Part shown: positions 1 through 64,000 of the stretch, in pieces
Layout of the letters: every line of letters starts with the position of its first letter
Position numbering within the stretch: position 1 is the first letter of the stretch
Source of the DNA: Nitrosarchaeum koreense MY1
GTDB lineage: Archaea > Thermoproteota > Nitrososphaeria > Nitrososphaerales > Nitrosopumilaceae
Reading direction: 5' to 3'
DNA length: 64,000 nt
Assembly: GCF_000220175.1 (NCBI RefSeq)
Contig: NZ_AFPU01000001.1
Coordinates: forward strand, 1,461,512-1,525,511
Program-made: the position numbers and the translations under genes
The notes under the pieces: generated by a model
Database searches by the model: none
Told to the model about the DNA's origin: nothing
What the model saw: only the letters and a program-made list of their open reading frames with translations

Positions 1-782
1 GTAAAAGCATCGATAGACTTTTCTGCAAGATCATTAAAATTTTGAACTACATCAAAAATTTTCTTCAAATGTTGATCAGGTAAAGATGAATTATATATAA
101 AATCAGCAAGTTCAACTATTGTATCACCAGCATTTTCTAAAAGATTTGCAGCTACTCTATAATCTAAAATATCTATATTTTCTAAATTAAATACATTAGC
201 TAATCGTTTATCAACAAGTGTACTTCTGATTAAACGTACAAGAAGAAAATATTGCCTGTTTACTTCTACATCTCTATTTGATAATGTCCGTAAATTAGAT
301 TTATCATTTAAAATTAATCCATTTGATACATCTTCATACATTCCAAGTGCTATAGAACTCATTCTTTTTAGAATTTTTTCTGGATTAAGTGTTGTAGCAT
401 CTAAAAGAAATTGCATGTTAATATGTGAGGCATCTTCTTCAATAATTTCCATTCCAACTAATCGTCGCATGGAATTTCTAATTTGTTCTCTATCAACACC
501 AGGTATAGTTGATTTGGAATTGATTAGTATAACATCATATCCTAGTAGATATGCTCCAGTGATATCAGCAACGATATTTTCATCTTTAGGTAATGGATAT
601 GAAATTACAAGTTCTTTGGTAGGACGCATTTCTTTATTTGCAGAAATAGAAATTGTATCTTGTCCAGTTTCCAGTTCAATTTGACTGCCTTTATCTAGAT
701 TATTAGCAACTATCCATTCTTTTGGTAATGAAACTAGTATGCTGCTACCTATCCGTTGTAGGCGTCGAATGAATTTAGTCAA
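1..782 (-). CDS. PhoU-like regulator with N-terminal AbrB-type domain (3' end cut by window)
   Basis: The reading frame is open from a TTG at 782 down to the window edge, giving about 260 residues with no stop, so the C-terminus is missing. The first 45 residues (IGSSILVSLPKEW, then a basic and hydrophobic stretch) look like an AbrB/SpoVT DNA-binding swapped hairpin. The rest is helical with the spacing of PhoU repeats, including LRTLSNRDVEVNRQYFLLVR. This AbrB-PhoU architecture is common in archaea, where it is usually linked to phosphate signalling. No phosphate transporter is visible here, so the target is unknown. It is transcribed away from the CoA operon at 848. Confidence 0.8.
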   Translation of the reverse strand, partial: MTKFIRRLQRIGSSILVSLPKEWIVANNLDKGSQIELETGQDTISISANKEMRPTKELVISYPLPKDENIVADITGAYLLGYDVILINSKSTIPGVDREQIRNSMRRLVGMEIIEEDASHINMQFLLDATTLNPEKILKRMSSIALGMYEDVSNGLILNDKSNLRTLSNRDVEVNRQYFLLVRLIRSTLVDKRLANVFNLENIDILDYRVAANLLENAGDTIVELADFIYNSSLPDQHLKKIFDVVQNFNDLAEKSIDAF

Positions 783-847
783 TTTATACTAGTATAATTA
801 ATTTAAGCCATATTCTTATATTTTGTGTAAAATTTAAACTATGATCA

Positions 848-1762
848 ATGGAATCCACTGCATTTTGTCCTGCTCATGTAACAGGTTTTTTCAAAGCGTA
901 CTTAGAAAAAGATGATCAAAAAACTCCAGAAAAAATAGGTTCTATGGGTGCTGGATTTTCAATAAGAGAGGGAGTTACCACACATATCAATATTTTACCA
1001 AAAATAAATCAAAATTCTAATTTTAAAATTACAACTATAGGCTATGAATCAGACAAGACAGACGTTTCAGAATATGTTTTAAATGAATTTTTAAAGCTTG
1101 GAAATTTTGAAGATATGTTTTTTGATATACGACATGAGATTACCATACCTGTTGGATATGGTTTAGGTTCTAGCAGTGCTGTTGCGTTGTCATTATCATA
1201 TGCATTAGATCATGTGCTTAAAACAAAATTAGATCACACTATGATTGGTCAGATTGCTCATAATGCTGAAATAAATTGCAATACAGGGTTAGGTGATGTT
1301 TTAGCATCATACCATGGAGGTTTTGAAATTAGAATTAAACCAGGAGCACCAGGAATAGGCCAAGTAGAAAAAATCAATCCTGGAGAAATCACAATAATCA
1401 TGATTTGTTTTTCCCCAATTTCCACAAATAAGTTCATCAAAGAACGTTTGTCTCAAATTAATGGTCTTGGTGGAAAAATGGTAACGAAATTATTAGAATC
1501 AAAAAATTATGAGCATTTTGAAGATATGTCATTAGAATTTGCAAAATATATTCAAGTAATGACATTAAGAATGGAAAATTTAATTCAAGAATTATCTTTA
1601 AATGGAATAAAATGTGGTGTTGCATTATTTGGTGAGACTGTATTTACTATGATTCCAAAAGAAAAAGAAGAGAAGGTTTTACAAATTTTAAAAAAATATT
1701 CCGAAGCAATAATTATAAAATCAGAATTGGATAATCAAGGAGCAAGAGTGCTCAATAATTAA
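848..1762 (+). CDS. Pantoate kinase (archaeal CoA pathway, GHMP family)
   Basis: It phosphorylates pantoate to 4-phosphopantoate, the archaeal replacement for bacterial PanK chemistry. The 304-residue protein has the GHMP ATP-binding motif PVGYGLGSSSAVALS near residues 101-115 and the N-terminal CPAHVTGFF signature of pantoate kinases. Phosphopantothenate synthetase follows after 10 bp, then panB and coaBC, which fixes the role. The ATG at 848 begins the conserved N-terminus. This is the first gene of the CoA operon, so any CoA feedback would act here or on the enzyme; no obvious operator is seen upstream. Confidence 0.93.
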   Translation: MESTAFCPAHVTGFFKAYLEKDDQKTPEKIGSMGAGFSIREGVTTHINILPKINQNSNFKITTIGYESDKTDVSEYVLNEFLKLGNFEDMFFDIRHEITIPVGYGLGSSSAVALSLSYALDHVLKTKLDHTMIGQIAHNAEINCNTGLGDVLASYHGGFEIRIKPGAPGIGQVEKINPGEITIIMICFSPISTNKFIKERLSQINGLGGKMVTKLLESKNYEHFEDMSLEFAKYIQVMTLRMENLIQELSLNGIKCGVALFGETVFTMIPKEKEEKVLQILKKYSEAIIIKSELDNQGARVLNN

Positions 1763-1772
1763 TTGAATATAG

Positions 1773-2537
1773 ATGTCTTTAATTCCAAAATCTCATCCTA
1801 GAGCTAAATCTCTTTTAATTAGAGAAAAACTTGTTTTAGGATTTGAACAGGGATTAGTAGCTAGAGAAGGTCTCTTAGCACATGGTAGAGGAGAAGCTTT
1901 TGATTATTTACTTGGTGAAAAAACAAACAAGGCTGCGAAACAAGCAATCAAGGCTGCTGCAGCACAAATCCTTTTGGCAAAATTACCAATCATTTCAATC
2001 AATGGAAATATTGCAGCATTGTGCCCAAAAGAAATAATCAATCTTGCCAAAATTTCAGGTGCAAAAGTTGAAGTAAATTTGTTTTATGCTAATGAAAAGC
2101 GAAAAAAGAACATCATAAAGATTCTAAAAAAGAATGGCGCAAACGAAATTTTAGGTATAAATCCTAATTTTTCAACCACGCTATCAGGATTAGATTCTGC
2201 TAGAAGAATAGTTGATAAAAATGGAATATTTGCAGCCGATGTTGTAATTGTTCCATTAGAAGATGGAGATAGAACCATGGCGTTGAGAAAAGCTGGAAAA
2301 ATAGTCATAACATTTGATCTTAATCCACTTTCAAGAACTTCACAAACGGCAAATATTACAATAATCGATAATGTGATTCGTGCCGTAGAATTGTTATCTA
2401 TAACTTGTAAAAAATTATCAAAAAATAACAAAAATACACTTGAAAAGATCGTCAAGAATTTTAATAATAAAAAAAATCTTTCAGATAACATAATTGAAAT
2501 TAGAAATAATTTAACAAGGAGATCTCGTTTTGCATAA
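1773..2537 (+). CDS. 4-phosphopantoate--beta-alanine ligase (phosphopantothenate synthetase)
   Basis: It joins 4-phosphopantoate to beta-alanine using ATP, forming 4'-phosphopantothenate in the cytoplasm. The 254 residues match the archaeal COG1701 family in length and in blocks such as IPKSHPRAKSLLIREKLV at the N-terminus and NPLSRTSQTANITIIDN near residue 190. The C-terminus is Lys/Asn rich. The gene lies 10 bp after pantoate kinase and overlaps panB by 8 bp, indicating translational coupling. No motif is missing that I can judge by eye. Confidence 0.93.
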   Translation: MSLIPKSHPRAKSLLIREKLVLGFEQGLVAREGLLAHGRGEAFDYLLGEKTNKAAKQAIKAAAAQILLAKLPIISINGNIAALCPKEIINLAKISGAKVEVNLFYANEKRKKNIIKILKKNGANEILGINPNFSTTLSGLDSARRIVDKNGIFAADVVIVPLEDGDRTMALRKAGKIVITFDLNPLSRTSQTANITIIDNVIRAVELLSITCKKLSKNNKNTLEKIVKNFNNKKNLSDNIIEIRNNLTRRSRFA

Positions 2538-3369
2538 ATCAGTCTACGATATTATTCGAATGAAAAAAGATGGTAAAAAAATTTCAGTCGTTACAAGTTA
2601 TGATTATACACTTGCTTCACTTTGTGATAAAGCAGGAATAGACGTTCTACTTGTTGGAGATAGTGCGGGCATGGTAATGCTTGGCTATGAAAATACCATA
2701 CCAGTAACAATGGATCAAATGTGTATGTTTACAGAAGCAGTTAGTAGAGCAAGGAAAAATGCTTTGTTGGTTGCAGATTTACCATTTATGTCATATCAAG
2801 TAAGTATTGAGGATGCAATAAAAAATTCTGGCAAATTAATACAAGCAGGAGCTGATGCAGTAAAACTAGAAGGTGGAATTGCAATGTCAGAAACAATTAG
2901 TGCAATTACAGATATCGGTATTCCAGTAATGGGCCATATTGGATTACAACCACAAACAACAATGTTATCTGAAGGATATAAGGTACAGGGGAAAACAAAA
3001 GACACTGCAATAAAATTAATTGAAGATGCAAAGGAGCTTGAAGAAGCTGGTGCGTTCAGTATTGTTTTAGAAATGGTAAGTCATGAGGTTGCACAAATAA
3101 TTTCAGAGACAGTAAGTATACCAACGATTGGAATTGGTTCAGGAGTTGGTTGCAACGGACAGGTTCTAGTTGTGCAAGACTTGTTGGGAATGTATGAAAA
3201 AATCAAACCGAAATTTGCAAAAAGATATTTGAATTTATCAGAGGAAATTGTAAAATCTCTTGAAAATTATAAAACAGAAGTAGAATCAGGCATATTTCCT
3301 GCCCAAGAAAACTGGTTTTCAATGGATGAAGATGAATTTAAAAAACTACGAGAGCAAATTGGCAGCTAA
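2530..3369 (+). CDS. panB: 3-methyl-2-oxobutanoate hydroxymethyltransferase
   Basis: It makes ketopantoate from 2-oxoisovalerate and methylene-tetrahydropterin, the first committed step to pantoate. The 279 residues carry family blocks: VTSYDYTLASLCDKAG, LLVGDSAGMVMLGYENT (metal-binding D/S region) and GHIGLQPQTTMLSEGYKVQG. The start is TTG at 2530, supported by an AAGGAGAT Shine-Dalgarno 8 nt upstream inside the previous gene and by the 8-bp overlap with it. The 3' end overlaps the coaBC frame. Ketopantoate reductase is not in this window and must be encoded elsewhere. Confidence 0.96.
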   Translation: MHKSVYDIIRMKKDGKKISVVTSYDYTLASLCDKAGIDVLLVGDSAGMVMLGYENTIPVTMDQMCMFTEAVSRARKNALLVADLPFMSYQVSIEDAIKNSGKLIQAGADAVKLEGGIAMSETISAITDIGIPVMGHIGLQPQTTMLSEGYKVQGKTKDTAIKLIEDAKELEEAGAFSIVLEMVSHEVAQIISETVSIPTIGIGSGVGCNGQVLVVQDLLGMYEKIKPKFAKRYLNLSEEIVKSLENYKTEVESGIFPAQENWFSMDEDEFKKLREQIGS

Positions 3370-4618
3370 AAAGAAGATCATTAAGGAAAAGAATCACCCA
3401 TCATTAGATATTGTGAGCTCATATGGAGTTGAACTTTCTGGGAAAAAAATCGTTCTTTGTGTAGCAGGAAGTGTAGCAGCATACAAAGCAATCGAATTAG
3501 CAAGATTGCTAATGAGACATGGTGCAGATGTCAGATGTGTTACAAGTGATGCAGTTACAAAATTAGTACAACCAGATTATTTCAAGTGGGCAACAGGAAA
3601 TGCAGTAATAACAAAGCTAACAGGTGAATTAGAACATATTAAATTAGCAGACTATAACCAATCAGATCTCATCATAGTTTATCCAGCAACGGCAAACACA
3701 CTGGGAAAATTAGCTAATGGTATTGACGATACACCAGTATCTACGGTGCTTACAGTAGGATTTGGTTCAAAGATTCCAATTTTGATGTGTCTTGCCATGC
3801 ATGCATCAATGTATGAAAATGCAGCAGTAAAAAAGAATGTGGAATTTTTAAAGAATAAAATTGAATTTTTATCTCCTCAACAAACTGAAGGTAAAGCAAA
3901 AGCTACCGAACCAGAAGATGTTTTAGATTATGTATTAAAAAAATTTGGATTTTCATCTATTTTAAAAAATAAAAAAGTTTTGATTACAGCTGGACCAACA
4001 ATTGAATATATTGATCCTGTTAGAATAATTACAAATCAAAGCTCAGGAAAAACTGGTATGTTATTAGCCTCAGAATTAATTTCGTCAGGAGCTAAAGTCA
4101 CATTAGTTTATGGTCCAGGAAGTGAAAAACCACCAAAGGGAGTAAAATTAATTAAAATTTCTACAAGCAATGAAATATTTAATGTTGTAAAAAAAGAGAT
4201 GCAAAATAAATTCGATATTGTAATAATGACAGCTGCTATATCAGACTACATTCCAGAAAATCCTAGCAAAAATAAAATAAAAAGTTCTAAAAATAAAATA
4301 AAAATCAGCCTCAAAAAGACTCCAAAAATAATTAATTTTATTAAAAAATATCAGAAAAATGTATTCTTGGTAGGTTTCAAAGCTGAGGCAAATATTCCAA
4401 AAAATGAATTAATTTCACTTGCAAAGAAAAAAATGATAGAGTCAAATGCAGATATGATCATCGCAAATGACATTGGTTCAAAAAGATATAAAAAAAATCC
4501 TGAAAGTAATGAGATATTGATCATAGATTCAAACCGTGTAATTTCATCTGGTTGGATGAAAAAAGAAAAGATTGCCAAATTAATTATAAAAGAGATTGAA
4601 AATAAAATAAAAACATAA
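3326..4618 (+). CDS. coaBC: Bifunctional phosphopantothenoylcysteine decarboxylase / phosphopantothenate--cysteine ligase
   Basis: It adds cysteine to 4'-phosphopantothenate and decarboxylates the product to 4'-phosphopantetheine. The flavoprotein CoaC half covers roughly residues 38-200 (GSVAAYKAIELARLL, YPATANTLGKLANGIDD, and AMHASMY in place of the bacterial PxMNxxMW clamp). The CoaB half follows (LITAGPTIEYIDPVR, NQSSGKTG, near residues 220-245). The ATG at 3326 overlaps panB by 44 bp. An in-frame TTG at 3359 would reduce the overlap and remove only a poorly conserved lysine-rich leader, so the start is uncertain. It completes the operon's route to phosphopantetheine. Confidence 0.95.
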   Translation: MKMNLKNYESKLAAKKKIIKEKNHPSLDIVSSYGVELSGKKIVLCVAGSVAAYKAIELARLLMRHGADVRCVTSDAVTKLVQPDYFKWATGNAVITKLTGELEHIKLADYNQSDLIIVYPATANTLGKLANGIDDTPVSTVLTVGFGSKIPILMCLAMHASMYENAAVKKNVEFLKNKIEFLSPQQTEGKAKATEPEDVLDYVLKKFGFSSILKNKKVLITAGPTIEYIDPVRIITNQSSGKTGMLLASELISSGAKVTLVYGPGSEKPPKGVKLIKISTSNEIFNVVKKEMQNKFDIVIMTAAISDYIPENPSKNKIKSSKNKIKISLKKTPKIINFIKKYQKNVFLVGFKAEANIPKNELISLAKKKMIESNADMIIANDIGSKRYKKNPESNEILIIDSNRVISSGWMKKEKIAKLIIKEIENKIKT

Positions 4619-4619
4619 A

Positions 4620-4781
4620 ATGAAAAAATCAGAAATAAAAAAACTTTTAGCAGAATATAATCAAATTAAATTAAAGAAAATACAAAACGAAAAAACATTA
4701 GATAAGCTAAAAGAGATTGAACATAGATATTTTCACGAGACAGGAAGAACAATTAAATCAGATTTTAAAGAGATTACATAA
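4620..4781 (+). CDS. Small basic helical protein, 53 aa, unknown function
   Basis: An ATG one base after the coaBC stop opens a 53-codon frame ending in TAA at 4779-4781. The product is strongly charged, with a heptad-like Leu/Ile pattern (IKKLLAEYNQIKLKKIQ) suggesting one long helix or a short coiled coil. It ends in RYFHETGRTIKSDFKEIT. The tight spacing suggests co-translation with coaBC. I do not recognise a family. The case for coding rests on position, clean start and stop, and a protein-like composition rather than low-complexity AT sequence. Confidence 0.55.
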   Translation: MKKSEIKKLLAEYNQIKLKKIQNEKTLDKLKEIEHRYFHETGRTIKSDFKEIT

Positions 4782-4808
4782 AATATATCATCAAATATCA
4801 AAAATATA

Positions 4809-5651
4809 ATGAAACTAGATCATACAGAGTATAAACAAAGAAACATCAAGATATGGAATGAAATAGCACCAAGATATCATAAAAGATGGGCTGGTGTTAA
4901 TCAAGGACCATTTCAAAGTACTTCAAAATTAGTTGATCTGGTAAATGTAAAGAAAGATGATAGTATTTTAGATCTTGCATGTGGTACAGGTGCAGTTACA
5001 AAAAAAATTCTGAATAGAATTGGAAATTCAGGACGTGTTATTGGAGCAGATGCTTCAGTTACTGCAATTAATATTGCAAAAAAATGGAATGGTAAAAAAT
5101 CCAATTTAGATTTTATAAATATTGATGCTGAAAAATTTAATTTTAATCATAAATTTGACATTATAACATGTCAGTATGCATTATTTTTTTTCCCAAATGC
5201 ACAAAAAGCATTAAAAAATATCAGAAATAGCCTCAAAAAAACAGGAACATTAGGAATATCAGTTCATGGTCATAAAGACAAAGTTCCATTTTTTAGCAGT
5301 ATTTTAGATGCTATTACAAAATTTATTCCAGATTATGTACCACCTGGTACACCTAATTTAGATAGATTTGGAACAAAAAAATCATTATACGATGAAATAA
5401 AAAATGCAGGATTTTCAAAAATTTCAATAAAAGATTTTACATTTAGCTATAGTCCTGGAAACTTTGAAGAGTACTGGAAAAATTATCTGAAATACATTGC
5501 CAAACCAATTAAGGAAAAAGTAGATGCACTAGATAAATCTCAGAGAAGTGAGTTGAAACAGGCAGTTAAACAAAATACTATTCCATATACAAAAAGAAAT
5601 GAGGTAATAGTATTTCCTTGGCAAGTTTTAATTTTAACTGCAAAATACTAG
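4809..5651 (+). CDS. Class I SAM-dependent methyltransferase (UbiE-like)
   Basis: A 280-residue cytoplasmic methyltransferase with motif I DSILDLACGTGAV at about residues 51-63, a motif II acidic residue in RVIGADASVTAINIA, and a post-motif FDIITCQYALFFFPNAQKAL typical of the UbiE/Coq5 Methyltransf_11 group. The C-terminal third is variable and probably sets the substrate, which cannot be read from sequence. It sits 27 bp after the 53-aa ORF. A quinone or other small-molecule substrate is possible but unproven. Confidence 0.85.
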   Translation: MKLDHTEYKQRNIKIWNEIAPRYHKRWAGVNQGPFQSTSKLVDLVNVKKDDSILDLACGTGAVTKKILNRIGNSGRVIGADASVTAINIAKKWNGKKSNLDFINIDAEKFNFNHKFDIITCQYALFFFPNAQKALKNIRNSLKKTGTLGISVHGHKDKVPFFSSILDAITKFIPDYVPPGTPNLDRFGTKKSLYDEIKNAGFSKISIKDFTFSYSPGNFEEYWKNYLKYIAKPIKEKVDALDKSQRSELKQAVKQNTIPYTKRNEVIVFPWQVLILTAKY

Positions 5652-5670
5652 ATTAGTAGTAGGGAGTAGA

Positions 5671-6159
5671 ATGGGTAAAAATAACAAAAAGAAAGAAGAT
5701 GAACCAAAAAAGTCAGATTTTAAGTCATTTCTAAAAAAAAGAGCTCCAATTTATCTAGGCATAGTAGCAATTTTTGTGGTATTTGTAATTCCTGAATTAA
5801 CAAAAGGCAACTTAGAAAATAGTTTTCCAGACAATTTAACAAATGAAGAAAAACAAATTTTAGAAATTTTAATGGCATATAATGGTCCAAATGAAAAAGG
5901 ATTAACCGTATTGAATGCAATTAAAGAACAAATTGCTAAAGAGTATCCTGATGAAAAAATATACGATAACAAAAAGACAAAAGTGGAACTAAATATTACT
6001 AAAGTTGATTCTACTGAAAATTACAAAGTAGTTTTAATATTTGAATCCTATAAAGGAAAGATAGACTATATCTGGAATGTAAATCAAATTACAAAAGAAA
6101 TCAAGGCTGAAAGCTCAAATGCAAAACACGTAATTGATATTGTAAACTATTACGACTAA
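5671..6159 (+). CDS. Single-pass membrane protein, unknown function
   Basis: 162 residues. A very basic N-terminal 25 residues (GKNNKKKEDEPKKSD) precede one hydrophobic helix at about 26-42 (IYLGIVAIFVVFVIPEL), followed by an acidic soluble domain of about 115 residues. By the positive-inside rule the soluble domain faces outside. It contains an alternating beta-type stretch (NYKVVLIFESYKGKIDYIWNV) but no motif I recognise. It starts 19 bp after the methyltransferase behind a TAGTAGGGAG Shine-Dalgarno-like run, so the two may be co-expressed. It is convergent with the peptidase at 6162. Confidence 0.75.
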   Translation: MGKNNKKKEDEPKKSDFKSFLKKRAPIYLGIVAIFVVFVIPELTKGNLENSFPDNLTNEEKQILEILMAYNGPNEKGLTVLNAIKEQIAKEYPDEKIYDNKKTKVELNITKVDSTENYKVVLIFESYKGKIDYIWNVNQITKEIKAESSNAKHVIDIVNYYD

Positions 6160-6161
6160 AA

Positions 6162-7226
6162 TTAGATAGTAATTAGATCTTTTGTAAATTTATGCAAAAT
6201 TATTGGTTTATCTTTTACAATTAAGGAGTCTTCAATTCTTACTCCAAATTTATTTGGTATATAGATTCCAGGTTCTACAGTAATAGCCATATTCTCTTTT
6301 AATTTGGTATCACTTCGATATGAGATAGTTGGTAACTCATGAACTTCAAGTCCAATACCATGACCTGTTGAATGAATAAAATATTTTCCATAGTTTTGTT
6401 CTTCGATATATTTTCTACAAGCAGAGTCTACATCTTTACAATTAATATTTGGTTTAACTGATTTTAATCCAAGTTTTTGTGATTCTTTTACAATTTCATA
6501 GACCTGTTTTTCTTTAGGAGATATTTTTCCAATTGCAAATGTTCTAGTTGCATCTGAAACATATCCTTTGTATCTCAATGTAAGATCAACTACTACGAGA
6601 TCTCCTTTTTTGAATTTTCTGTCAGTTACTTGTGCATGTGGTAATGCTCCATTGGATCCTCCAGCTATAATCAAAGGGTTAAGTGTTGATTTGTATCCAG
6701 TATCAAACATTTTTTGTTCCATTGCGTATGACATCAAGATTGTTTGTAATTCAGACTCTTTTTGACCTACTTTCATTTTTTTATTACAAAGTTCATACAT
6801 TTCATCAATTATCTTTGAAGCTTTTTTCAAAATATTGATCTCTAATTCATCTTTTATAATACGAGAATCATAAAATGGTTCAGTAGATGATATTATCTTA
6901 GGGACAGATTTTTTGAGAGATGTCATTACTGAATAATTTTGGCAATCAGTACAGACAGATTTTTTTTTGATTTTATTGATTAATGAAGAGATTAATCCCA
7001 TACCACGTTCTGCAGTAATTACATCACAGTCTTCAGATTCTTCTTTAACACGGCCTACTTCAAGTTCAGGAGCAATAATGGTAGTTTTTCCTCCTTTTTC
7101 CAACATACCAATTGCCTCCCCCCAAAATCCAGTCATGTAGAATAAATTTTCAGGCTCAAATGCAATTAGTGTATCACAGTCGATCTTTTGAGCGAATTTG
7201 AGAAGATTTTTTCTTCGTTCCTTCAC
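6162..7226 (-). CDS. Xaa-Pro aminopeptidase/dipeptidase, M24B family
   Basis: It removes residues N-terminal to proline from peptides using two metal ions. The 354-residue protein has a creatinase-type N-terminal domain (residues 1-130) and a pita-bread catalytic domain whose five metal ligands are all present: D214, D225 (VVDLTLRYKGYVSDATR), H289 (HSTGHGIGLEVHE), E318 and E332. It is therefore predicted active. It diverges from the PP-loop gene whose start is at 7298. Archaeal PepQ is the closest functional label, but aminopeptidase and dipeptidase action cannot be separated by eye. Confidence 0.9.
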   Translation of the reverse strand: MKERRKNLLKFAQKIDCDTLIAFEPENLFYMTGFWGEAIGMLEKGGKTTIIAPELEVGRVKEESEDCDVITAERGMGLISSLINKIKKKSVCTDCQNYSVMTSLKKSVPKIISSTEPFYDSRIIKDELEINILKKASKIIDEMYELCNKKMKVGQKESELQTILMSYAMEQKMFDTGYKSTLNPLIIAGGSNGALPHAQVTDRKFKKGDLVVVDLTLRYKGYVSDATRTFAIGKISPKEKQVYEIVKESQKLGLKSVKPNINCKDVDSACRKYIEEQNYGKYFIHSTGHGIGLEVHELPTISYRSDTKLKENMAITVEPGIYIPNKFGVRIEDSLIVKDKPIILHKFTKDLITI

Positions 7227-7267
7227 AAAAATATCACAGCAATTCTCAATTTATGTATGATGTAAAG

Positions 7268-7276
7268 TTTGTATAC
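7268..7276 (+). promoter_or_regulatory. TATA box for the PP-loop gene
   Basis: TTTGTATAC is centred about 26 bp before the ATG at 7298, the distance expected for a leaderless archaeal transcript. It supports 7298 rather than the upstream ATG at 7253, which would lie upstream of the TATA box. Confidence 0.55.
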
Positions 7277-7297
7277 AGCAATTTTGATTTTTTTAAT

Positions 7298-8305
7298 ATG
7301 GCAGACGAAAAAAAGAAAGTAGTTGCTCTGTTATCTGGTGGTTTAGATAGCCAGCTTGCAGTTAGAATGATGCAGGAACAGGGATTTGAAGTTTCAGCTG
7401 TTGCAATAAAAACACCTTTTTGTGATTTTGATTGTGGAAGAGGTTGTGGTTTTGAGATTAGAGAAAGAGCTGATGATCTTAATGTCAATTTAAAAACTGT
7501 GTATCTTGGTGATGAATACATTGAGATGTTAAAACATCCGAAACATGGTATTGGTGCTGGATTTAATCCATGTGTTGATTGTAGGACTATGATGTTTGAT
7601 GCTGCAAAAAAACATATGGAAGAGATCGGTGCTGAATTTATAATTTCGGGAGAAGTGTTAGGACAAAGACCAATGAGTCAACATGCTCCTTCATTAAGAA
7701 CAATTGAAAAAGATTCAGGTCTGATAGGAAAAATTGTTAGACCATTATCTGCAGGATTACTTCCAGAAACAGATCCTGAAAAAAATGGATTGATCAAAAG
7801 AGAAAATCTTGGGATGATTAAAGGAAGAACTAGAAGAGCACAATTAGAGATGGCAAAGAAATATGGAATTGAAAATCCACCTAATGCTGGTGGTGGATGT
7901 CTTTTAACTGATCCAACATTTGGTTTACGTGCAAAAGATTTGTTTTCACACATTGAAACTCCTACAATAAATGATATTGATCTACTAAAAGTAGGAAGAC
8001 ATTTCAGATTAGATGAACAAACTAAATTTGTTGTTGGCAGGAATAAAGATGAAAATGAAATGATAAAAGCAATTGCATTACCTGATGATATTTTATTACA
8101 GGTTCGTGATCATATGGGGCCAGTTTCAATTTTACGTGGAAAGAATGCAGATATGTATGTAAAATTTGCATCTTCTATTACCTTAAGATATTCAGATGCA
8201 CCAAAGGGAATACAATCAACAATTACTATTTCTAAAAACAACATAACAAACGAAATCACAGCAGAGCATGCTGAAGAAGAATCATACATTAAATTTAGAA
8301 TTTAG
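7298..8305 (+). CDS. PP-loop ATPase of the MnmA/ThiI-like tRNA thiolation type
   Basis: 335 residues with the PP-loop SGGLDS at 13-18 that adenylates a tRNA base before sulfur insertion. Cysteines cluster at 42, 46 and 50 (FCDFDCGRGCGF) and at 92 and 95 (PCVDCRTMMF). The latter pair follows the PCxxC arrangement in archaeal MnmA-like proteins that may bind a metal or Fe-S cluster. A block NAGGGCLLTDPTFGLRAKDL near residues 207-226 resembles the same family. Likely role: 2- or 4-thiouridine formation in tRNA; the exact position is not deducible. The start was chosen by the TATA spacing and the conserved N-terminus. Confidence 0.8.
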   Translation: MADEKKKVVALLSGGLDSQLAVRMMQEQGFEVSAVAIKTPFCDFDCGRGCGFEIRERADDLNVNLKTVYLGDEYIEMLKHPKHGIGAGFNPCVDCRTMMFDAAKKHMEEIGAEFIISGEVLGQRPMSQHAPSLRTIEKDSGLIGKIVRPLSAGLLPETDPEKNGLIKRENLGMIKGRTRRAQLEMAKKYGIENPPNAGGGCLLTDPTFGLRAKDLFSHIETPTINDIDLLKVGRHFRLDEQTKFVVGRNKDENEMIKAIALPDDILLQVRDHMGPVSILRGKNADMYVKFASSITLRYSDAPKGIQSTITISKNNITNEITAEHAEEESYIKFRI

Positions 8306-8378
8306 GCATGATTTTTTTTTGGAATTAGTTAAAACTAAGGAAGAGTTTTTGAAGGAGTAGATCGCATTTTCTTCAAGG

Positions 8379-8657
8379 ATGCAAAAACAGGAAAATCCCA
8401 CATATTTGAAAGCCATTACTATACGAGACATTAGTGATGTACATTCTATTAAAGAAGATATCAAAAAAGAAATGATTTTAATTCTTAGAGTTACACCATT
8501 GGCTCAAAAAAATGTTGAACAGCTTAGAAAAGTAGTTGAGGAGTTGTATTCTATTGCAAAAACTGAGGGTGCAGATATTGCAAGATTGGGTGAAGAAAGA
8601 ATTATTGTGGCACCATCAAATATTAAAATCTGGAAACCAGAATACGATCTAAAATAA
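8379..8657 (+). CDS. sepF: SepF-like cell-division protein (short form)
   Basis: 92 residues that match the SepF core (DUF552): YLKAITIRDISDVHSIKED, then MILILRVTPLAQKN, and the ending ARLGEERIIVAPSNIKIW. Archaeal SepF anchors FtsZ-family filaments through an N-terminal amphipathic helix. That helix is absent from this frame because a TAG at 8358-8360 lies in frame just upstream. The codons before the TAG (from TTG 8319) still read as a charged protein segment. Either the protein is naturally short, starts at a non-canonical site, or was truncated by one base change. Its tail overlaps the convergent aCPSF1 gene by 9 bp. Confidence 0.8.
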   Translation: MQKQENPTYLKAITIRDISDVHSIKEDIKKEMILILRVTPLAQKNVEQLRKVVEELYSIAKTEGADIARLGEERIIVAPSNIKIWKPEYDLK

Positions 8658-10586
8658 TTTGATCGCTTCTTGAACTTGAGGATAGTGTGCAGGAACTCTA
8701 AACATTCTTCTAATATTCATTGCCAAATTTTCTGATTTTCGTCGTTCTCCGTGATTTACTAGTACTCTACGAAGTTTTGGTCTTAGTCTTTGAACAAATG
8801 ACATTAGCTGATTATAATCGCTGTGTCCACTAAACCCATCTAGTTTTTCAACACTGCAATTAATTGTAACAACTTCTACTTTTCCTTCTTTACCTAACAT
8901 AGTAACTTGTTTTGAACCATCTAATACTCTTCTACCCATAGTTCCATTGACTTGATATGAAACAAACAAGACCTTGTTCTTTTTATCAGGAGCAATATTT
9001 TTGAAATATTCTAAAACAGGTCCACCTTCTAACATTCCAGATGTTGCCAAAATAATACAAGGTGAATTGTCTCGCATAGGTTCTTCTCGTGTATCAGCGT
9101 GCTCAATGTTTGTAAAGTATTCTGAGTCAAATGGATTATCATCAGTTTCTAAGATTTTCTGTTTTAATTCTCTAGCAAGGTATTCAGGATATGCCTCGTG
9201 AATTGCAGAAGCTTCTGAAATCATTCCTTCTGTAAAAACAGGAGCTTCAACCATTTCACCGGATTTCATATAGTGATCAATTACCATCATGATTTCTTGT
9301 GCACGACCGACCGCAGGAATAGGAATGAGAACTTTTCCTCCATCAGCAAGAGTGTTATTTACTGCATTAATGAAAGCAGATTCTACTTCTTGTCTGGTTG
9401 GTTGAATGTCTTCTTTTGCACCGTATGTACTTTCAATTAACAGAGTTTCAACTCTAGGGAAATTCCAACTGGCTGCTTCAAATAAAATACTTTTTCCAAA
9501 TTTAATATCACCGGAATAAACAAAATTATGATCACCATTGCCAATATGAAAGTGACATAAAGCTGAACCTAAAATATGACCTGCATTTGCAAGTACTAAT
9601 TTAATGTCAGGAGAAATATCTGTAACAGTACCATATGGTAAAGTAATTGCTTGTTTCATGATTTGTTTAACATCTCTTTCGGAGTAAATTGGTGTTCTAC
9701 CTTGTGCAGCAGCAACTTTGATTGCATCTAATTGAATAAGATTCATCATGGGTAGTGTTGGTTCTGTACAATAAATTGGTCCTTTATAACCAAATTTACA
9801 CAATGCAGGTAAGAACCCAGTGTGATCTAAGTGTGCATGTCCAATCACTATTGCATCAAGTTCGTCTAAAGTAATATCTAGGAAATCTAATCTAGGAAAA
9901 GAATCCATTGGGTGTTTAGCACCAGGATTTATACCACAATCAACTAGGATTTTACTTTCAGGAGTAGATAAGAGCATACAAGATCTCCCCACTTGACTAA
10001 AACCGCCAAGTGTTATGAGAGATACCTCAGATTTTTGTGCTAATCTAGGTCTAAATATCTCATCTCCAATTTGTTTGAATTGCTTGCTTCGTTCAACAGC
10101 TGTGAGTTTTAGATTTGCATTTATTGTTTGAATAGTACGAGATGGTATTGTAGTTGCTTTTCTTATACGGAGTTTCCAACCTATTTTTTCAGTTATTTCA
10201 GCATGATTGAATTCTTTTGCATCTCTTTGTAGTAACCAAGGTCTTTTAGCTTCAATTGAAACTTCACCTGTAGCAGTATCAAAAAATGCCCCTTGAAAAT
10301 TTGCTTCTTTTGGAATACATTCAGCTAAAATTTTTCTTGCGTCTTCTTCTGATTTTCTAATAGATTCGTCAGTTCGTACAACAATTCTTTTTTTAATTAT
10401 ATTAACAAGATTAGAAATTGTTTCGTTGTTTTCCATCAAATAACGTGGTGAATTTGTATACAACGCAATTCTTGGTCCTTCATATTCAATTTTTGTTACT
10501 TTAGCTTCTTTGGGTATACTTTGCAGTATGATCGCCATCATATTTTGGCTAGGAGGTAATTCTTTTTGTTGCTGTTTTCTTTGCAT
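8649..10586 (-). CDS. aCPSF1/FttA: KH-domain metallo-beta-lactamase/beta-CASP ribonuclease, transcription termination factor
   Basis: A 645-residue endo/exoribonuclease that cleaves nascent RNA after U-rich tracts and drives archaeal transcription termination. N-terminal KH-like domains occupy about residues 1-145. The metallo-beta-lactamase core follows, with the zinc motif HAHLDH at 250-255, and the beta-CASP insert is visible as SGMLEGGPVLEYF and GFSGHSDYNQLM near the C-terminus. The length and order match the universal archaeal aCPSF1. It is probably co-transcribed with psmB, whose stop is 7 bp upstream. The catalytic histidines and aspartates look intact. Confidence 0.97.
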   Translation of the reverse strand: MQRKQQQKELPPSQNMMAIILQSIPKEAKVTKIEYEGPRIALYTNSPRYLMENNETISNLVNIIKKRIVVRTDESIRKSEEDARKILAECIPKEANFQGAFFDTATGEVSIEAKRPWLLQRDAKEFNHAEITEKIGWKLRIRKATTIPSRTIQTINANLKLTAVERSKQFKQIGDEIFRPRLAQKSEVSLITLGGFSQVGRSCMLLSTPESKILVDCGINPGAKHPMDSFPRLDFLDITLDELDAIVIGHAHLDHTGFLPALCKFGYKGPIYCTEPTLPMMNLIQLDAIKVAAAQGRTPIYSERDVKQIMKQAITLPYGTVTDISPDIKLVLANAGHILGSALCHFHIGNGDHNFVYSGDIKFGKSILFEAASWNFPRVETLLIESTYGAKEDIQPTRQEVESAFINAVNNTLADGGKVLIPIPAVGRAQEIMMVIDHYMKSGEMVEAPVFTEGMISEASAIHEAYPEYLARELKQKILETDDNPFDSEYFTNIEHADTREEPMRDNSPCIILATSGMLEGGPVLEYFKNIAPDKKNKVLFVSYQVNGTMGRRVLDGSKQVTMLGKEGKVEVVTINCSVEKLDGFSGHSDYNQLMSFVQRLRPKLRRVLVNHGERRKSENLAMNIRRMFRVPAHYPQVQEAIKLF

Positions 10587-10593
10587 TAAATCA

Positions 10594-11226
10594 CTAAAGT
10601 TCGATGACTGCTTTCTTTTGTTCTTCAGTCAAAAGACGGAATCCGTCTTTATCCATAACTGCGATGTTAATTCCATCGCCAGTACCAATGTTTCTAACTA
10701 TTGCGGCTTTTACTGCTCTTAGAGCAATTTTTTTTGCTTCTTCTACTGTTAGATCTGATCTATATTCTTCTTCTAACAAACCATATGCTACAGGAGAGCC
10801 ACTACCTGTTGTTACATAAGATTTTTGTTCAACTGAACCAAACATGTCGATATTAAATAATGCAGGGCCATTTGCATCATAACCACCAACGAGAATATCT
10901 GCCATGAATGGATAACCACGATTCTGATGAAATATGAGAGAACAGAGTCTAGCAAGAGAATGAATTGAAATCGGTCCCTGTTTTTCTACTCTATGAAGAT
11001 TTGAATGATAACGAAGTATATCCACAATGTTTTGAGCATCTGCTACACCTCCAGCTAAAGTCAAGCCTGCGTGTGCATCAATTTTTTGAATTTTCATAGT
11101 ATTGTTATTTGCAATGAAATATCCAGCACTGGCTCTCATATCAGCGCATAAGACAACACCGTCTTTAGCCTTGATACCTACAGTGGTAGTCCCGTGCAGA
11201 ATTTTTTCTTCAACATTATTTGACAA
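10594..11226 (-). CDS. psmB: Proteasome beta subunit
   Basis: The catalytic subunit of the archaeal 20S proteasome, an Ntn hydrolase of 210 residues. A 12-residue propeptide (MSNNVEEKILHG) ends at the autocleavage site G12/T13, exposing the nucleophile of TTTVGIKAKDGVVLCAD. The active-site lysine falls in KIQKIDAHAGLTLAG, and GSGSPVAYG is also conserved. Archaea often have two beta paralogues; the intact Thr makes this an active one. It lies directly upstream of aCPSF1 and diverges from egsA, sharing a TATA-containing intergenic region. Confidence 0.97.
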   Translation of the reverse strand: MSNNVEEKILHGTTTVGIKAKDGVVLCADMRASAGYFIANNNTMKIQKIDAHAGLTLAGGVADAQNIVDILRYHSNLHRVEKQGPISIHSLARLCSLIFHQNRGYPFMADILVGGYDANGPALFNIDMFGSVEQKSYVTTGSGSPVAYGLLEEEYRSDLTVEEAKKIALRAVKAAIVRNIGTGDGINIAVMDKDGFRLLTEEQKKAVIEL

Positions 11227-11265
11227 AATACACCTATTAGAGATATTAGGAAATGCATGACACCC

Positions 11266-11275
11266 TTTTAAATAA
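11266..11275. promoter_or_regulatory. TATA-like element between divergent psmB and egsA
   Basis: TTTTAAATAA is nearly symmetric. It sits about 31 bp before the egsA ATG (11303) and about 45 bp before the psmB ATG (11226). It fits a TATA box for a near-leaderless egsA transcript and could serve psmB with a short leader. No other strong TATA match was seen in the 76-bp gap. Confidence 0.45.
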
Positions 11276-11302
11276 CTTTTTGTTCCATTGAAATGATAAA
11301 TA

Positions 11303-12367
11303 ATGACAAAAAGTCATGATCGTATGCAGTCGCATACGATGGAACTGCCCAGGCTCATTGAGATTGGGGAGAGAAACATAGGTGATTTTGGAAAGTTTGT
11401 TAATTCTCTCAATAAATCAAAAAGAATTTCGTTAATCAGCGGAACAAATGTAACAAAAATTATTCAGAAAAAAATTGAAAGTTCGTTAAAATCCAATAAA
11501 ATAAAATTTGTTTGGCATATGTCTGGAAACAATACAATTCCAGCCATAAATACGATCCAAAAAGACGTAAAAAAAGATCAAAGTGACTTGATTGTAGGTA
11601 TTGGAGGAGGTCGTTCTGTAGATACTGCTAAAATGATTGCATTTAACCTAGATAAACCGTTTGTAAGCGTACCAACAGCTGCTTCGCACGACGGAATGGC
11701 AAGTCCATTTGTTTCTATTGTTGGCGATAAACCGCACTCAATTGTTGCATCAGCACCGTTAGGAGTATTTGTAGATATTGATATAATTCGTAAAGCGCCT
11801 CCAAAACTTTTAGCTAGTGGTTGCGGTGATCTTATTGCAAATATCATAGCTGTTAAAGATTGGCGGTTAGGACATGAAAAAACAGGTGAGTATTACGGTA
11901 GATATTCTGCAGATTTAGCATTGATGAGTGCAAAGATAGTTATGGAAAATTCAAGTTATTATGCTAAAAACGGACTAGATGTAAGAATAATTGTTGAAGC
12001 ATTGATTAGTGCAGGAGTTGCGTCTTGTATTGCAGGTAGTAGTAGACCGTGTTCAGGAGCAGAACATCTTTTTTCACATGCTTTAGATAAGATTGCACCT
12101 GGAAGAGGTCTTCATGGAGAGAAATGCGGTATTGGTTCTATTATGATGGCAAAGTTACAAGGACAAGATTGGAAAAAAATTGTAAAAACGTTAAAAGATG
12201 TTGGTGCACCAACATCAGCAAAACAAATTGGTTTAAAATCTGAAGAAATTGTAACTGCTCTAATGATTGCACAAGAATTAAGGCCTGAAAGATATACTAT
12301 TTTAAAAGAAATTGAAATGACAGAGAAAAAGGCGTTGAATCTTGCAAAAGTAACTAATGTAATTTGA
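11303..12367 (+). CDS. egsA: sn-glycerol-1-phosphate dehydrogenase
   Basis: It reduces dihydroxyacetone phosphate to sn-glycerol-1-phosphate, the stereochemical hallmark of archaeal membrane lipids. The 354 residues include MELPRLIEIGERN at the start of the core, the nucleotide-binding GIGGGRSVDTAKM, VPTAASHDGMASPF, and zinc ligands in HLFSHALD and HGEKCGIG. A 12-residue leader precedes MELPR, so an internal start at that Met is possible. It diverges from psmB and is convergent with the FKBP gene, 1 bp apart. Confidence 0.97.
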   Translation: MTKSHDRMQSHTMELPRLIEIGERNIGDFGKFVNSLNKSKRISLISGTNVTKIIQKKIESSLKSNKIKFVWHMSGNNTIPAINTIQKDVKKDQSDLIVGIGGGRSVDTAKMIAFNLDKPFVSVPTAASHDGMASPFVSIVGDKPHSIVASAPLGVFVDIDIIRKAPPKLLASGCGDLIANIIAVKDWRLGHEKTGEYYGRYSADLALMSAKIVMENSSYYAKNGLDVRIIVEALISAGVASCIAGSSRPCSGAEHLFSHALDKIAPGRGLHGEKCGIGSIMMAKLQGQDWKKIVKTLKDVGAPTSAKQIGLKSEEIVTALMIAQELRPERYTILKEIEMTEKKALNLAKVTNVI

Positions 12368-12368
12368 T

Positions 12369-13118
12369 TTAAGCTGTTTTTGGTTCTGGTGTTTTTTCTT
12401 CTTTGGTTTCAGCTTTCTTTGTTTGAGTTTGTTTGTTGAGATGTGTTTCAATAAAGTTAATTTTCTCTAATGATGGAACAAATTTGAAAATATCTAATTG
12501 TATGAAGTGTTTCATTATTTGAAGTCCATCAGCTCGTAGTATTTCTTCAGGAATTGTAATGTTTACTTCTTTATCTTTTAATTCAAATGCAATCTTTGAA
12601 TCTTCTAGTGGCAGTCTATTTTTTAGAATTCCATCGACTTTATCATTTGGAGTTTCAAGTGATTTTACTACATTAACATCATAAAGAATTGTTTTCCCTG
12701 CATATCTATGATTATAATCGATTTGGACTCTTCCTGAGCCAATATATCTTATAATTCCTCTCTTATTGTCAACTTCAATTGTATCACCTACAGAAACTTT
12801 TTCAGCGTCTTCACCAAGCTTTCTAATTGGAATCATTCTAACTTTACCAGAATCACGTTCGCCAAATCCCTTGTCAGGTGTAACTTCAATTGTGAGTTTA
12901 TCACCTACTGAAGTTTTAGCTAATGCTTCATCTAATCCTTTGAGAACAGGATATGATACTTCGCCAATTGAAACAAGCTTTGGTTGATATTTTACATTTG
13001 ATTCATGAATAGAATGTTTTTTTGCATCTTCTTCAATAGTAGTATCAAAAACCTCTGCATTATCTTTAACCTTAGCAGTATAATCAATTAGTATCAATGA
13101 ACCTTTATTGAAAGTCAA
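12369..13118 (-). CDS. FKBP-type peptidyl-prolyl isomerase with extended C-terminus
   Basis: 249 residues. An archaeal SlyD-type FKBP domain occupies about the first 150 residues (LILIDYTAKVKDNAEVFDTT, the insert-in-flap region HRYAGKTILYDVNV). An extra domain of about 80 residues and a charged, repetitive tail (KKAETKEEKTPEPKTA) follow. It catalyses prolyl cis/trans isomerisation and chaperones nascent or stressed proteins in the cytoplasm. The long form with a C-terminal domain is known in archaea. It stands alone, convergent with egsA. Confidence 0.92.
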   Translation of the reverse strand: MTFNKGSLILIDYTAKVKDNAEVFDTTIEEDAKKHSIHESNVKYQPKLVSIGEVSYPVLKGLDEALAKTSVGDKLTIEVTPDKGFGERDSGKVRMIPIRKLGEDAEKVSVGDTIEVDNKRGIIRYIGSGRVQIDYNHRYAGKTILYDVNVVKSLETPNDKVDGILKNRLPLEDSKIAFELKDKEVNITIPEEILRADGLQIMKHFIQLDIFKFVPSLEKINFIETHLNKQTQTKKAETKEEKTPEPKTA

Positions 13119-13159
13119 TGTGATCGGTCTCGAATTTCCTTATATTAAGTTAACATGGA

Positions 13160-14305
13160 TTAGAGAGCTTTTAGTTTTTCTTCAGCTGTTTTGAGACCTG
13201 CTTGGGCATCTGCATCATAACCCATCATTGCCAATGTTGATGAAATTGCAGATATTGTTCTCATAACATGATATTTGTTAACTTCTCCCATACATCCTAC
13301 TCTGAAAACTTTACCTTTGAGATTTCCAAATCCTCCAGCTACCAACACTCTGAATTTTTCAGCTAGTGTATCTCTGAAAATTTTGTCTTCTAGACCATCT
13401 AGATAATTTAATGCAATAATGGATATTGATCGGTCTTCTTTTTTGGCAAATGGTGTTAGGCCTATTGCACTTAAACCAGAATATAGTGCATCAGAACAAA
13501 TCTTATGTCGTTTGAATACATGTTCAAGTCCTTCTTCTAACATAATGGATAATGCTTCTCTATATGCATAAAGTAAAGGCAATGCTGGAGTAAATGGAGT
13601 ATGTTTTGATTCTTCATAATATTTGAAATACCTTGCTAAATTGAAATACATTGTAGGTGGAGGGTTAGCAATCATGTATTTTTTGGCTTTAGCACTAATA
13701 GATATTGGAGAAATCCCAGGAGGTGCAGCGATTGCTTTTTGTGCACCAGTCATACATACGTCAATATTCCATTTATCAACTGGAAGATTAACACCGCCAA
13801 GTATAGAAACAGAATCTACAACATACATTGCATCGTTACGTGATGTTAAATCAGATATTCGATCAAGATAATTTACCATTGTTCCTGTAGATGTTTCATT
13901 ATGAACAACATAGAATGCTTTGACATCTTTGTTATTATCAAAAGCTTCTTTTATTTTATCAAAAGTTGCATTTTCTCCAGGAGGGGTTTGAAGTTTAATT
14001 ACATGAGCTCCTTGAGCTTCAATTAGTTCTGCAAGTCTACCGCTAAATTCTCCATTTACAGGAATTATGATTTTATCGCCTTTTTTGACAATATTAATTA
14101 CGCTTGCTTCTACTGCTCCAGTTCCTGAGGCAGATAATGCAACTATATCATTTTTAGTTTGAAAAACTTGTTGTGTTTTTTCAACTACATCTGTGTATAA
14201 TTCAACAAAGTCATCACTTCTATGATTAATTATTGGAGCAAGCATTGCTCTCATAACTCTATCAGGTACATTGGTAGGACCAGGAAGCATTGACAAATAT
14301 TCCAA
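13160..14305 (-). CDS. Class V aminotransferase (alanine/serine--glyoxylate type)
   Basis: A PLP-dependent enzyme of 381 residues with the N-terminal signature LPGPTNVPDRVMRAM, SGTGAVEASV (phosphate-binding turn), and the PLP lysine at K190 within TGAQKAIAAPPG. The C-terminus holds RVGCMGEVNKYHVMR, typical of AGXT/SPT. The likely reaction is transamination between glyoxylate and alanine or serine, feeding glycine/serine metabolism. A phosphonate-pathway aminotransferase is a less likely reading. It runs in the same direction as the NMN adenylyltransferase 43 bp upstream. Confidence 0.9.
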   Translation of the reverse strand: MEYLSMLPGPTNVPDRVMRAMLAPIINHRSDDFVELYTDVVEKTQQVFQTKNDIVALSASGTGAVEASVINIVKKGDKIIIPVNGEFSGRLAELIEAQGAHVIKLQTPPGENATFDKIKEAFDNNKDVKAFYVVHNETSTGTMVNYLDRISDLTSRNDAMYVVDSVSILGGVNLPVDKWNIDVCMTGAQKAIAAPPGISPISISAKAKKYMIANPPPTMYFNLARYFKYYEESKHTPFTPALPLLYAYREALSIMLEEGLEHVFKRHKICSDALYSGLSAIGLTPFAKKEDRSISIIALNYLDGLEDKIFRDTLAEKFRVLVAGGFGNLKGKVFRVGCMGEVNKYHVMRTISAISSTLAMMGYDADAQAGLKTAEEKLKAL

Positions 14306-14348
14306 TTTTATATCTCCATCGTAGCTTTCTAATGAGGTTTATTTATAA

Positions 14349-14843
14349 TTAGAGATTTTTCAATCGTTGTTTACCACTAATTTTATTCAAAAAATGTTTA
14401 GTTCCTTCAGGAACAAGATCCTCCCATTTTTGATCGGATATTATCATATTTCGAATATTTGTTCCGGAGAGAACATTTCTTTTAACAAATGGAATTGACA
14501 GTACTGTAACATTACGTTTTGAATAAAGATGTCTAGTTAATTCATCATTAGTAAAAATAATATCAAATTTTGGAACTATTGTATTGATAAGTTCAATCCA
14601 TTTAATGTGATTATCCAGATCTGGAATGAAATAGATTTGGATTCTTTGTTTCATAGAATCATCAATTGAAGATAAAATCATTTCTTTTCGTTCTTCAGCA
14701 GAAAATGGATTGTTTTTATCTAAAGATTTATTGGAACTGCCTAATCCTACCCATAATTTATCAACTTTGGATAATGCAAAATGTAAAGCATCTAAATGAC
14801 CTAAGTGAAATGGTTGAAATCTCCCTATTAGTAATCCATTCAT
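14349..14843 (-). CDS. Nicotinamide-nucleotide adenylyltransferase
   Basis: It transfers AMP from ATP to NMN, completing NAD synthesis. The 164-residue protein has the nucleotidyltransferase motifs GRFQPFHLGHLDAL (HxGH) at residues 7-20 and LSGTNIRNMI near residue 130, in the place of the usual ISxTxxR. Its length fits the archaeal NMNAT (COG1056). It diverges from rtcA, and the gap holds AT-rich promoter-like sequence. Confidence 0.92.
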   Translation of the reverse strand: MNGLLIGRFQPFHLGHLDALHFALSKVDKLWVGLGSSNKSLDKNNPFSAEERKEMILSSIDDSMKQRIQIYFIPDLDNHIKWIELINTIVPKFDIIFTNDELTRHLYSKRNVTVLSIPFVKRNVLSGTNIRNMIISDQKWEDLVPEGTKHFLNKISGKQRLKNL

Positions 14844-14907
14844 ACAAAATAATTAGATAATTTCTTTTTAAAAAACTATCATAAAGTGCTGTATATCAAG
14901 AAAATAC

Positions 14908-15930
14908 ATGGAATTTCTAAAAATTAATGGTGAATTTGGTGAGGGCGGAGGACAAATAATTCGCACTGCAATTACATTATCATGTATTACAAAACGATCT
15001 GTAATAATAGAAAATATAAGAAAAAATAGGAATGTTCCAGGATTAAGACCGCAACATCTTACAGCAATTAAAATTCTACAAAAAATTTGTGATGCAGATG
15101 TAGAAGGAGCACAAATAGGATCAACAAGTTTAAAATTCATTCCAGGAAATGTCAAAAGTTGTAATCTAATTGAAGATGTTGGAACTGCAGGAAGTATATC
15201 TCTCATACTACAAGTATTGATTCCAGTAGCTGCAATATGTCAAAAAAAAATAAATTTAACAATCAAAGGAGGTACAGATACTCTTTGGAGTCCTACAATT
15301 GATTATACTCAATATGTTTTGAAAGAAGCATATTCTAGAATGGGAATTAAATTTTCAATGAAAGTAATCAAACGTGGTTATTATCCTAAAGGTGGTGGAG
15401 AAATAAATTTGGAAGTTTTACCATCCAAAGTAAAATCAATTACACTAAATCAAAGAAAAACAAGAAATGTAAAATTATTTTGTTCATTTTCTAATTTACC
15501 AAATGAATTAATAAAAAGAAATGTGGAAAGTTTTGAAAAAAAATTAATTGAAAAAAAATTTAATGTTCAATCTCAAATTAATGAAGAAATTGCTATTGAT
15601 TCAGGAGCATCTTTGTTGATTTATAGTATTGATGACGAATCAATAAATGGAATTGATTCAATTTTTGATAAAAAAACTGAACAATTTAATTTGGATCTAG
15701 AAAGTTTTATTAAAAATAATCTTGGTGTTGATGAACGACTAGCAGACATGCTTGTTTTACCAGCATGTCTTACTAACGAAATGACAATTTTTAGAGTTAA
15801 AAATATTTCAAAACATTTAGAGACAAATTTGTTTGTGGCTTCAAAAATAACTGGTTGTAAATATGGAGTAGGTAAACTAAATGATGGTTTTGAGATTAGA
15901 ATTGAAGGTATTTCATACGCCAGCATCTAG
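14908..15930 (+). CDS. rtcA: RNA 3'-terminal phosphate cyclase
   Basis: It converts RNA 3'-phosphates to 2',3'-cyclic phosphates through an RtcA-AMP intermediate. The 340 residues carry GEFGEGGGQIIRTAITLS near the N-terminus, RNVPGLRPQHL, and a C-terminal SKHLETNLFVAS that holds the expected catalytic histidine. The segment between residues 170 and 260 is Lys/Asn rich and variable. Its 3' end overlaps the convergent CopD-like gene by 18 bp. The window also has thpR, another cyclic-phosphate enzyme, at 55070. Confidence 0.95.
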   Translation: MEFLKINGEFGEGGGQIIRTAITLSCITKRSVIIENIRKNRNVPGLRPQHLTAIKILQKICDADVEGAQIGSTSLKFIPGNVKSCNLIEDVGTAGSISLILQVLIPVAAICQKKINLTIKGGTDTLWSPTIDYTQYVLKEAYSRMGIKFSMKVIKRGYYPKGGGEINLEVLPSKVKSITLNQRKTRNVKLFCSFSNLPNELIKRNVESFEKKLIEKKFNVQSQINEEIAIDSGASLLIYSIDDESINGIDSIFDKKTEQFNLDLESFIKNNLGVDERLADMLVLPACLTNEMTIFRVKNISKHLETNLFVASKITGCKYGVGKLNDGFEIRIEGISYASI

Positions 15931-16410
15931 TAATGATGCAAAAAATAGAATTGCTACAGATAGGATTACAGTAATTTCTCCAAGTATGATGATTTTTTTT
16001 CTTAGTTTTTGAATTTGTTGAGTTGACATTTGTTTTGACATTATTTTTTCTTCTACATCTTTTCTAATTACTCTAACATGAATGATATATGTAATGATCA
16101 ATGCTATGACTAAAATTATTTTTATAATAAGAAAATTACCATAGCTTGTTGCCATTAACAGATCAGGTTTACTCAACAATACATGTGAATTGTATAATCC
16201 AGTTCCCATTAAAATAATTAATGACGGTACAGCAATTTTGTTAAATCTCTTACCAACTTTAATCATAATTTGTAATCTTTCTTCAATTGAACCATACATT
16301 GTTTTTAGAAGTGGTGAAAAAACAATTCCAATAAAAAGAGAACCGCCCACCCAGATTGCAGCTGCAAGAAGATGAATCCACATAATTATTGCTTGTTCTA
16401 ATGGAGTCAT
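15913..16410 (-). CDS. CopD-like four-helix membrane protein
   Basis: 165 residues with four hydrophobic helices. The first contains IMWIHLLAAAIWVGGSLFIG, the pattern of the CopD/DUF2269-type copper-resistance or haem-like membrane family, with a conserved His and Trp. The C-terminal helix (VILSVAILFFASLLDAGV) is followed directly by the stop. The family is linked to copper import or resistance, which suits a copper-dependent ammonia oxidiser, but the role here is inferred. It overlaps the tail of rtcA by 18 bp. Confidence 0.75.
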   Translation of the reverse strand: MTPLEQAIIMWIHLLAAAIWVGGSLFIGIVFSPLLKTMYGSIEERLQIMIKVGKRFNKIAVPSLIILMGTGLYNSHVLLSKPDLLMATSYGNFLIIKIILVIALIITYIIHVRVIRKDVEEKIMSKQMSTQQIQKLRKKIIILGEITVILSVAILFFASLLDAGV

Positions 16411-16492
16411 ACTGTTTCATATTTCAAATCAAATATTATGTATTTGGATCTTGACAACGTTTTTTAGTTGTTCATAATCTGATATCATTGAA

Positions 16493-16987
16493 TTGGGATT
16501 ACAAAGTAAAATGATAGTGTATGCTTCTATAGCAGGATTATTTGGATTAATGGGCATAATCATCTGGTATGCCAGTCTTGATAATTCACAGTTAGAACAA
16601 GTTGAAATTCAATTATCTAGTGTAGAAGTAAAAGACGTTAATTCAATTGAAAATTCTGCAAAATTAGAAATTGTTTTTCTTGTAAAAAATCCAAGTGAAA
16701 AAACTTTTACAGTTCCTGTGATTGGATACCAGCTTTATGCAGATGATCAATTGTTGGGTTCTGGTCAATATTCCACTGAAGATATTGCCATGCCTGGTAG
16801 GGCAGTGTTTTATCCGGATTCAGAAATTCCATTGAAAAACACTTTCGTTTTAATAAAATCTGAATTAAATTCAGAAATATATCAAGCGGTTTTGGATGGC
16901 AGGATCAATAGTTTTAGTGCTGAAGGAATCATAACTACAGAAACGTCTTGGAGCTTGATAGAAAAAGAATTCAAGTCTTCAACTTAA
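16493..16987 (+). CDS. Membrane-anchored LEA14-like beta-sandwich protein
   Basis: 164 residues from a TTG at 16493; the ATG at 16511 (residue 7) is an alternative. One N-terminal membrane helix (MIVYASIAGLFGLMGIIIWYA) leads to a soluble beta-rich domain outside the cell (VEVKDVNSIENSAKLEIVFLV, then KNPSEKTFTVPVIGYQLY). This resembles the LEA14/WHy fold seen in many thaumarchaeal anchored proteins. Function is unknown. A similar architecture occurs at 22778. Confidence 0.7.
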   Translation: MGLQSKMIVYASIAGLFGLMGIIIWYASLDNSQLEQVEIQLSSVEVKDVNSIENSAKLEIVFLVKNPSEKTFTVPVIGYQLYADDQLLGSGQYSTEDIAMPGRAVFYPDSEIPLKNTFVLIKSELNSEIYQAVLDGRINSFSAEGIITTETSWSLIEKEFKSST

Positions 16988-16996
16988 GTTAAAGAG

Positions 16997-17070
16997 TGGG
17001 CCGAGTGAGATTCGAACTCACGATCACTGCCATGTCGGGGCAGTATCCTAACCGGCTAGACTACCGGCCC
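16997..17070 (-). tRNA. tRNA-Val (anticodon GAC)
   Basis: It folds as a 74-nt cloverleaf on the minus strand: acceptor GGGCCGG/TCGGCCC (one G-U), D arm GTCT/GGAT, anticodon stem CTGCC/GGCAG, five-base variable loop TGATC, T arm GTGAG-TTCGAAT-CTCAC, and discriminator A73. The anticodon loop reads CCGACAT, giving GAC for valine. Position 33 is C instead of the nearly universal U. CCA is not encoded, so the nucleotidyltransferase at 55609 must add it. There is no intron. Confidence 0.93.
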
Positions 17071-17153
17071 ATTGAAGTAAAAGATTAGGTGCAGGCATTA
17101 TTAACGTTTAACAAAAGAAAGGATTGAATAAAAAGAAGGAAGACGGTTAAGAG

Positions 17154-17864
17154 TTGACAGAAGATTTTACAGAAGAGGAAAAAAAAGGCCTCTATAAGGC
17201 AATTTATTCTAGAAGAGATGTTAGATCACATTTTACATCAAGATCTATTGATGATGATATTTTAGCTAGAATTCTAAATGCAGCACATCATGCACCGTCT
17301 GTTGGTTTTTCTCAGCCATGGAATTTTATTTTGATAAAAGAAATGATTACAAAAAAGAAGATAAAAAATTCATTTGAACAAGAAAAAAGTCGTTCATCAA
17401 AATTAATTGAAGAGCCCAAAAGATCAAAATATCTTTCGTTTAAACTTGAAGGAATTTTAGAATCTCCTATTAATCTATGTGTAACATATGATCCAACTAA
17501 ATTTGGTCCATTTGTGATTGGTAGAACAAGTATTCCTGAAGCAGGGTTATACAGTGTATGCTGTGCAGTTCAAAACTTATGGCTTGCTGCAAGAACTGAA
17601 GGAATTGGACTTGGATGGGTAAGCATTCTTTCAAATGATGCACTTAAGGAAGTTTTAGAATTACCAGAACATGTTGTTCCGATAGCATATCTATGTTTGG
17701 GATATGTAGATGAATTTGCACAAAAACCAGATCTTGAAACTGCAGGATGGCTTCCAAGACTTGATCTGAAGGATGTAGTATATTTTGAAAAATGGCAAGA
17801 TACTGAGAATACAGAATGGAATCAAATTCAAGAGATGATCAAAACTAATCTTGATTACGCTTAA
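17154..17864 (+). CDS. bluB: 5,6-dimethylbenzimidazole synthase (BluB), nitroreductase fold
   Basis: It cleaves reduced FMN with O2 to make 5,6-dimethylbenzimidazole, the lower ligand of cobalamin. The 236 residues carry the BluB signatures YSRRDVRSHF, AAHHAPSVGFSQPWNF and the C-terminal IAYLCLGYVDEFAQKPDLET followed by GW. The start is a TTG at 17154, since no upstream ATG lies in frame. With cobJ at 29212 it indicates cobalamin synthesis by this organism, as reported for ammonia-oxidising archaea. The stop codon overlaps the TATA element of the next tRNA. Confidence 0.92.
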   Translation: MTEDFTEEEKKGLYKAIYSRRDVRSHFTSRSIDDDILARILNAAHHAPSVGFSQPWNFILIKEMITKKKIKNSFEQEKSRSSKLIEEPKRSKYLSFKLEGILESPINLCVTYDPTKFGPFVIGRTSIPEAGLYSVCCAVQNLWLAARTEGIGLGWVSILSNDALKEVLELPEHVVPIAYLCLGYVDEFAQKPDLETAGWLPRLDLKDVVYFEKWQDTENTEWNQIQEMIKTNLDYA

Positions 17865-17869
17865 ATAAT
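17860..17869 (+). promoter_or_regulatory. TATA element of tRNA-Arg, overlapping the bluB stop codon
   Basis: CTTAAATAAT is centred about 25 bp before the mature 5' end of the tRNA at 17889, as expected for an archaeal Pol promoter. It includes the bluB TAA at 17862-17864, so the coding end and promoter share bases. Confidence 0.5.
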
Positions 17870-17888
17870 TACAAATGTTTTTTTTGCT

Positions 17889-17982
17889 GGGCTTGTGGCG
17901 CAGAGTCATTTAAGACGCGAAACTTGGATAGCGCAGTAGCCTCCTAAGTTACAGGTCGAGGGATCGAAGCCCTCCAAGCCCG
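17889..17982 (+). tRNA. tRNA-Arg (anticodon CCU) with a non-canonical D-loop intron
   Basis: Acceptor GGGCTTG/CAAGCCC is perfect. The D stem is GCGC/GCGC, the anticodon stem GTAGC/GTTAC with loop CTCCTAA (CCU, Arg), the T arm GAGGG-ATCGAAG-CCCTC, and the discriminator G73. The D loop is 29 nt instead of about 10. Removing 17904-17922 (19 nt) leaves AGCTTGGATA, a normal D loop with G18G19 and A21, and a 75-nt mature tRNA. CGC (17899-17901) can pair with GCG (17917-17919), and GTC with GAC, giving a relaxed bulge-helix-bulge around the proposed cut sites. A T run follows at 17983-17988. Confidence 0.9.
17904..17922 (+). other. Proposed 19-nt tRNA intron in the D loop
   Basis: The boundaries were chosen so that exons join as ...AG/CTTGGATA... 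to give a standard D loop. The 5' bulge would be 17902-17904 and the 3' bulge 17921-17923, flanking a three-base-pair central helix plus a G-A mismatch. The inner hairpin is GTC-ATTTAA-GAC. Exact ends may shift by one or two bases. Confidence 0.7.
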
Positions 17983-18035
17983 TTTTTTAAAAAATTATTA
18001 TTGCAACTTAAATACAGTTGTAAATGGTCAGAATT

Positions 18036-18566
18036 ATGAAAGTTGTAGTAATTTCAGGTAGTCCTAGAAAAAATGCAAATACTCAAGTGATAATGAAATA
18101 TGTTTACGAATATACTAAATCAAAAAATGTAGATACAGAATTTATCAATCTTTCAGATGGACAAATTGAATGTTATAGAGGACCAGAAGAAGAATATAAT
18201 GAGCAAACAAAAAATGCAGCTAAAGATATCATGGATGCAGATGTTTGGTTAATTGGATCTCCAATTTACAATTCATTTTTTAGTTCTGCATTGAAAAATT
18301 TGTTTGAATATATCAATTATAAAAAAACTGAAGGTAAAGTTGCAGGCATAGTAATTTTAGCCGCAAGTAATATTGGATTTATTGATGTACAAACACTCAT
18401 CACTCAATTATTATCATATTTTAGAGTAATTGCCAATCCTAAAGCAGTGTTTCTCACAACAGAAGCAATATCAGAAAACGCTATATCAAAAGAAGAGGAT
18501 AAGAAAAGATTAAGAGATATGGTAGATGAGACTTTGAAAATAGCCTCTAAATTACATCAAGATTAG
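18036..18566 (+). CDS. NAD(P)H-dependent FMN reductase-like flavoprotein
   Basis: 176 residues from the ATG at 18036. An upstream ATG at 18024 adds MVRI, but a CTTAAATA box at 18007-18014 sits 26 bp before 18036, favouring that start for a leaderless mRNA. The flavodoxin-like fold shows the FMN phosphate loop ISGSPRKNANTQ near the N-terminus and LIGSPIYNSFFSSALKN near residue 75. It probably reduces flavin or quinone-type acceptors in the cytoplasm. Being next to bluB, which needs reduced FMN, is suggestive but not proof of a link. Confidence 0.85.
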   Translation: MKVVVISGSPRKNANTQVIMKYVYEYTKSKNVDTEFINLSDGQIECYRGPEEEYNEQTKNAAKDIMDADVWLIGSPIYNSFFSSALKNLFEYINYKKTEGKVAGIVILAASNIGFIDVQTLITQLLSYFRVIANPKAVFLTTEAISENAISKEEDKKRLRDMVDETLKIASKLHQD

Positions 18567-19044
18567 GTTGTAAGTATACAACTTTGAAAATTTTAACAGT
18601 ATAATTTCCATCAAAGATTTTAGTTATTTTTCCGTTATTGGAATCTAATACCCTAAATTTGTATTCATATGAGCCATCTTCATTTACTATAGTTTGTGCA
18701 AAGTGTACTGCACCAACACTGTTTCCAGGAATAATTTCATCGTTATCAAATATCTGAATAATTACAGGATGACCAGCAACATGGTTTGCAATTTTTCCTT
18801 CAACGAATCCCCAAGGTAGTTTATTATTTTCAGAAATTTGCATTTGTAAAGTTGTTTTTTCAAGTCCAATGGAATTATTGATTGGAGTAATTTCTGTTTG
18901 TGAATTTATTGATTCAGCAAACGAAATATTAGTTGATAAAACAGTAGTAAATATTATTGATGCAATAACGCTTGCAAAGATAATATTTTTGGACATATCT
19001 GTAATTACATTATTTAGTTTAAAAGATTTATTCCAATTCATCAA
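18547..19044 (-). CDS. Secreted beta-sandwich protein, thaumarchaeal family
   Basis: 165 residues with a signal-type segment at about 18-42 (NIIFASVIASIIFTTVLSTN, ending near SFAES). The mature part contains GFVEGKIANHVAGHPVIIQI and GSYEYKFRVLDSNN, the pattern of the short Ig-like repeats abundant in exported thaumarchaeal proteins. The start could be either of the two adjacent Met codons, or the Met at residue 17. Its 3' end overlaps the flavoprotein gene by 20 bp. Function is unknown. Confidence 0.65.
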   Translation of the reverse strand: MMNWNKSFKLNNVITDMSKNIIFASVIASIIFTTVLSTNISFAESINSQTEITPINNSIGLEKTTLQMQISENNKLPWGFVEGKIANHVAGHPVIIQIFDNDEIIPGNSVGAVHFAQTIVNEDGSYEYKFRVLDSNNGKITKIFDGNYTVKIFKVVYLQPNLDVI

Positions 19045-19084
19045 AGGTAAAAATTAAAGAGTCAAATATTAACATGACGTAGAA

Positions 19085-19210
19085 ATGATACTAGATATGG
19101 AAAAAGATCCAACAGAGTTGTGCTCATGTAAATGTCATTATGGTGGTGCTGTTAGTTGCCCAAGTTGTAAGAGCAATCATGGCATAGTATGTAGTCATTG
19201 TAACAAGTAG
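19085..19210 (+). CDS. Cys-rich zinc-ribbon microprotein, 41 aa
   Basis: A 41-codon frame with seven cysteines and two histidines in the order CSCKCH, SCPSCKSNHG, VCSHCNK. These are paired CxC and CxxC knuckles compatible with one or two zinc sites. An alternative ATG lies at codon 5. It fills the gap between two minus-strand genes. I know of no named family; the closest company in the window is the set of small Cys-rich proteins at 21763 and 21969. The dense Cys pattern makes chance ORF status unlikely. Confidence 0.65.
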   Translation: MILDMEKDPTELCSCKCHYGGAVSCPSCKSNHGIVCSHCNK

Positions 19211-19212
19211 AT

Positions 19213-19698
19213 CTATTTGCTTTTTGATTTACTTTTAGATGCCAACATCTTAAGATTTGCAAGTTCTGTTTTTAATGATTCAATCTGAACTAAAGTTTGC
19301 AAATTTGAAATTTCTTGGTTTAGTCTTTCAATTTCACTGTCTTTGAGTTTTACACTTTCTTTGAGTTTATTTAATTCACCAGATAATTCATTTTGTGCTA
19401 CTTTAATTTCAGTAGGACTAACTTGTTTTCCATCTGATGTGTAAATTTGAGTTGTTTGTGAGCTACTCAAGCTTTTTTTTTCGCTATGATTTTCATGAAT
19501 TTCATATTTATGCATATAATCAGTACTCTTTTGAGAAATCCAGCAAGTAAATGTAAGGAACCAAGTTATTGGTACAGCCATAATAAATACAAAATTTAGG
19601 ATTGGAGCAAAATCTACAAAATAAGGCCATAATCCAGTAAGTATAGCTGCAAAGACTCCAGTAACCACTGTTGCTAAATGGTTTCCAAGGTATCCCAT
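19213..19698 (-). CDS. Two-helix membrane protein with C-terminal coiled coil
   Basis: 161 residues. Two membrane helices (about 8-28 and 32-54, VFIMAVPITWFLTFTCWI) are followed by a hydrophilic linker and a long coiled coil from about residue 100 (LNKLKESVKLKDSEIERLNQ and onward). It ends in a basic SKSKSKSK tail. The coiled coil would lie in the cytoplasm, suggesting a scaffold or oligomerisation role. No enzymatic motif is seen. Confidence 0.7.
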   Translation of the reverse strand: MGYLGNHLATVVTGVFAAILTGLWPYFVDFAPILNFVFIMAVPITWFLTFTCWISQKSTDYMHKYEIHENHSEKKSLSSSQTTQIYTSDGKQVSPTEIKVAQNELSGELNKLKESVKLKDSEIERLNQEISNLQTLVQIESLKTELANLKMLASKSKSKSK

Positions 19699-19782
19699 AA
19701 TTTATTTGAAAAATTCATTGTTTATAACAGTAATGCTAATGTCAAAATTTGATATTAAGTAAAAAGAAAAAAAGAGTCTAGT

Positions 19783-20004
19783 TTATTCGTCTTCGTTAGA
19801 TGCTTTAGGCATATCTGATTGTAAGATCTGGATTTTTTGTAGTAATTCAGTTCTCAAATCTCTTGCGACCCTTCTTACAGTAGGTCTTGGGACACCAAGT
19901 TCATCTACAACTTTGGTATAGATATCTTGCTTGTCTGTTACACCTTTGTCAAGATAAGAATTAATTGCTTCTTTAATGATCGTGCTTTGGTTTGTACGAT
20001 TCAA
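19783..20004 (-). CDS. Small helix-turn-helix DNA-binding protein
   Basis: 73 residues. Residues 8-60 form a tri-helical HTH: IIKEAINSYLDKGVTDKQDI, then ELGVPRPTVRRVARDL as the recognition helix region. The tail is acidic (PKASNEDE). Its size and composition suit a dimeric repressor or chromatin-associated regulator. A 17-bp palindrome at 20111-20127 lies about 110 bp upstream of its start. The target is unknown. Confidence 0.75.
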   Translation of the reverse strand: MNRTNQSTIIKEAINSYLDKGVTDKQDIYTKVVDELGVPRPTVRRVARDLRTELLQKIQILQSDMPKASNEDE

Positions 20005-20110
20005 CGAATTCTAAATTTTAGTTGTTCTATATAAGACTATAACTTTTTGACATGATTTAATTTTTAATTCAAGTATTAATAGTTGGAAAAATTTTTCATT
20101 GAGTATTCGC

Positions 20111-20127
20111 TAATTATTAAATAATTA
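20111..20127. repeat. 17-bp AT palindrome in the HTH/cyclophilin intergenic region
   Basis: TAATTATTAAATAATTA has perfect dyad symmetry around a central A. It is the only marked feature I see in the 243-bp gap 20005-20247 between divergent genes. In such AT-rich DNA it could be chance. Confidence 0.3.
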
Positions 20128-20247
20128 TTGTATTAACGAAAAACGTACAGATTATTATGAATTTTTCAAAAAAAAATAACAGACTATAAAAATATTAATT
20201 TACTTTACACAAAAAGACTCTTATGATAATGCTGTTGATAGTTCTCA

Positions 20248-20724
20248 TTGAGTACAGCAATTATTGAAACAAACTTGGGAACAATTGTATTTAAATTACT
20301 TCCTGATTTGGCTCCAGAAACTGTAAGAAATTTTGAGAAATTAGCAAAAGACGGATTCTATGATGGTACACTTTTTCATAGAGTTATTCCCGGATTTATG
20401 ATTCAGGGAGGAGACCCTAACACAAAAAGTGGAAATAAGAGTACTTGGGGAACAGGTGGTCCAGGCTATACAATTAAAGCTGAGTTTAGTTCCAGATCAC
20501 ATCATCGTGGGATTGTTTCTATGGCTAGAGCCCAAGATCCAAACAGTGCAGGCTCACAATTCTTCATTGTTACTACGGACAGTACTTTCCTCGATAGACA
20601 ATATACGGTTTTTGGAGAAGTGACAGAAGGGATGGATGTTGCAGATAAAATTGTAAAGTTACAAAGAGATGGAAATGATTGTCCTCTTCAAGAAGCAAAA
20701 ATGATTCACGTTAAAGTGGAATAA
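20248..20724 (+). CDS. Cyclophilin-type peptidyl-prolyl cis-trans isomerase
   Basis: 158 residues, starting at TTG 20248. All core motifs are present: FHRVIPGFMIQGGDP (catalytic Arg and Phe), SMARAQDPNSAGSQFFI, and the later LDRQYTVFGEVTEGMDV. It accelerates prolyl isomerisation in protein folding and is likely cytoplasmic, with no signal peptide. The following membrane-protein gene starts at the next base after its stop. Confidence 0.96.
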   Translation: MSTAIIETNLGTIVFKLLPDLAPETVRNFEKLAKDGFYDGTLFHRVIPGFMIQGGDPNTKSGNKSTWGTGGPGYTIKAEFSSRSHHRGIVSMARAQDPNSAGSQFFIVTTDSTFLDRQYTVFGEVTEGMDVADKIVKLQRDGNDCPLQEAKMIHVKVE

Positions 20725-21720
20725 ATGAAAATAAAGCAGATTGGTTTTTTCATAATACTGTTATTCATTATAGCAATTCCTACAGTTTATGCTCAAGTAT
20801 CTATTGGTGAGGAAGCAAAACAAAAAACAGTTAATGTAATAATTAATGAATTGAATCAAATTCACGTTGTACATGAAGTCATTGCAGCAAATTCGCCTAA
20901 ACAATTACAATTGATCGATGGATTGGTAAGTAATCTTAGTGTTACTGATGTTGAAGGAGATGAGAAGCAATTTGGCTCTATTGGAGATAATGATGGTATT
21001 ATTATTTTTCCATCACAAAAAAACATAGTTGTACAATATGATCTTGAGGATGTTTTAGTTCTAAAAAATAATGTATGGACTTTAGATTTCAGATATCTTC
21101 AAACAACTAATTTTATATTTCCAAATGAAGTAGATCTAGTTTTTGTAAATGATAAACCAGTGTATTTGGGTGAGAAAAAGGGAATTGCATGTCATGGTTG
21201 TCAAATGATTCTAGAGTATTCTATCAATGAGCCAAAAATATTAAAAAATATAAAATACGATAATAAAGATTTTTTAATTGAAATTAGATCGTTTGCAGAA
21301 ATAGATGAATTTAATTTTGAACAATTAACCAAAAGAATTAATTTTCATGTTAATGGAGAAAATCAATTTCTAACATTGGTAGTTCCTCTTCAACTATTAC
21401 CAGAATCATATGATGTATTAGTAGATAATGAAAGAATATACTTTCATGGATACATCAATAATGGAACACATGTATGGATTAACGTAAGATCCGATACTAC
21501 AGGCATGGTATCAATCGTAGATTCAAAAAATACTGATCAAGTAAATCCCAATATGCGAGATTTACCACTAGTATCAGACATTAATCAGAACATCATAGTT
21601 TTACTTGGCGTAATAATCATAGTTGGAGTTATTATTACCATATTTATCATGAAGAAAAAATCATCAGTAACTTCAAAAGATATTGAAGATGAGCATACTC
21701 AAAATGCAGATGAAATTTAA
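20725..21720 (+). CDS. Exported protein with C-terminal membrane anchor, unknown function
   Basis: 331 residues. An N-terminal signal peptide (GFFIILLFIIAIPTVYAQ) cleaves probably after residue 23, and a membrane helix near residues 288-309 (NIIVLLGVIIIVGVIITIFI) is followed by a charged cytoplasmic tail. The extracellular part is beta-rich (NVIINELNQIHVVHEVIAA; ESYDVLVDNERIYFHG). A CHGCQM pair at about residues 154-159 could bind metal or form a disulfide. It is translationally linked to cyclophilin with no gap. This type of protein is common in thaumarchaeal genomes; the role is not known. Confidence 0.75.
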   Translation: MKIKQIGFFIILLFIIAIPTVYAQVSIGEEAKQKTVNVIINELNQIHVVHEVIAANSPKQLQLIDGLVSNLSVTDVEGDEKQFGSIGDNDGIIIFPSQKNIVVQYDLEDVLVLKNNVWTLDFRYLQTTNFIFPNEVDLVFVNDKPVYLGEKKGIACHGCQMILEYSINEPKILKNIKYDNKDFLIEIRSFAEIDEFNFEQLTKRINFHVNGENQFLTLVVPLQLLPESYDVLVDNERIYFHGYINNGTHVWINVRSDTTGMVSIVDSKNTDQVNPNMRDLPLVSDINQNIIVLLGVIIIVGVIITIFIMKKKSSVTSKDIEDEHTQNADEI

Positions 21721-21762
21721 TATCTCAATAGACTATGAACATATTTTTTAAATAATGTAAGA

Positions 21763-21918
21763 CTACTCTCCACCTGAACCACAAGAACAAAAACCATATT
21801 CATCAATCCGAACATTACAGATTACGCATTTTTCGCCATAATCTACTTCCCAGGGTTCTTTTCCATATAACTTAAAATGATCATCAATCTCAAGTGGGAT
21901 TTCCCGTTTCTTTCCCAA
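21763..21918 (-). CDS. Zinc-ribbon microprotein, 51 aa
   Basis: The TTG at 21918 starts MGKKREIPLEIDDHFKLYGK, ending with the metal-type cluster CVICNVRIDEYGFCSCGSGGE. An upstream in-frame TTG would add seven residues. The CxxC...CxC arrangement predicts one zinc site. It diverges from the 63-aa Cys protein at 21969, with 50 bp between them for two promoters, which suggests paired regulation. I recognise no family. Confidence 0.6.
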   Translation of the reverse strand: MGKKREIPLEIDDHFKLYGKEPWEVDYGEKCVICNVRIDEYGFCSCGSGGE

Positions 21919-21968
21919 TGATTTGTATATGTAAAACAACTATACATAGATTATTGGAGAATAAATAA

Positions 21969-22160
21969 ATGAAAATTGAATGTGGATGTCACTGTATCAA
22001 ATGTAAAAGTACTAATCTAGAATCAAAGAGAATCGGACAAATTGAGAAAGATGGATATTTCGATATGCATCACACATGTAATCAGTGTAACACACATTTT
22101 GATCATTTAGATGGAGAGATTTTTGAGAGTTGTGAAAAGTGTGAGTATAAAATTAGTTAG
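21969..22160 (+). CDS. Small zinc-ribbon protein, 63 aa
   Basis: 63 residues with four Cys pairs or knuckles: CGCHCIKC at the N-terminus, HHTCNQCNTHFDH in the middle and SCEKCEYKIS at the end. This suits two zinc ribbons and looks like a nucleic-acid-associated or metal-handling protein. It diverges from the Cys-rich gene at 21763 and overlaps the tail of the convergent gene at 22153 by 8 bp. No known family name. Confidence 0.7.
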   Translation: MKIECGCHCIKCKSTNLESKRIGQIEKDGYFDMHHTCNQCNTHFDHLDGEIFESCEKCEYKIS

Positions 22161-22647
22161 ATACTAATGCGTTTTCAACAAAATAATGGGCTCTATTCTC
22201 TTTTGAATTTTTTAGAATTTCTCTATTAGATGCCATTTTTGCTAAAGCTTTTGATACGTCTAAGGGACTAGCACTCCAACCATATTCTCGAAGTTGTTGG
22301 ACGGTTTCTGTTACGGTTCTAGGAGAATCAAAGAATTTACTAGTTTCTAATATTCTTAATTTTGCTTTGATTTCATGAGGTGTAATTGGTTTTGGTTCAT
22401 TAAACTCTGGCTCAAATGCTTCTGCATCATCTAAATATTCAAGACCAAATCGGTTAGACTGTATTGATTCATTTGGCTTTGTAGAAACTTCATTTGAATT
22501 TTCATAGATAATTTTTGCCTGATTTGCATGTATGTGACTTGATATGTTTTCAATAATTTCACCTAAAGTTTGATTATCAACATAGAAATCTCTAGATTCA
22601 ACCTCAATTTCACTCTCACCAAGTTTAAGTTTTATTCTAGCCATCAC
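22153..22647 (-). CDS. Conserved protein with C-terminal winged-helix-like domain
   Basis: 164 residues. The N-terminal 45 residues are a small alpha/beta module (IKLKLGESEIEVESRDFYVD); the start may be the second Met at 22644. A variable linker follows. The last 75 residues (PITPHEIKAKLRILETSKFF, then TETVQQLREYGWSASPLDVS) resemble a winged helix that reads a dsDNA or protein partner. Function is unknown. It diverges from the gene at 22778 with a large inverted repeat between them. Confidence 0.65.
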   Translation of the reverse strand: MMARIKLKLGESEIEVESRDFYVDNQTLGEIIENISSHIHANQAKIIYENSNEVSTKPNESIQSNRFGLEYLDDAEAFEPEFNEPKPITPHEIKAKLRILETSKFFDSPRTVTETVQQLREYGWSASPLDVSKALAKMASNREILKNSKENRAHYFVENALVSN

Positions 22648-22658
22648 CCATAAATCGT

Positions 22659-22714
22659 AAGGTTTTGATTTATTCTGCTAGCTCTAATCAGCTTCAAGAT
22701 TAGATCAAAACTTT
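22659..22714. repeat. Compound inverted repeat (17 bp paired, one-sided bulge)
   Basis: The outer arms AAGGTTTTGAT (22659-22669) and ATCAAAACTTT (22704-22714) pair over 11 bp with one G-U. The inner arms CTAATC (22684-22689) and GATTAG (22698-22703) pair over 6 bp and abut the outer right arm. The left side carries a 14-nt bulge that contains GCTAGC. It lies between divergent genes at 22647 and 22778. Confidence 0.5.
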
Positions 22715-22777
22715 TACACATAGAAATGGGATTTTTTTCCTATTGAGTTAAAAAGCGATCTTGAGATAACGTGATGT

Positions 22778-23230
22778 ATGGTTTCCAAAGCCAAGAAAGT
22801 AATAATAATTATTGTTATTGCGTTAAGTCTATTTGCATATTCACAATATGTATTAGCCTCACAAATAGGCGTGAAAATTACTCAAAGTGATCTTCTTGAA
22901 GAAAATGAAAGTGGAGTAATTCATGACGTTGTACTAGAGTTTAGTAATCCATCATTATTGTATTTGACTGCTGGTAAAACAGAGTTTTTTGTAGTAGCAA
23001 ATGAGGAAATGATAGGAAGGGGAGATTTGGAGTCATTTGTACTGCCAGCATTAGGAAGTAGTTCTGTAAGCGGTACGTATATGAGAGATTCTAATGTAAA
23101 TACACAAGAAGATTCAACAGTAAAAATAAGTGGTGTCATAAAATATGATGTGATTTTTACTTCGATTGATGTACCTTTTGTATATTATCCTACACCTGAC
23201 CAAGCAAGAGAATTTATACGTGAAAATTAG
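22778..23230 (+). CDS. Membrane-anchored or secreted LEA14-like domain protein
   Basis: 150 residues. An N-terminal hydrophobic segment (VIIIIVIALSLFAYSQYVLA, residues 8-27) ends at a plausible signal cleavage site. The beta-sandwich domain has VLEFSNPSLLYLTAGKTEFF and a C-terminal TSIDVPFVYYPTPDQ, matching the WHy/LEA14-like pattern also seen at 16493. The domain would lie outside the cell. Function is unknown. The PfkB kinase follows after 11 bp, so they may be co-transcribed. Confidence 0.65.
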   Translation: MVSKAKKVIIIIVIALSLFAYSQYVLASQIGVKITQSDLLEENESGVIHDVVLEFSNPSLLYLTAGKTEFFVVANEEMIGRGDLESFVLPALGSSSVSGTYMRDSNVNTQEDSTVKISGVIKYDVIFTSIDVPFVYYPTPDQAREFIREN

Positions 23231-23241
23231 TTTTTTAAAGA

Positions 23242-24135
23242 ATGTTAACTGTTTTTGGTTCTACTGCGTTAGATACAATTAGAACTCCAAAAAAAATTTT
23301 AAAAGATGTTTTAGGTGGTGCCGCTACATTTGCAGCAATATCAGCAAGTAATTTTGTAGACACCGGACTAATAGCTGTAGTTGGAAAAGATTTTCCTGAA
23401 AGATATCATCAAATTTTAGCAAAACATCTTGATTTACAAGGCTTAACCATAAAAGATGGCAAGACATTTCGTTATGATGGAAGTTATGATAAAACACTTA
23501 GTACAAGAGAAACTTTAAAGACTGAGTTAAATGTATTAGCAGATTTTAAACCAACTGTTCCACAAGAATATAAAAAATCTCAATTTGTGTATCTAGCCAA
23601 TAATGATCCTGATCAAAATTTAATGTTGATTAAAGAATTTGATAAAGTAAAATTTTCAATGTGTGATACCATAGAATTTTGGATTTCTACAAAACGAGAA
23701 TCGGTAATTAAGATGATTAAAGCTGTAGATGCAGTGGTCATAAATGACGAAGAAGCTAAATTGCTAACAAAAGAATTCAACCTAATAAAATGTGCAAAAA
23801 AAATGATGGAATGGGGTGCAAAATATGTAATTATTAAAAAAGGAGAGCATGGCTCAATGATGTTTTTTGATGATGTGGTATTTCCATCAGCAGGATTTTC
23901 ATTAGAAGATGTAGTGGATCCAACAGGTGCAGGAGATTCGTTTGCTGGAGCCATGATAGGGTATTTAGCTAGTAAAAATTCAGTCAGGTTATCAGAGATC
24001 AAAAAAGCTGTTGTTTATGGAAATGTTTTGGGTTCATTTGCTGTTGAAAGATATGGATTAGATGGATTACTTCAAATTAGCAAAACAGATATCATGAAAC
24101 GAGTCAAATTATATGAAAAAATGATTCGTTTCTAA
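23242..24135 (+). CDS. PfkB/ribokinase-family carbohydrate or nucleoside kinase
   Basis: 297 residues with the PfkB C-terminal signature DPTGAGDSFAGAMIGYLA near residues 228-245, whose Asp is the catalytic base, and the N-terminal GGAATFAAISASNF. VVINDEEAKLLTKE is the family's central motif. The phosphate acceptor is not readable; adenosine, ribose or a sugar nucleotide precursor are all possible in archaea. There is no signal peptide. It is flanked by an anchored protein and a dUTPase-like gene 49 bp downstream. Confidence 0.88.
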   Translation: MLTVFGSTALDTIRTPKKILKDVLGGAATFAAISASNFVDTGLIAVVGKDFPERYHQILAKHLDLQGLTIKDGKTFRYDGSYDKTLSTRETLKTELNVLADFKPTVPQEYKKSQFVYLANNDPDQNLMLIKEFDKVKFSMCDTIEFWISTKRESVIKMIKAVDAVVINDEEAKLLTKEFNLIKCAKKMMEWGAKYVIIKKGEHGSMMFFDDVVFPSAGFSLEDVVDPTGAGDSFAGAMIGYLASKNSVRLSEIKKAVVYGNVLGSFAVERYGLDGLLQISKTDIMKRVKLYEKMIRF

Positions 24136-24184
24136 AAAGATTTAAGTTTGATTATTTCCGCAATTGGGTTGTATATTCTAAGAT

Positions 24185-24529
24185 ATGTCTGAAAAAAATG
24201 AAGATCGTTTAGATACTATATTCAAATTACAAAAGGGGTTATCAGAAATGATGAAGTTAGATCGATATCCAAAAGATTCTGAAGGAAGAATTTCTGCATT
24301 ATCTACAGCAATAATACATGAAGCCGTAGAACTACAAAGAACTACAAATTGGAAATGGTGGAAAACTCCAGTTCCATTTAATGTATTAGAAGCAAGAGAA
24401 GAATTAATTGATATTTGGCATTTTGTGGTACAAGCATCCTTAGAACTAAATTTGACTCCAGACGATATTCTTGAAGAATATAAAAAGAAAAATGAAATTA
24501 ATCGAGAAAGACAAAGAAACGGATACTAG
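24185..24529 (+). CDS. dUTPase/MazG-like all-alpha NTP pyrophosphatase
   Basis: 114 residues, all helical. The metal-binding motif of dimeric dUTPases is visible as IIHEAVELQRTTNWKWWK followed by AREELIDIWHFVVQASLEL, giving the E-x-x-E ... E-x-x-D pattern. It likely hydrolyses dUTP or another non-canonical nucleotide to keep it out of DNA. It overlaps the convergent MtrA-like gene by 4 bp. MazG proper is less likely because of the WKWW segment and the single-domain length. Confidence 0.8.
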   Translation: MSEKNEDRLDTIFKLQKGLSEMMKLDRYPKDSEGRISALSTAIIHEAVELQRTTNWKWWKTPVPFNVLEAREELIDIWHFVVQASLELNLTPDDILEEYKKKNEINRERQRNGY

Positions 24530-24996
24530 TTTACATATTTTTTAATTGTTTCAAGATTAGTTTCATTAATTATATTTACTAGATTGATTTCATTCTGAAA
24601 ATAATTTATCTCAGATTTTGTTGAAGTAAGAAAAGGATCAGGACTTATTGAGTGTATTATTCTTCCATGTTCATTGATTCCATTTTCATGTAATTTGATC
24701 AATGAATGACCAGCTTTATGACCCCAAACTTCTTTGCCACAAACTATAAGCGTCTTTACTTTTTTATTTTGGTTAAGATATTTAATTATAGAATCAATTC
24801 CTTTGTTTTCAGAAAGTAATCTTCCAGCAATAGAAATATGATTCAAAAGTTCAGAATTTGAGATTTTTTTAAGTAAATTCATGCTTGAAAGTGTACAAAT
24901 TGCTATAGAAGAATGAGGATTTCCTAGGTATGATTCTTCTGGGATTGGCAGTATAATCTTGCATAATTCTCCAATTGCATTTTCGATACTATTCAT
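24526..24996 (-). CDS. MtrA-like corrinoid-binding domain protein (soluble)
   Basis: 156 residues that align along their length with the cytoplasmic domain of MtrA, the corrinoid subunit of methanogen methyl-H4MPT:CoM methyltransferase. Shared blocks are ESYLGNPHSSIAICTLSS, LIVCGKEVWGHKAGHSLIKL and LHENGINEHGRII. The His that ligates cobalt in MtrA (VQGH, H84) is kept here as H93 in VWGH. MtrA's C-terminal membrane helix is absent and no other Mtr subunit is nearby. The start codon overlaps the stop of the aminotransferase gene upstream by 8 bp, implying coupled translation. It probably binds a corrinoid; the methyl donor and acceptor are unknown. Confidence 0.8.
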   Translation of the reverse strand: MNSIENAIGELCKIILPIPEESYLGNPHSSIAICTLSSMNLLKKISNSELLNHISIAGRLLSENKGIDSIIKYLNQNKKVKTLIVCGKEVWGHKAGHSLIKLHENGINEHGRIIHSISPDPFLTSTKSEINYFQNEINLVNIINETNLETIKKYVN

Positions 24997-26080
24997 TGAC
25001 TATATCACGAAGAGATTGTGCGATAAATTCAATATTTTTACTAGTAACTTTAGGATGTATTGGAAGAGATAAAGTATGAGATGAGGCCCATTCAGTTATA
25101 GGAAGTTTGATTTTTTGTTGGTAAAATGGTGTTTTGTGAACTGGAATAGGATAGTAAGAAGCTGCGCCTATTCCTTTTTCATTAAGTTTTTTCAAAATTT
25201 TATCTCGTTTTGAAGTTGCTATTGTGTAAAGATACCAGTTCACATTTTCATTTTTTCTTTGATGTGGTAAAATAATATTCAAATTAGAAATAAGTTTTGA
25301 TAATAGATTTGCGTTTTTTTGTCTGGTTTTTAGAAATCCAGGAAGTTTTTTCATTTGTATTGTTGCAATGGCAGCACTTATTTCTGGTAATCTAAGATTT
25401 AATCCAAATATTCTGGTATCATATCCATGAACCATTCCATGGTTTCTGATCATCAATAATTTATCATATAATTTTTTATTGTTAGTTCCAATAAATCCTC
25501 CTTCACCAGATGTCATTACTTTAGCAGGATACATACTCCAACAACCTAAATCAGAAAAAGTTCCAGCATGTTTTCCTTTGTAAGTAGAACCTAAAGATTG
25601 AGCAGAGTCCTCTATTACAGGCAAATTATGTTTTTTTGCAATTTCTAAGATCCTATCAATATATGCTACATTGCCATAAAGATGTACAGGCATAATTGCT
25701 CTAGTCTTTTTTGTAATCTTTTTTTGTAGATCATCAGGATCCATAGTATAATTTTCTTTCAATATATCAACAAAGACTGGTTTTGCTCCAGTAGAGACAA
25801 CAGAATTGGCAGTTGCAACAAATGTAAATGAAGGAACAAGTACTTCATCACCTTTTTTGATATCTAAAGCATAAAGTGCAGCCTGTAAAGCAGCAGTACC
25901 AGAATTTACAGCAACTACATATTTTGATTTTATGAATAAAGATGCTGATTTTTCAAATGCTTGTACATGCTTTCCTCCATGACTTGCTGCTGATGTAAGT
26001 GAACCATTTTTAAGAATTGATGTGACTGCTGAAATTTCATCTTTACCTACAAATGGAACATTAATTGCAATTTTCAACAA
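24989..26080 (-). CDS. DegT/DnrJ/EryC1 family PLP aminotransferase
   Basis: 363 residues. The PLP lysine is K187 in WSMYPAKVMTSGEGG, and VAVNSGTAALQAALYALDI and PVIEDSAQSLGSTYKGK are the cofactor pocket. The family mostly aminates nucleotide-linked keto-sugars for surface glycans. Here the next gene in the operon is the MtrA-like protein rather than a sugar-pathway gene, which is unusual. A surface-sugar role remains the default. It diverges from the membrane protein at 26160. Confidence 0.9.
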   Translation of the reverse strand: MLKIAINVPFVGKDEISAVTSILKNGSLTSAASHGGKHVQAFEKSASLFIKSKYVVAVNSGTAALQAALYALDIKKGDEVLVPSFTFVATANSVVSTGAKPVFVDILKENYTMDPDDLQKKITKKTRAIMPVHLYGNVAYIDRILEIAKKHNLPVIEDSAQSLGSTYKGKHAGTFSDLGCWSMYPAKVMTSGEGGFIGTNNKKLYDKLLMIRNHGMVHGYDTRIFGLNLRLPEISAAIATIQMKKLPGFLKTRQKNANLLSKLISNLNIILPHQRKNENVNWYLYTIATSKRDKILKKLNEKGIGAASYYPIPVHKTPFYQQKIKLPITEWASSHTLSLPIHPKVTSKNIEFIAQSLRDIVNE

Positions 26081-26127
26081 AGAATCTCATTAAAACTAGT
26101 CTATAAATCTCATGAAATAGGCATGAA

Positions 26128-26138
26128 TTTTTATATTT
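26128..26138 (+). promoter_or_regulatory. TATA box of the 26160 membrane-protein gene
   Basis: TTTTTATATTT is centred 27 bp before the ATG at 26160, matching a strong leaderless archaeal promoter. Confidence 0.55.
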
Positions 26139-26159
26139 CAAAATTAGGAAATTCGCATA

Positions 26160-26720
26160 ATGAGTCAACATCATCTTGAAAAATCAGATGCAGGGTACAA
26201 AGTTTTTCTATACATTTTCTATGTTTGCGGTTTTATCATGGTCTCAAGTCTTGTTTTTGGAGTATACATCACTATGATAGAATGGATGGAAAACGGAAAA
26301 TATGTTATGGGAGAAGCAATTCAGAATACTTTCATACCATTTGAAAATTTTGCCAGGGTTTCTACTTGGATATTCTTTTCTACAATTATTGGATGGTATT
26401 GCGTTTCAAGAATAGGATGGAGAAGAACTGCTGGAAATAAAATTATTGGATGGAGAATGGCATTACTTCAGCTTATGTTGTTAGGATTTGCAATTATTAC
26501 ATTGTATGAAGTATTATACAATTTTACAGTTTTAAACGCAGAGATCACAGCAGGTATGATTAAAGGTAATGCTCCCAATATTGATATGTTATCAATTGCA
26601 TATCCAGATCAAAATAGACCATGGAATTTAGTTTTTGCAACAAAGGTTTTCCTTGCTGCATTCATAATTAGTGCTCATGCATTTTATCTTAGTACTAAAC
26701 CAAGAAAAGTCTTAGAATAA
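26160..26720 (+). CDS. Four-helix membrane protein, unknown function
   Basis: 186 residues with about four membrane helices: YIFYVCGFIMVSSLVFGVYI (17-37), a second around residue 67 containing TWIFFSTIIGWYCV, a third near 100 (ALLQLMLLGFAIITLYEVLY), and a last near 168. An amphipathic loop (NAPNIDMLSIAYPDQNRPW) lies between helices 3 and 4. It has a consensus TATA box at leaderless distance, so it may be well expressed. I do not recognise the family. A link to respiratory or ammonia-oxidation complexes is conceivable but unsupported. Confidence 0.7.
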   Translation: MSQHHLEKSDAGYKVFLYIFYVCGFIMVSSLVFGVYITMIEWMENGKYVMGEAIQNTFIPFENFARVSTWIFFSTIIGWYCVSRIGWRRTAGNKIIGWRMALLQLMLLGFAIITLYEVLYNFTVLNAEITAGMIKGNAPNIDMLSIAYPDQNRPWNLVFATKVFLAAFIISAHAFYLSTKPRKVLE

Positions 26721-26733
26721 TGAATTATAATTT

Positions 26734-27123
26734 TTATTTAGATGCAAATAGTTTTCCTAGTTTTTCTTGATCAGCTTTAACTTTACCAAATGCTTTTCTG
26801 TGGGTTTGATTACAAAATTTTACAGTTTCTGAACGTGGATCATTTTTTCTTGTTTCCTCAATAATTCTACCACACCAAAAACAATATTCTTTCTTAATGA
26901 CTCCCAATTCCCATCCTAAAAATTTGGAATCATAGTATCCTTTTTCTTTTGGACGTATAGAATTTAGAAAATCACCCTTCTCAGATTTAATCCAAATATT
27001 TTTAATTTTAGGATGAAATGGTTTATTCCATCGTCTCTTTTTTTCATCCCATTTGATATTGTTCTCAGTACAAAATTGATAAAATTGTTCTTCAAAGTGT
27101 TTAGATACCACAATTCTATTCAC
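26734..27123 (-). CDS. Conserved small protein with a single zinc-finger-like motif
   Basis: 129 residues. The N-terminal half is basic and aromatic (FCTENNIKWDEKKRRWNKPF). The C-terminal half has CFWCGRIIEE and, about 20 residues on, FCNQTHRKAFGK, giving a CxxC...CxxxH zinc site reminiscent of treble-clef fingers. A nucleic-acid-binding role is plausible. Function is unknown and no operon partner is evident. Confidence 0.65.
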   Translation of the reverse strand: MNRIVVSKHFEEQFYQFCTENNIKWDEKKRRWNKPFHPKIKNIWIKSEKGDFLNSIRPKEKGYYDSKFLGWELGVIKKEYCFWCGRIIEETRKNDPRSETVKFCNQTHRKAFGKVKADQEKLGKLFASK

Positions 27124-27256
27124 AGTTTCGCCTATGAAAGCATTCCCAAAAGATAATCTTGTAAATTAACAATTGTTACCTTTGTAAGAATTTTTAAGAA
27201 TTAAATGGCTTGGGAAGAGGAAATTAGTTTTTCTACTAGATGATACTACACTAAAC

Positions 27257-27442
27257 ATGGGATTGTTTAGTAGTTCTAATGAAACAAAATGTAAAAAATG
27301 TGGAACAGTACTAACAGATCCTGAAAGGCTAAAAAAACATCAAGAAGTTGCACACAACAAAAAAAAGGAAAAATGCAGAGCATGTGGTTCAGAATTTGAT
27401 TCTTCAGAAGATCTAAGAAAACATAAAAAAAATTGTAAGTGA
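27257..27442 (+). CDS. Two-finger C2H2 zinc protein, 61 aa
   Basis: 61 residues with two C2H2-type fingers: CKKCGTVLTDPERLKKHQ followed by EVAH, then CRACGSEFDSSEDLRKHKKN followed by C (Cys in place of the final His). Basic residues between the fingers favour DNA or RNA binding. Tandem classical fingers are uncommon in archaea but are known as tiny proteins in this lineage. It stands alone between two minus-strand genes. Confidence 0.8.
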   Translation: MGLFSSSNETKCKKCGTVLTDPERLKKHQEVAHNKKKEKCRACGSEFDSSEDLRKHKKNCK

Positions 27443-27471
27443 AATGTTATTTTTAAAAATTTAATTAATGA

Positions 27472-27822
27472 TTAAAATTTGTGGTAAAGATTATCTGTTC
27501 CTAATTTGTATAGTTTAGAAAGTTTTTCATTTGCTTCTTCTTTAGTTAGTAGATCTCTTTGGGTGAAATCTCGAAATTGTTCATTATATTCTATATCATC
27601 ACTATGTCCAGAAATACAAAATAATCTTGATTTATTTTTTCCTCTATATTCTACTATTGTACCTCTTTTAATTAACAAATCAATATGATTAGTTAACGTT
27701 TGATGATCAATTTTTGCTTCTATTGATAAATGCATAAAAGAAATCCAATTTTTATAAGTTGTAAATTTTTCTATAATTGAAATAATTCTTTGTTCGCTTC
27801 TACTCCATTTATCTTCAGTCAT
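27472..27822 (-). CDS. Winged-helix transcription regulator
   Basis: 116 residues. RSEQRIISIIEKFTTYKNWI then LSIEAKIDHQTLTNHIDLLI form helices 1-3 of a winged helix, with the wing KRGTIVEYRGKNKSRLFCIS. The C-terminal 40 residues (QRDLLTKEEANEKLSKLYKL) may dimerise. It is a typical small thaumarchaeal single-domain regulator. The target is unknown. It is in line with the 64-aa helical protein 62 bp upstream. Confidence 0.75.
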   Translation of the reverse strand: MTEDKWSRSEQRIISIIEKFTTYKNWISFMHLSIEAKIDHQTLTNHIDLLIKRGTIVEYRGKNKSRLFCISGHSDDIEYNEQFRDFTQRDLLTKEEANEKLSKLYKLGTDNLYHKF

Positions 27823-27884
27823 AATTATAATTCAATTCCTATATTTTTCATACTTCTAAATAATAAAAAAACTCAATCATTTAG

Positions 27885-28079
27885 TCATCCTGATTTAGAT
27901 GTACGTTTTAATGCTTTTTCTATTGCTTCCAAATTTGCAATTTCATTTTTTGAATTTATTGTTAGTGTTTTGATCATTTCAGAGCCTAACTGAACTGCTT
28001 GCTCAGGTAGTACATCTAAAAATTTTTGTAATCCTTTTTTGTAGTTTTCAATTAGTTCTAATCCTTCTTCAAGTGTCAT
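27885..28079 (-). CDS. Small helical protein, 64 aa
   Basis: 64 residues predicted to form two helices (TLEEGLELIENYKKGLQKFL and EIANLEAIEKALKRTSKSG). It has no metal motif or signal. It sits upstream of the winged-helix gene on the same strand, so it may be its operon partner or a small binding partner. No family is recognised. A short ORF of this composition is probably but not certainly coding. Confidence 0.55.
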   Translation of the reverse strand: MTLEEGLELIENYKKGLQKFLDVLPEQAVQLGSEMIKTLTINSKNEIANLEAIEKALKRTSKSG

Positions 28080-28177
28080 ATTATTGATAATTCATTTAAT
28101 AATTCAAATATTGCAAATATGAACTAAATCATATTTCAAATAACTTTATAGACCTACATCTCAGAAGTTGTTTTGAT

Positions 28178-29218
28178 TTGGATATCATTGAAAAAATTGA
28201 ATTAATTGAAAGACCCCCAACTGAAGAGATTGTTACGCATGAAGAATTATTAGAATTGTTCAAAACAAATTCATCCCCAAAGCATTACATTGGTTTAGAG
28301 ATTTCTGGATTTTTACATCTTGGTAGCTTAATTAGTACTGGTTTCAAAATTAATGATTTTATTAAAGCGGGTGTTAAATGTACAGTTTTTCTTGCAGATT
28401 GGCACACTATAATTAATGATAAGTTGGGTGGAAATTGGGAAACCATTGAAGAAGTTTCAAAATATTACCAAGATGCTTTCAGGTTAGTTTGTCCAAATGT
28501 AGAAATTGTTTTAGGATCAAAATTGTATGAAGAAAAAACAGAGTATTGGGCTAATCTCGTTAAATTTACAAAACATATGTCGATAGCTAGAACTATGAGA
28601 ACCCTTACAATCATGGGGCGCTCAGAAGATGATACAAAGATAGATGTAGCTAAGTTACTTTATCCGGCAATGCAAGCTGTTGATATTCATTCTTTAGGTG
28701 TAGATATCGCTCATGCTGGAATGGATCAAAGAAAGATACACATGCTTGTAAGAGAGATTTTTCCTAAAATGGGATGGAAAGTTCCAGTAGCTGTTCATCA
28801 TAAACTATTACCAGGTTTAACAAAACCAGCAAATGCAAATGGGGAATCAACAAAAATGAGTAAGTCAGATCCAAATTCAGGAGTTTTTATTCATAATTCT
28901 GATGATGAAATTCGAACAAAGATCAAAAAAGCATGGTGTGAAGAAGCAAATATTCAGAATAACCCATTATTAGAAATTTCAAAAAATGTAATTTTCCATG
29001 AATTTAGTGAAATTAACATAGAAAGACCAGAAAAATTTGGTGGAAACATCACATATACAAATTATAATCAATTAGAATCTGATTTTGCAGAAAAAAAATT
29101 ACATCCAACGGATCTAAAACAAACGGTAGGAGAATATCTAGTTAAAGTGATTTCACCAATACGTGAAAAACTAAATCTTAGTGAAGAGTTGTTTAACGCA
29201 ATTAAGAAAAATTATTGA
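28178..29218 (+). CDS. tyrS: Tyrosyl-tRNA synthetase
   Basis: It charges tRNA-Tyr. 346 residues, the size of archaeal/eukaryotic-type TyrRS. Class I signatures are FLHLGSLI (HIGH) near residue 46 and TKMSKSDPNSG (KMSKS) near 226; the tyrosine pocket shows YPAMQAVDIHSLGVDIAHAG. The start is a TTG at 28178 because no upstream in-frame ATG exists. Its 3' end overlaps the convergent cobJ gene by 7 bp. Confidence 0.96.
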   Translation: MDIIEKIELIERPPTEEIVTHEELLELFKTNSSPKHYIGLEISGFLHLGSLISTGFKINDFIKAGVKCTVFLADWHTIINDKLGGNWETIEEVSKYYQDAFRLVCPNVEIVLGSKLYEEKTEYWANLVKFTKHMSIARTMRTLTIMGRSEDDTKIDVAKLLYPAMQAVDIHSLGVDIAHAGMDQRKIHMLVREIFPKMGWKVPVAVHHKLLPGLTKPANANGESTKMSKSDPNSGVFIHNSDDEIRTKIKKAWCEEANIQNNPLLEISKNVIFHEFSEINIERPEKFGGNITYTNYNQLESDFAEKKLHPTDLKQTVGEYLVKVISPIREKLNLSEELFNAIKKNY

Positions 29219-30009
29219 ATTTTAAGATTGGGATTAGTTTGTTCTTCTAGGTTATATTTTGATTTGTATCCTCTTGGATTAATCATCAAATCTTTGTAAG
29301 TATAAGTAGATGAATTTCCGATAATCACCGTACTTATCATTCCCAGTTGATCAGAATGGTTTGGAAGGTTTTCTAAATCAGTCATTACAATAGTTTGTGA
29401 CTCTCTAAATGCACCTTTAATTATTGCAACAGGTGTTGTTGGTTTTCTATATTTCAATAGAATTTTTCTCGTATCGACCAGTTGATGTATTCTTTTTTTA
29501 CTTGCTGGATTATAAATTACAATTACAAAATCACCTTGTGCGGCGGCTTCAACTCTTTTAGTTATTATTTCCCATGGTACCAGTAAATCACTCATACTTA
29601 CAACTGCAAAATCAGTCATAAGTGGTGAGCCAATAATTGATGCACATGAGTTTAACGCAGAAACACCAGGGACTATTTCTACCTGCAGACCATCTTTAGG
29701 ATTCCAATTTGTTGCTGCAAGTGTTTCATAAATTAATCCGGCCATTCCATAAATTCCAGGATCACCACTTGAAACAAGTGAAACTATTTTTCCAGATTTT
29801 GCCAGATCAATACATTGATGAGCACGTTCAACTTCTTGAGTCATGGCATAACGATGAACTGTTTTTCCTTCAATAAGATCTTGTACTAGGTTAACATATG
29901 TTTCATATCCAACAATTGTATCACTTTCTTCAATCACTTCTTTAGCACGAAATGTCATATGATCATGATGTCCAGGACCAACGCCGACGATGTAGAGTTT
30001 ACCAGTCAA
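29212..30009 (-). CDS. cobJ: Precorrin-3B C17-methyltransferase
   Basis: A SAM-dependent ring-contraction methyltransferase of corrin synthesis, 265 residues. Motifs: YIVGVGPGHHDHMTFRAKEV (N-terminal SAM loop), VSSGDPGIYGMAGLI, and VIYNPASKKRIHQL near residues 175-188. The oxygen-independent homologue is CbiH; the archaeal enzyme is usually labelled CobJ/CbiH. It stands alone here, so other cob genes are elsewhere. With bluB at 17154 it supports endogenous cobalamin synthesis. Confidence 0.94.
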   Translation of the reverse strand: MTGKLYIVGVGPGHHDHMTFRAKEVIEESDTIVGYETYVNLVQDLIEGKTVHRYAMTQEVERAHQCIDLAKSGKIVSLVSSGDPGIYGMAGLIYETLAATNWNPKDGLQVEIVPGVSALNSCASIIGSPLMTDFAVVSMSDLLVPWEIITKRVEAAAQGDFVIVIYNPASKKRIHQLVDTRKILLKYRKPTTPVAIIKGAFRESQTIVMTDLENLPNHSDQLGMISTVIIGNSSTYTYKDLMINPRGYKSKYNLEEQTNPNLKIQ

Positions 30010-30060
30010 TTTAACATTAAATTTCCTTTCAAGTAATTTATCCGTTTAGTGATTTTATTT

Positions 30061-31530
30061 TTATTGGAATGGATCTATGAGTGGGCCATTTATGATATGA
30101 TGGCTATTCATGGGACGAGCTAAACTTACTGAAATGAGGTCTTTTGCTTTGAAAGAATCAATATCAGACATGGTTTGAAGTATTTTCGCATCTTTAGGAT
30201 TGTGCCATTCAACATTATAGATACGCCATATAGGACTATAATTTTCCTGATCAGAATTTACACTTGTTATTCCTGGTTGATACCCTAAAGAACCTGAGCC
30301 TTTAATGCCGTTTTGAAATTGAAACAGATCAGCTGCAGAAGAATTTGTAATTAGATTGTCATATACAGGAGAAAACGGAATTCCCATTATTTCTGATGGA
30401 TTAGAGGGTGTTGCATCAGTTACAATAGCATAGATTGTTTTACCATCTGGACCCCACATACGATGAGCAACAAATGTTACAGTCATCTCATCTTTGTTAA
30501 TTTTAGTAATTTGACCTCCACTAAATGTTAAATCATCAGTAATTTTGGTATCATTTCTTACTAACATTTGTCCATTAGGCCAAATTATTTGAGGAGAATT
30601 AATGACTACTCCAGTTTTAGTAAATTCAATTCTTCCATTTTTTTCAGCATCAATTACATCTTCAAAAGATTCAAGAACTTTAGCATTTTGACCTTTTTTC
30701 CATGAAACTTCAATAACTGAATTTAGTGCACTATATTTTGATTCTTGCACTGGAGTACTTGAAAAAATTTCTTTTTGATGTCCATAAATTCCTTGACCTC
30801 TAACACCATTATTAAAAATGAATATTTTTTGTAGAATTTCTTCAGGCATTTTTTCAATTAAAGTGGAAGTCTGTACTTTCCAATCTTGTTTTTCAGTAAT
30901 TTTTTTAGAATATTCTTCTCTACTAGTATCTGTTATAATATAAAAAATAGAATTACCTTTGTAAAGTCCTTCATGCATTGGCATAGTTGCCTCTACATTT
31001 GCTCTAGATAACATTAATGATGGATCTTTTTCAACTTGTATTTTTTGCATGATTACTTCGGTTGGTTGACCTCTAATCCAACCATCAACACTTACAGTTG
31101 CAGTGAATTCTTTAGAATTAGAAGAGTGTAATGCCAAAGCAGCTCCAGTAAATTCAAATGAGTCTGATTTTGATTTAAGATCTATTAATGACATTGCGTA
31201 GATTGTTTTTCCATCAATAGTCCAAGTTGGTTGGCCTTTGACATCATTACCAGTAATTTCGTGTAAAACAACAACATCTACAGGTTCATTTGATGTAAAT
31301 GTCATAGAACCATCATAAAGAGTTCCTTCATTTGGCGATAAGATTAATGATAGTTGATGATTTTCATGTCCTTGACCTGGATCTTGTGATGAAATGATAG
31401 TTTTAGTAAAATTAATTTTTTTAGTAGAATTTGCATCAACATAGCTGTTAGAGATAAAGGAAATTGTAAGAATTCCTGAAACAAAAATTCCTACAATTAA
31501 GATAATTACAAATCTATTCAACGAAATCAT
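30061..31530 (-). CDS. Exported protein with internal repeats, unknown function
   Basis: 489 residues with an N-terminal membrane or signal segment (FVIILIVGIFVSGILTISFI, about 7-26). Two related units of about 125 residues occur near 193-320 and 365-489; shared features are a TIYAIVTD or FYIITD strand, FNNGVRGQGIYGHQ versus FQNGIKGSGSLGYQ, and a Trp-bearing strand before AKVLESFEDV / AKILQTMSDI. A His-rich segment near 55-60 (HENHQ) may bind metal. It runs with lysC, 31 bp apart. No family function is recognised. Confidence 0.75.
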   Translation of the reverse strand: MISLNRFVIILIVGIFVSGILTISFISNSYVDANSTKKINFTKTIISSQDPGQGHENHQLSLILSPNEGTLYDGSMTFTSNEPVDVVVLHEITGNDVKGQPTWTIDGKTIYAMSLIDLKSKSDSFEFTGAALALHSSNSKEFTATVSVDGWIRGQPTEVIMQKIQVEKDPSLMLSRANVEATMPMHEGLYKGNSIFYIITDTSREEYSKKITEKQDWKVQTSTLIEKMPEEILQKIFIFNNGVRGQGIYGHQKEIFSSTPVQESKYSALNSVIEVSWKKGQNAKVLESFEDVIDAEKNGRIEFTKTGVVINSPQIIWPNGQMLVRNDTKITDDLTFSGGQITKINKDEMTVTFVAHRMWGPDGKTIYAIVTDATPSNPSEIMGIPFSPVYDNLITNSSAADLFQFQNGIKGSGSLGYQPGITSVNSDQENYSPIWRIYNVEWHNPKDAKILQTMSDIDSFKAKDLISVSLARPMNSHHIINGPLIDPFQ

Positions 31531-31561
31531 TTGAAGTTGTTCCCCTTAAATGATTTTATCT

Positions 31562-32965
31562 CTAGTTAATTTTATCCAGTTCAAATGCATCATGTAAAGC
31601 CTGAACTGCCACATTAGTATCAGAATTTTTGACAACAAATGCAAGATTTAGTTCTGATGAACCTTGAGTAATCATTGCTACGTTTACATTATTTTTTTGG
31701 ATTGCTCCAAAGACTTTAGATGCAACACCTACAGTTCCTCGCATACCTAAACCAATCAGGGCAATAATTGCAACATCGGTAGTTACTTCTAGTTTTTTAA
31801 TTATTTTTCCTAAAAGTTCCATTTCTAATGCATTAACTGCTTTATCTAAATCAGTATTCTTGACTACTATAGTGATACTAGATTCTGAGGGATTTTGAGA
31901 TATCATCATTACATTAATACCAGCTTTAGCGAGTGTTGTAAAGATTTTTGCAGCAGTTCCAGGATTACCAACCATACTACCTCCACGTATATCGATTAAT
32001 CCATTATGACGAATGCTACTCACACATTTTACAGTATTTTTTGTAGAAATTGAAGGTGAATCAGTTACAAGTGTTCCTTCGTTTTTTACATTAAAGGAAT
32101 TTCGAATCTTCATTGGAATTTTTTTGGTCAATAATGGCTCAAATGTGCGTGGATGAATTTGTTTAGCTCCAAATAATGCCATTTCAATTGCTTCGATATA
32201 AGAAACCTCTTTGAGTAATTTTGCATTTTTTACTATTTTTGGATCTGCAGTCATTAATCCATCTATATCACTCATTAACCATATTTCATCAGCTTTGATG
32301 CATGTACCGATTATTGTAGCTGTATAATCTGAACCACCTCTACCAAATGTAGTTATGTGTCCATGTTGATCGGCTCCTGTAAAACCTCCTATTACTGGGA
32401 TTATTTTCTTGGCGAATTGTTGATCGATTGTTTTTGAAACTCTTAATCTTGTAGTATCCATTAACGGGATAGATTCACCAAAATTAGAATCTGTGACAAT
32501 TCCAACTTCTTTACCTGTTAGAGATATTGATTTTTTATTCAAATCGTTAATTGCAAATGAGATTAATTTTATTGAAAGGCGTTCTCCAAATGATATCAAA
32601 TAATCCATAGATCTGGCAGTAACTTCTCCTAACAATACCATTCCTTCAATTAATGCAACAAGTTCTTTAAAATCTACATCTAATTTTTCTAATAGTTTTT
32701 TTCTGATTGTAGATTTTTTTATTGTCTGCTTTGCAAGTTGTTTATGTCTATTGATAATTTTTGATGCTAGTTGTACGGCTTTGTTTTTATTCTCATTTTT
32801 TATAGATTGAGATATTTCAATTAAATCATCAGTGGTACCACTAGTTGCCGAGCAGACTATTACTATTTCATTATGTTTGGATAATGTATTAACATAATTT
32901 GCTACAGTTTGAATATCTTTTGCCGATGAAATTGATGTTCCACCGTATTTTATTACAAGTCTCAA
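31562..32965 (-). CDS. lysC: Aspartate kinase
   Basis: It phosphorylates aspartate, opening synthesis of Lys, Thr and Met. 467 residues: kinase domain with KYGGTSISSAKDI at the N-terminus and TTFGRGGSDYTA near residues 205-216, then two ACT domains (from about 325) that sense end-product amino acids. All main motifs look intact. It lies 35 bp downstream of pcn on the same strand, so it may share transcription with the rpoL-tfs-pcn run. Confidence 0.95.
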   Translation of the reverse strand: MRLVIKYGGTSISSAKDIQTVANYVNTLSKHNEIVIVCSATSGTTDDLIEISQSIKNENKNKAVQLASKIINRHKQLAKQTIKKSTIRKKLLEKLDVDFKELVALIEGMVLLGEVTARSMDYLISFGERLSIKLISFAINDLNKKSISLTGKEVGIVTDSNFGESIPLMDTTRLRVSKTIDQQFAKKIIPVIGGFTGADQHGHITTFGRGGSDYTATIIGTCIKADEIWLMSDIDGLMTADPKIVKNAKLLKEVSYIEAIEMALFGAKQIHPRTFEPLLTKKIPMKIRNSFNVKNEGTLVTDSPSISTKNTVKCVSSIRHNGLIDIRGGSMVGNPGTAAKIFTTLAKAGINVMMISQNPSESSITIVVKNTDLDKAVNALEMELLGKIIKKLEVTTDVAIIALIGLGMRGTVGVASKVFGAIQKNNVNVAMITQGSSELNLAFVVKNSDTNVAVQALHDAFELDKIN

Positions 32966-33000
32966 TTCAAAGTACCTGAATCAGTTAATCTTTAAATGCT

Positions 33001-33747
33001 TTAACTTTCTACTCGTGGAGCCAAATAAAAGTGGATTCTACCTATGTTTGCTACTTTGAATTCAATTCTTAGAGGTTTTGCACTAGAAAATTCACATGTA
33101 ATTTGACCTGCGGTAGTACCTACTGCTTTAACTACAGGATTAAGATATTCTAGGCTGTAGGTACCAATACTATCTTCTTTTGAAGAGATTTCACCAATTT
33201 CATCTATATCTTTCTCTAGATCAATTACAACTTCGCCTGAATCACCTTTTCCAGAAAAATCTGCTTTTGAATCAGATGTATGAATAGTCAAATAATCAGA
33301 TACAACTTGAACATCTCCTAAAATCTTATCAAATCTAGAAGATGATAATGTAATTTTAGAATCATATGGAATTTTTGGTAAAGGAGTGTCAGTTGCAGAG
33401 CTTTCAATTAAACGCATTTTGTATTTTTTATTTTTACCAACTGTTACAAGTAACATGTTTTGTTCAGAAATACTAATTTCAATACTATCTTTTTTATCTG
33501 CTCTTTTAATTAATTTAGAAAATTCATCTATTCTAACTCCAAATTTTATATCACTATCACATTCATATTTTTCAAATGCGGAATTAGGCCAAGAAATATC
33601 TATTAAAGCTACATGAGATGGATCCATTCCCCTAAAAGTAATTCCTTCAGCTGTTGCAACAAATGTAGCTTCTTCTACAAGTGTAGATATTGCTGAGATG
33701 ATTGCTTTGAGATCATCTGAACCACTTGTTTTTGCTTCGAAAGTCAA
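33001..33747 (-). CDS. pcn: PCNA sliding clamp
   Basis: 248 residues of the DNA polymerase processivity clamp. Typical blocks are EATFVATAEGITFRGMDPSH near residue 33, SDYLTIHTSDSKADFSGKGD in the second domain, and the C-terminal KVANIGRIHFYLAPRVES. A single pcn of this type would form a homotrimer. It is in a run after tfs (35 bp), consistent with joint expression of replication and transcription genes. Confidence 0.97.
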   Translation of the reverse strand: MTFEAKTSGSDDLKAIISAISTLVEEATFVATAEGITFRGMDPSHVALIDISWPNSAFEKYECDSDIKFGVRIDEFSKLIKRADKKDSIEISISEQNMLLVTVGKNKKYKMRLIESSATDTPLPKIPYDSKITLSSSRFDKILGDVQVVSDYLTIHTSDSKADFSGKGDSGEVVIDLEKDIDEIGEISSKEDSIGTYSLEYLNPVVKAVGTTAGQITCEFSSAKPLRIEFKVANIGRIHFYLAPRVES

Positions 33748-33782
33748 ACTAAATCTTTTGGGTTTTATGTTCCAGTTAAACG

Positions 33783-34094
33783 TTATGCGTAATTACGCCA
33801 AGTGTATCTACATTTAGAACATCTATAGAATTGAGTTGTAGGTTCATCAGCACTTCTAGTTTGTAACATCCACCAAACTGCTTCATCGTTACCACATTTT
33901 TCACATTCAATTTTTATCGTAGGTAATGTTTCAGTTCCTTCATTTTCTGCTAATACGTTGAATTGTGATTCCTCTTCTTCAACTACAGTTTTTGTTTGCA
34001 TAGTTTCATTTCCTTCAACATAATTACATTTTGGACATTGGAGACCAGAATCACCTTTTTTTAATTTGACCTCACATTTGGGGCAAAATTTCAT
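33783..34094 (-). CDS. tfs: Transcription factor S (TFIIS-like RNA polymerase cleavage factor)
   Basis: 103 residues. An N-terminal zinc ribbon (FCPKCEVKLKKGDSGLQCPK) and a C-terminal one (IECEKCGNDEAVWW ... YRCSKCRYTW) flank a linker. The catalytic acidic pair that reaches into the polymerase funnel is present in RSADEPTTQFYRC. It rescues arrested RNA polymerase by transcript cleavage. It directly follows rpoL with no gap. Confidence 0.95.
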   Translation of the reverse strand: MKFCPKCEVKLKKGDSGLQCPKCNYVEGNETMQTKTVVEEEESQFNVLAENEGTETLPTIKIECEKCGNDEAVWWMLQTRSADEPTTQFYRCSKCRYTWRNYA

Positions 34095-34373
34095 CTAATT
34101 TACCTTAATTTTAGAATTAAATAATTGTTTAAATTCATTAGCCATTTTTATTGCTGAATCTGTTGCTTTTTTGATTTCTTGCAAAGGTTTTGTGTTTGAG
34201 TTTATTCTCATCCAGCACTCATTAGTAAGAGGATGTTTCACAATAACACCTGCAAAATCAATATTTGATTCCTTTAAAAGCTCATGTTGAATTATGTACA
34301 AAATTCCTATATCAGTTTCCGTAATAGAAAGGCTAATTTCCTTAGGTTCTGAACTGATTACTTGAGCATTCAT
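34095..34373 (-). CDS. rpoL: RNA polymerase subunit L (Rpb11-like)
   Basis: 92 residues; the half-alpha-motor partner of RpoD. The typical region TDIGILYIIQHELLKESN and VKHPLTNECWMRINSN identify it (HPLT followed by a basic and aromatic strand). It is the first gene of the rpoL-tfs-pcn run, with tfs starting at the next base. It diverges from the 34425 gene. Confidence 0.93.
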   Translation of the reverse strand: MNAQVISSEPKEISLSITETDIGILYIIQHELLKESNIDFAGVIVKHPLTNECWMRINSNTKPLQEIKKATDSAIKMANEFKQLFNSKIKVN

Positions 34374-34424
34374 GTATTCGGAAAAAGCACTTATTGTGGA
34401 TATAAATCATTATGAGCGGACAGA

Positions 34425-34961
34425 ATGACAGAAAGTAAGATTTCAGATATTGGCATAGTGAAAACCAAGGATGAATACGCATTAAACGACAGTATTGAAG
34501 TAAATGTCAGTTTTAAAGTAGATGGGGGTATAAGAGATGCCTTCAATGAGGCAAATTGGACTAAAGCGTATAACAACAATGACGTATCTTTTAAGATGAA
34601 ATATGGTATAAAACTGACTTCTGGTGGATTTAGGAAAAAGGAAGTTGGTAAAACTATTGATACTTATAGAAAAGCAGCAATATTTTGGACACGAAATCCA
34701 AAATTGGTTAATCCCCATAAAGATAGAAGAATATGGGTTCAAGTAGCCAAAAATTTTGAGCCGTTTATTCGATTATCGGAAGAGGAAGTCAGACAAGAGT
34801 TGTTTGATTTTAATGAAAAAATTGTCATTAAAGCTTCTGAGCTAGGAAAAGGTAAGCATAAGATCGGTGCTGAGGTATTTGCCTCATGGCAAAAACATGA
34901 CTATACAGAACCAGGAAATGTCAAAAGTAATTCCAAGGAAATTGAGATCACAATCAATTAG
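34425..34961 (+). CDS. Conserved beta-rich protein, unknown function
   Basis: 178 residues with no signal peptide or membrane helix. The N-terminus (VKTKDEYALNDSIEVNVSFK) and C-terminus (GKHKIGAEVFASWQKHDYTE) look like strands of an Ig-like or arrestin-like sandwich. The middle is basic and aromatic (NPHKDRRIWVQVAKNFEPFI). It leads two tiny paralogous genes at 34992 and 35155 with short spacing, suggesting a three-gene operon. I do not recognise the family. Confidence 0.7.
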   Translation: MTESKISDIGIVKTKDEYALNDSIEVNVSFKVDGGIRDAFNEANWTKAYNNNDVSFKMKYGIKLTSGGFRKKEVGKTIDTYRKAAIFWTRNPKLVNPHKDRRIWVQVAKNFEPFIRLSEEEVRQELFDFNEKIVIKASELGKGKHKIGAEVFASWQKHDYTEPGNVKSNSKEIEITIN

Positions 34962-34991
34962 GGATATAAGGAACTTTTTGAGTTAATTATT

Positions 34992-35144
34992 ATGGCAAAA
35001 TACGATGGTCTGTTAGGACAGCCAATACTTGAAGTTGAAGAACCGGACAAAGAAGGAGGCATCACGTTTATCTTTAAAGATAACAGATTTTTGTTCATTA
35101 AAGTCGTGGACGGAAAAATAGATGCTGTATCAATTCCAGAATAG
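34992..35144 (+). CDS. Microprotein, 50 aa, first of a tandem paralogous pair
   Basis: 50 residues beginning MAKYDGLLGQPILEVEEPDK. The core GGITFIFKDN followed by a hydrophobic strand and KVVDGKIDAV is shared with the next ORF. The predicted fold is a compact three-strand sheet. It lies 30 bp after the 178-aa gene and 10 bp before its paralogue. The conservation between neighbours is the main evidence for coding. Function is unknown. Confidence 0.7.
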   Translation: MAKYDGLLGQPILEVEEPDKEGGITFIFKDNRFLFIKVVDGKIDAVSIPE

Positions 35145-35154
35145 GTGAAAATGA

Positions 35155-35301
35155 ATGGATAAATTCGAACAAATTAAAATGATTGAATTAGTAAAGGTTG
35201 AAGATCCTGATTCAGATGGTGGAATTACTCTTGTATTTCAAGAAAATAAAATATTAAAGATAAAGATCGTAGATGGAAAACTAGTATCACAGTTTATGTG
35301 A
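35155..35301 (+). CDS. Microprotein, 48 aa, second of the tandem paralogous pair
   Basis: 48 residues, MDKFEQIKMIELVKVEDPDS then GGITLVFQENKILKIKIVDG. It aligns with the previous 50-aa ORF over about 30 residues, with matching GGIT, F-x-x-N and VDGK positions. It ends 1 bp before the convergent phosphatase gene. A recent or maintained tandem duplication is the simplest reading. Function is unknown. Confidence 0.7.
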   Translation: MDKFEQIKMIELVKVEDPDSDGGITLVFQENKILKIKIVDGKLVSQFM

Positions 35302-35302
35302 T

Positions 35303-35800
35303 CTATTTACTTCCTACATGTTTTTCATAGAATGTAATAGCTAATTCCTGTACTTCGGATTGGATAGATCCTGGTCTTTCAGTTCTAATTTTTTTAATTG
35401 CGTCTTTTGCAGGATAATTTTGATACTTTACCAGATAACAAGCAAGAATTGTTCCAGCTCTTCCCATTCCAGCTGCACAATGAACCATCACAGCCTGATC
35501 CTTTGAAATTTTTTTATGGATAAAATCAACTGCCGTATCAATTCTATCCATGTCAGGAGCTGTAAGGTCTGGTGTTGGGACATGTAAATAACCAATATTA
35601 CTTACCCATTCTTCAGGTAAAGCATTTTCAGTCATAGTTACAATTGATGTAACACCTTGTTTTAGAATCCAATCAAACTCATCAAAACTTGTTGGTATTC
35701 CAGAACCTGCAAGTTTATTTTCAATTAACCATGAGAAATTAGTTGGTTTTTTAGTAATTTTACCGTGAACTTTTCTCCAAATATTTCCTGGTTTACTCAT
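35303..35800 (-). CDS. Dual-specificity/tyrosine protein phosphatase
   Basis: 165 residues with the Cys-based P-loop HCAAGMGRAGTILACYLV (HCx5R), the general-acid loop region TPDLTAPDMDRIDTAVDF upstream, and the N-terminal SWLIENKLAGSGIPTSFDEF typical of archaeal DSPs. It would remove phosphate from Tyr or Ser/Thr in proteins, or from small phosphorylated substrates. It is cytoplasmic, with no membrane segment. It diverges from the radical SAM gene at 35883. Confidence 0.92.
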   Translation of the reverse strand: MSKPGNIWRKVHGKITKKPTNFSWLIENKLAGSGIPTSFDEFDWILKQGVTSIVTMTENALPEEWVSNIGYLHVPTPDLTAPDMDRIDTAVDFIHKKISKDQAVMVHCAAGMGRAGTILACYLVKYQNYPAKDAIKKIRTERPGSIQSEVQELAITFYEKHVGSK

Positions 35801-35882
35801 AAGTAATGTGTTATTTTCTATATTTTTAGGATTGCGAAAAGTGATGCACCTTATATGGGAAAATCATCTATAATTAACTAAA

Positions 35883-36941
35883 ATGAACAAAGAGGCAATT
35901 CTTTATGAAAAATTACCTAACAAGAAAGTACGTTGTACTGCTTGTGCAAGATACTGTGAGATGAGTGAAGGTCAGATAGGATTATGCGGGATACGTGGTA
36001 ATGAAAATGGAAAATTAGACTTATTTGTATACGGTAAAGTGATAGCAGGACATGTTGATCCAATAGAAAAAAAACCAGTTATACATTACAAACCTGGATC
36101 TAAAGTGTTTTCAATTGCCACCACTGGATGTAATTGGCTTTGCAGATATTGTCAGAATTTTGACATTAGTCAGAGAAGAAAAGTGGAGGGTGTAGATATG
36201 ACTCCTGAACAAGTAGTACAAACAGCATTAGATAATGGTGCAGATGGAATTGCGTATACATACAATGAACCATCCATATTCATTGAATTTGCTAGAGATT
36301 GTGGGGTAATAGCACATCAAAAAAATCTTTACAATGTATTTGTCTCAAATGGATATGATACTCCAGAATCAGTAAATATGATGGGAGAATTTTTAGATTC
36401 TATAACAATTGATTTCAAAGGTAATGCAGAACCTAATTTTACAAAAAAATTTATCGGGGTTCCTGATCCTCAACCTATTTTTGACACATTATTAGAAATA
36501 CGTGATAAGACTAAGATTCATGTAGAGATTACAGATCTTATCATTCCAAAAGTAGGAGATAGTTTAGAATACGCAGAAAGATTATGTAAATTTATTTATG
36601 ATCAATTTGGTTCAGAGATGCCAATTCATTTTTTACGTTTTCATCCAGATTATAAAATGATGGAATTTGATTCTACTCCTGTCAAAACTTTAGAAAAACA
36701 TTATGAAATTGCAAAAAAAGTTGGATTGGAGTATGCTTATATCGGAAATGTACCAGGCCATCCTTTTGAGCATACTTATTGTTCAAAATGCAACAACATT
36801 GTGGTTAAGAGATATGGTTTTGATATTGAAGGTTGGAATCTAGATGAGAAAAACAAATGCCGGTTTTGTGGAAATCAGATTCCAATTATTGGTAATTTAT
36901 CTAAAAATTATAAGAAAAATAGATTTCATTTTGTTCAGTGA
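35883..36941 (+). CDS. amrS: AmmeMemoRadiSam-system radical SAM enzyme (AmrS/PflA-like)
   Basis: 352 residues. The radical SAM cluster motif is TGCNWLCRYCQNFDISQ (CxxxCxxC), preceded by an N-terminal Cys set (CTACARYCEM, LCGIRGNENG) and followed by a C-terminal zinc-type set (CSKCNN ... CRFCGN). YTYNEPSIFIEFARDCG is the family SAM/substrate block. The family co-occurs with Memo and AMMECR1 proteins, which are not in this window. The modified substrate is unknown. It overlaps the convergent cyclase by 7 bp. Confidence 0.9.
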   Translation: MNKEAILYEKLPNKKVRCTACARYCEMSEGQIGLCGIRGNENGKLDLFVYGKVIAGHVDPIEKKPVIHYKPGSKVFSIATTGCNWLCRYCQNFDISQRRKVEGVDMTPEQVVQTALDNGADGIAYTYNEPSIFIEFARDCGVIAHQKNLYNVFVSNGYDTPESVNMMGEFLDSITIDFKGNAEPNFTKKFIGVPDPQPIFDTLLEIRDKTKIHVEITDLIIPKVGDSLEYAERLCKFIYDQFGSEMPIHFLRFHPDYKMMEFDSTPVKTLEKHYEIAKKVGLEYAYIGNVPGHPFEHTYCSKCNNIVVKRYGFDIEGWNLDEKNKCRFCGNQIPIIGNLSKNYKKNRFHFVQ

Positions 36942-37579
36942 ATAGCTATTGCTCTAACTGGGGAACCAGTTGCATCTTTTAGTTTTAATGGTAAAATTAC
37001 AAAATCAAATTGTTTTGAAAAAATTTTATTCAAATTTGATAGATTCTCAACAATTAAAATATTATTTTTTGCAAGTATTTTATGAACTTTAAAAATTTTA
37101 TCTTGACCCAAATCTATACTAGGTGAATCGATTCCAACCAAATTGATCTTTTTTGAAACAAGATATGTAGCAGCTGATTCAGATAAACCAGGATTATTAA
37201 TAAAATAACAACTATTATTCAGGTTTTTTTGCCATTCAGTATAAAAAAATATGGATGAATTTTTTGGAATATTACCATGTTTTCTTTCAAATAAAATTAA
37301 ATCATTTTTAGTAATGGATTGATTTTTTCCTTTTCGTATTTTAATCAAGATACCATTTCCTACTAATCTATCAAGTGGAATTTGATGTATTTTTATTCCA
37401 TTTTTTACAAAATGGTATGGTGCATCAAGATGAGTTCCAGTATGAGAACTGAGAAATAATAATTCAAGATTATATTTGTCATCTTTTAGTGTAGACCAAA
37501 GAATGAATTGTGGTTTTGGTGAATCTGGAAAAGTAGGAATAGATGTAGATATTGTCAATGTAAGATCTAGTGGTTTCAC
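36935..37579 (-). CDS. Cyclase-family hydrolase (kynurenine formamidase-like)
   Basis: 214 residues with the metal-binding signature SSHTGTHLDAPYHFV (HxGTHxDxPxH) and, later, NLVGIDSPSIDLG. The C-terminus AIAIH completes the usual pocket. Members hydrolyse N-formylkynurenine, isatin or cyclic amides; this substrate is unassigned because kynurenine genes are not adjacent. All metal ligands look present. Confidence 0.87.
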   Translation of the reverse strand: MKPLDLTLTISTSIPTFPDSPKPQFILWSTLKDDKYNLELLFLSSHTGTHLDAPYHFVKNGIKIHQIPLDRLVGNGILIKIRKGKNQSITKNDLILFERKHGNIPKNSSIFFYTEWQKNLNNSCYFINNPGLSESAATYLVSKKINLVGIDSPSIDLGQDKIFKVHKILAKNNILIVENLSNLNKIFSKQFDFVILPLKLKDATGSPVRAIAIH

Positions 37580-37642
37580 ATCAGTAAATTACGATGGGGA
37601 TTAATCAGTTTTTGAGATCTATGAAAGGTTAAATAGTGTTTT

Positions 37643-37915
37643 ATGAAAAACTGCAATGTGCCTACTGCGTATGTTTTATTGAATTCTGACCTAGGATCTG
37701 ATGAATCAATTATAGAAGATATCAAGCGTATTCTTGCTACTGAAGACATCGAGTATGAAGTTCAAGGAGTTTATGGAGTATATGATATAGTCTTAAAATT
37801 ATCATCTAAAGATGCCGAAAAATTACGGGGAATTATTACAAATAAAGTTAGAAAAATTGGAAAAATACAATCAACACTAACAATGATGGTAATAGAAGAG
37901 CAAGAAAAATCATAG
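37643..37915 (+). CDS. Stand-alone Lrp/AsnC ligand-binding (RAM) domain protein
   Basis: 90 residues containing only the effector-binding ferredoxin-like fold (PTAYVLLNSDLGSDESIIED; YEVQGVYGVYDIVLKLSSKD). The N-terminal HTH of full Lrp regulators is missing. Such stand-alone RAM proteins can hetero-oligomerise with Lrp regulators to sense amino acids. It overlaps the convergent class V aminotransferase by 6 bp. Confidence 0.88.
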   Translation: MKNCNVPTAYVLLNSDLGSDESIIEDIKRILATEDIEYEVQGVYGVYDIVLKLSSKDAEKLRGIITNKVRKIGKIQSTLTMMVIEEQEKS

Positions 37916-39061
37916 ATTTTTTATTGCATCAATAACCTCAAGTATTTCAGATTCAGTATTAAAAAAATGAGGTGATGCTCGTACGATTTTTTGTTCTAAA
38001 ATTTCTCTAACAGCCAATACAATATTTTGCTTTTCTAGTTTTTCTACAATTGTTTGTGGATTTTGTCCATCAATATTAAAAGAAACAATACTTGTTCTTT
38101 CTTCAGGATTTTCTGGCCCATATAGAATAATATTTTTTACTTTAGATAATTCTTCTCTTAAAAGATTTGAAAGGTAAAGATTTTTTTTACGAATATTTTC
38201 CATTCCAAATTTAAGAAGATAGTTTGCTGACGATTCTAAACCTACAATTCCAACATAATTACGAAATCCTGTTTGAAATTTATCCGGTATGTCTTTGAAT
38301 GCAAGATTTGTTTTATCATAAATCATTGCTGATTCTCCTCCAATAGTAATTGGATCTAGTAATTCATGTGATTTTTTGTTACAATAAAATAATCCAGTGC
38401 CCATAGGCCCACATAACCACTTTGAACCATTAAATGACATAAAATCACATTTAGTCTTTTTTACATCAAAATTACCTATGCAGCCAATAGTTTGCGCACT
38501 ATCAATGAAAAACGAAGTATTATTTTCAAGCATATTTCCAATTTTTTCTACTGGTAATATTGATCCTGTATTGTATAATGCATGACTAATAGCTACCAAT
38601 GTCGTATCTCTATCAAGAAGAGTTTGAAATTCATCAAAATTAAAAAAACCATTTTTATCTATGGATAGATTTTTAATTTTTGTTTTTTTCTGTAATCTAA
38701 GCCAGGGATAGAAATTTGCATGATGTTCATGTGAAAATCCACGAATTATAATATTAGAATTTTTTTCAAATGAGAGTCCATTTGCAACTATGTTTATTCC
38801 ATCTGTAGTACTTTGAGTCAAGATAACTTCTTCTGGTTGACTATTGATAATTTTTGCAATAATTTTTCTAACATTTTGTAATTTTTCAGCGATAAATGAT
38901 TGGGAGTCAATTGAATCAGGCCCCATAGAATTGTATGAAATTTGAAAATCTTTCATGGCTTCTATGCTTTGTAAAGGCATTAAAGAAACAGAAGCATTAT
39001 TTAGATAAATTTTGTCAGAATTATGAAAATCTTCTGATACATCTTTTGAAGCCAAATTCAT
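37910..39061 (-). CDS. Class V aminotransferase, cysteine desulfurase-like
   Basis: 383 residues. The PLP lysine sits in FMSFNGSKWLCGPMGTGLFY, and ILTQSTTDGINIVANG and FSHEHHANFYPWLR fit SufS/CsdA/isopenicillin-N epimerase-type enzymes. The C-terminal catalytic Cys loop of true group II desulfurases is not obvious, so a role outside Fe-S assembly (a lyase or epimerase) is possible. It diverges from the RecA-like gene at 39085. Confidence 0.85.
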   Translation of the reverse strand: MNLASKDVSEDFHNSDKIYLNNASVSLMPLQSIEAMKDFQISYNSMGPDSIDSQSFIAEKLQNVRKIIAKIINSQPEEVILTQSTTDGINIVANGLSFEKNSNIIIRGFSHEHHANFYPWLRLQKKTKIKNLSIDKNGFFNFDEFQTLLDRDTTLVAISHALYNTGSILPVEKIGNMLENNTSFFIDSAQTIGCIGNFDVKKTKCDFMSFNGSKWLCGPMGTGLFYCNKKSHELLDPITIGGESAMIYDKTNLAFKDIPDKFQTGFRNYVGIVGLESSANYLLKFGMENIRKKNLYLSNLLREELSKVKNIILYGPENPEERTSIVSFNIDGQNPQTIVEKLEKQNIVLAVREILEQKIVRASPHFFNTESEILEVIDAIKNL

Positions 39062-39084
39062 TATTATATCTGTAATATACTAAA

Positions 39085-39708
39085 TTGGTGTTGGATAAAA
39101 ATCCTCAAGAGATTTTAGATAATGATTTAACATATGTAAAAAAAGAATTTTCAATCAAAAATCCAAATATGATTTTATGCTCTGAGCCATTTCTGAAAGC
39201 AGAAATTTTAAATGAATTAATAGATTCTAGTACTTATCCTATAATTTTCTTAGATTTTGATTTGCTCTATAGTGGTTATGTAGTTTCAGAATTAATTAAA
39301 AAAAATGAGAGAGTGGAAATTTATCGTCCAAGTAAGATTGATTTGAAAAAAATCATATCTGAAATAGCAAATAAAATATCAAGTGAAAAATTCTTGGTCA
39401 TAATTGATTCACTTAATGGATTCTACAACATATTTGATGAAAAAGAATCTGGGAGATTCATTAATGCGTCATTAATGCTACTTTCATCAATTTCAATGGA
39501 AAATGGCTCCTCAGTAATAATTACAGCAATAACACGAAAAAATGATGGAGGGGAATGGATTCTTTCCCCAGGAGGTAGACACATTATTGATTCAAAAAAA
39601 TCTGGAATGTTTGATCTCAAAAGAATTGATAAGAGTATGATAATTAGGTCGTTAAATCAAATTGGAAATACTGAAAAAACATTCAAAATTGAATTATCCA
39701 ATGTTTAA
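39085..39708 (+). CDS. RecA/KaiC-fold protein without a Walker A loop
   Basis: 207 residues from TTG 39085 (GTG 39088 and TTG 39091 also possible). The fold is suggested by FLVIIDSLNGFYNIF, a good Walker B strand followed by a helix, and by SSVIITAITRK and PGGRHIIDSKKS in the order seen in RadA/KaiC-like ATPases. The normal P-loop region (NMILCSEPFLKAEILNELI) lacks GxxGxGKT, so ATP hydrolysis is unlikely. It is probably a regulatory paralogue in recombination or signalling. Confidence 0.65.
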   Translation: MVLDKNPQEILDNDLTYVKKEFSIKNPNMILCSEPFLKAEILNELIDSSTYPIIFLDFDLLYSGYVVSELIKKNERVEIYRPSKIDLKKIISEIANKISSEKFLVIIDSLNGFYNIFDEKESGRFINASLMLLSSISMENGSSVIITAITRKNDGGEWILSPGGRHIIDSKKSGMFDLKRIDKSMIIRSLNQIGNTEKTFKIELSNV

Positions 39709-39735
39709 TACACATTGAGAGCGATCAGAATTTTA

Positions 39736-39764
39736 AACGGTGTTATAAAATTTGAAACGCCGTT
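39736..39764 (+). promoter_or_regulatory. Pair of AACGNNGTT operator-like sites upstream of the ferredoxin gene
   Basis: AACGGTGTT (39736-39744) and AACGCCGTT (39756-39764) are exactly 20 bp apart and are also inverted-complementary. Each is itself a near-palindrome, so two copies could bind a dimer on one face of the helix. They lie 20-50 bp before the TATA element at 39786. Confidence 0.5.
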
Positions 39765-39785
39765 ATAGAACAGATTTTTTGGGCA

Positions 39786-39797
39786 AATTATATTAAG
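39786..39797 (+). promoter_or_regulatory. TATA region of the ferredoxin gene
   Basis: AATTATATTAAG is centred about 31 bp upstream of the ATG at 39822, giving a short or absent leader. Confidence 0.5.
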
Positions 39798-39821
39798 AGC
39801 AAAATCGAAAGAAATTTTGTT

Positions 39822-40121
39822 ATGCCAGTAGGAATTATTCCAGACATCAGCGAACAAATGTGTATCGGATGCGCACTATGTGTAGAAATCTGTACAACAT
39901 TAGGACCAGATGTACTTAGAGTAAAACCAGTCGAAGGCTGGAAGAGAGGAAAAGCATTTGTCTTTTACCCAGAAAGATGCATCTCCGATGGAGCATGTAT
40001 CGGTGTTTGCCCAACAAAGGCAATCTTTTGGATGAGACCAATGGACTTTACCGTTGGACAACCAGTTCCACTCTACAAGAACTCAGTCTTCGTTAAAGGT
40101 TGGACCGAATTAATCGATTAG
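39822..40121 (+). CDS. Ferredoxin with an Asp in place of one cluster cysteine
   Basis: 99 residues, an electron carrier of the two-cluster type. Cluster I motif: C14, C17, C20, C24 (CIGCALCVEICTT). Cluster II reads C53-x2-D56-x2-C59-x3-C63-P, with Asp where the second Cys should be. This CxxDxxC pattern is a known hallmark of an Asp-ligated [4Fe-4S] or a [3Fe-4S] cluster. The C-terminal 30 residues are an extension. The gene is GC-richer than its neighbours, with a consistent choice of C-ending codons, suggesting high expression. It has its own promoter region with two repeat sites. Confidence 0.93.
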   Translation: MPVGIIPDISEQMCIGCALCVEICTTLGPDVLRVKPVEGWKRGKAFVFYPERCISDGACIGVCPTKAIFWMRPMDFTVGQPVPLYKNSVFVKGWTELID

Positions 40122-40155
40122 ATTAGGTCATCATTTTTAATTTCTTTTTATTATT

Positions 40156-41148
40156 TTAGAGGTTAACAGCACCAGCTTTTTTTGTTGTAGATTCTGGTTT
40201 TTTCTTCAACCAGAATAAAATACCTATGAATAGAATAGCCGGAATTAAAATAATAATTATCATTAATTCATAGTAAGTGTTTAGTCTTTGAGCTGGTTTT
40301 AAATGATAAATTTCATGAGTGGTTTTTTCTGGATTGTCATAAACTACAGTTGTAAAGTCTACTGCCCTTATTGCTTTATTTTCAACATTTCCAGATACAG
40401 TTACACTTTCTTCAGCTAAGATTGAAGAAGATTGAATTCCTTCAATACGAATTATTATTGAACCTGAATCACTGAAAACAAAATTTCTATAATCACCACC
40501 AATTTGGCCTATACCATCATCACGAAGAATTTCTTTTCCATTTTGGAATATTATGATCGTATATTTCATTTTTGCAAGATTAGAATTTGTTTGAGGATCA
40601 TAGAACTGATATACAAATTGGATTTTTTCATGAGTTTTGATAATTGGTGGATCCCATGTAAGATTTACTTCTATGTTTTGATCTGGAGTGTATTGTAAAA
40701 GTGGAAATTTTAATTCTTTTCCAGTTGCATCATGCGGATAATCTGGAATTAATTTTTCAACAATTACAACTCCTTCCATCCAAGGATGAATGGTACAATA
40801 ATATGAAAAAGTACCAGATTCTTTAAAATCATATGACCATGATTCGCCTGGCATGAATCTATCACTATTAAAATATCCATTTGGCGTTCCAAAATCATCA
40901 CTCATCCAACCGAATCTTCCTGATCCTTTACCACTAGTAACTGTATGACCTTCTCGATCATCATTATACCATGTAATAGTGTCATCAATTTTTACAAATA
41001 TTTGAGGAGGATCATACCATACTTCTGCAGGAGTGTTTAATTCTGGATTATACGCACCAAAAGGGATACTGATTTCATATTCTTCTGCAAAAATTAGAGA
41101 TGAAGAGCCCAAGATCGAAATAATAGTAACAAGTAATAAAAAATACAT
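40156..41148 (-). CDS. Membrane-anchored cupredoxin (plastocyanin-like)
   Basis: 330 residues. A signal peptide (residues 1-21, ending near FAEEY) is followed by a plastocyanin-type domain with type 1 copper ligands H68, C118, H121 and M124 (DREGHTVTSG; YYCTIHPWM). After it come an Ig-like domain and a membrane helix near 295-315 (LMIIIILIPAILFIGILFWL) with a basic tail. It probably carries electrons from ammonia oxidation on the outer face of the cell membrane. Many paralogues are known in thaumarchaea. Confidence 0.9.
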   Translation of the reverse strand: MYFLLLVTIISILGSSSLIFAEEYEISIPFGAYNPELNTPAEVWYDPPQIFVKIDDTITWYNDDREGHTVTSGKGSGRFGWMSDDFGTPNGYFNSDRFMPGESWSYDFKESGTFSYYCTIHPWMEGVVIVEKLIPDYPHDATGKELKFPLLQYTPDQNIEVNLTWDPPIIKTHEKIQFVYQFYDPQTNSNLAKMKYTIIIFQNGKEILRDDGIGQIGGDYRNFVFSDSGSIIIRIEGIQSSSILAEESVTVSGNVENKAIRAVDFTTVVYDNPEKTTHEIYHLKPAQRLNTYYELMIIIILIPAILFIGILFWLKKKPESTTKKAGAVNL

Positions 41149-41249
41149 AATAAGAATTTAAAATTTAAATTGCATAAAAGATTACCTTAATTTTCAATAA
41201 TGATATTCAGTTTTGATATTATCAAAGATCAGTGATAATCTAAAGTATG

Positions 41250-41258
41250 TTTTTAAAG
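41250..41258 (+). promoter_or_regulatory. TATA element of the P-II gene
   Basis: TTTTTAAAG sits 26 bp before the ATG at 41280. An ATG at 41247 would lie upstream of it, so 41280 is the better start. Confidence 0.45.
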
Positions 41259-41279
41259 TATTATAGAAATTATTTGATA

Positions 41280-41606
41280 ATGAAACGAATAGAAGCGATT
41301 GTACAAAGTGATGTTTCTAAACAAGTAATCAATGAGATAAGAAAATCTGGTGTCGGCGGTGTTACACTAATTCAATCGTTAGGACAGGGAATGGGAGAAC
41401 GACCAGAAATAGGAGGACGTCAAATAGAGTTTAACTCAGTAGATGTAATACTTACAGTTGTTCATGATTCAGAGGTAAAATCAGTAGTTTCAGCTATCAT
41501 GAATGTTGCTCACACAGGACAAAAAGGTGATGGAAAAATTTTTGTTACAAATGTAGAAGAATCATACGATATTAGTACGAAAGAAAAATCAACTAAATTA
41601 ATTTAA
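41280..41606 (+). CDS. P-II family nitrogen regulator, T-loop lacks Tyr
   Basis: 108 residues from ATG 41280, chosen because MKRIEAIVQSDVSK is the canonical P-II start. The B-loop GQKGDGKIFV and the fold are conserved, so ATP/ADP and 2-oxoglutarate binding is likely. The T-loop (IQSLGQGMGERPEIGGRQIE) has no tyrosine at all, so the bacterial uridylylation route cannot operate. No ammonium transporter gene adjoins it. Its target is unknown. It is convergent with the cyclase gene. Confidence 0.9.
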   Translation: MKRIEAIVQSDVSKQVINEIRKSGVGGVTLIQSLGQGMGERPEIGGRQIEFNSVDVILTVVHDSEVKSVVSAIMNVAHTGQKGDGKIFVTNVEESYDISTKEKSTKLI

Positions 41607-41618
41607 TTGTAAAAAGTA

Positions 41619-43367
41619 TTATCTATTTTTTCTAGAAACACGATATACTGGATAATCAGATTCAGATGAGGAAAACGTGTTTTCTATTTTTTTAAATATA
41701 TAGTCGTCAAAATTTTTAGCACTTTTATAGAATTCTTCGCCGATTACTAAGCCATTTGCAGGAGCAAGTCTATTTATTTTTGCACATCGATTTACAGTAT
41801 TTCCAAATATATCATTGATAGAGGATGTAGATGTTTTTGCAATTCTAACTATTCCATAGGTTGAACTAGTTCTGTAATCAAAAATAGGTAATTTGTGATT
41901 TTCAAGTTTTTTTACAATATCATCATGTAACTCTCCTAATGCAAGACAACAATCTAGGCATTTTTTTAATGTAGATTCTTCTTCTGAATGTATAACCGGA
42001 AAATAAAACAATAATGCATCCCCAATATTTTTTATTACAATTCCACCAAAATTTCTCACAGTAGAAGCAATAGAATTAAGAAAAATTTTATAAAATTCAC
42101 TAGTTTGTGATTCGGATAAATTAAGAGTAATTTTTGTTGAATTCATAATATCAACCATACATACACAATATTGCTCACTATGATCAGAAAATTGCAATAA
42201 AATATCTTCTTGTTGTTTTATAACATCTTCTTTTTCTTTAATTTCAATTAATGATTTCTGAAGCTTTTCAGTCATTAAATCAAATGCTTGAGATAGCTCA
42301 CCGATTTCATCTTTAGTTGTGATATTTGTTCGAACATTAAAGTCACCACTTGCAACTTTGTTTGCAGCATTTTTTAATTTAATTAGAGGTCGTGACATAG
42401 ATTTTGAAATTAGAAATGCCACAATTGTCATTATTATAGTGATCACTAAACCAGTTTGAAAAATTCTATTTTGGAGTATTATAACAGGCTGAATTGTTTC
42501 TGATTCGTCAATTTCCGCAAGTAAAACAAATCCTAAATCATTAGCACAGTATGATGATCCATAAATATTGATTTTTCTATAATCCAAATAAATTCCTGAA
42601 AAATCTTCTGATTCCCTAAAACATTTTTGGACAGGAACGGTATCAACTTTTTGTTTAAAGATAGCGTTTTCTATGAATCTAGATTCAGATAACATCAAGA
42701 ACCCGTCACTTACGATATAAACTTCGCCTGTTTTTCCTAAACCACTTGAATCAGTCAAAATATTATCTAATGATTCAGTTCTCATTCTAGAGATAACTAC
42801 TCCAATTGGTTCATCATTTTTTTTATCATCTGGAGCAAAAATTGGAGAAACTATAATCATCTTTTTACCAGTTGCAGTTGGCTCAAAATCCACTATTGGT
42901 TTTTTTAATCCTTTTTGAAATAGTGGATCTTGAAGAAAATTATTATCAGTTAGTTTACCTAGTGAAAAGTAAACATTACCATTTGCACCAATAATTTTTA
43001 CATCCTCAAAACCTATCGAAAACCCAACTAATGTTTGAAATGCTTGGATTTGAGTAAGGAAGTCTCTACGTTTGATTTCTCTTTCTTTATGCAAATCATC
43101 TTCTGAAACTTGGTTTAAATCATTAACAAGAATTTTTATCATTGGATCATTTGCTAAAATTTGATTTTGATCAATTCGTGATTCAAAAAGAAGTCTAATA
43201 GCATTACCACGTGTAGCTGATTCGCCTAATAATAGATCGCTAGCTCTTTCTATTAGAATTTGTTCAGCATAGTTAAAGCTCAAATAAGCTGTAATCAAAA
43301 GTGTAATTATAGATACTATAATTACTAAAAATATCAATTTTTTATCTATACTAAAGGAAATTTGCAA
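41619..43367 (-). CDS. Cache-HAMP-class III nucleotidyl cyclase membrane sensor
   Basis: 582 residues. Membrane helix 1 (about 10-33) and helix 2 (about 303-324, FQTGLVITIIMTIVAFLI) flank a dCache-type sensor domain outside the cell. HAMP follows at about 325-380 (SRPLIKLKNAANKVASGDFN), then a coiled coil and a class III cyclase domain with metal Asp in CVCMVDIMNSTKI and GGIVIKNIGDALLFYFP. It would make cAMP or another cyclic nucleotide in response to an external signal. Whether the purine-specifying residues are canonical was not determined. Confidence 0.88.
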   Translation of the reverse strand: MQISFSIDKKLIFLVIIVSIITLLITAYLSFNYAEQILIERASDLLLGESATRGNAIRLLFESRIDQNQILANDPMIKILVNDLNQVSEDDLHKEREIKRRDFLTQIQAFQTLVGFSIGFEDVKIIGANGNVYFSLGKLTDNNFLQDPLFQKGLKKPIVDFEPTATGKKMIIVSPIFAPDDKKNDEPIGVVISRMRTESLDNILTDSSGLGKTGEVYIVSDGFLMLSESRFIENAIFKQKVDTVPVQKCFRESEDFSGIYLDYRKINIYGSSYCANDLGFVLLAEIDESETIQPVIILQNRIFQTGLVITIIMTIVAFLISKSMSRPLIKLKNAANKVASGDFNVRTNITTKDEIGELSQAFDLMTEKLQKSLIEIKEKEDVIKQQEDILLQFSDHSEQYCVCMVDIMNSTKITLNLSESQTSEFYKIFLNSIASTVRNFGGIVIKNIGDALLFYFPVIHSEEESTLKKCLDCCLALGELHDDIVKKLENHKLPIFDYRTSSTYGIVRIAKTSTSSINDIFGNTVNRCAKINRLAPANGLVIGEEFYKSAKNFDDYIFKKIENTFSSSESDYPVYRVSRKNR

Positions 43368-43510
43368 TCAATTTTTGTTATTTTTATACAATATCAATTC
43401 TTCGTGTATTTTCTATGATAAGAATAGCTTTACTAGGACATAATTAGTTTTCATAAAGGAATATTCATGATTTAAGTTGGTTTTTTAATATAGATAATTT
43501 AGAAATTTAT

Positions 43511-44665
43511 TTAATTTTTAGAAATTTTAAATTTAGAACCCCATTTACTCTTTTGATTTTTTGTTGGCTTTTTTGATAAATTATCTAACATTTCATATGT
43601 AATTGTAAATCCATTGCCTACCATTGTGGTGTCCTTATCAAACTCACTTTTGTTAGGCACAAATTCATCCGGTAAATCCTTGATTTTTTTAGTTTTAATA
43701 TCAAATAACCTAATTTCCTTACCATTTTCAAGTTTGATAAGTGCATCATTACTAAGACTTTGAATTGAGAAATTTTCAAAAAATCTTATCATTCCACCTT
43801 TTTTTAATTTAATTTTAGAATCATAAGTGATTTTACTTCCATAAAATAAAATTTCTCGTGCACTAATTTCAACATCATCTTCCAAATTAAGAACCATAAT
43901 AATATCAGCCTCAAGAGAAACTGTATTAATTATATTTTCTGCAATTATTTTTCCATTTGGTGCAGATACAAAAGTACGTTGTTCTTGAGTTTTAAAAATT
44001 CCAACTCTCCCATCTGAATCTTGAATTTTATATTTCCGACCAAAAATATTTCCAACTACAATATCACCATTATCTGCAATTACTCTAGCACCATTTTCAA
44101 TTTTGTATTTATTTTCAAGTGGATTAATAAATTTAAAATCTCCTTTTGTCAAATGAATATTTGTTCTAAATTCTTCAGTCCAAGATGGACTTGTTATATT
44201 TCCCTGCATAATAATAGGACCATCATAAGTTAGATTGCCTGCCATAAAATTTCCTTTGATTGAAAGTATACCATTAGCTTTTCTTTCAAGTTCAATTTCT
44301 CCAAGAGATTTTGAACCAAATAATTTAATGCCGGTTGAATTTGTTCTATTAAGTTCTGCTGTCCACTCTTCTGCTAATTTCATTTCTTTGAATAACTCTT
44401 GGCCTAAAATTTGGTTTTTTCTTCGTATGTCCTCTTCTGAATCACCAGAATAAACTCTAGAATTTCTAATTTTTTCAAGATCAGTTTCAGGATATTTTTT
44501 ACCAATTTTGAGATCTTCATATGCTTGTTTGATTTTTATGAATTGATCATTTTCTCCTCCTTTATCAGAATGATAAAGCAATGCTAATCTTCGGAATGCA
44601 TTACGAATTTCGTGCTCAGTTGAGCCTTCAAGAATTCCCAATATGTCATAGTTACTCTCCACCAT
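43511..44665 (-). CDS. J-domain protein with HSD motif fused to a beta-repeat domain
   Basis: 384 residues. Residues 5-65 form a DnaJ J-domain (YDILGILEGSTEHEIRNAFR; FIKIKQAYEDLK) whose HPD loop reads H32-S33-D34. From about residue 110 a long region alternates strands with an identical feel (ANGILSIKGNFMAGNLTYDG; IIAENIINTVSLEADIIMVL), like a bactofilin-type or right-handed beta-helix. The combination would recruit or mimic Hsp70 binding at a structural scaffold. No similar fusion is familiar to me. The C-terminus is basic. Confidence 0.75.
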   Translation of the reverse strand: MVESNYDILGILEGSTEHEIRNAFRRLALLYHSDKGGENDQFIKIKQAYEDLKIGKKYPETDLEKIRNSRVYSGDSEEDIRRKNQILGQELFKEMKLAEEWTAELNRTNSTGIKLFGSKSLGEIELERKANGILSIKGNFMAGNLTYDGPIIMQGNITSPSWTEEFRTNIHLTKGDFKFINPLENKYKIENGARVIADNGDIVVGNIFGRKYKIQDSDGRVGIFKTQEQRTFVSAPNGKIIAENIINTVSLEADIIMVLNLEDDVEISAREILFYGSKITYDSKIKLKKGGMIRFFENFSIQSLSNDALIKLENGKEIRLFDIKTKKIKDLPDEFVPNKSEFDKDTTMVGNGFTITYEMLDNLSKKPTKNQKSKWGSKFKISKN

Positions 44666-44755
44666 TTTCTTTCAGTTTTTGGTTATTCTTTTCATATTTC
44701 CTATACTTTTAGTTTATTACGATATAAAATGTTGAGAATTTTCATTAAATGAAAT

Positions 44756-45226
44756 CTATATCATGTATTTTAAAAATCCAGTAAAACTATCAGAGGGAGT
44801 TACTTGAACAGCTTTTAGTTGACCAAGCTTCGAAAGATATTGTCTTTTATCATAATAGTTGAAAGTTCCTTCTTTATCAGGATATATTACAATAGTGTCT
44901 TTTTGTCCAGGTTCTAATAGATCAGTTTGTATGTTGAAACCATCAATGTATAATCTATGATGCTGATTCCCTCTATTTTCGACAGTAAGAACATAAGCAA
45001 AACTAATTCTCATAATTAATGTTGAATTGTTATCTTCAGATGTACCAGAAATGCCAATTAGTTTTATTTCATCATCAATATCAATAAAGGCAACAGTTTG
45101 TTCAATTTTTTCTGGTCAAAAAATTTGAACGTGTCTTACATTTCCTTGACCTATTACACCAATAATTGCTGCAAATCCCATAATTCCTATCATCAATATA
45201 ATAAGAACAAAGAATTTGTCTTTCAT
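44756..45226 (-). pseudogene. Anchored cupredoxin-like protein interrupted by an in-frame TGA
   Basis: A continuous frame runs from ATG 45226 (MKDKFFVLIILMIGIMGFAA, a membrane or signal segment) to the stop at 44756 except for TGA at 45118-45116, codon 37, between IF and PEKIEQ. The downstream part reads as an intact cupredoxin-like fold (RLYIDGFNIQTDLLEPGQKD; KEGTFNYYDKRQYL). An 85-residue piece from the Met at 45013 could still be made. The TGA differs from TGG (Trp) by one base. The usual copper Cys after YY is Asp. The alternatives are a sequencing error or a true nonsense mutation. Confidence 0.7.
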
Positions 45227-45360
45227 TTTTATAATAACATAACAGTTCATAGTATTTTTACTAGATGTAGAATTTCATAATTGTAAATTAAAGTAAAAAT
45301 AGCTATTTTATAACCAAAGTAGGAATATTTGTTAAATAATGAATGTGTTTATTAAAAATT

Positions 45361-46044
45361 ATGAAACTACATTTTGATGATTTTATTTATGGTTCCATTG
45401 ATGGCGCAGTTACAACTTTTGCAATAATTGCAGGAGTTGTTGGTGCTTCATTATCTCCTGGAATTATTTTAATTCTTGGATTTGCCAATTTATTTGCAGA
45501 TGGATTCTCAATGGCTGCAGCAAATTATCAAGCAGCAAAAGCTAGAAATCAATTCATCGAGATGAAAAGAAAACAAGAAGAATGGGAAATTGACAACTTG
45601 GAAGAACAAGAAAAAGAGGAGATCAGAGAGATTTACAAGAAAAAAGGATTCAAAGATGAATTGTTAGAAGAGGTTGTTAGAATAATTACATCAAGACGAA
45701 AAGTTTGGGTGGATACAATGATGAAAGAAGAGCTAGGATTAATTGAGGATGAAAAAAACCCACTTGAGAGCTCAGTGAGCACTTTTATCGGATTTAACTT
45801 GATAGGGTTAATTCCATTAATTCCATTTATGATTTTTATATTAATGAAAATTGATGCAAATTCAGAAGCATTTGTTTATTCTACAATCTCAGTAATGGCA
45901 TCATTTTTTCTTGTAGGTATGATTAAAGGAAAAATTGTTAAAAAACCAAAAATACGATCAGGTTTTTACACATTGATAATTGGTGGAATTGCATCATTAG
46001 TTGCATATTATGTAGGATATGGCTTAAAGATTTTAATTCAATGA
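45361..46044 (+). CDS. VIT1/CCC1-family iron/manganese transporter
   Basis: 227 residues from the second Met (45361), which begins the conserved MKLHFDDFIYGSIDGAVTTF; an upstream ATG at 45343 adds six residues. Five membrane helices with a cytoplasmic metal-binding region rich in Glu after helix 2 (EMKRKQEEWEIDNLEEQEK). Motif GFANLFADGFSMAAANY is typical. The family exports or sequesters Fe2+/Mn2+, giving metal tolerance. A TTTTATAA box at 45306 precedes it. Confidence 0.9.
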   Translation: MKLHFDDFIYGSIDGAVTTFAIIAGVVGASLSPGIILILGFANLFADGFSMAAANYQAAKARNQFIEMKRKQEEWEIDNLEEQEKEEIREIYKKKGFKDELLEEVVRIITSRRKVWVDTMMKEELGLIEDEKNPLESSVSTFIGFNLIGLIPLIPFMIFILMKIDANSEAFVYSTISVMASFFLVGMIKGKIVKKPKIRSGFYTLIIGGIASLVAYYVGYGLKILIQ

Positions 46045-46059
46045 TTAATTGCGTGTTAA

Positions 46060-46962
46060 TTAAAGTGAATTTATACAGTCACGTATAGTTTGTGCTGATA
46101 TTTTTAATAAACTATGTTCAGCTTGGTTTAGTTTTACTTCTATAATTTCTTTAATTCCATCTTTATTTATTTTTACAGGGATTCCCATTGAAACATCTTT
46201 TTCACCATATTCACCATTTAATACAATTGATGCAGGCACGATTAATTCATTATTTTTAATAATAGAACTAATTACATCAAAAGTATTCTTAGCAATACCA
46301 AATTGAGAACGACTTTTGAATTTTCTCAAAGATTTCCAATAATTTCTGATTTCAGTTGTAATCAGATTTTGTTCTGTTTCATCAATCATCTCAAGTAGAT
46401 TCATTTTATTGATTTTTACTCTAGAAAATATTGGTACCATAGAATCTCCATGTTCGCCCAAAACTATTACATTATTAATTTGAGATTGATTTAGATTAAA
46501 TTTCTCTGAAAGTAAATACCTAAATCTACTTGAATCTAAACTTGATGCAATTCCAATTACTTTATTTCTTGATATTTTAGTTTCTTTTTGAAAAACATAT
46601 GTTAGAACATCTAATGGATTAGAAACAACTAGAATTATTGCTGAAGGACAATATTTTTTGATTTCCTTTGCAATATTTTTAATCATTTTAACTTGAGCAT
46701 CCATCATTTCAGTTCTAGATTTTAGATAAGTTCCTGTACTAGCTGTAATTACAATAATATCAGAATCAATTATTTTAGAAAAATCATCAGTTCCATGAAT
46801 TGAAACATTAGAGTTTTCAGGTACAGCATTTGATATATCTAGTGCCTCGCCTATGGCTTTATCCTTTGTACGATTTACTAATAATACATCATCTAATGAA
46901 GTAGATATACATAGAAAAGCAATTGCAGTGCCAACCTTACCGCTACCTATTATAGAGATCAC
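46060..46962 (-). CDS. mdh: Malate/lactate dehydrogenase family enzyme
   Basis: 300 residues. The Rossmann motif IIGSGKVGTAIAFLC is followed by VLLVNRTKDKA, where the usual acidic residue after strand 2 is Asn followed by Arg, favouring NADP(H). The catalytic His is in VIVLGEHGDSMVP and an Arg in KSRTEMMDAQ. The mobile loop (ASTGTYLKSRTE) is shorter than the usual xPRKPGM loop, so the substrate residue could not be assigned. Malate is the default. It is convergent with the VIT1 gene and upstream of the HTH region. Confidence 0.88.
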   Translation of the reverse strand: MISIIGSGKVGTAIAFLCISTSLDDVLLVNRTKDKAIGEALDISNAVPENSNVSIHGTDDFSKIIDSDIIVITASTGTYLKSRTEMMDAQVKMIKNIAKEIKKYCPSAIILVVSNPLDVLTYVFQKETKISRNKVIGIASSLDSSRFRYLLSEKFNLNQSQINNVIVLGEHGDSMVPIFSRVKINKMNLLEMIDETEQNLITTEIRNYWKSLRKFKSRSQFGIAKNTFDVISSIIKNNELIVPASIVLNGEYGEKDVSMGIPVKINKDGIKEIIEVKLNQAEHSLLKISAQTIRDCINSL

Positions 46963-47072
46963 AGATAATTCATCTCTTCTGTTTTATAATTAAGATATAA
47001 CAAATTGTTTAAATTGATTAAAATGTATAATTTAAATCCCATATCATAATTCCAAAGCAAATTGATTGCATT

Positions 47073-47084
47073 GCATTGCAATGC
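47073..47084. promoter_or_regulatory. 12-bp palindrome upstream of the winged-helix gene
   Basis: GCATTGCAATGC is a perfect palindrome inside a TTGCATTGCATTGCAATGCGG stretch. It sits just upstream of a TATA-like TTATATC (47096-47102) and 40 bp before the ATG at 47124, a good operator position. Confidence 0.5.
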
Positions 47085-47123
47085 GGTCCTACTTGTTATA
47101 TCTAATTAATAAAATAAGTAGCC

Positions 47124-47456
47124 ATGCAACAATTAATTTCAGGCAAAAAAATAGATGATGATTCAAGGAAAGATGCAATTCTTGAGGTCATATCAGACAA
47201 ATATTGTCGATCTATTTTAGAAAACACCAGAGAAAAACCAAAATCAGCAATGGAGATAAGTGGTGAAACCAAAATCCCAATTAGCACTGTTTATAGAAGA
47301 CTTCAAACCTTACACGATAACAAATTGCTGGCAATTTCTGGTTCGATTAGTGATGATGGCAAGAAATACTTTCTGTACAAAAGTAAAGTTAAGGCCATAT
47401 CTACATCATATATTGGAAATAACATCGAAGTTGAAATTGTACCTAATACTTGTTAG
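47124..47456 (+). CDS. Winged-helix transcription regulator (ArsR/MarR-like)
   Basis: 110 residues. AILEVISDKYCRSILENTRE, then KPKSAMEISGETKIPISTVY with RRLQTLHDNKLL, give a clear winged helix with the recognition helix at about 50-66. The C-terminal strands VKAISTSYIGNNIEVEIVPN may form a small dimer module. The perfect palindrome just upstream suggests autoregulation. The CBS protein gene follows 58 bp later and may be a target. Confidence 0.8.
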   Translation: MQQLISGKKIDDDSRKDAILEVISDKYCRSILENTREKPKSAMEISGETKIPISTVYRRLQTLHDNKLLAISGSISDDGKKYFLYKSKVKAISTSYIGNNIEVEIVPNTC

Positions 47457-47514
47457 GTACTAGTTATTTTTTATTTTATTGAAATCAAATTTGATAATCT
47501 AAGTTTAGTTTTAA

Positions 47515-48387
47515 ATGAAAATTATAAACATAATTAATGTGAAGAAAAATTTGTTTCCTGTAATTACTGTTAATCCAGAGTCATCAATTTTTGATGTATT
47601 ATTACAGATGCAAACAAATTTTGTTAAACATATAGTAGTTACCATTAACAATATACCTGTAGGAATTGTAACCGAAAGGGATATCAATAAATTTTTAGAA
47701 GAAGATAAAACTGCGCATGCAATAAATGAAATTCCAATTAAACATGTGATGAAAAAAAATGTAATTACCATATCTGAAGGAATAGAAGATTATTTTGAAC
47801 AATGTGCAGCAAGAATGGAAACTTTCAAAATTGGCTCCATAGTTATTGTTAATGACAATGGAGAATTAGCTGGAATTATTTCAAGAACTGATTTAGTGAA
47901 ATCTTTTGCCGTTATATTTGGTGGAAAATATTTAGTGAAAAATTTTATGAGTAGAAATGTTGTTACATGTAGAAAAACTGACTCGATTAAATTTGCAATA
48001 AGGATAATGAATAAAAATCAAGTTTCAAGATTGGTTGTAACTAATGATGATGGTTGTCCTATCGGTCTTATTAGCACTAATACATTATTAACACATAGTG
48101 ATTATTTTACTAAAGGTAGTACACGTTCTCGAGATTATTTAATTCCAATAAATGCAGAAAAACTAACTGTTAGTGATTTATTAACTGATGAACTTTTAAC
48201 AATTAATGAAGAAGAAGATTTAGTAGTAGCAGCTAACAAAATGATAAAAAATAAAATTAGTGGAATTCCTGTTGTAGATTCGAATAATAATCTAGTTGGA
48301 ATTATTAGCAAAACTGATGTTGTAAGGGCTCTTTCTATTGTAAAACCGCATGAGAAATTAAGATCACAGTACAAGGAATTGTATTGA
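47515..48387 (+). CDS. Four-CBS-domain regulatory protein
   Basis: 290 residues made of four CBS motifs and little else. Example repeats: KHIVVTINNIPVGIVTERDI, KIGSIVIVNDNGELAGIISR, SRLVVTNDDGCPIGLISTNT, SGIPVVDSNNNLVGIISKTD. Two Bateman modules of this kind bind adenine nucleotides or SAM and report energy state. No enzyme domain is attached. Its partner is unknown; the amino-acid permease follows 62 bp downstream. Confidence 0.92.
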   Translation: MKIINIINVKKNLFPVITVNPESSIFDVLLQMQTNFVKHIVVTINNIPVGIVTERDINKFLEEDKTAHAINEIPIKHVMKKNVITISEGIEDYFEQCAARMETFKIGSIVIVNDNGELAGIISRTDLVKSFAVIFGGKYLVKNFMSRNVVTCRKTDSIKFAIRIMNKNQVSRLVVTNDDGCPIGLISTNTLLTHSDYFTKGSTRSRDYLIPINAEKLTVSDLLTDELLTINEEEDLVVAANKMIKNKISGIPVVDSNNNLVGIISKTDVVRALSIVKPHEKLRSQYKELY

Positions 48388-48449
48388 CTTAAAAATTATT
48401 CAAATATTGAATTGATTAGTTTTACTTTAAACAATAATGGAGTAATAAA

Positions 48450-49748
48450 ATGTCTGAATTAAATCGTCGAATGGGATTATTTCATCTAACAATGTATGGA
48501 GTAGGATTAATTCTGGGAGCTGGAATTTATGTGCTAATAGGGGAGGCATCAGGTTTTGCGGGTGATGCAGTATGGATTGCATTTGTTTTAGGATCTATTG
48601 TTGCATTATTTGCTGGACTCAGCTATGCAGAGTTATCATCAATTTTTCCAAAAGCAGCTGCAGAATATATATTTGTAAAAAATGCATTTAAAAATAATTT
48701 TTTTGCATTTATTATAGGATGGTTAACAGTGATTACCTCCATGATTACGGCAGCAACAGTTGCCTTAGGATTTGGTGGATATTTTTCAGAATTTTTGAAT
48801 ATTCCCATAGTAATATCTGCAATTATACTAATAGGAATACTTTCAATAGTGAATTTTGTAGGAATTAGAGAATCATCATGGACAAATACAGTTTTTACAA
48901 TAATTGAAGCTACTGGATTAATTCTGATTATCATGATTGGTTTTACTATTAGTGATCCAGAACCAGTTAATTATTTTGAAAGTCCAACAGGTTTCACAGG
49001 TATTATTATTGCATTTGTATTGATTTTTTTTGCATTTATTGGATTTGAGGATATGGCAAATGTTGCAGAAGAAGTACGAAATCCCAAAAAAGTAATTCCA
49101 AAAGCAATAATTTTATCAGTTATTATAAGCGGACTCATCTATGTCTTAGTTTCATTAGCTGTGGTTAGAGTAATTAATTGGCAAGATCTTTCATTATCAG
49201 CTGCACCTTTAGCAGATGTTGCAGAAAGAGGATTAGGCATACAGGGTCACATAATATTTTCTGGTATTGCACTTTTTGCTATAACAAATACAGTATTGAT
49301 TACACTGGTAGCAGGTGCAAGAATGATTTATGGTATGGCAAGAGATAAATCATTTCCAAATTTTCTGACAAAAATACATTCGAAAACTAAAACACCGTGG
49401 ATAGCAGTTATTACAATTATGGTAGTTGCTATTAGTTTTTCTTTTATTGGTGACATTGTAATTATAGCAAATATTACAGTTTTTGCAGTTGTGATAACTT
49501 TTGGTGCAATAAATTTGTCTGTGATTGTACTTCGATATACAGAACCAGACATCGAACGAAAGTTTAGAATTCCTATCAATATTGGCAAGTTTCCAGTTTT
49601 ACCAATTTTTGGATTAGGGATTTCTGTGTATATGTCACTTCAGTTTGAAATAGAAGTTATACTAGTAGGATTTGGAATTATAGCAGCTGGTTCAATATAT
49701 TACATAATTTTTAATAAAAAAATAACAAGGCAAAAAAATAAGAATTAA
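48450..49748 (+). CDS. APC-superfamily amino-acid permease
   Basis: 432 residues with about 12 hydrophobic helices. The unwound helix 1 motif GVGLILGAGIYVLIGEASG and GFEDMANVAEEVRNPKKVIP (helix 6-7 region) mark the APC family. It likely imports an amino acid or polyamine with protons or sodium. Preceded by a CBS protein, it may be regulated by energy state. The C-terminus is basic (KKITRQKNKN). Confidence 0.92.
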   Translation: MSELNRRMGLFHLTMYGVGLILGAGIYVLIGEASGFAGDAVWIAFVLGSIVALFAGLSYAELSSIFPKAAAEYIFVKNAFKNNFFAFIIGWLTVITSMITAATVALGFGGYFSEFLNIPIVISAIILIGILSIVNFVGIRESSWTNTVFTIIEATGLILIIMIGFTISDPEPVNYFESPTGFTGIIIAFVLIFFAFIGFEDMANVAEEVRNPKKVIPKAIILSVIISGLIYVLVSLAVVRVINWQDLSLSAAPLADVAERGLGIQGHIIFSGIALFAITNTVLITLVAGARMIYGMARDKSFPNFLTKIHSKTKTPWIAVITIMVVAISFSFIGDIVIIANITVFAVVITFGAINLSVIVLRYTEPDIERKFRIPINIGKFPVLPIFGLGISVYMSLQFEIEVILVGFGIIAAGSIYYIIFNKKITRQKNKN

Positions 49749-49839
49749 TGATCTATATAATTTCTGTAATATTTGTTTGAATCTCAAAAATCATATTTAT
49801 ATAAAAATGTTGTAATCTAAAGTTAATTTAGTGAAATAA

Positions 49840-50481
49840 TTATTTTCGAATTTTAAAAAGAGTAATTGATGCAATAATAAATGCTAAGATACCTATGCTA
49901 ATTGCTACATAACTGACATTCATTTGTTGATTAGATTGTTCTAATTCAGTGAATGATTTTTTTAAATTATTTACTTCTCCAAGAAGTGCTGTATGTCCAT
50001 CAATTAGTTGAGTTAATGTAAGATCAGATGGTTTTGGAAATTCAATGTAAGAACGTTCATCAACTTTTGGAGGATGCATCGATAAGCTTATTGGAGTTTT
50101 CTCAATATTGCCTAAAACATTTACTTGATAAAACCCAGATACTGTCGGATTAACAAATGCATAATATTTTCCAGGAATGTTATGATCAGGTGATAGAGAA
50201 AGTATTATTTTTTCTTCCTTGAATAATAATTCTAGTTTTAAAGATTTTTCCAGCCCAGATACACCATCATCAAATTTTTGTTGCTTTAATTCTAGACCAG
50301 GCTCAAGATGACTAACTAGCAATTCAATACCATTTGTTTCTCCTGAGACTACAGGTTCATTCATCCATCCAATTTCCAATCTATATTCACCTACAGAATC
50401 AACTGTATGAGCAAAAGCAGTACTAAAAGTACCAGAAATTAGTAATAACAAAAATAGTAAATTTTTAAAATTCAATGACAA
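49840..50481 (-). CDS. Exported, C-terminally anchored protein (copper-homeostasis-like), unknown role
   Basis: 213 residues: signal peptide (residues 6-24, NLLFLLLLISGTFSTAFA), mature N-terminus HTVDSVGEYRLEIGWMNEPV, a beta-sandwich domain, a Gln/Leu-rich coiled-coil part near 170-185, and a membrane helix at the end (YVAISIGILAFIIASITLFK). An N-terminal His right after cleavage is reminiscent of a copper-brace in CopC-like proteins, but only one such residue is obvious. The function is inferred weakly. Confidence 0.6.
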   Translation of the reverse strand: MSLNFKNLLFLLLLISGTFSTAFAHTVDSVGEYRLEIGWMNEPVVSGETNGIELLVSHLEPGLELKQQKFDDGVSGLEKSLKLELLFKEEKIILSLSPDHNIPGKYYAFVNPTVSGFYQVNVLGNIEKTPISLSMHPPKVDERSYIEFPKPSDLTLTQLIDGHTALLGEVNNLKKSFTELEQSNQQMNVSYVAISIGILAFIIASITLFKIRK

Positions 50482-50581
50482 AAAAATTCATTTCTGTTTT
50501 AAAAAGGTTCTATAAATTACTGATAAAGAAATATTTCCAAAACCCTCAAAATTTAAGAACCCCTTCTTTCTCGTTGAACTA

Positions 50582-51460
50582 TTGACAAAATTTACTGTTA
50601 TATCTGGAAGTTCATCCGAAGAATTAGCAAAAAAATTAGCAAAAAAATTAGATGCAAATTTCATAAAATCACAATTAAGGATTTTTCCAGATGGTGAAAG
50701 TAAAATTACTTTTCAAAAAAAACCTCAAAAAAATAAAATTATTGTCATACAATCAACATATCCACCTGTTGATGAGAATTTAATTCAGACACTTTCAATA
50801 ATTTCAAAAGCAAATGAATATGCAACAGAAGTAATTGCAGTTATACCTTACATGGGTTATGCCCGACAAGATAGAGAATTTTTACCTGGAGAAGTGATAA
50901 CAATGAAAGTAATTGCAAAGTTATTCAAAAGTGTAGGCACATCTAGAATAATTGTTGTAGATATTCACAGTATGATAGGTTTGAAATATTTTAATATAAA
51001 ATCAAAAAATGTAACCGCAATTCCAGATCTAGTAAAATATTTTGCAAAACTAAAATTAAAAAATCCATTGGTAGTGTCCCCAGATCATGGTGGAAAAGAA
51101 AGAGCAAAAGAATTTGCAAAATTGTTAAAGACAGAATACATAACTCTTGAGAAACAAAGAGATCGGAAAACTGGAAAAGTAGAAATTAAATCTACAGATT
51201 TTGATGAGATTATAGGTAGAGATTTGATTTTAGTTGATGATATGATTAGTACTGGAGGAAGCATTATCAAAGCTACCGAGTTTCTTAAAAAACAAAAATG
51301 CGCACGAGTATTTGTAGCATGTACGCATGCATTACTTAGAAATGGTGCTGAAAAGAAAATTAAAAATGCAGGAGTAACTAAAATAATTAGTACAAATACA
51401 ATTCCTGGAAAAACATCATTGGTTGATGTTTCAGATACAATTGCAAAGGCAATAATATAA
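50582..51460 (+). CDS. prs: Ribose-phosphate pyrophosphokinase
   Basis: It makes PRPP from ribose 5-phosphate and ATP. 292 residues from a TTG at 50582. Motifs: VIPYMGYARQDREFLPGE (ATP region), VSPDHGGKERAKEFAKLL, and the PRPP loop LVDDMISTGGSIIKATEFLK near residues 218-237. All look intact. It overlaps trm11 by one base, and rnz and a sirtuin follow, suggesting one operon. Confidence 0.96.
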   Translation: MTKFTVISGSSSEELAKKLAKKLDANFIKSQLRIFPDGESKITFQKKPQKNKIIVIQSTYPPVDENLIQTLSIISKANEYATEVIAVIPYMGYARQDREFLPGEVITMKVIAKLFKSVGTSRIIVVDIHSMIGLKYFNIKSKNVTAIPDLVKYFAKLKLKNPLVVSPDHGGKERAKEFAKLLKTEYITLEKQRDRKTGKVEIKSTDFDEIIGRDLILVDDMISTGGSIIKATEFLKKQKCARVFVACTHALLRNGAEKKIKNAGVTKIISTNTIPGKTSLVDVSDTIAKAII

Positions 51461-52407
51461 TGCCTGAGAGTTTTTTTATTTTATCTAAAGATTATCTAGA
51501 AATTGCAATTGACGAAATAATTTCAATAGCAAAAACATATGATAGATTTGCCAAAGCACAAATTATATCAAATTTAGTAATAATTCAATCAAAGACAAAT
51601 TGGAAGGAAATTGCAAATCGTGCAACTTTTGTAAAAATTTCGGGTCAAATACTTCGTAAAATGTCTGGTTTATTTTTAGATGAAGAAAATTTTGAAGTGT
51701 TAAAAAATGCCAAAACTTTTGTATGTAGAATTATTAATTTATCATCAAATAATTTCAACATTCCAGAATTAGAAAAGGCGATGGGAGATATGATAACTAA
51801 ATTTTCAAAAGCTCAAGTTTCTCTTGAAAATCCAGATATCAGCATATATCTAATTTTTACCGATCAGGAAAATTTTTTTGGGTTTTCAAAAAGATATGAA
51901 ATTAAAAGCAGACCAAAGAAAATTAAAAAACACCCACATGAATTAGACTGGAAGCTTACGAGAGCTATGATAAATTTAGCTGGATTAAAAGAGGGAGAGA
52001 CTGTTTGTGATCCATTTTGTGGTACTGGAACTACATTGTTAGAAGCTGAATCGATGGGAATTCATGCAATTGGATTAGATTTTGATGAAAAAATGTGTAA
52101 AATTTCCAAAGAAAATTTAGATGCAAATCAATACAATTCAAAAATAATCAAGTCTGATTTCAGTCAATTAACTAAAATGATAAATGAATTTGATGGAATT
52201 GTTACAGATTTGCCTTATGGAACCGCTTCAAAATCATCAGAAAATCCTGAGGAATTATTGAAGAAATTTGTATCAATTTTGCCCAAGCGTAAGAAAATTG
52301 GTATTATGTGCAAGAAGGGATTTGAAAAAAAATTGAAGATAAACCCAATTAAAAAATATGAGATCTATAGGCATAAAAGCTTGACAAGAATAATTTTAAT
52401 AAAATGA
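51460..52407 (+). CDS. THUMP-type tRNA (guanine-10-N2)-methyltransferase
   Basis: 315 residues. An N-terminal THUMP-like region (about 1-150) and a Rossmann methyltransferase with the SAM motif [20 protein letters not shown] and catalytic DLPYGTAS (N/DPPY class) match archaeal Trm-G10/Trm11. It would methylate tRNA G10 to m2G or m22G. The start overlaps prs by one base. The last codons overlap rnz by 4 bp. Confidence 0.9.
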
Positions 52408-53303
52408 AACTAGTATTTTTAGGAACTTCAGCCGCTCAACCTACTGAAAATAGAGGGTTGTCATGTATTTGTTTAGAAAGAGAAGGTGAAATTATAATGT
52501 TTGATGCAGGAGAAGCTGCACAAATTTCTTATTTAAAATCAGGTTTAGGTTGGAATAAAAAAATGAAAATTTTTGTTACACATCTTCACGGAGATCATTG
52601 TATAGGATTGTTAGGATTACTTCAGACAATGACTATGCAACATAGAACAGAGGCCTTAGAAATTTACGGACCTAGTGGAATTGAGGAATTTATATCTGCA
52701 AATATCAAAGTTCTAAATTTCGGATTATCATTTTCTGTTATTATTACAATAGTAGAAGATGGAATAGTATTTGATTCAAAAATTTATGCAATATATGCTT
52801 GTAAAGCTAATCATTCAGTTACTACTTACTCCTATCTTTTTGTAGAAAAAGATAAGCCCGGTAGATTTGATATAGAAAAAGCTAAGGCGTTAGCAATTCC
52901 AGAAGGAAAGTTGTGGAATCAATTACAAAACGGAATGGAAATTAAAATTGAAGGAAGAATTATTCTTCCAGAACAGGTATTAGGAGAAAAAAGACCAGGT
53001 AAAAAAATTGGAATTTCAGGGGATACAATGCCAACAAAAGAATTAGAAAAATTCTTTGAGAATTGCGATTATCTTGTATTTGATTCTACATTTTTAGATG
53101 AAACTTCAGATAAGGCTCAAGAAACATGTCATTCAACTGCAAAACAAGCAGCAATGTTAGGAAAAAATGCTAAAGTAGAAAATCTGATCTTAACACATTT
53201 TTCTGCAAGATATAAAGATGAAACTAGACATCTAGAAGAAGCAAAACAAATTCATCAGTCAGTTATTGCAGCAAAAGATTTCTTAGAAATTGAGATAAAA
53301 TAA
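52404..53303 (+). CDS. rnz: Ribonuclease Z
   Basis: It trims tRNA 3' trailers. 299 residues of the metallo-beta-lactamase fold: [20 protein letters not shown] (HxHxDH zinc motif), [13 protein letters not shown], and [13 protein letters not shown] near the C-terminus. The exosite segment is visible in the middle. With trm11 upstream and cca elsewhere, this gene set supports tRNA maturation. It follows trm11 with a 4-bp overlap. Confidence 0.95.
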
Positions 53304-53310
53304 TTAAAAA

Positions 53311-54027
53311 ATGTTTGAACTAGCCATAAAGAAGCTAAAAGAGGCTCAAAAAATCGTATTTGTTACAGGAGCAGGAATTTCTCAAGAGAGTGGAATTCCT
53401 ACATTTAGAGGAAAAGATGGATTATGGAGAAATTATGATGCAATGAAATTAGCTACAATTGATGCATTTTATGAAAATCCAAAATTAGTTTGGGAATGGT
53501 ATAATGAAAGAAGGAAGAATATTTTTTCTGCAAAACCAAATTTAGGACATAAAGCAATAGCAGAATTAGAGAATTTTGTAAAAGTTGTCATATTAACTCA
53601 AAATATTGATGGGTTGCATCAAAGAGCAGGAAGTACTAAAGTGTTAGAATTACATGGAAGTATTATCGAAATAAAATGTACTGTTTGTAAATTTAAAAAT
53701 AAAATTTTAACCGAGTTTACAAATATTCCACCTTTATGTAAATGTGGAAATATTTTAAGACCAAATGTAGTATGGTTTGGGGAACCGCTTCCACAAGATA
53801 CATGGCAAGAAGCTATGATTCATTCAAGTAATTGTGATATTATGATAATTGTAGGTACATCATTAGTGGTATCACCTGCAAATACATTACCACTTTATGC
53901 CAAACAAAATAATGCATTTCTCATAGAATTAAATCCTGAAGAAACAATGATGTCATCTGATATGGATTTATCAGTAAGAAGTACTAGTGTTATTGCACTA
54001 CCCCAATTACTATCAATTTTTAAATAA
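53311..54027 (+). CDS. Sirtuin NAD-dependent deacylase (class III-like)
   Basis: 238 residues: VTGAGISQESGIPTFRGKDG, the catalytic His in LHGSIIEIKC, TQNIDGLHQRAG, and a zinc ribbon CTVCK ... CKCGN. The cofactor-site sequence EWYNERRKN provides Tyr and Arg at i and i+3 (YxxR), the signature of sirtuins that remove succinyl or malonyl rather than acetyl groups. It is the last gene of the prs-trm11-rnz run. Possible targets include metabolic enzymes or Alba-type DNA-binding proteins. Confidence 0.94.
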   Translation: MFELAIKKLKEAQKIVFVTGAGISQESGIPTFRGKDGLWRNYDAMKLATIDAFYENPKLVWEWYNERRKNIFSAKPNLGHKAIAELENFVKVVILTQNIDGLHQRAGSTKVLELHGSIIEIKCTVCKFKNKILTEFTNIPPLCKCGNILRPNVVWFGEPLPQDTWQEAMIHSSNCDIMIIVGTSLVVSPANTLPLYAKQNNAFLIELNPEETMMSSDMDLSVRSTSVIALPQLLSIFK

Positions 54028-54057
54028 ATAAAATTTTTAGTAATAATTAAATTAGTT

Positions 54058-54459
54058 TTAAAGAATTAACCAATCCAAAATACTATCAATATTAGATGAA
54101 GTCAATGTTACTTTGATTGGGCCTAATGGTGATTCATCTGGTTCTTCACAAAGAGCAACCGTTCCCACTAATGCAGCCTGTTTATTGAGATAAAACCATG
54201 TTATATCACCTTCTAAATTTTTTTCAAGTTGTCGTTGATAGATTTTTTGTGATTGATTTGAATGAATAACATCATAGATCTTTTCAAGTAAATTAAGATC
54301 CTTTGAGTTTGATATAATAGAAAATTTTTCAATTTTTAATTTTGCATTAGGAAAAACATTTAAAATTGCAGTTTCAATTTTTTTTGGATCTTCAGATGGA
54401 TTTATTGAAGAAGTAATTTCAATTTTACAACTAATACTAGGAACTCTCATTTTATCCAA
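54058..54459 (-). CDS. UPF0201 family protein (RNA-binding-like)
   Basis: 133 residues. Blocks KIEITSSINPSEDPKKIETA, YLNKQAALVGTVALCEEPDE and ESPLGPIKVTL match the archaeal UPF0201 (COG1931) family, which adopts a fold like ribosomal protein L5. Its role is not established. It overlaps the UPF0200 kinase by 13 bp, a pairing consistent with co-function and frequent in archaeal genomes. Confidence 0.88.
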   Translation of the reverse strand: MDKMRVPSISCKIEITSSINPSEDPKKIETAILNVFPNAKLKIEKFSIISNSKDLNLLEKIYDVIHSNQSQKIYQRQLEKNLEGDITWFYLNKQAALVGTVALCEEPDESPLGPIKVTLTSSNIDSILDWLIL

Positions 54460-54995
54460 CTTTCAATAATTTTGAAGGAATAGTCAATCAATTCATCTTT
54501 TGTTAAATTATTATTAGAAATTGTTTCATCAGATAATGCAATTGAATTACTAATACCAACCCCAATTTCTCGATTATCTCTTTCTTCAAAATTTTCTTTT
54601 GTTTGTGGATCATCAGATCTTCCTCGATTTTTTAAAAATCCAAATCTTGTATTAGTTGATGCATGTATAGCAAGGAGTTTAACGGTTCCATGTTTACGTA
54701 AAACTTCTATTTCAGCATTAGATCTTATACCATCAATTATTACAACTTTGGATTTTGTATTTTCAATTTGAGGTACAACTAATTCTGCAATTGCTCCTTG
54801 ACCATTTTTTTCTCGAAGTTCAATCATTAATTTGCCGAGATTTGGTCCTGTTGGTTCAAGATTTCTGTTTTTAGCTTCAGTTCTTACTACATTACCCATG
54901 TTTATAACATCATAACCTTTTGATTTGAGACCATCAGCTATGGTTGATTTACCTGCTCCAGGCATACCTGTTAAACAAACAATTAGTTTTTCCAA
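54447..54995 (-). CDS. UPF0200 family P-loop kinase (AAA_18/dephospho-CoA kinase-like)
   Basis: 182 residues with the Walker A GMPGAGKSTIADGLKSKGY near 10-28, a lid region NRGRSDDPQTKENFEERDNR, and DGIRSNAEIEVLRK. The fold is related to dephospho-CoA kinase and adenylate kinase. The substrate is not known. It may phosphorylate a nucleotide-like molecule. The 13-bp overlap with UPF0201 implies coupled translation. Confidence 0.88.
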   Translation of the reverse strand: MEKLIVCLTGMPGAGKSTIADGLKSKGYDVINMGNVVRTEAKNRNLEPTGPNLGKLMIELREKNGQGAIAELVVPQIENTKSKVVIIDGIRSNAEIEVLRKHGTVKLLAIHASTNTRFGFLKNRGRSDDPQTKENFEERDNREIGVGISNSIALSDETISNNNLTKDELIDYSFKIIESWIK

Positions 54996-55069
54996 TATCA
55001 GAATGAAAAAACAGTCTGGTCTATGAAGTTACCGGAAATTATTATAAAACATCATTAAAGAAAATTATC

Positions 55070-55609
55070 ATGCGGGTTTTTGTAGCAATTGAAATTACTT
55101 CTGATAAAATAATTAACTCAATCTCTAAATTTCAATCTGAAATTAACATTAATGCTAAACCTGTAGAATTACATAATCTTCATTTTACATTACAATTTTT
55201 AGGGGAGATATCACAAGATGTTGTAGAGAAAATAATAGTTGCTTTAAAATCAGTTAAATTTTCTAAATTTATGGTAGATTTCAAAGGTATCGGTGTGTTT
55301 CCTAAATTAAAATTTCCAAGAATTGTATGGATTGGAACTGATGAAAAGGGAGGTAAATTATTGACAGAACTAGCAAAAAATGTTGAAAATGTACTTCTTC
55401 CATTAGGTTTTACTGTAGATAAACCGTTTAAACCTCATATCACAGTATTTAGAATTAAAAATAAGATTGGAGATATTGAAAAAGAGTTGAATAAATTCAA
55501 ATTAATTGATTTTGGAACTCAAGAAATTACAGGATTTAAGCTTAAACAAAGTGTTCTTAGTTCAAATGGTCCTGTTTATTCTGATTTAATAGAGGTAAAA
55601 GCAGTATAA
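55070..55609 (+). CDS. thpR: RNA 2',3'-cyclic phosphodiesterase (2H family)
   Basis: 179 residues of the 2H phosphoesterase fold: two HxT motifs in LHNLHFTLQFLG and FKPHITVFRI, spaced about 80 residues apart. It opens 2',3'-cyclic ends of RNA, often tRNA halves. The cca start ATG shares the last base of its TAA (55609). It pairs functionally with rtcA in this window. Confidence 0.93.
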   Translation: MRVFVAIEITSDKIINSISKFQSEININAKPVELHNLHFTLQFLGEISQDVVEKIIVALKSVKFSKFMVDFKGIGVFPKLKFPRIVWIGTDEKGGKLLTELAKNVENVLLPLGFTVDKPFKPHITVFRIKNKIGDIEKELNKFKLIDFGTQEITGFKLKQSVLSSNGPVYSDLIEVKAV

Positions 55610-56940
55610 TGAAACAAGTACTATCTAAAATTAGAAAATCTGTAATAATATCAGAAGATGTAAAAAAATTAAAAAAACAAATTGCAGATGAAGCTTATCT
55701 ATTAGTTGAAAATCAAATAAAAAATCATCCTGAAATTATAGGATTGGAATTTGGAGGATCTTATGCAAAGGATACCTGGCTCTCAGAAGAAGCAGATATT
55801 GATATTTTTATTAAATTTAAAAAAACTATTTCTGAAGAAAAATTTATAGAAATTTCAAAAAAGGTTGGATTTCAATCAATGAAAAAATATAATCCGTATG
55901 TAAGATATTCTGAACATCCGTATGTTGAGGCTAAAATTAAAAAAACAAAGATAAATGTTGTTCCATGTTATGATGTAAATTCTGGAGAATGGAAAAGTTC
56001 TGCAGATAGATCGCCTTTTCATACAAAATACATGGAAAAGTCACTTACTCATGAAATGAGAAACGAAGTAAGAATGCTCAAAATATTTCTAAAGGCAAAC
56101 AAAATTTATGGTTCTGAAATTGCAAAACAAGGCTTTAGTGGATATGTATCAGAGGTTTTAATTTTAAATTTTGGTAATTTTGAAAATACAATTAGATCAA
56201 TTGGAAAAATTCAACAAGGTCAGATTATTGGAAAGACATCAAAAGTATTTGAGACATCGATTTCAATTATAGATCCTATTGACAGTAATAGAAATTTGGC
56301 TGCAGCAATTTCAAATGAAAATATAGGAAAATTCATTCTTTTATGTAGAGCGTTTGAAAACAAACCTAAATTAGAATTTTTTACTCAAAAAAAATTGAAA
56401 ATATCAAAAAATGGTTTGGAAAACGTACTTGTGATAAAATTTAGTTTTAAAAATCGAAGCCCAGATATAATTTGGGGGCAAATTAAGAGAGCGACTTCAT
56501 CGCTTACAACTCAATTAGAATTAGGAGGTTTCAATGTTTTACGAAGTAAAGCACATTCAGATAATACGGGTGAAGCTTGTCTTTTTTTCCTTTTAGAATC
56601 AACTAAAATTCCAATAAATTATTCTAAAAGCGGTCCTGATTTCTTTAGAGTAAGTGATTGTACTAGTTTTATTTCAAAAAACATTACAAAAACTGAATTA
56701 ATGTGGATTAATGATGATGGAAAAATTATTGCACTTGAGAAAAGAAGACATAATGAAGTTGTAAAATTTATGACAGAATTATTAAAAAACAATCTCCAAA
56801 CAGGTATACCAAAAGGATTACAGAGTGATTTTAGGAAAGGAGTTGAAATTACTATTGGAAATAAAAATTTAAGCAAATCAATTAAAGAGGCAGTTTTAGA
56901 TCTTATTTCAACGGATGACTCTATTTTTCATACCAATTAA
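55609..56940 (+). CDS. cca: CCA-adding tRNA nucleotidyltransferase (class I, archaeal)
   Basis: 443 residues. The nucleotidyltransferase signature GGSYAKDTWLSEEADIDIFI gives the GS and DxD metal ligands near residues 49-66, and the RSPFHTKYMEK and KIYGSEIAKQGFSGYVSE blocks fit class I archaeal CCA enzymes. Since the tRNA genes here encode no CCA, it is needed for all of them. The next kinase gene overlaps it by 26 bp in another frame. Confidence 0.96.
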   Translation: MKQVLSKIRKSVIISEDVKKLKKQIADEAYLLVENQIKNHPEIIGLEFGGSYAKDTWLSEEADIDIFIKFKKTISEEKFIEISKKVGFQSMKKYNPYVRYSEHPYVEAKIKKTKINVVPCYDVNSGEWKSSADRSPFHTKYMEKSLTHEMRNEVRMLKIFLKANKIYGSEIAKQGFSGYVSEVLILNFGNFENTIRSIGKIQQGQIIGKTSKVFETSISIIDPIDSNRNLAAAISNENIGKFILLCRAFENKPKLEFFTQKKLKISKNGLENVLVIKFSFKNRSPDIIWGQIKRATSSLTTQLELGGFNVLRSKAHSDNTGEACLFFLLESTKIPINYSKSGPDFFRVSDCTSFISKNITKTELMWINDDGKIIALEKRRHNEVVKFMTELLKNNLQTGIPKGLQSDFRKGVEITIGNKNLSKSIKEAVLDLISTDDSIFHTN

Positions 56941-57676
56941 AAAATTAGTAAAAGAACCGTATTCAAAAATTCTTGGCTATCCAAAAGCTAGCTCGCGTCA
57001 ACTTCAATCAAGAATTATCGAATTAGAAAAATTAAAAATAAGATCAATATCATTTACTGGACAAACGACTATCGGTAGTTTACAAATTTTGGGCAAGGGA
57101 TATGTTGGAGTGGTAGTATTAGCAAAAAAAGGAAACACCGTTGTTGCATTAAAGATTAGAAGATTAGATTCTCAAAGAAGTGAAATGAAAAGTGAAGCAA
57201 AATTAATGAAATTGGTAAATATGGTAAATGTTGGACCCAAGTTATACGATGTAAGTAAGAATTTTTTGGTAATGGAGTATCTTGATGGCGATAAAATTGG
57301 TGATTGGATACAATCTCTAAAAGGTAATGGAAGTTCTAAGAAATTAAAGTCAATAATCAGAATAATCTTAGAGGATTGTTATAGATTAGATAAAATTGGT
57401 TTTGATCATGGTGAATTAAGTAGTATTTCAAAGCATGTTATTGTTGGAAAATTACGAACAACTTTAATTGATTTTGAAAGCTCGAGTGTCAATAGACGAG
57501 CATCAAATGTAACTTCGATTACTCAAGCTATTTTTATTGGATCAGGAATTGCTAAAAAAGTTCAAAGAATCTATAAAATTCCCGAAAAGGGAAAAATTAT
57601 TGATGTTTTAAGAAAATATAAGCAAGAACCAACACGAAAAAGTTTTGAGGATATTTTAAAGATATTAAAATTATGA
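56915..57676 (+). CDS. COG2112-type serine/threonine kinase-like protein
   Basis: 253 residues. The kinase fold shows the nucleotide loop ILGKGYVGVVVLAKKG, the VAIK-type lysine in VVALKIRR and the hinge NFLVMEYLDGD. The catalytic loop reads GFDHGELSSISKHVIV (HGE in place of HGD/HRD) and the metal-binding loop TLIDFESSS (DFE for DFG). Archaeal COG2112 proteins are predicted kinases with this kind of loop. Activity should be tested. It overlaps cca by 26 bp and abuts the tRNA-Pro gene. Confidence 0.8.
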   Translation: MTLFFIPIKKLVKEPYSKILGYPKASSRQLQSRIIELEKLKIRSISFTGQTTIGSLQILGKGYVGVVVLAKKGNTVVALKIRRLDSQRSEMKSEAKLMKLVNMVNVGPKLYDVSKNFLVMEYLDGDKIGDWIQSLKGNGSSKKLKSIIRIILEDCYRLDKIGFDHGELSSISKHVIVGKLRTTLIDFESSSVNRRASNVTSITQAIFIGSGIAKKVQRIYKIPEKGKIIDVLRKYKQEPTRKSFEDILKILKL

Positions 57677-57750
57677 TGGGGCCGGCAGGAATTGAACCTG
57701 CGACCACTAGTCCCCCAGACTAGTATCATACCAAGCTAGACTACGACCCC
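57677..57750 (-). tRNA. tRNA-Pro (anticodon GGG)
   Basis: A 74-nt cloverleaf on the minus strand: acceptor GGGGTCG/CGGCCCC, D arm GTCT/TGAT, anticodon stem CTAGT/ACTAG with loop CTGGGGG (GGG), variable TGGTC, T arm GCAGG-TTCAATT-CCTGC, discriminator A73. There is no intron and no encoded CCA. A TTTAATAATT element at about 57775-57784 is at promoter distance on the minus strand. Confidence 0.95.
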
Positions 57751-57806
57751 TCATGAGTGAGGCGCAAAATGAAATTATTAAATCGTCGGGTTATTACTGA
57801 TTATTA

Positions 57807-58016
57807 ATGAAAATTTGCAGTATTTGTAATAGAATTTCTGGAAATGATCAGGATCATCTTGATTGTATTCAAAAAATAAGAATAGAAAATGAAGATGAAA
57901 ATTTTAAACAGAGTATTCCTGAAAAATTAGATTTAGCAAAAGATACTCTAGGTTTAGGTGTTGAAGTAAAAGCTATTTTAGAGCATCTTACAAAAGAAAA
58001 TAAAAAAACTGATTAA
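57807..58016 (+). CDS. Small protein with an N-terminal Cys knuckle, 69 aa
   Basis: 69 residues: CSICNRISGNDQDHLDCIQK at the N-terminus could hold one zinc, followed by a helical acidic region (EKLDLAKDTLGLGVEVKAIL). It ends 1 bp before the convergent oxidoreductase. No family is recognised. The paired Cys spacing and clean start support coding. Confidence 0.6.
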   Translation: MKICSICNRISGNDQDHLDCIQKIRIENEDENFKQSIPEKLDLAKDTLGLGVEVKAILEHLTKENKKTD

Positions 58017-59168
58017 TCATAACCATTTTGAAAGTCGTTCTTTCTCAAATTGTAACTTTTCATCAAGATGTTTAGCTGTAGATTCTGTTAACTTTGTTGT
58101 TGGTTTAGATTCTGTAAACATATCAACTTCAATTATAGATGCCGTATCTCTTCCAGATTCAAGGAAGCATCCTCCCTTTCCATCAAATAACAATAGCCCG
58201 TTTTTACTTTGTATATTAGATATGATGTTTTGTGCAACTGTAATTGCTTCTCCTTCTGCAAATACACCTGCTTTAGGAACAGTCATGGTATCAATTACTG
58301 TTAAAGTTGTTACATCACCTACTGCATACACATTTTCAAATGGAGTTTTACAGTCTCTGTTAATTGGTATAAACCCACCTTCTTTGGCTAATCCGGATTC
58401 ATAAATTACTTTAGGTGCAACATGTGGAGGTACAGCAAGAAGTAAATCAAAATTAGCTTCTTCTCCATTTTGAAAAATCAGTTTGTTTTTTTCAACAGAT
58501 TTTATTTTGCATGAATCATGAAAAATAATGTTCTCCGAATTTATTAAACTGAGAATTTTTTTGCTGATTTCTGGACCAGCTGCAGGTAATGTTATTGGGG
58601 CCGGACTATAGAAATGAATTTGTATTGATTCTCTAACTCCTGCATCCCTTAGCATTGAATCAATCAGTAAACTAGCCTCAAATGGTGCTGGAGGACATTT
58701 GTATGGCATTCCCATAATGGAAATTGCAATGTTACCAGATCTCATATTTTTTATTTTTTTATGAATTTCAGTTAATTGATTATGATCATAAAGGTTCATT
58801 CCGTTTTCTGAAAGGCCTGGAATTTTTTCAGGTGCTAAAACTGCACCCATTGCAATAATTAAAAAATCATACGATAAAGTTTTGGTAGTTGTTTTAATTT
58901 GTTTATTTTGAAGATCAATTTGTATAATTTCTTCTTTTAAAAAATTTATTTCTTTTTTAATTAGTTGATTTAGTGATCCTATTGAATTTTCAAATGTTCG
59001 TATACCTTTGATAATCCAAAGTTTGGCAAAGCCTACCATGAACCAATCTTTTTTGTCAATAACTGTTATCTTAACTTGAGATGATGTAAGGTTGTTTCTA
59101 ATTTCATTTGCTGCAGCTAATCCTCCAAATCCTCCACCAAGAATTAAGATATGGGGGATAGAAGTCAA
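58017..59168 (-). CDS. FAD/NAD(P) oxidoreductase (NDH-2/SQR-like)
   Basis: 383 residues. The FAD-binding motif ILGGGFGGLAAANEIRNNL is N-terminal, and PENVYAVGDVTTL-type sequence (FENVYAVGDVTTLT) is near residue 275. Cysteines in GMPYKCPPAP and GKGGCFLESG are placed like those of sulfide:quinone oxidoreductases. The donor could be NADH, sulfide or a thiol; the sequence alone does not settle it. The SDR gene directly upstream shares the strand with 1 bp between. Confidence 0.82.
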   Translation of the reverse strand: MTSIPHILILGGGFGGLAAANEIRNNLTSSQVKITVIDKKDWFMVGFAKLWIIKGIRTFENSIGSLNQLIKKEINFLKEEIIQIDLQNKQIKTTTKTLSYDFLIIAMGAVLAPEKIPGLSENGMNLYDHNQLTEIHKKIKNMRSGNIAISIMGMPYKCPPAPFEASLLIDSMLRDAGVRESIQIHFYSPAPITLPAAGPEISKKILSLINSENIIFHDSCKIKSVEKNKLIFQNGEEANFDLLLAVPPHVAPKVIYESGLAKEGGFIPINRDCKTPFENVYAVGDVTTLTVIDTMTVPKAGVFAEGEAITVAQNIISNIQSKNGLLLFDGKGGCFLESGRDTASIIEVDMFTESKPTTKLTESTAKHLDEKLQFEKERLSKWL

Positions 59169-59169
59169 T

Positions 59170-59913
59170 TTAACGATCTTGTGTAGTAGGTCTGATTAAA
59201 ATTTCATTGACATTTACATGATTTGGTGATTCTACAGCATAAACAATTGCATTTGCAATATCTTCAGCTTGTAATGCTTCCATTTTTTTAGCACTTTCAA
59301 CAAATGCTTGTAAAGATTCATCAGTAATTGTGTTTGTTAGTTCAGTTGCAACAACTCCTGGTTCAATACATGTAACGCGGATATTCTTTCTTACGCTTAG
59401 TTCTTGTCTTAGCCCTTCACTAAAAGCAGTGATCGCATGTTTTGTGGCACAATAAACGCTACCAGCAGGAAAAACTATTCTTCCAGCAACTGAAGAGATG
59501 TTAATAATATGACCTGATTTCTTTTCAAGCATGTGTGTAACAACAGCTCCTGTACAATATAATACGCCTTTGATATTGACATCAATCATTTGTTCCCATT
59601 CATCAATCTTCAAATTTTTGAAAAAACTCAGAGGCATAAGTCCTGCGTTATTTACTAGTATGTCAACAGTCCCCCACTTTTTCAAAACGTTTTCGACAAA
59701 AGAACTGCATTCATTTCTATTAGTAACATCTAGTTTTTGAGAATAAACTTCTCCGCCATTTTCTTTAATCTTTTTTTCTAATTCTAAAAGCATATTTGTT
59801 CGTCGTGCACCTATTGCAACTTTTGCTCCTGCTTTTGAAAGTGCTAATGCAGTAGCAAATCCAATTCCACTACTTGCACCGGTAATTATCGCTACTTTAT
59901 TTTCAATCATCAA
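59170..59913 (-). CDS. Short-chain dehydrogenase/reductase
   Basis: 247 residues with the NAD(P) motif TGASSGIGFATALALS, NNAG in ILVNNAGLMPLS, and the catalytic Tyr/Lys pair in SVYCATKHAITAF (YxxxK). It is a classical SDR. Its substrate is not evident. It lies immediately upstream of the FAD oxidoreductase, so the pair may act in sequence or share regulation. Confidence 0.9.
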   Translation of the reverse strand: MMIENKVAIITGASSGIGFATALALSKAGAKVAIGARRTNMLLELEKKIKENGGEVYSQKLDVTNRNECSSFVENVLKKWGTVDILVNNAGLMPLSFFKNLKIDEWEQMIDVNIKGVLYCTGAVVTHMLEKKSGHIINISSVAGRIVFPAGSVYCATKHAITAFSEGLRQELSVRKNIRVTCIEPGVVATELTNTITDESLQAFVESAKKMEALQAEDIANAIVYAVESPNHVNVNEILIRPTTQDR

Positions 59914-60026
59914 TATTCACGTAATTATTTTTAATTCCAACATCGTAAAAACGTTTACCTGAATTTTTTAAAAATAATTAATTTTCTAATAAATCATAAC
60001 AAGTTTATTAGAAGAAAAACTACAAG

Positions 60027-60260
60027 ATGCTTATGAAGCCTGAAAAATGCGCTTATTGTGGTGACATGGTAGATATGCCATTTCAGTGTAATTATTGTAA
60101 AGATCCATTTTGCGCTGAACATAGACTTCCAGAAGAACATAGATGTGTAAAATTAACTCAGATCAGAGCTCGTAGATTTGGTGAGAAAAAAGTGATCAGA
60201 GATGGAGGTCCAAACAAACAAAATGTTTTCAAAAGAATATTTAGAAAATTCAAAGATTAG
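60027..60260 (+). CDS. AN1-type zinc-finger protein
   Basis: 77 residues (start at 60027, or at the Met at 60033). The single AN1 finger is CAYCGDMVDMPFQCNYCKD then CAEHRLPEEHRC, with the C/H spacing of the eukaryote-like AN1 domain. The C-terminal half is basic. AN1 fingers bind ubiquitin-like or stress-related partners in eukaryotes; archaeal members are of unknown role. Confidence 0.9.
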   Translation: MLMKPEKCAYCGDMVDMPFQCNYCKDPFCAEHRLPEEHRCVKLTQIRARRFGEKKVIRDGGPNKQNVFKRIFRKFKD

Positions 60261-60266
60261 AGAGAA

Positions 60267-60551
60267 CTAATATGGACTTTTGTCAGGAGATATTTTTGCT
60301 CGTCTTCCTTGATAAATCAATGCTAAAGCAAGAGCAAACATTACCAGTGCTGTTAAAGGAAAATTTTGTGGTGCTGGTAACACAAACAGATAGTATATTC
60401 CAAATCCAATGGATACGGTGGCTTGTGTCCATAGTTTAATCCATTTTGGAGTTTTAGTTACTCTACAAATGGCTTCAACAGTAAAGATACCAATTACTGG
60501 ATAAATAGTATAAAGAAGAAAATCAATTACATCGACTCCTGTGTGTGTCAT
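60267..60551 (-). CDS. Small three-helix membrane protein
   Basis: 94 residues with helices around FLLYTIYPVIGIFTVEAICR, LWTQATVSIGFGIYYLFVLP and FPLTALVMFALALALIYQGR, and a basic tail. It has no motif beyond hydrophobicity. It is convergent with the AN1 gene and in line with GINS, 30 bp downstream of it. Confidence 0.65.
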   Translation of the reverse strand: MTHTGVDVIDFLLYTIYPVIGIFTVEAICRVTKTPKWIKLWTQATVSIGFGIYYLFVLPAPQNFPLTALVMFALALALIYQGRRAKISPDKSPY

Positions 60552-60581
60552 AAATGAAAGTGATTAAGGTATAATTTTTAT

Positions 60582-61139
60582 CTAATCTTCCCAACGAACT
60601 TTGGTGGCAATATTTTTAGTAATTAATGCCTGAGCGTTTTCATATGGTATTGTTGCAATATCTTCAATTTTGAAAGGTCCATATTTCTCTAGATCAGCAC
60701 CTATGAGTTCATCTACCTCCTGAAGAAATCTTACAACAACAGTTTTAGTTTTATGATTTTGAGAGATAGATTCAAGAAATTTTGATTTTCCATTTATTGT
60801 TGCTGAAAGAATCATTTCAGCTCTTTCTCTTCGTTCTTCTTCTGCATCGAGGATAAATTTTTCTTCATCTAAAAGATTTTGAAAAGAAATATTACCTGAT
60901 TTAGAAATTTTTTCTAGTCTAATATTGATGAAAAGTGATGTTAGTTCTGTAGCAGTATCAATTATTACTTTTTTAATGTTATTTTCTACTCCATCAAATT
61001 CTTGTTTTTTCAAGTCACCAATAAAATCTGAAAGCTTCCTATAGAAATCAGGGTTGATTTCTTGTATAGAATCATTTTCAGTTTCTCGTAAGACTATATG
61101 GTGTAATTTGTTTAGATCTATTTCGTTTGTTTCTGACAT
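60582..61139 (-). CDS. GINS complex subunit Gins51-like (replication)
   Basis: 185 residues. The order of an A-domain (LNKLHHIVLRETENDSIQEI, then NPDFYRKLSDFIGDLK) followed by a C-terminal B-domain (VVRFLQEVDELIGADL, GPFKIEDIATIPYENAQALI) matches archaeal Gins51. It links the replicative MCM helicase to Cdc45/RecJ and polymerase. It diverges from glnA. Confidence 0.85.
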   Translation of the reverse strand: MSETNEIDLNKLHHIVLRETENDSIQEINPDFYRKLSDFIGDLKKQEFDGVENNIKKVIIDTATELTSLFINIRLEKISKSGNISFQNLLDEEKFILDAEEERRERAEMILSATINGKSKFLESISQNHKTKTVVVRFLQEVDELIGADLEKYGPFKIEDIATIPYENAQALITKNIATKVRWED

Positions 61140-61193
61140 TTCTTACCTAATCCTTAAATCTCGGATGTATTTGTGTTTGATTGAAGCATAAAA

Positions 61194-62654
61194 TTGCCCT
61201 ATAAAGTTAGTCATGGAAAAGCACTTCAAGTAACATATTCACCAGATGAAGTTTTTGCCAGAATTCAGCACGAAGGAATTCAGTTTATAGATCTTCAGTT
61301 TACTGGTCTTACTGGACGTTTTCATCATACTACTATTTCAGCCATAACATTTACCCCTGAACAAATGAGGGATGGATTACCAAAATTAGATGGATCATCG
61401 ATTATTGGTTTTACTAATGTTGATGATTCAGATCTTATTTTAAAACCAGATCCTAATACTTTTGCCATAATTCCATGGATGACTGAAAATAAAACGGCAA
61501 GGCTGCTATGTGATATCTATTGGGGCGGTAATAGGGGAAGATTGTCTAGGGATCCTCGAGGGATATCACAAAAAGCAGAAGAATATGTAAAAACTCAGGG
61601 TTTTGATTATAGTGCTTGGGGTCCAGAAGTAGAATTTTTTGTGTTTGATAGGGTACATTGGGATGTTCTGACTCCATACAAGGGTCAATCCTATTCAATT
61701 GAATCAAAAGAGGCGCCATGGAATAATGAAGGAAGTGGATATCCTATGGGTCTTCAAGAAGGATACTATCCAAGTACTCCTTCAGATACTTTGACTCCAT
61801 ATAGAAATGAATGTGTAAATATTTTGAATAATGATTTCGGCATACTATGTGATAATCATCATCACGAGGTAGCTACTGCTGGGCAATGTGAAATTGATAT
61901 CAAATATGATTACATGACAAATGCTGCTGATGCAGCCCAGTCTTACAAATATGTAATAAAAAATGTAGCACAGAAATATGGTAAAGTTGCAACTATGATG
62001 CCAAAACCTATTGCAATGGATGCAGGTTCTGGAATGCATGTTAATGTTAGTTTATGGAAAGGAAAAGAGAATGTGTTTTATGATCCTGATGATGCTGATG
62101 AATTAAGTCAAACTGCAAAATATTTTTGTGGTGGAATTATTAATCATGCAAAAGCATTATCTGCAATTTGTAATCCTACTACTAATTCATATCACAGACT
62201 TGTCCCAGGTTATGAAGCACCAGCTTATATCGCATGGAGTGCAGGTAATAGATCTGCTATAGTTAGAGTACCACAACATCTTAAAGGTAAAAATTATGCT
62301 AGCCTTAAGAGACTTGAATTTAGAGCTCCTGATCCTTCATCAAACCCATATCTGGTATTTGCTGCAGTAACTGCAGCTGGAATGGATGGAGTAAAAAAGA
62401 AAATGGATCCAGGTGATCAAGTTCGTGATGATATTTTTAAAATGACAAAATCAGATAGAGCTAAAAGAGGAATAGGAGTTTTACCAAAAAGTTTAGGCGA
62501 AGCAATAGATGAATTAGAAAGTGACAGAAAGTTCCTTCTTCCAATTTATACAAATGATGTCATTGATAAAATAATTGAGTTAGGAAAAAGAGATCAACGG
62601 GAAATTGCAATAAGACCACATCCTCATGAATTTTATCTGTATTTTGATATCTAA
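61194..62654 (+). CDS. glnA: Glutamine synthetase (GSI type)
   Basis: 486 residues from TTG 61194. N-terminal FIDLQFTGLTGRFHHTTI and LDGSSIIGF, then catalytic GPEVEFFVFDRVHWD, DNHHHEVATAGQCEIDIKYD and GSGMHVNVSLWKG, give the metal and glutamate sites. It assimilates ammonia into glutamine, central for an ammonia oxidiser. The C-terminal adenylylation region was not evaluated. It overlaps the convergent membrane gene by 4 bp. Confidence 0.97.
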   Translation: MPYKVSHGKALQVTYSPDEVFARIQHEGIQFIDLQFTGLTGRFHHTTISAITFTPEQMRDGLPKLDGSSIIGFTNVDDSDLILKPDPNTFAIIPWMTENKTARLLCDIYWGGNRGRLSRDPRGISQKAEEYVKTQGFDYSAWGPEVEFFVFDRVHWDVLTPYKGQSYSIESKEAPWNNEGSGYPMGLQEGYYPSTPSDTLTPYRNECVNILNNDFGILCDNHHHEVATAGQCEIDIKYDYMTNAADAAQSYKYVIKNVAQKYGKVATMMPKPIAMDAGSGMHVNVSLWKGKENVFYDPDDADELSQTAKYFCGGIINHAKALSAICNPTTNSYHRLVPGYEAPAYIAWSAGNRSAIVRVPQHLKGKNYASLKRLEFRAPDPSSNPYLVFAAVTAAGMDGVKKKMDPGDQVRDDIFKMTKSDRAKRGIGVLPKSLGEAIDELESDRKFLLPIYTNDVIDKIIELGKRDQREIAIRPHPHEFYLYFDI

Positions 62655-62929
62655 ACTCTTCCAGTAATTTGAAAAATATAAAATAATGAAATAAATATCA
62701 AAGTAAAACCTATACCAAGAAATATTATTCTCTTTTTCTCTGAAACGGCTGCTTTGTAAAGCAAAATACTACCTGCTAAGCCAACAAATAACACAATAAC
62801 TCCTATTACTACACTATCAAAACTTGTATGAGTAACTAATGGATGGAAAAATCCTGACAGTAATGCAAAAAATGCTATCAAATAAACATACTTGAATCCT
62901 GTTAGCATTTTTGATCTAGTCTTATTCAA
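62651..62929 (-). CDS. Small three-helix membrane protein
   Basis: 92 residues with three hydrophobic helices: KYVYLIAFFALLSGFFHPLV, SVVIGVIVLFVGLAGSILLY and IIFLGIGFTLIFISLFYIFQ. No functional motif is seen. It sits between glnA and the thermosome on the minus strand. No family is recognised. Confidence 0.65.
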   Translation of the reverse strand: MNKTRSKMLTGFKYVYLIAFFALLSGFFHPLVTHTSFDSVVIGVIVLFVGLAGSILLYKAAVSEKKRIIFLGIGFTLIFISLFYIFQITGRV

Positions 62930-62988
62930 TATGGTTTGTAAATATGATAATCAAATAAACTTTTGAAAAATAATTTTTATTAAAAAAT

Positions 62989-64000
62989 TTACATCATTCC
63001 GCCCATATCAGGCATTCCACCCATACCGCCCATTCCAGGCATTCCACCCATACCGCCCATTCCAGGCATTCCACCTTCTGCTCCTGGTGGTGGTCCTGCA
63101 GATTTTTGTGTGGCAATGACATCATCAATTCTAAGAATCATACAGGCTGCTTCTGCTGCTGCTGAAACAATCTGAAGTTTAACTGCTAAAGGTTCAATTA
63201 TATCACTTGATTTCATATTTCCGATTTTGCCTTTCATAACATCAATTCCAGTCCATTTTTCTCCTTTCATTTGTCTAGAACGAAGAACTGTTAGTGTATC
63301 AATTGGATCCATTCCAGCATTTTCTGAAAGTGTTAATGGAATTGATTCTAAAGAATCAGCAAATTTTTCAGCAGCGAGTTGTTCTCTACCTTCTAATGAT
63401 TTTGCCCAACTTCTTATCTTAGTTGCAGCATAAGTTTCAGGGGCACCGCCTCCTGCAACAATTTCTGGTTTTTCAATTACATCTTTTACTACCATTAGTG
63501 AATCATGAACCGAACGTTCAACCTCATCAACAACTCTTTGAGAGCCGCCACGAAGAAGTAAAGTAACAGATTTTGGATGCTTGCAGCCTTCAATGAATAC
63601 CCATTTGTCTTCTTCAATTTTTCTTTCCTCTACAAGTTGAGCATCTCCTAGATCTTTTTCAAATATATCATCAAGATTGTTTACTATTCTAGCACCAGTT
63701 GCTTTTGCAAGTTTTGTAAGATCACTTTCTTTGATTCTTCGAACTGCAATGATTCCTGCTTTTGCTAGATAGTGTTGAGCCATGTCATCAATTCCTTTTT
63801 GACATAATACTACATTTGCTCCAGAGCCAATTACTTTATCGACCATATTCTTTAACATTCTATTTTCCTCATCAAGAAATGATTTCAATTGTTGTGGATT
63901 TGAAATGTTAATTTTAGCATCGGTTTCGGTTTTACTGATTTCTAATGCTTTGTTAATTAAGGCTATTTTTGCATCAGAAATTTTTCTTGGCATTCCCCCA
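62989..64000 (-). CDS. Thermosome (group II chaperonin) subunit, 5' end cut by window
   Basis: 337 residues are visible, starting beyond 64000; the ATG at 63993 is internal because the frame continues upstream (GGM before PRKISDAKIAL). The apical and equatorial signatures are GGGAPETYAATKIRSWAKSL and WTGIDVMKGKIGNM. The C-terminus is the usual Gly/Met-rich tail. It folds cytosolic proteins in an ATP-driven double ring. The tail is encoded by a 27-bp tandem repeat. Confidence 0.96.
   Translation of the reverse strand, partial: GGMPRKISDAKIALINKALEISKTETDAKINISNPQQLKSFLDEENRMLKNMVDKVIGSGANVVLCQKGIDDMAQHYLAKAGIIAVRRIKESDLTKLAKATGARIVNNLDDIFEKDLGDAQLVEERKIEEDKWVFIEGCKHPKSVTLLLRGGSQRVVDEVERSVHDSLMVVKDVIEKPEIVAGGGAPETYAATKIRSWAKSLEGREQLAAEKFADSLESIPLTLSENAGMDPIDTLTVLRSRQMKGEKWTGIDVMKGKIGNMKSSDIIEPLAVKLQIVSAAAEAACMILRIDDVIATQKSAGPPPGAEGGMPGMGGMGGMPGMGGMGGMPDMGGMM
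63011..63075 (-). repeat. 27-bp tandem repeat coding the thermosome GGM tail
   Basis: The unit GGCATTCCACCCATACCGCC plus CATTCCA occurs at 63011-63037 and 63038-63064, with 11 bases of a third copy at 63065-63075. It encodes GGMPGMGGM units. The repeats are identical at the DNA level. Confidence 0.85.

Follow-up and report, generated by a model that had tools for sequence, protein, structure and literature searches.

The analysed stretch of Nitrosarchaeum koreense MY1 DNA (64,000 nucleotides, referred to here as the window) carries a tRNA gene situated between two ORFs, and the coordinates of its features are collected in the table below. The anticodon CCU lies at 17943-17945 within a full cloverleaf, which confirms the identity tRNA-Arg(CCU) proposed in an earlier note on this DNA. 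By sequence reading, the acceptor stem is formed by GGGCUUG (17889-17895) and CAAGCCC (17975-17981), followed by the discriminator G17982, and the D stem by GCGC (17898-17901) and GCGC (17931-17934). The anticodon arm reads GUAGC-CUCCUAA-GUUAC and the T arm GAGGG-AUCGAAG-CCCUC. The strands of the D stem are separated by 29 nt (17902-17930), and an intron had been placed in this region by the same note, together with the statement that removal of 17904-17922 restores a standard D loop. Both points hold: without these 19 positions the 94 nt become a 75-nt cloverleaf with the D loop AGCUUGGAUA, identical to that of the intronless relative locus L065.

Table. Features of the tRNA-Arg(CCU) locus (window coordinates; a slash in a motif marks the predicted cut; ORFs named by sequence reading)
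Feature	Coordinates	Strand	Remarks
tRNA-Arg(CCU) gene	17889..17982	+	Acceptor through discriminator, CCA not encoded; based on sequence, parse and cloverleaf pairing in relatives
5' exon, tRNA positions 1-15	17889..17903	+	
D-stem 5' strand	17898..17901	+	GCGC; also exon strand of bulge-helix-bulge (BHB) helix H
Bulge 1	17902..17904	+	AG/A; putative 5' splice site 17903/17904; cut rule from text passages of PMC2738675
Intron, D loop, tRNA position 15/16	17904..17922	+	19 nt; relatives with variable inserts at the site or precise absence
Intron hairpin h'	17905..17916	+	GUC 17905-17907 x GAC 17914-17916; each of the 4 aligned hairpin pairs shows double changes
Intron strand of helix H	17917..17920	+	GCGA in the window; GCGC, GCGU, GUGC, GUGU, ACGC in relatives
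Bulge 2	17921..17923	+	AA/C; putative 3' splice site 17922/17923
3' exon, tRNA positions 16-73	17923..17982	+	
Upstream neighbour, nitroreductase-like ORF	17154..17864	+	Conserved beside the gene whether the intron is present or absent
Downstream neighbour, flavodoxin/NADPH-FMN-reductase-like ORF	18024..18566	+	

The comparison with relatives confirms a tRNA gene overlooked by two general tRNA finders. ARAGORN called two tRNAs elsewhere in the window but left out 17889-17982, and the Rfam tRNA model at its gathering score missed the gene as well. With permissive settings, Rfam matched part of it at 25.2 bits, below the gathering score of 29, and the intronless versions of the gene in three relatives reached 55.8-56.4 bits. 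A DNA search for the gene in 61 genomes (the host and 60 relatives) found matches in 57. Among the 43 loci read, 41 are Arg(CCU), L073 gave no pattern match, and L069 (G054) is tRNA-Arg(UCU)-like; in the latter the 5' acceptor strand was not found just upstream, which an intron, gene permutation or a break might explain. An insert is present in 34 of the 41 Arg(CCU) loci and absent from 7. A structure set of 33 loci was analysed further, with L073, L069 and L031 (identical to the window) left out. In the comparison of sister genomes that the earlier note suggested, the inserts vary at the same 15/16 site or are exactly absent: they are 17-29 nt long in the 33 loci, the flanking D-loop bases stay standard, and the D loops of intronless genes (AGCAUGGAUA, AGUAUGGAUA, AGCUUGGAUA or AGCAUGGACA) are of the kind given by insert-bearing genes after removal.

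A common plan was recognized in 32 of the 33 loci, consisting of an AG/A bulge (AG/U in two), a hairpin of 3-8 bp, a 4-base strand that pairs with the D-stem 5' strand, and a second bulge of 3 bases; the exception, L060, conforms once its 3' border is shifted by one position. In the window, helix H (17898-17901 with 17917-17920) has 3 of 4 pairs, the fourth being G.A. Among 24 distinct relative sequences, H comprises 4 bp in 12 and at least 3 bp in 23, with two 3-nt bulges flanking it. All 4 pairs of the intron hairpin show double changes, and 91.7% of its cells are paired in these 24 sequences, compared with 88.4% for H; both helices together are 90.1% paired, against at most 50.5% in six slid registers. 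At the fourth H pair, 11 of 23 scored cells are unpaired. In the 24-sequence set the changes in H are confined to one side, as the D stem hardly varies. An exon-intron compensatory change was found in L152, where the D-stem strand GCGU faces the intron strand ACGC, so that C-G is replaced by U-A across exon and intron. When the insert was shuffled, H and the hairpin with at least 3 pairs each arose in 0.18% of shuffles, and the pairing observed in the 24 distinct relatives was reached by 0 of 5000. Minimum-energy folding of the window precursor alone gave no BHB; relative L048 does fold into one.

Inserts at the same 15/16 site also occur in family f10 in tRNA-Ile(GAU) (7 loci) and tRNA-Met(CAU) (1 locus) (L116, L117, L118, L122, L126, L128-L130). 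There, H pairs with the gene's own GCUC stem at 4 of 4 positions in 7 loci and at 3 of 4 in the remaining one, and against GCGC it would have one pair fewer in all 8. Relatedness of the Arg, Ile and Met introns by transposition was considered and is only a lead, as the AGUC..GAC ends of the Arg introns are present in L116 and L117 and not in the other 6 of 8. A wider count of Arg(CCU) loci, from which L069 was left out, gave 147 intron-bearing and 18 intronless genes; one broken gene (L120) was mis-parsed, leaving 146 sound loci with 76 distinct introns. This count includes 80 loci from 120 stretches among the matches listed, which may overlap with the genomes labelled G, and it is not evidence for the pairing, because the search pattern behind these 80 loci already prescribes part of the motif. 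Intron variants of the window's genus appear among the matches listed, in Nitrosarchaeum records (L194, L206, L216, L225, L226, L186) and a Nitrosopumilaceae record (L173). The window's exact insert is absent among the 80 loci of the matches listed, where the nearest records may be left out. Outside the wider count stand five Arg(CCU) loci of families f10, f11 and f12 (L119, L131, L132, L133, L137), which by eye seem to have an anticodon-loop insert in addition to that in the D loop.

The distribution of the intron was examined with a covariance model built on the 24 sequences and run on 330 genomes of the class. All 330 gave matches at E 0.001 or better, many of which are other tRNAs. In the window's family, the best match reaches E 1e-20 or better, the level of the intron-bearing genes read, in 161 of 185 genomes (rows counted by hand). 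For 13 the E value falls between about 1e-15 and 1e-19, and for the other 11 the match is weaker, the gene being missing or not found. Nine of the 13 intermediate genomes were read, and eight are intronless (genomes G035, G031, G023, G145, G147, G278, G148, G225; loci L063, L064, L065, L111, L112, L115, L121, L125). The ninth (L120, G168) has a broken intron-bearing Arg(CCU) gene with a 9-base T-arm deletion, by decay or an assembly fault. Within genus g19, matches at the intron level were obtained for 4 of 12 genomes and not for the other 8. Reading of further families showed genes with the insert in f8, f20 and f23, and genes without it in f2, f8, f14, f15, f21 and f23. Homologues of both window neighbours flank the intronless gene in G225 (L283), G145 (L285) and G035 (L281), and the intron is therefore absent at the orthologous place in these genomes. 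Elsewhere, L282 gave a match only to a more distant neighbour, L284 only to the upstream one, and L286 and L287 (intron-bearing, other families) gave no neighbour match.

The borders 17904-17922 and a relaxed BHB at the ends, both put forward in the earlier note, agree with the structure described above. In passages of PMC2738675, EndA is described as cutting between the second and third bases of each bulge; applied to AG/A and AA/C, this rule places the cuts at 17903/17904 and 17922/17923, which are exactly the borders proposed, and they match the common register of the relatives. No outer helix h could be made out by eye, and the motif was therefore classed as the relaxed form, termed HBh' in passages of PMC6379350. 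It is not a canonical hBHBh' intron in the strict sense, which lies at 37/38, the position here being 15/16. The sequence of this one gene was also scanned for every intron of 11-45 nt whose H helix spans 4 positions and has at least 3 pairs: 17904-17922 ranked first by a thin margin (31.0 vs 30.5), and the borders accordingly rest on the relatives rather than on the single sequence.

Taken as a whole, the locus almost certainly carries a noncanonical relaxed-BHB (HBh') intron at position 15/16 of tRNA-Arg(CCU), which would be cut by EndA and joined by RtcB. This reading is based on structure, comparative conservation, precise absence in relatives, and the presence of the enzyme genes. Retention of the insert would still allow the cloverleaf to form (in the intron-bearing genes, 100% of D-stem cells are paired), so that a mature tRNA with an expanded 29-nt D loop and a small hairpin might be imagined. 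This is very improbable, because a retained loop has no need of H pairing with the D stem, yet that pairing is kept through the compensatory change in L152; moreover, the insert varies in length while the flanking D-loop bases stay standard, and intronless orthologues have a bare D loop. The failure of both general finders and the T-arm deletion in L120 could be taken as signs of a decayed pseudogene with a chance insertion. We regard this as extremely unlikely: cloverleaf cells are 99.8% paired in the 24 distinct relative sequences, the gene occurs in nearly all family members, and the AGG codon is used, accounting for 36 of the 553 Arg codons counted in 60 ORFs of the window. In addition, no second Arg(CCU) gene was found in the host genome among 41 Rfam tRNA matches, which were identified by ARAGORN and, for L077, L083 and L084, by sequence reading.

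A real intron might also be cut elsewhere, for example at 17905-17921 or 17909-17927, and some such alternatives come close in the single-sequence scan. Only 17904-17922, however, gives both a D loop of the intronless kind (18 loci) and the two 3-base bulges of nearly all relatives, the register of L060 being shifted by one; other cut sites are thus highly unlikely. A self-splicing group I or II intron was rejected, as 19 nt is too short for a catalytic core and no such Rfam match was found.

The earlier note held that a D-loop intron requires a splicing endonuclease of broad specificity, and the genes of the host fit this expectation. Two EndA-family proteins above the Pfam cut-off are encoded in its genome (L085 and L086), as in 59 of 61 family genomes sampled. 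In L085, the catalytic Y, H and K are present, and K35 aligns with K44 of Aeropyrum pernix EndA, the loop lysine to which passages of PMC6379350 attribute a role in broad specificity. In each of the 31 catalytic subunits compared, the loop YYGKP..KP (YFGKP in one) is found together with the catalytic triad of Y, H and K. L086 is a degenerate second subunit, with Gly for the catalytic His and with Tyr and Lys kept in the alignment; the residue roles in this comparison are assumed to follow EndA of M. jannaschii. Thaumarchaeota are described in passages of PMC4090602 as having alpha2-beta2 EndA enzymes. The host genome also encodes RtcB, which joins archaeal tRNA exons according to the abstract of PMC12135372. 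As predicted from these genes, the host would possess a heteromeric EndA with a broad-specificity loop, together with RtcB. Before splicing, helix H would form between the intron's 3' part and the D-stem 5' strand, and the intron would close its small hairpin, leaving the two 3-base bulges. The heteromeric EndA would then cut each bulge between the second and third bases, and ligation of the exons by RtcB would free the D-stem strand to pair with 17931-17934 in a normal D arm; cleavage, ligation and their order are proposed from the sequences.

Several known systems resemble this intron. PMC8450103 treats short BHB introns that lie outside 37/38 in tRNA genes of Thaumarchaeota; it counts 107 of these noncanonical introns, on which a separate thaumarchaeal BHB model of tRNAscan-SE 2.0 was trained, and the text passages of that paper name no D-loop case. 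The canonical archaeal intron at 37/38 shares the BHB motif and the pathway of EndA and RtcB, whereas the window intron differs in its 15/16 position, in forming H with the D-stem strand and not with the anticodon region, and in having no outer helix h seen. D-arm introns have also been described in Caldiarchaeum subterraneum, another archaeal lineage rich in tRNA introns, but passages of PMC3293823 detail tRNA-Thr(GGU) at 24/25 and 45/46 rather than Arg(CCU). The D-arm and T-arm introns of nucleomorphs and Cyanidioschyzon include D-arm introns of similar size; by the description in passages of PMC4090602, they differ in belonging to a eukaryotic lineage and enzyme. No paper naming an Arg(CCU) 15/16 intron was found in the text passages searched, supplementary tables lying outside that search. 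Thaumarchaeal noncanonical tRNA introns are already established, the window intron is one more example, and the understanding of tRNA splicing is unchanged by it. Because most of the family has the intron, several genomes lack it at the orthologous site, and the same site recurs in other tRNAs, these genes form a natural series for the study of intron gain, loss and adaptation and of the substrate range of thaumarchaeal EndA.

Since the intron lies directly 3' of G15, which we take to be the archaeosine site of tRNA-Arg(CCU), and H sequesters a strand of the D stem, splicing could serve as a checkpoint that times D-arm folding and G15 modification in this AGG-decoding tRNA, the intron being kept for that purpose. 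We consider this improbable. A protein of the host scores above the NCBIfam cut-off for TgtA, the tRNA guanosine(15) transglycosylase; if the checkpoint existed, lineages in which the intron was precisely and repeatedly lost would be those no longer bound to that order.

The initiator tRNA iMet of the host (L084, G000:C1:1357880-1358040) fits a 15-nt D-loop intron with an AG/A type bulge and H AGCC:GGCU. By eye, tRNA-Gln(CUG) (L083, minus strand) and tRNA-Leu(UAA) (L100, minus strand) each appear to carry a D-arm insert and an anticodon-loop intron. As these three genes also fit or appear to carry D-arm inserts, the window intron is probably not alone in its own genome.

Follow-up and report, generated by a model that had tools for sequence, protein, structure and literature searches.

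We describe a Nitrosopumilaceae protein, here referred to as J-HSD, in which a J-domain recognised both by sequence and by predicted fold has HSD or HAD fixed in place of the HPD motif, keeps its DnaK-contact residues in a genome that encodes DnaK, and is followed by a predicted beta-solenoid domain. Our preferred reading, held tentatively, is that this may be a Nitrosopumilaceae-specific type IV J-protein, a DnaK recruiter that is built on a solenoid scaffold and whose stimulation of the ATPase is weakened, a mechanism that we infer. J-proteins with an altered HPD are already a known kind (PMC13254874); the novelty lies in combining a clade-wide replacement of Pro only with a predicted beta-solenoid partner and with HPD paralogues that permit comparison. 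No publication on J-HSD, or on any fusion of a J-domain with a beta-solenoid, turned up in the literature searches. The gene lies in the window, that is, the whole 64,000-nucleotide stretch of Nitrosarchaeum koreense MY1 DNA that was analysed, and the host genome is 1.6 Mb in a single contig. The features are listed below.

43511..44665, minus strand: whole gene for the J-HSD/solenoid protein, 384 aa (open frame with ATG start; orthologues full-length)
44507..44656, minus strand: J-domain, residues 4-53, helices 5-9, 17-31 and 39-53 (PF00226, 6.4e-11; PDB J-domains by sequence and fold)
44564..44572, minus strand: His32-Ser33-Asp34 (CAT TCT GAT) replacing HPD (sequence; HSD in 133 and HAD in 10 of 143 distinct proteins)
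44345..44437, minus strand: long linker helix, residues 77-107, with the invariant Trp101 (AlphaFold2 model; conservation)
43706..44335, minus strand: predicted beta-solenoid, residues 111-320 (AlphaFold2 pLDDT 84.9 / 87.6; weak Foldseek matches)
43577..43630, minus strand: C-terminal conserved motif TMVGxGFTITYxMLDN, residues 346-363 (alignment; found in the HPD paralogues too)
44721..44729, minus strand: candidate TATA-like element TTTTATATC, about 55-64 bases 5' of the ATG (weak, from sequence reading only)

The J-domain and its HSD motif

The N-terminus of J-HSD was assigned to Pfam DnaJ (PF00226, 6.4e-11, residues 6-53) with 42.6 bits against a curated cut-off of 27.8, and the same model was matched by all 37 aligned family members, while the Pfam scan of the window protein returned nothing besides DnaJ. 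The solved structures nearest by sequence are the J-domains of DNAJA1, DnaJ and others. In the AlphaFold2 model the helix II-loop-helix III hairpin is present (helices 17-31 and 39-53) and the J-domain superimposes on 2lo1 with an rmsd of 1.2 over 50 columns, the HSD loop being modelled less surely (mean pLDDT 63 for residues 31-40). Neither of the traits of class A/B JDPs (G/F region, C-terminal client-binding domains) was found, and the full-length DnaJ models scored far under their cut-off. The preliminary description had read the N-terminus as a J-domain with Ser for the Pro of HPD, and the codons CAT TCT GAT at 44572-44564 confirmed this reading; with a recognisable J-domain and a replaced HPD, the protein shows the sequence traits by which type IV JDPs have been defined (PMC13254874).

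Conservation and selection at the motif

The replacement is not a local mutation. The 37 aligned orthologues, which share 44-97% identity with the window protein over almost its full length, never vary in the His, the Asp and the Gly-Gly that follows, and they have Ser or Ala between His and Asp. The loci collected gave 149 distinct family proteins in total, comprising 133 with HSD, 10 with HAD, 3 with HPD (two counted directly and the third, L187, read by eye) and 3 fragments without the motif. Whether HSD is common to the orthologues, as the preliminary description had asked, could be answered directly, since all 143 distinct motif-readable proteins of the main Nitrosopumilaceae clade carry Ser or Ala and none carries Pro; HSD/HAD is fixed across this clade. 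The Ser33 codon is always TCN (TCA 58, TCT 57, TCC 11, TCG 7), so that Pro is one T-to-C transition away, and Ala can be reached from TCN only by a transversion. In a tree built from 35 representatives, at least five changes between Ser and Ala, counted without regard to direction, are needed at this position, and none to Pro inside the clade; as a rough argument, this makes a neutral site hard to accept. Phosphorylation of Ser33 was considered as the key to the motif and rejected: because HAD arises several times on the tree, Ser33 is not required.

The residues of E. coli DnaJ reported to contact DnaK are Y25, K26, H33, D35 and F47 (PMC13012618), which in our own alignment correspond to F24, R25, H32, D34 and F42 of J-HSD. 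Across 43 representatives below 85% identity, F24, R25, H32 and D34 are each kept in 43/43 and F42 in 41/43. The J-domain is also the most constrained part of the protein, with a dN/dS of 0.069, while the solenoid has 0.138, the linker 0.145 and the tail 0.18 (NG86, 120 pairs; rough values, as dS is near 1). The J-domain had earlier been called degenerate, a term that proved too strong because, the Pro aside, the surface that contacts Hsp70 is complete and hardly varies.

HPD paralogues in two genomes

Two genomes, G498 and G560, each carry the HSD gene together with divergent HPD homologues (L181 and L182 in G498; L187/L216 in G560). Among the 250 family genomes searched with the profile of these homologues, no others yielded strong matches of this HPD type.

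L181:3157-4179: HPD paralogue, G498
L182:494-1720: HPD paralogue, G498
L216, minus strand: HPD paralogue, ORF of 352 aa, the same as L187, G560

The HPD paralogues share the order of parts seen in J-HSD (J-domain, solenoid, C-terminal TMVGxGF motif) and fall into a single group whose branch is very long (2.87 changes/site), as placed by a quick tree with midpoint root and no outgroup. HPD-carrying orthologues, which the preliminary description had named as evidence against its proposal, were therefore represented only in part: HPD does occur in the family, in three divergent paralogues from two genomes that keep HSD, but in no orthologue. HPD probably preceded HSD in this family, as the likely ancestral motif from which HSD was derived, since HPD is, to our knowledge, near-universal in J-domains. 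Both HPD paralogues of G498 adjoin a secreted-looking protein of ~1050 aa.

DnaK and the possible roles of the J-domain

The genome encodes one Hsp70, beside a canonical DnaJ; this Hsp70 has an ordinary bacterial-type DnaK sequence and keeps the docking-site stretches VVRIINEPTAA and VLLDVTPL, and by our own numbering we take the docking residues R167 and L391-D393 to lie within these stretches. Four J-domain proteins are encoded in all; HPD is present in DnaJ, in DnaJ-Fer and in a membrane-anchored J-protein, leaving J-HSD alone without it, and HPD was likewise present in 20/20 other J-proteins from related genera. Small tail-anchored HPD J-proteins (~145-161 aa, with a C-terminal membrane segment) occur in several other Nitrosopumilaceae genera (L141-L146, L149, L155) and were not found in the genome of the window. 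A swap between these and J-HSD among genera was considered and is not strict, as g17 and g19 have both. Genera g6 and g9 have, as read by eye, fusions of an HPD J-domain with TPR-like repeats (L151, L152).

We favour, tentatively, a role in which the J-domain would dock on the single cellular DnaK and, lacking the Pro, would not hold its His and Asp in the activating orientation, so that ATPase stimulation would be weak or absent and the protein would act as a tether or recruiter, bringing DnaK to whatever the C-terminal beta-solenoid may bind or build. In simulations of a P34A J-domain, helix II runs into the motif and the fixed orientation of H33 and D35 is lost (PMC13012618), and recruitment without stimulation has been named as an open possibility for altered-HPD J-proteins (PMC13254874). 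Against this recruiter role, the kept residues of the J-face could serve another partner, and the J-domain/solenoid architecture does not require loss of the Pro, because there are HPD paralogues that share it. It is possible, if doubtful, that the J-domain was selected to bind but not fire, the change from Pro to Ser or Ala making it a DnaK tether on the solenoid, with an ancestral HPD paralogue in two genomes.

The same conservation could point to a working co-chaperone, in which HSD/HAD is tolerated and DnaK receives normal stimulation on behalf of a particular client that the solenoid holds. The other Hsp70-face residues are all kept in a strongly constrained J-domain, the HPD paralogues have the same architecture, and HSD might work because the change of HPD to AAA does not fully abolish stimulation in some systems, where such a J-domain stays partly active (PMC13012618). 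We consider this somewhat unlikely, however, given that the Pro was never regained though one transition off, that P34A is predicted to misorient the His and Asp (PMC13012618), and that the sole tolerated replacement seems to be HPE, according to a review (PMC13254874).

Independence from Hsp70, with the J fold serving as a protein-protein interface (for example in J-J pairing like that of Pam16/Pam18) and the solenoid as the working part, has precedents in Pam16 and DNAJB13, whose J-domains have an altered HPD and a structural or regulatory role (PMC13254874). Such a fold would not need the His, the Asp and the basic R25 of helix II, all of which are invariant in J-HSD, and Pam16 has lost the motif altogether (DKE in yeast; PMC13254874); this role is therefore unlikely.

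Among known proteins, those closest to J-HSD include the type IV JDPs or pseudo-JDPs (Pam16, DNAJB13, Plasmodium type IV; PMC13254874), with which it shares a J-domain with an altered HPD. Unlike these examples, J-HSD has changed the Pro only, with His and Asp invariant, holds this change fixed across an entire archaeal clade and has a predicted beta-solenoid as partner. The thaumarchaeal DnaJ-Fer (PMC3564930), present as one copy in this genome (L138), is likewise a lineage-specific J-domain fusion of the same archaea, but has HPD and a ferredoxin domain. A recent review asks whether altered-HPD J-proteins inhibit Hsp70, recruit it without stimulating it or miss it, and whether the alteration is accident or selection (PMC13254874). 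J-HSD offers a natural test of J-domain action without the normal switch: a change of the Pro only is held against one-base reversion beside a single DnaK, the three HPD J-proteins of the genome provide built-in controls, and there are HPD paralogues with the same arrangement of domains, so that small soluble proteins would allow a direct test of the question.

The predicted beta-solenoid

Structure prediction, proposed earlier as a check, gave a beta-solenoid-like fold both for the whole protein (AlphaFold2 with the family alignment, mean pLDDT 84.9, pTM 0.72) and for residues 109-345 alone (pLDDT 87.6, pTM 0.85), the predicted C-terminal part consisting of the long helix 77-107 and then a run of strands, with helical elements at both ends of the solenoid. 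Foldseek searches of the PDB yielded weak matches, mostly to beta-helix/solenoid proteins (HpmA, tapirin, pectate lyase, gamma carbonic anhydrase), the top one being HpmA with a TM of 0.32 and none having an E-value <0.001; matches to viral structures were likewise weak. The profile of the solenoid domain had no match among PDB sequences, and no Pfam family matched this domain in the window protein. Because the folds match weakly and the profiles match no family, we regard the C-terminal domain as, by prediction, a beta-solenoid with no known family. The domain is also a family of its own, for which the libraries searched offered neither a name nor a relative. The FapA beta solenoid (PF03961) gave weak Pfam matches in 4/37 members (best 0.0031), too weak for membership. 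The repeated short strands of the preliminary description are borne out by the predicted solenoid structure but not by the sequence, in which no significant period of hydrophobicity (strongest of 40 lags: 19, with z 2.3) and, in the window protein, no Pfam repeat family was found.

The domain had also been described as bactofilin-like, and a self-assembling bactofilin-like scaffold capped by the J-domain would accord with a predicted beta-solenoid in a soluble protein for which no membrane segment was found (top 19-residue hydropathy 1.35). With bactofilin (PF04519) the domain shares a beta-solenoid or beta-helix, here by prediction. Pfam gave no match, an hhalign comparison with nine proteins of the phylum that carry the bactofilin domain gave a profile-profile probability of 11.6% over 34 columns, and no bactofilin fold was among the best 50 Foldseek PDB matches listed. 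In addition, J-HSD differs in its longer solenoid region, in the helical elements that flank it on both sides and in its J-domain. Membership of PF04519 was accordingly rejected, the bactofilin-like label is not supported, and such a scaffold is very unlikely. Bactofilin-domain proteins, some of them many-repeat, occur in other families of the phylum (L161-L180), and no match to this domain was seen in the genome of the window.

Distribution and gene neighbourhood

J-HSD was present in 92/120 Nitrosopumilaceae genomes that are >=90% complete and in 13/20 genera. Among 398 genomes across the phylum it was confined to this family, bar one marginal match (E = 9e-4 over 84 positions), which as a candidate distant homologue was taken as noise. 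Carriage by viruses was rejected, as viral contigs yielded no relative. The gene is widespread but dispensable at the genus level, because it is absent from the listed g9 members and several other genera.

The J-HSD gene seems to stand alone. Its upstream genes differ between genera, and its commonest neighbour is a convergent gene for a 99-aa ferredoxin (39822-40121 in the window), placed tail-to-tail in 42/59 long loci. This gene either adjoins the J-HSD gene or, in some species, is separated from it by genes that vary with the species, among them cyclase, PII and cupredoxin genes, and it is missing in several deep lineages. A functional partner could not be derived from gene order, as this often separated, convergent ferredoxin is the sole broadly kept neighbour; we read the proximity as old gene order and not as function. 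The ferredoxin gene, together with the beta-helices SufB and SufD (PMC12284271), could suggest an iron-sulphur assembly factor that combines a J-domain with a SufB/SufD-like beta-helix. This is extremely improbable, however, since the window protein has no cysteine (family median zero) and the ferredoxin gene is convergent, forms no operon and has inserted genes between in many species. A SufB/SufD-like Fe-S scaffold was rejected on the further ground that no match to one appeared in Pfam, in PDB sequences or among the listed PDB folds, and that no cysteine is conserved.

Two other neighbours in the window were read by eye. The gene at 41619-43367 has the look of a membrane sensor with HAMP and class III nucleotide-cyclase domains, and in other species its homologue, in either orientation, sits beside the J-HSD gene or at a distance of a few kb. 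Upstream and on the same strand, an 85-aa ORF (44756-45013) is cupredoxin-like and is kept in 3/59 long loci.
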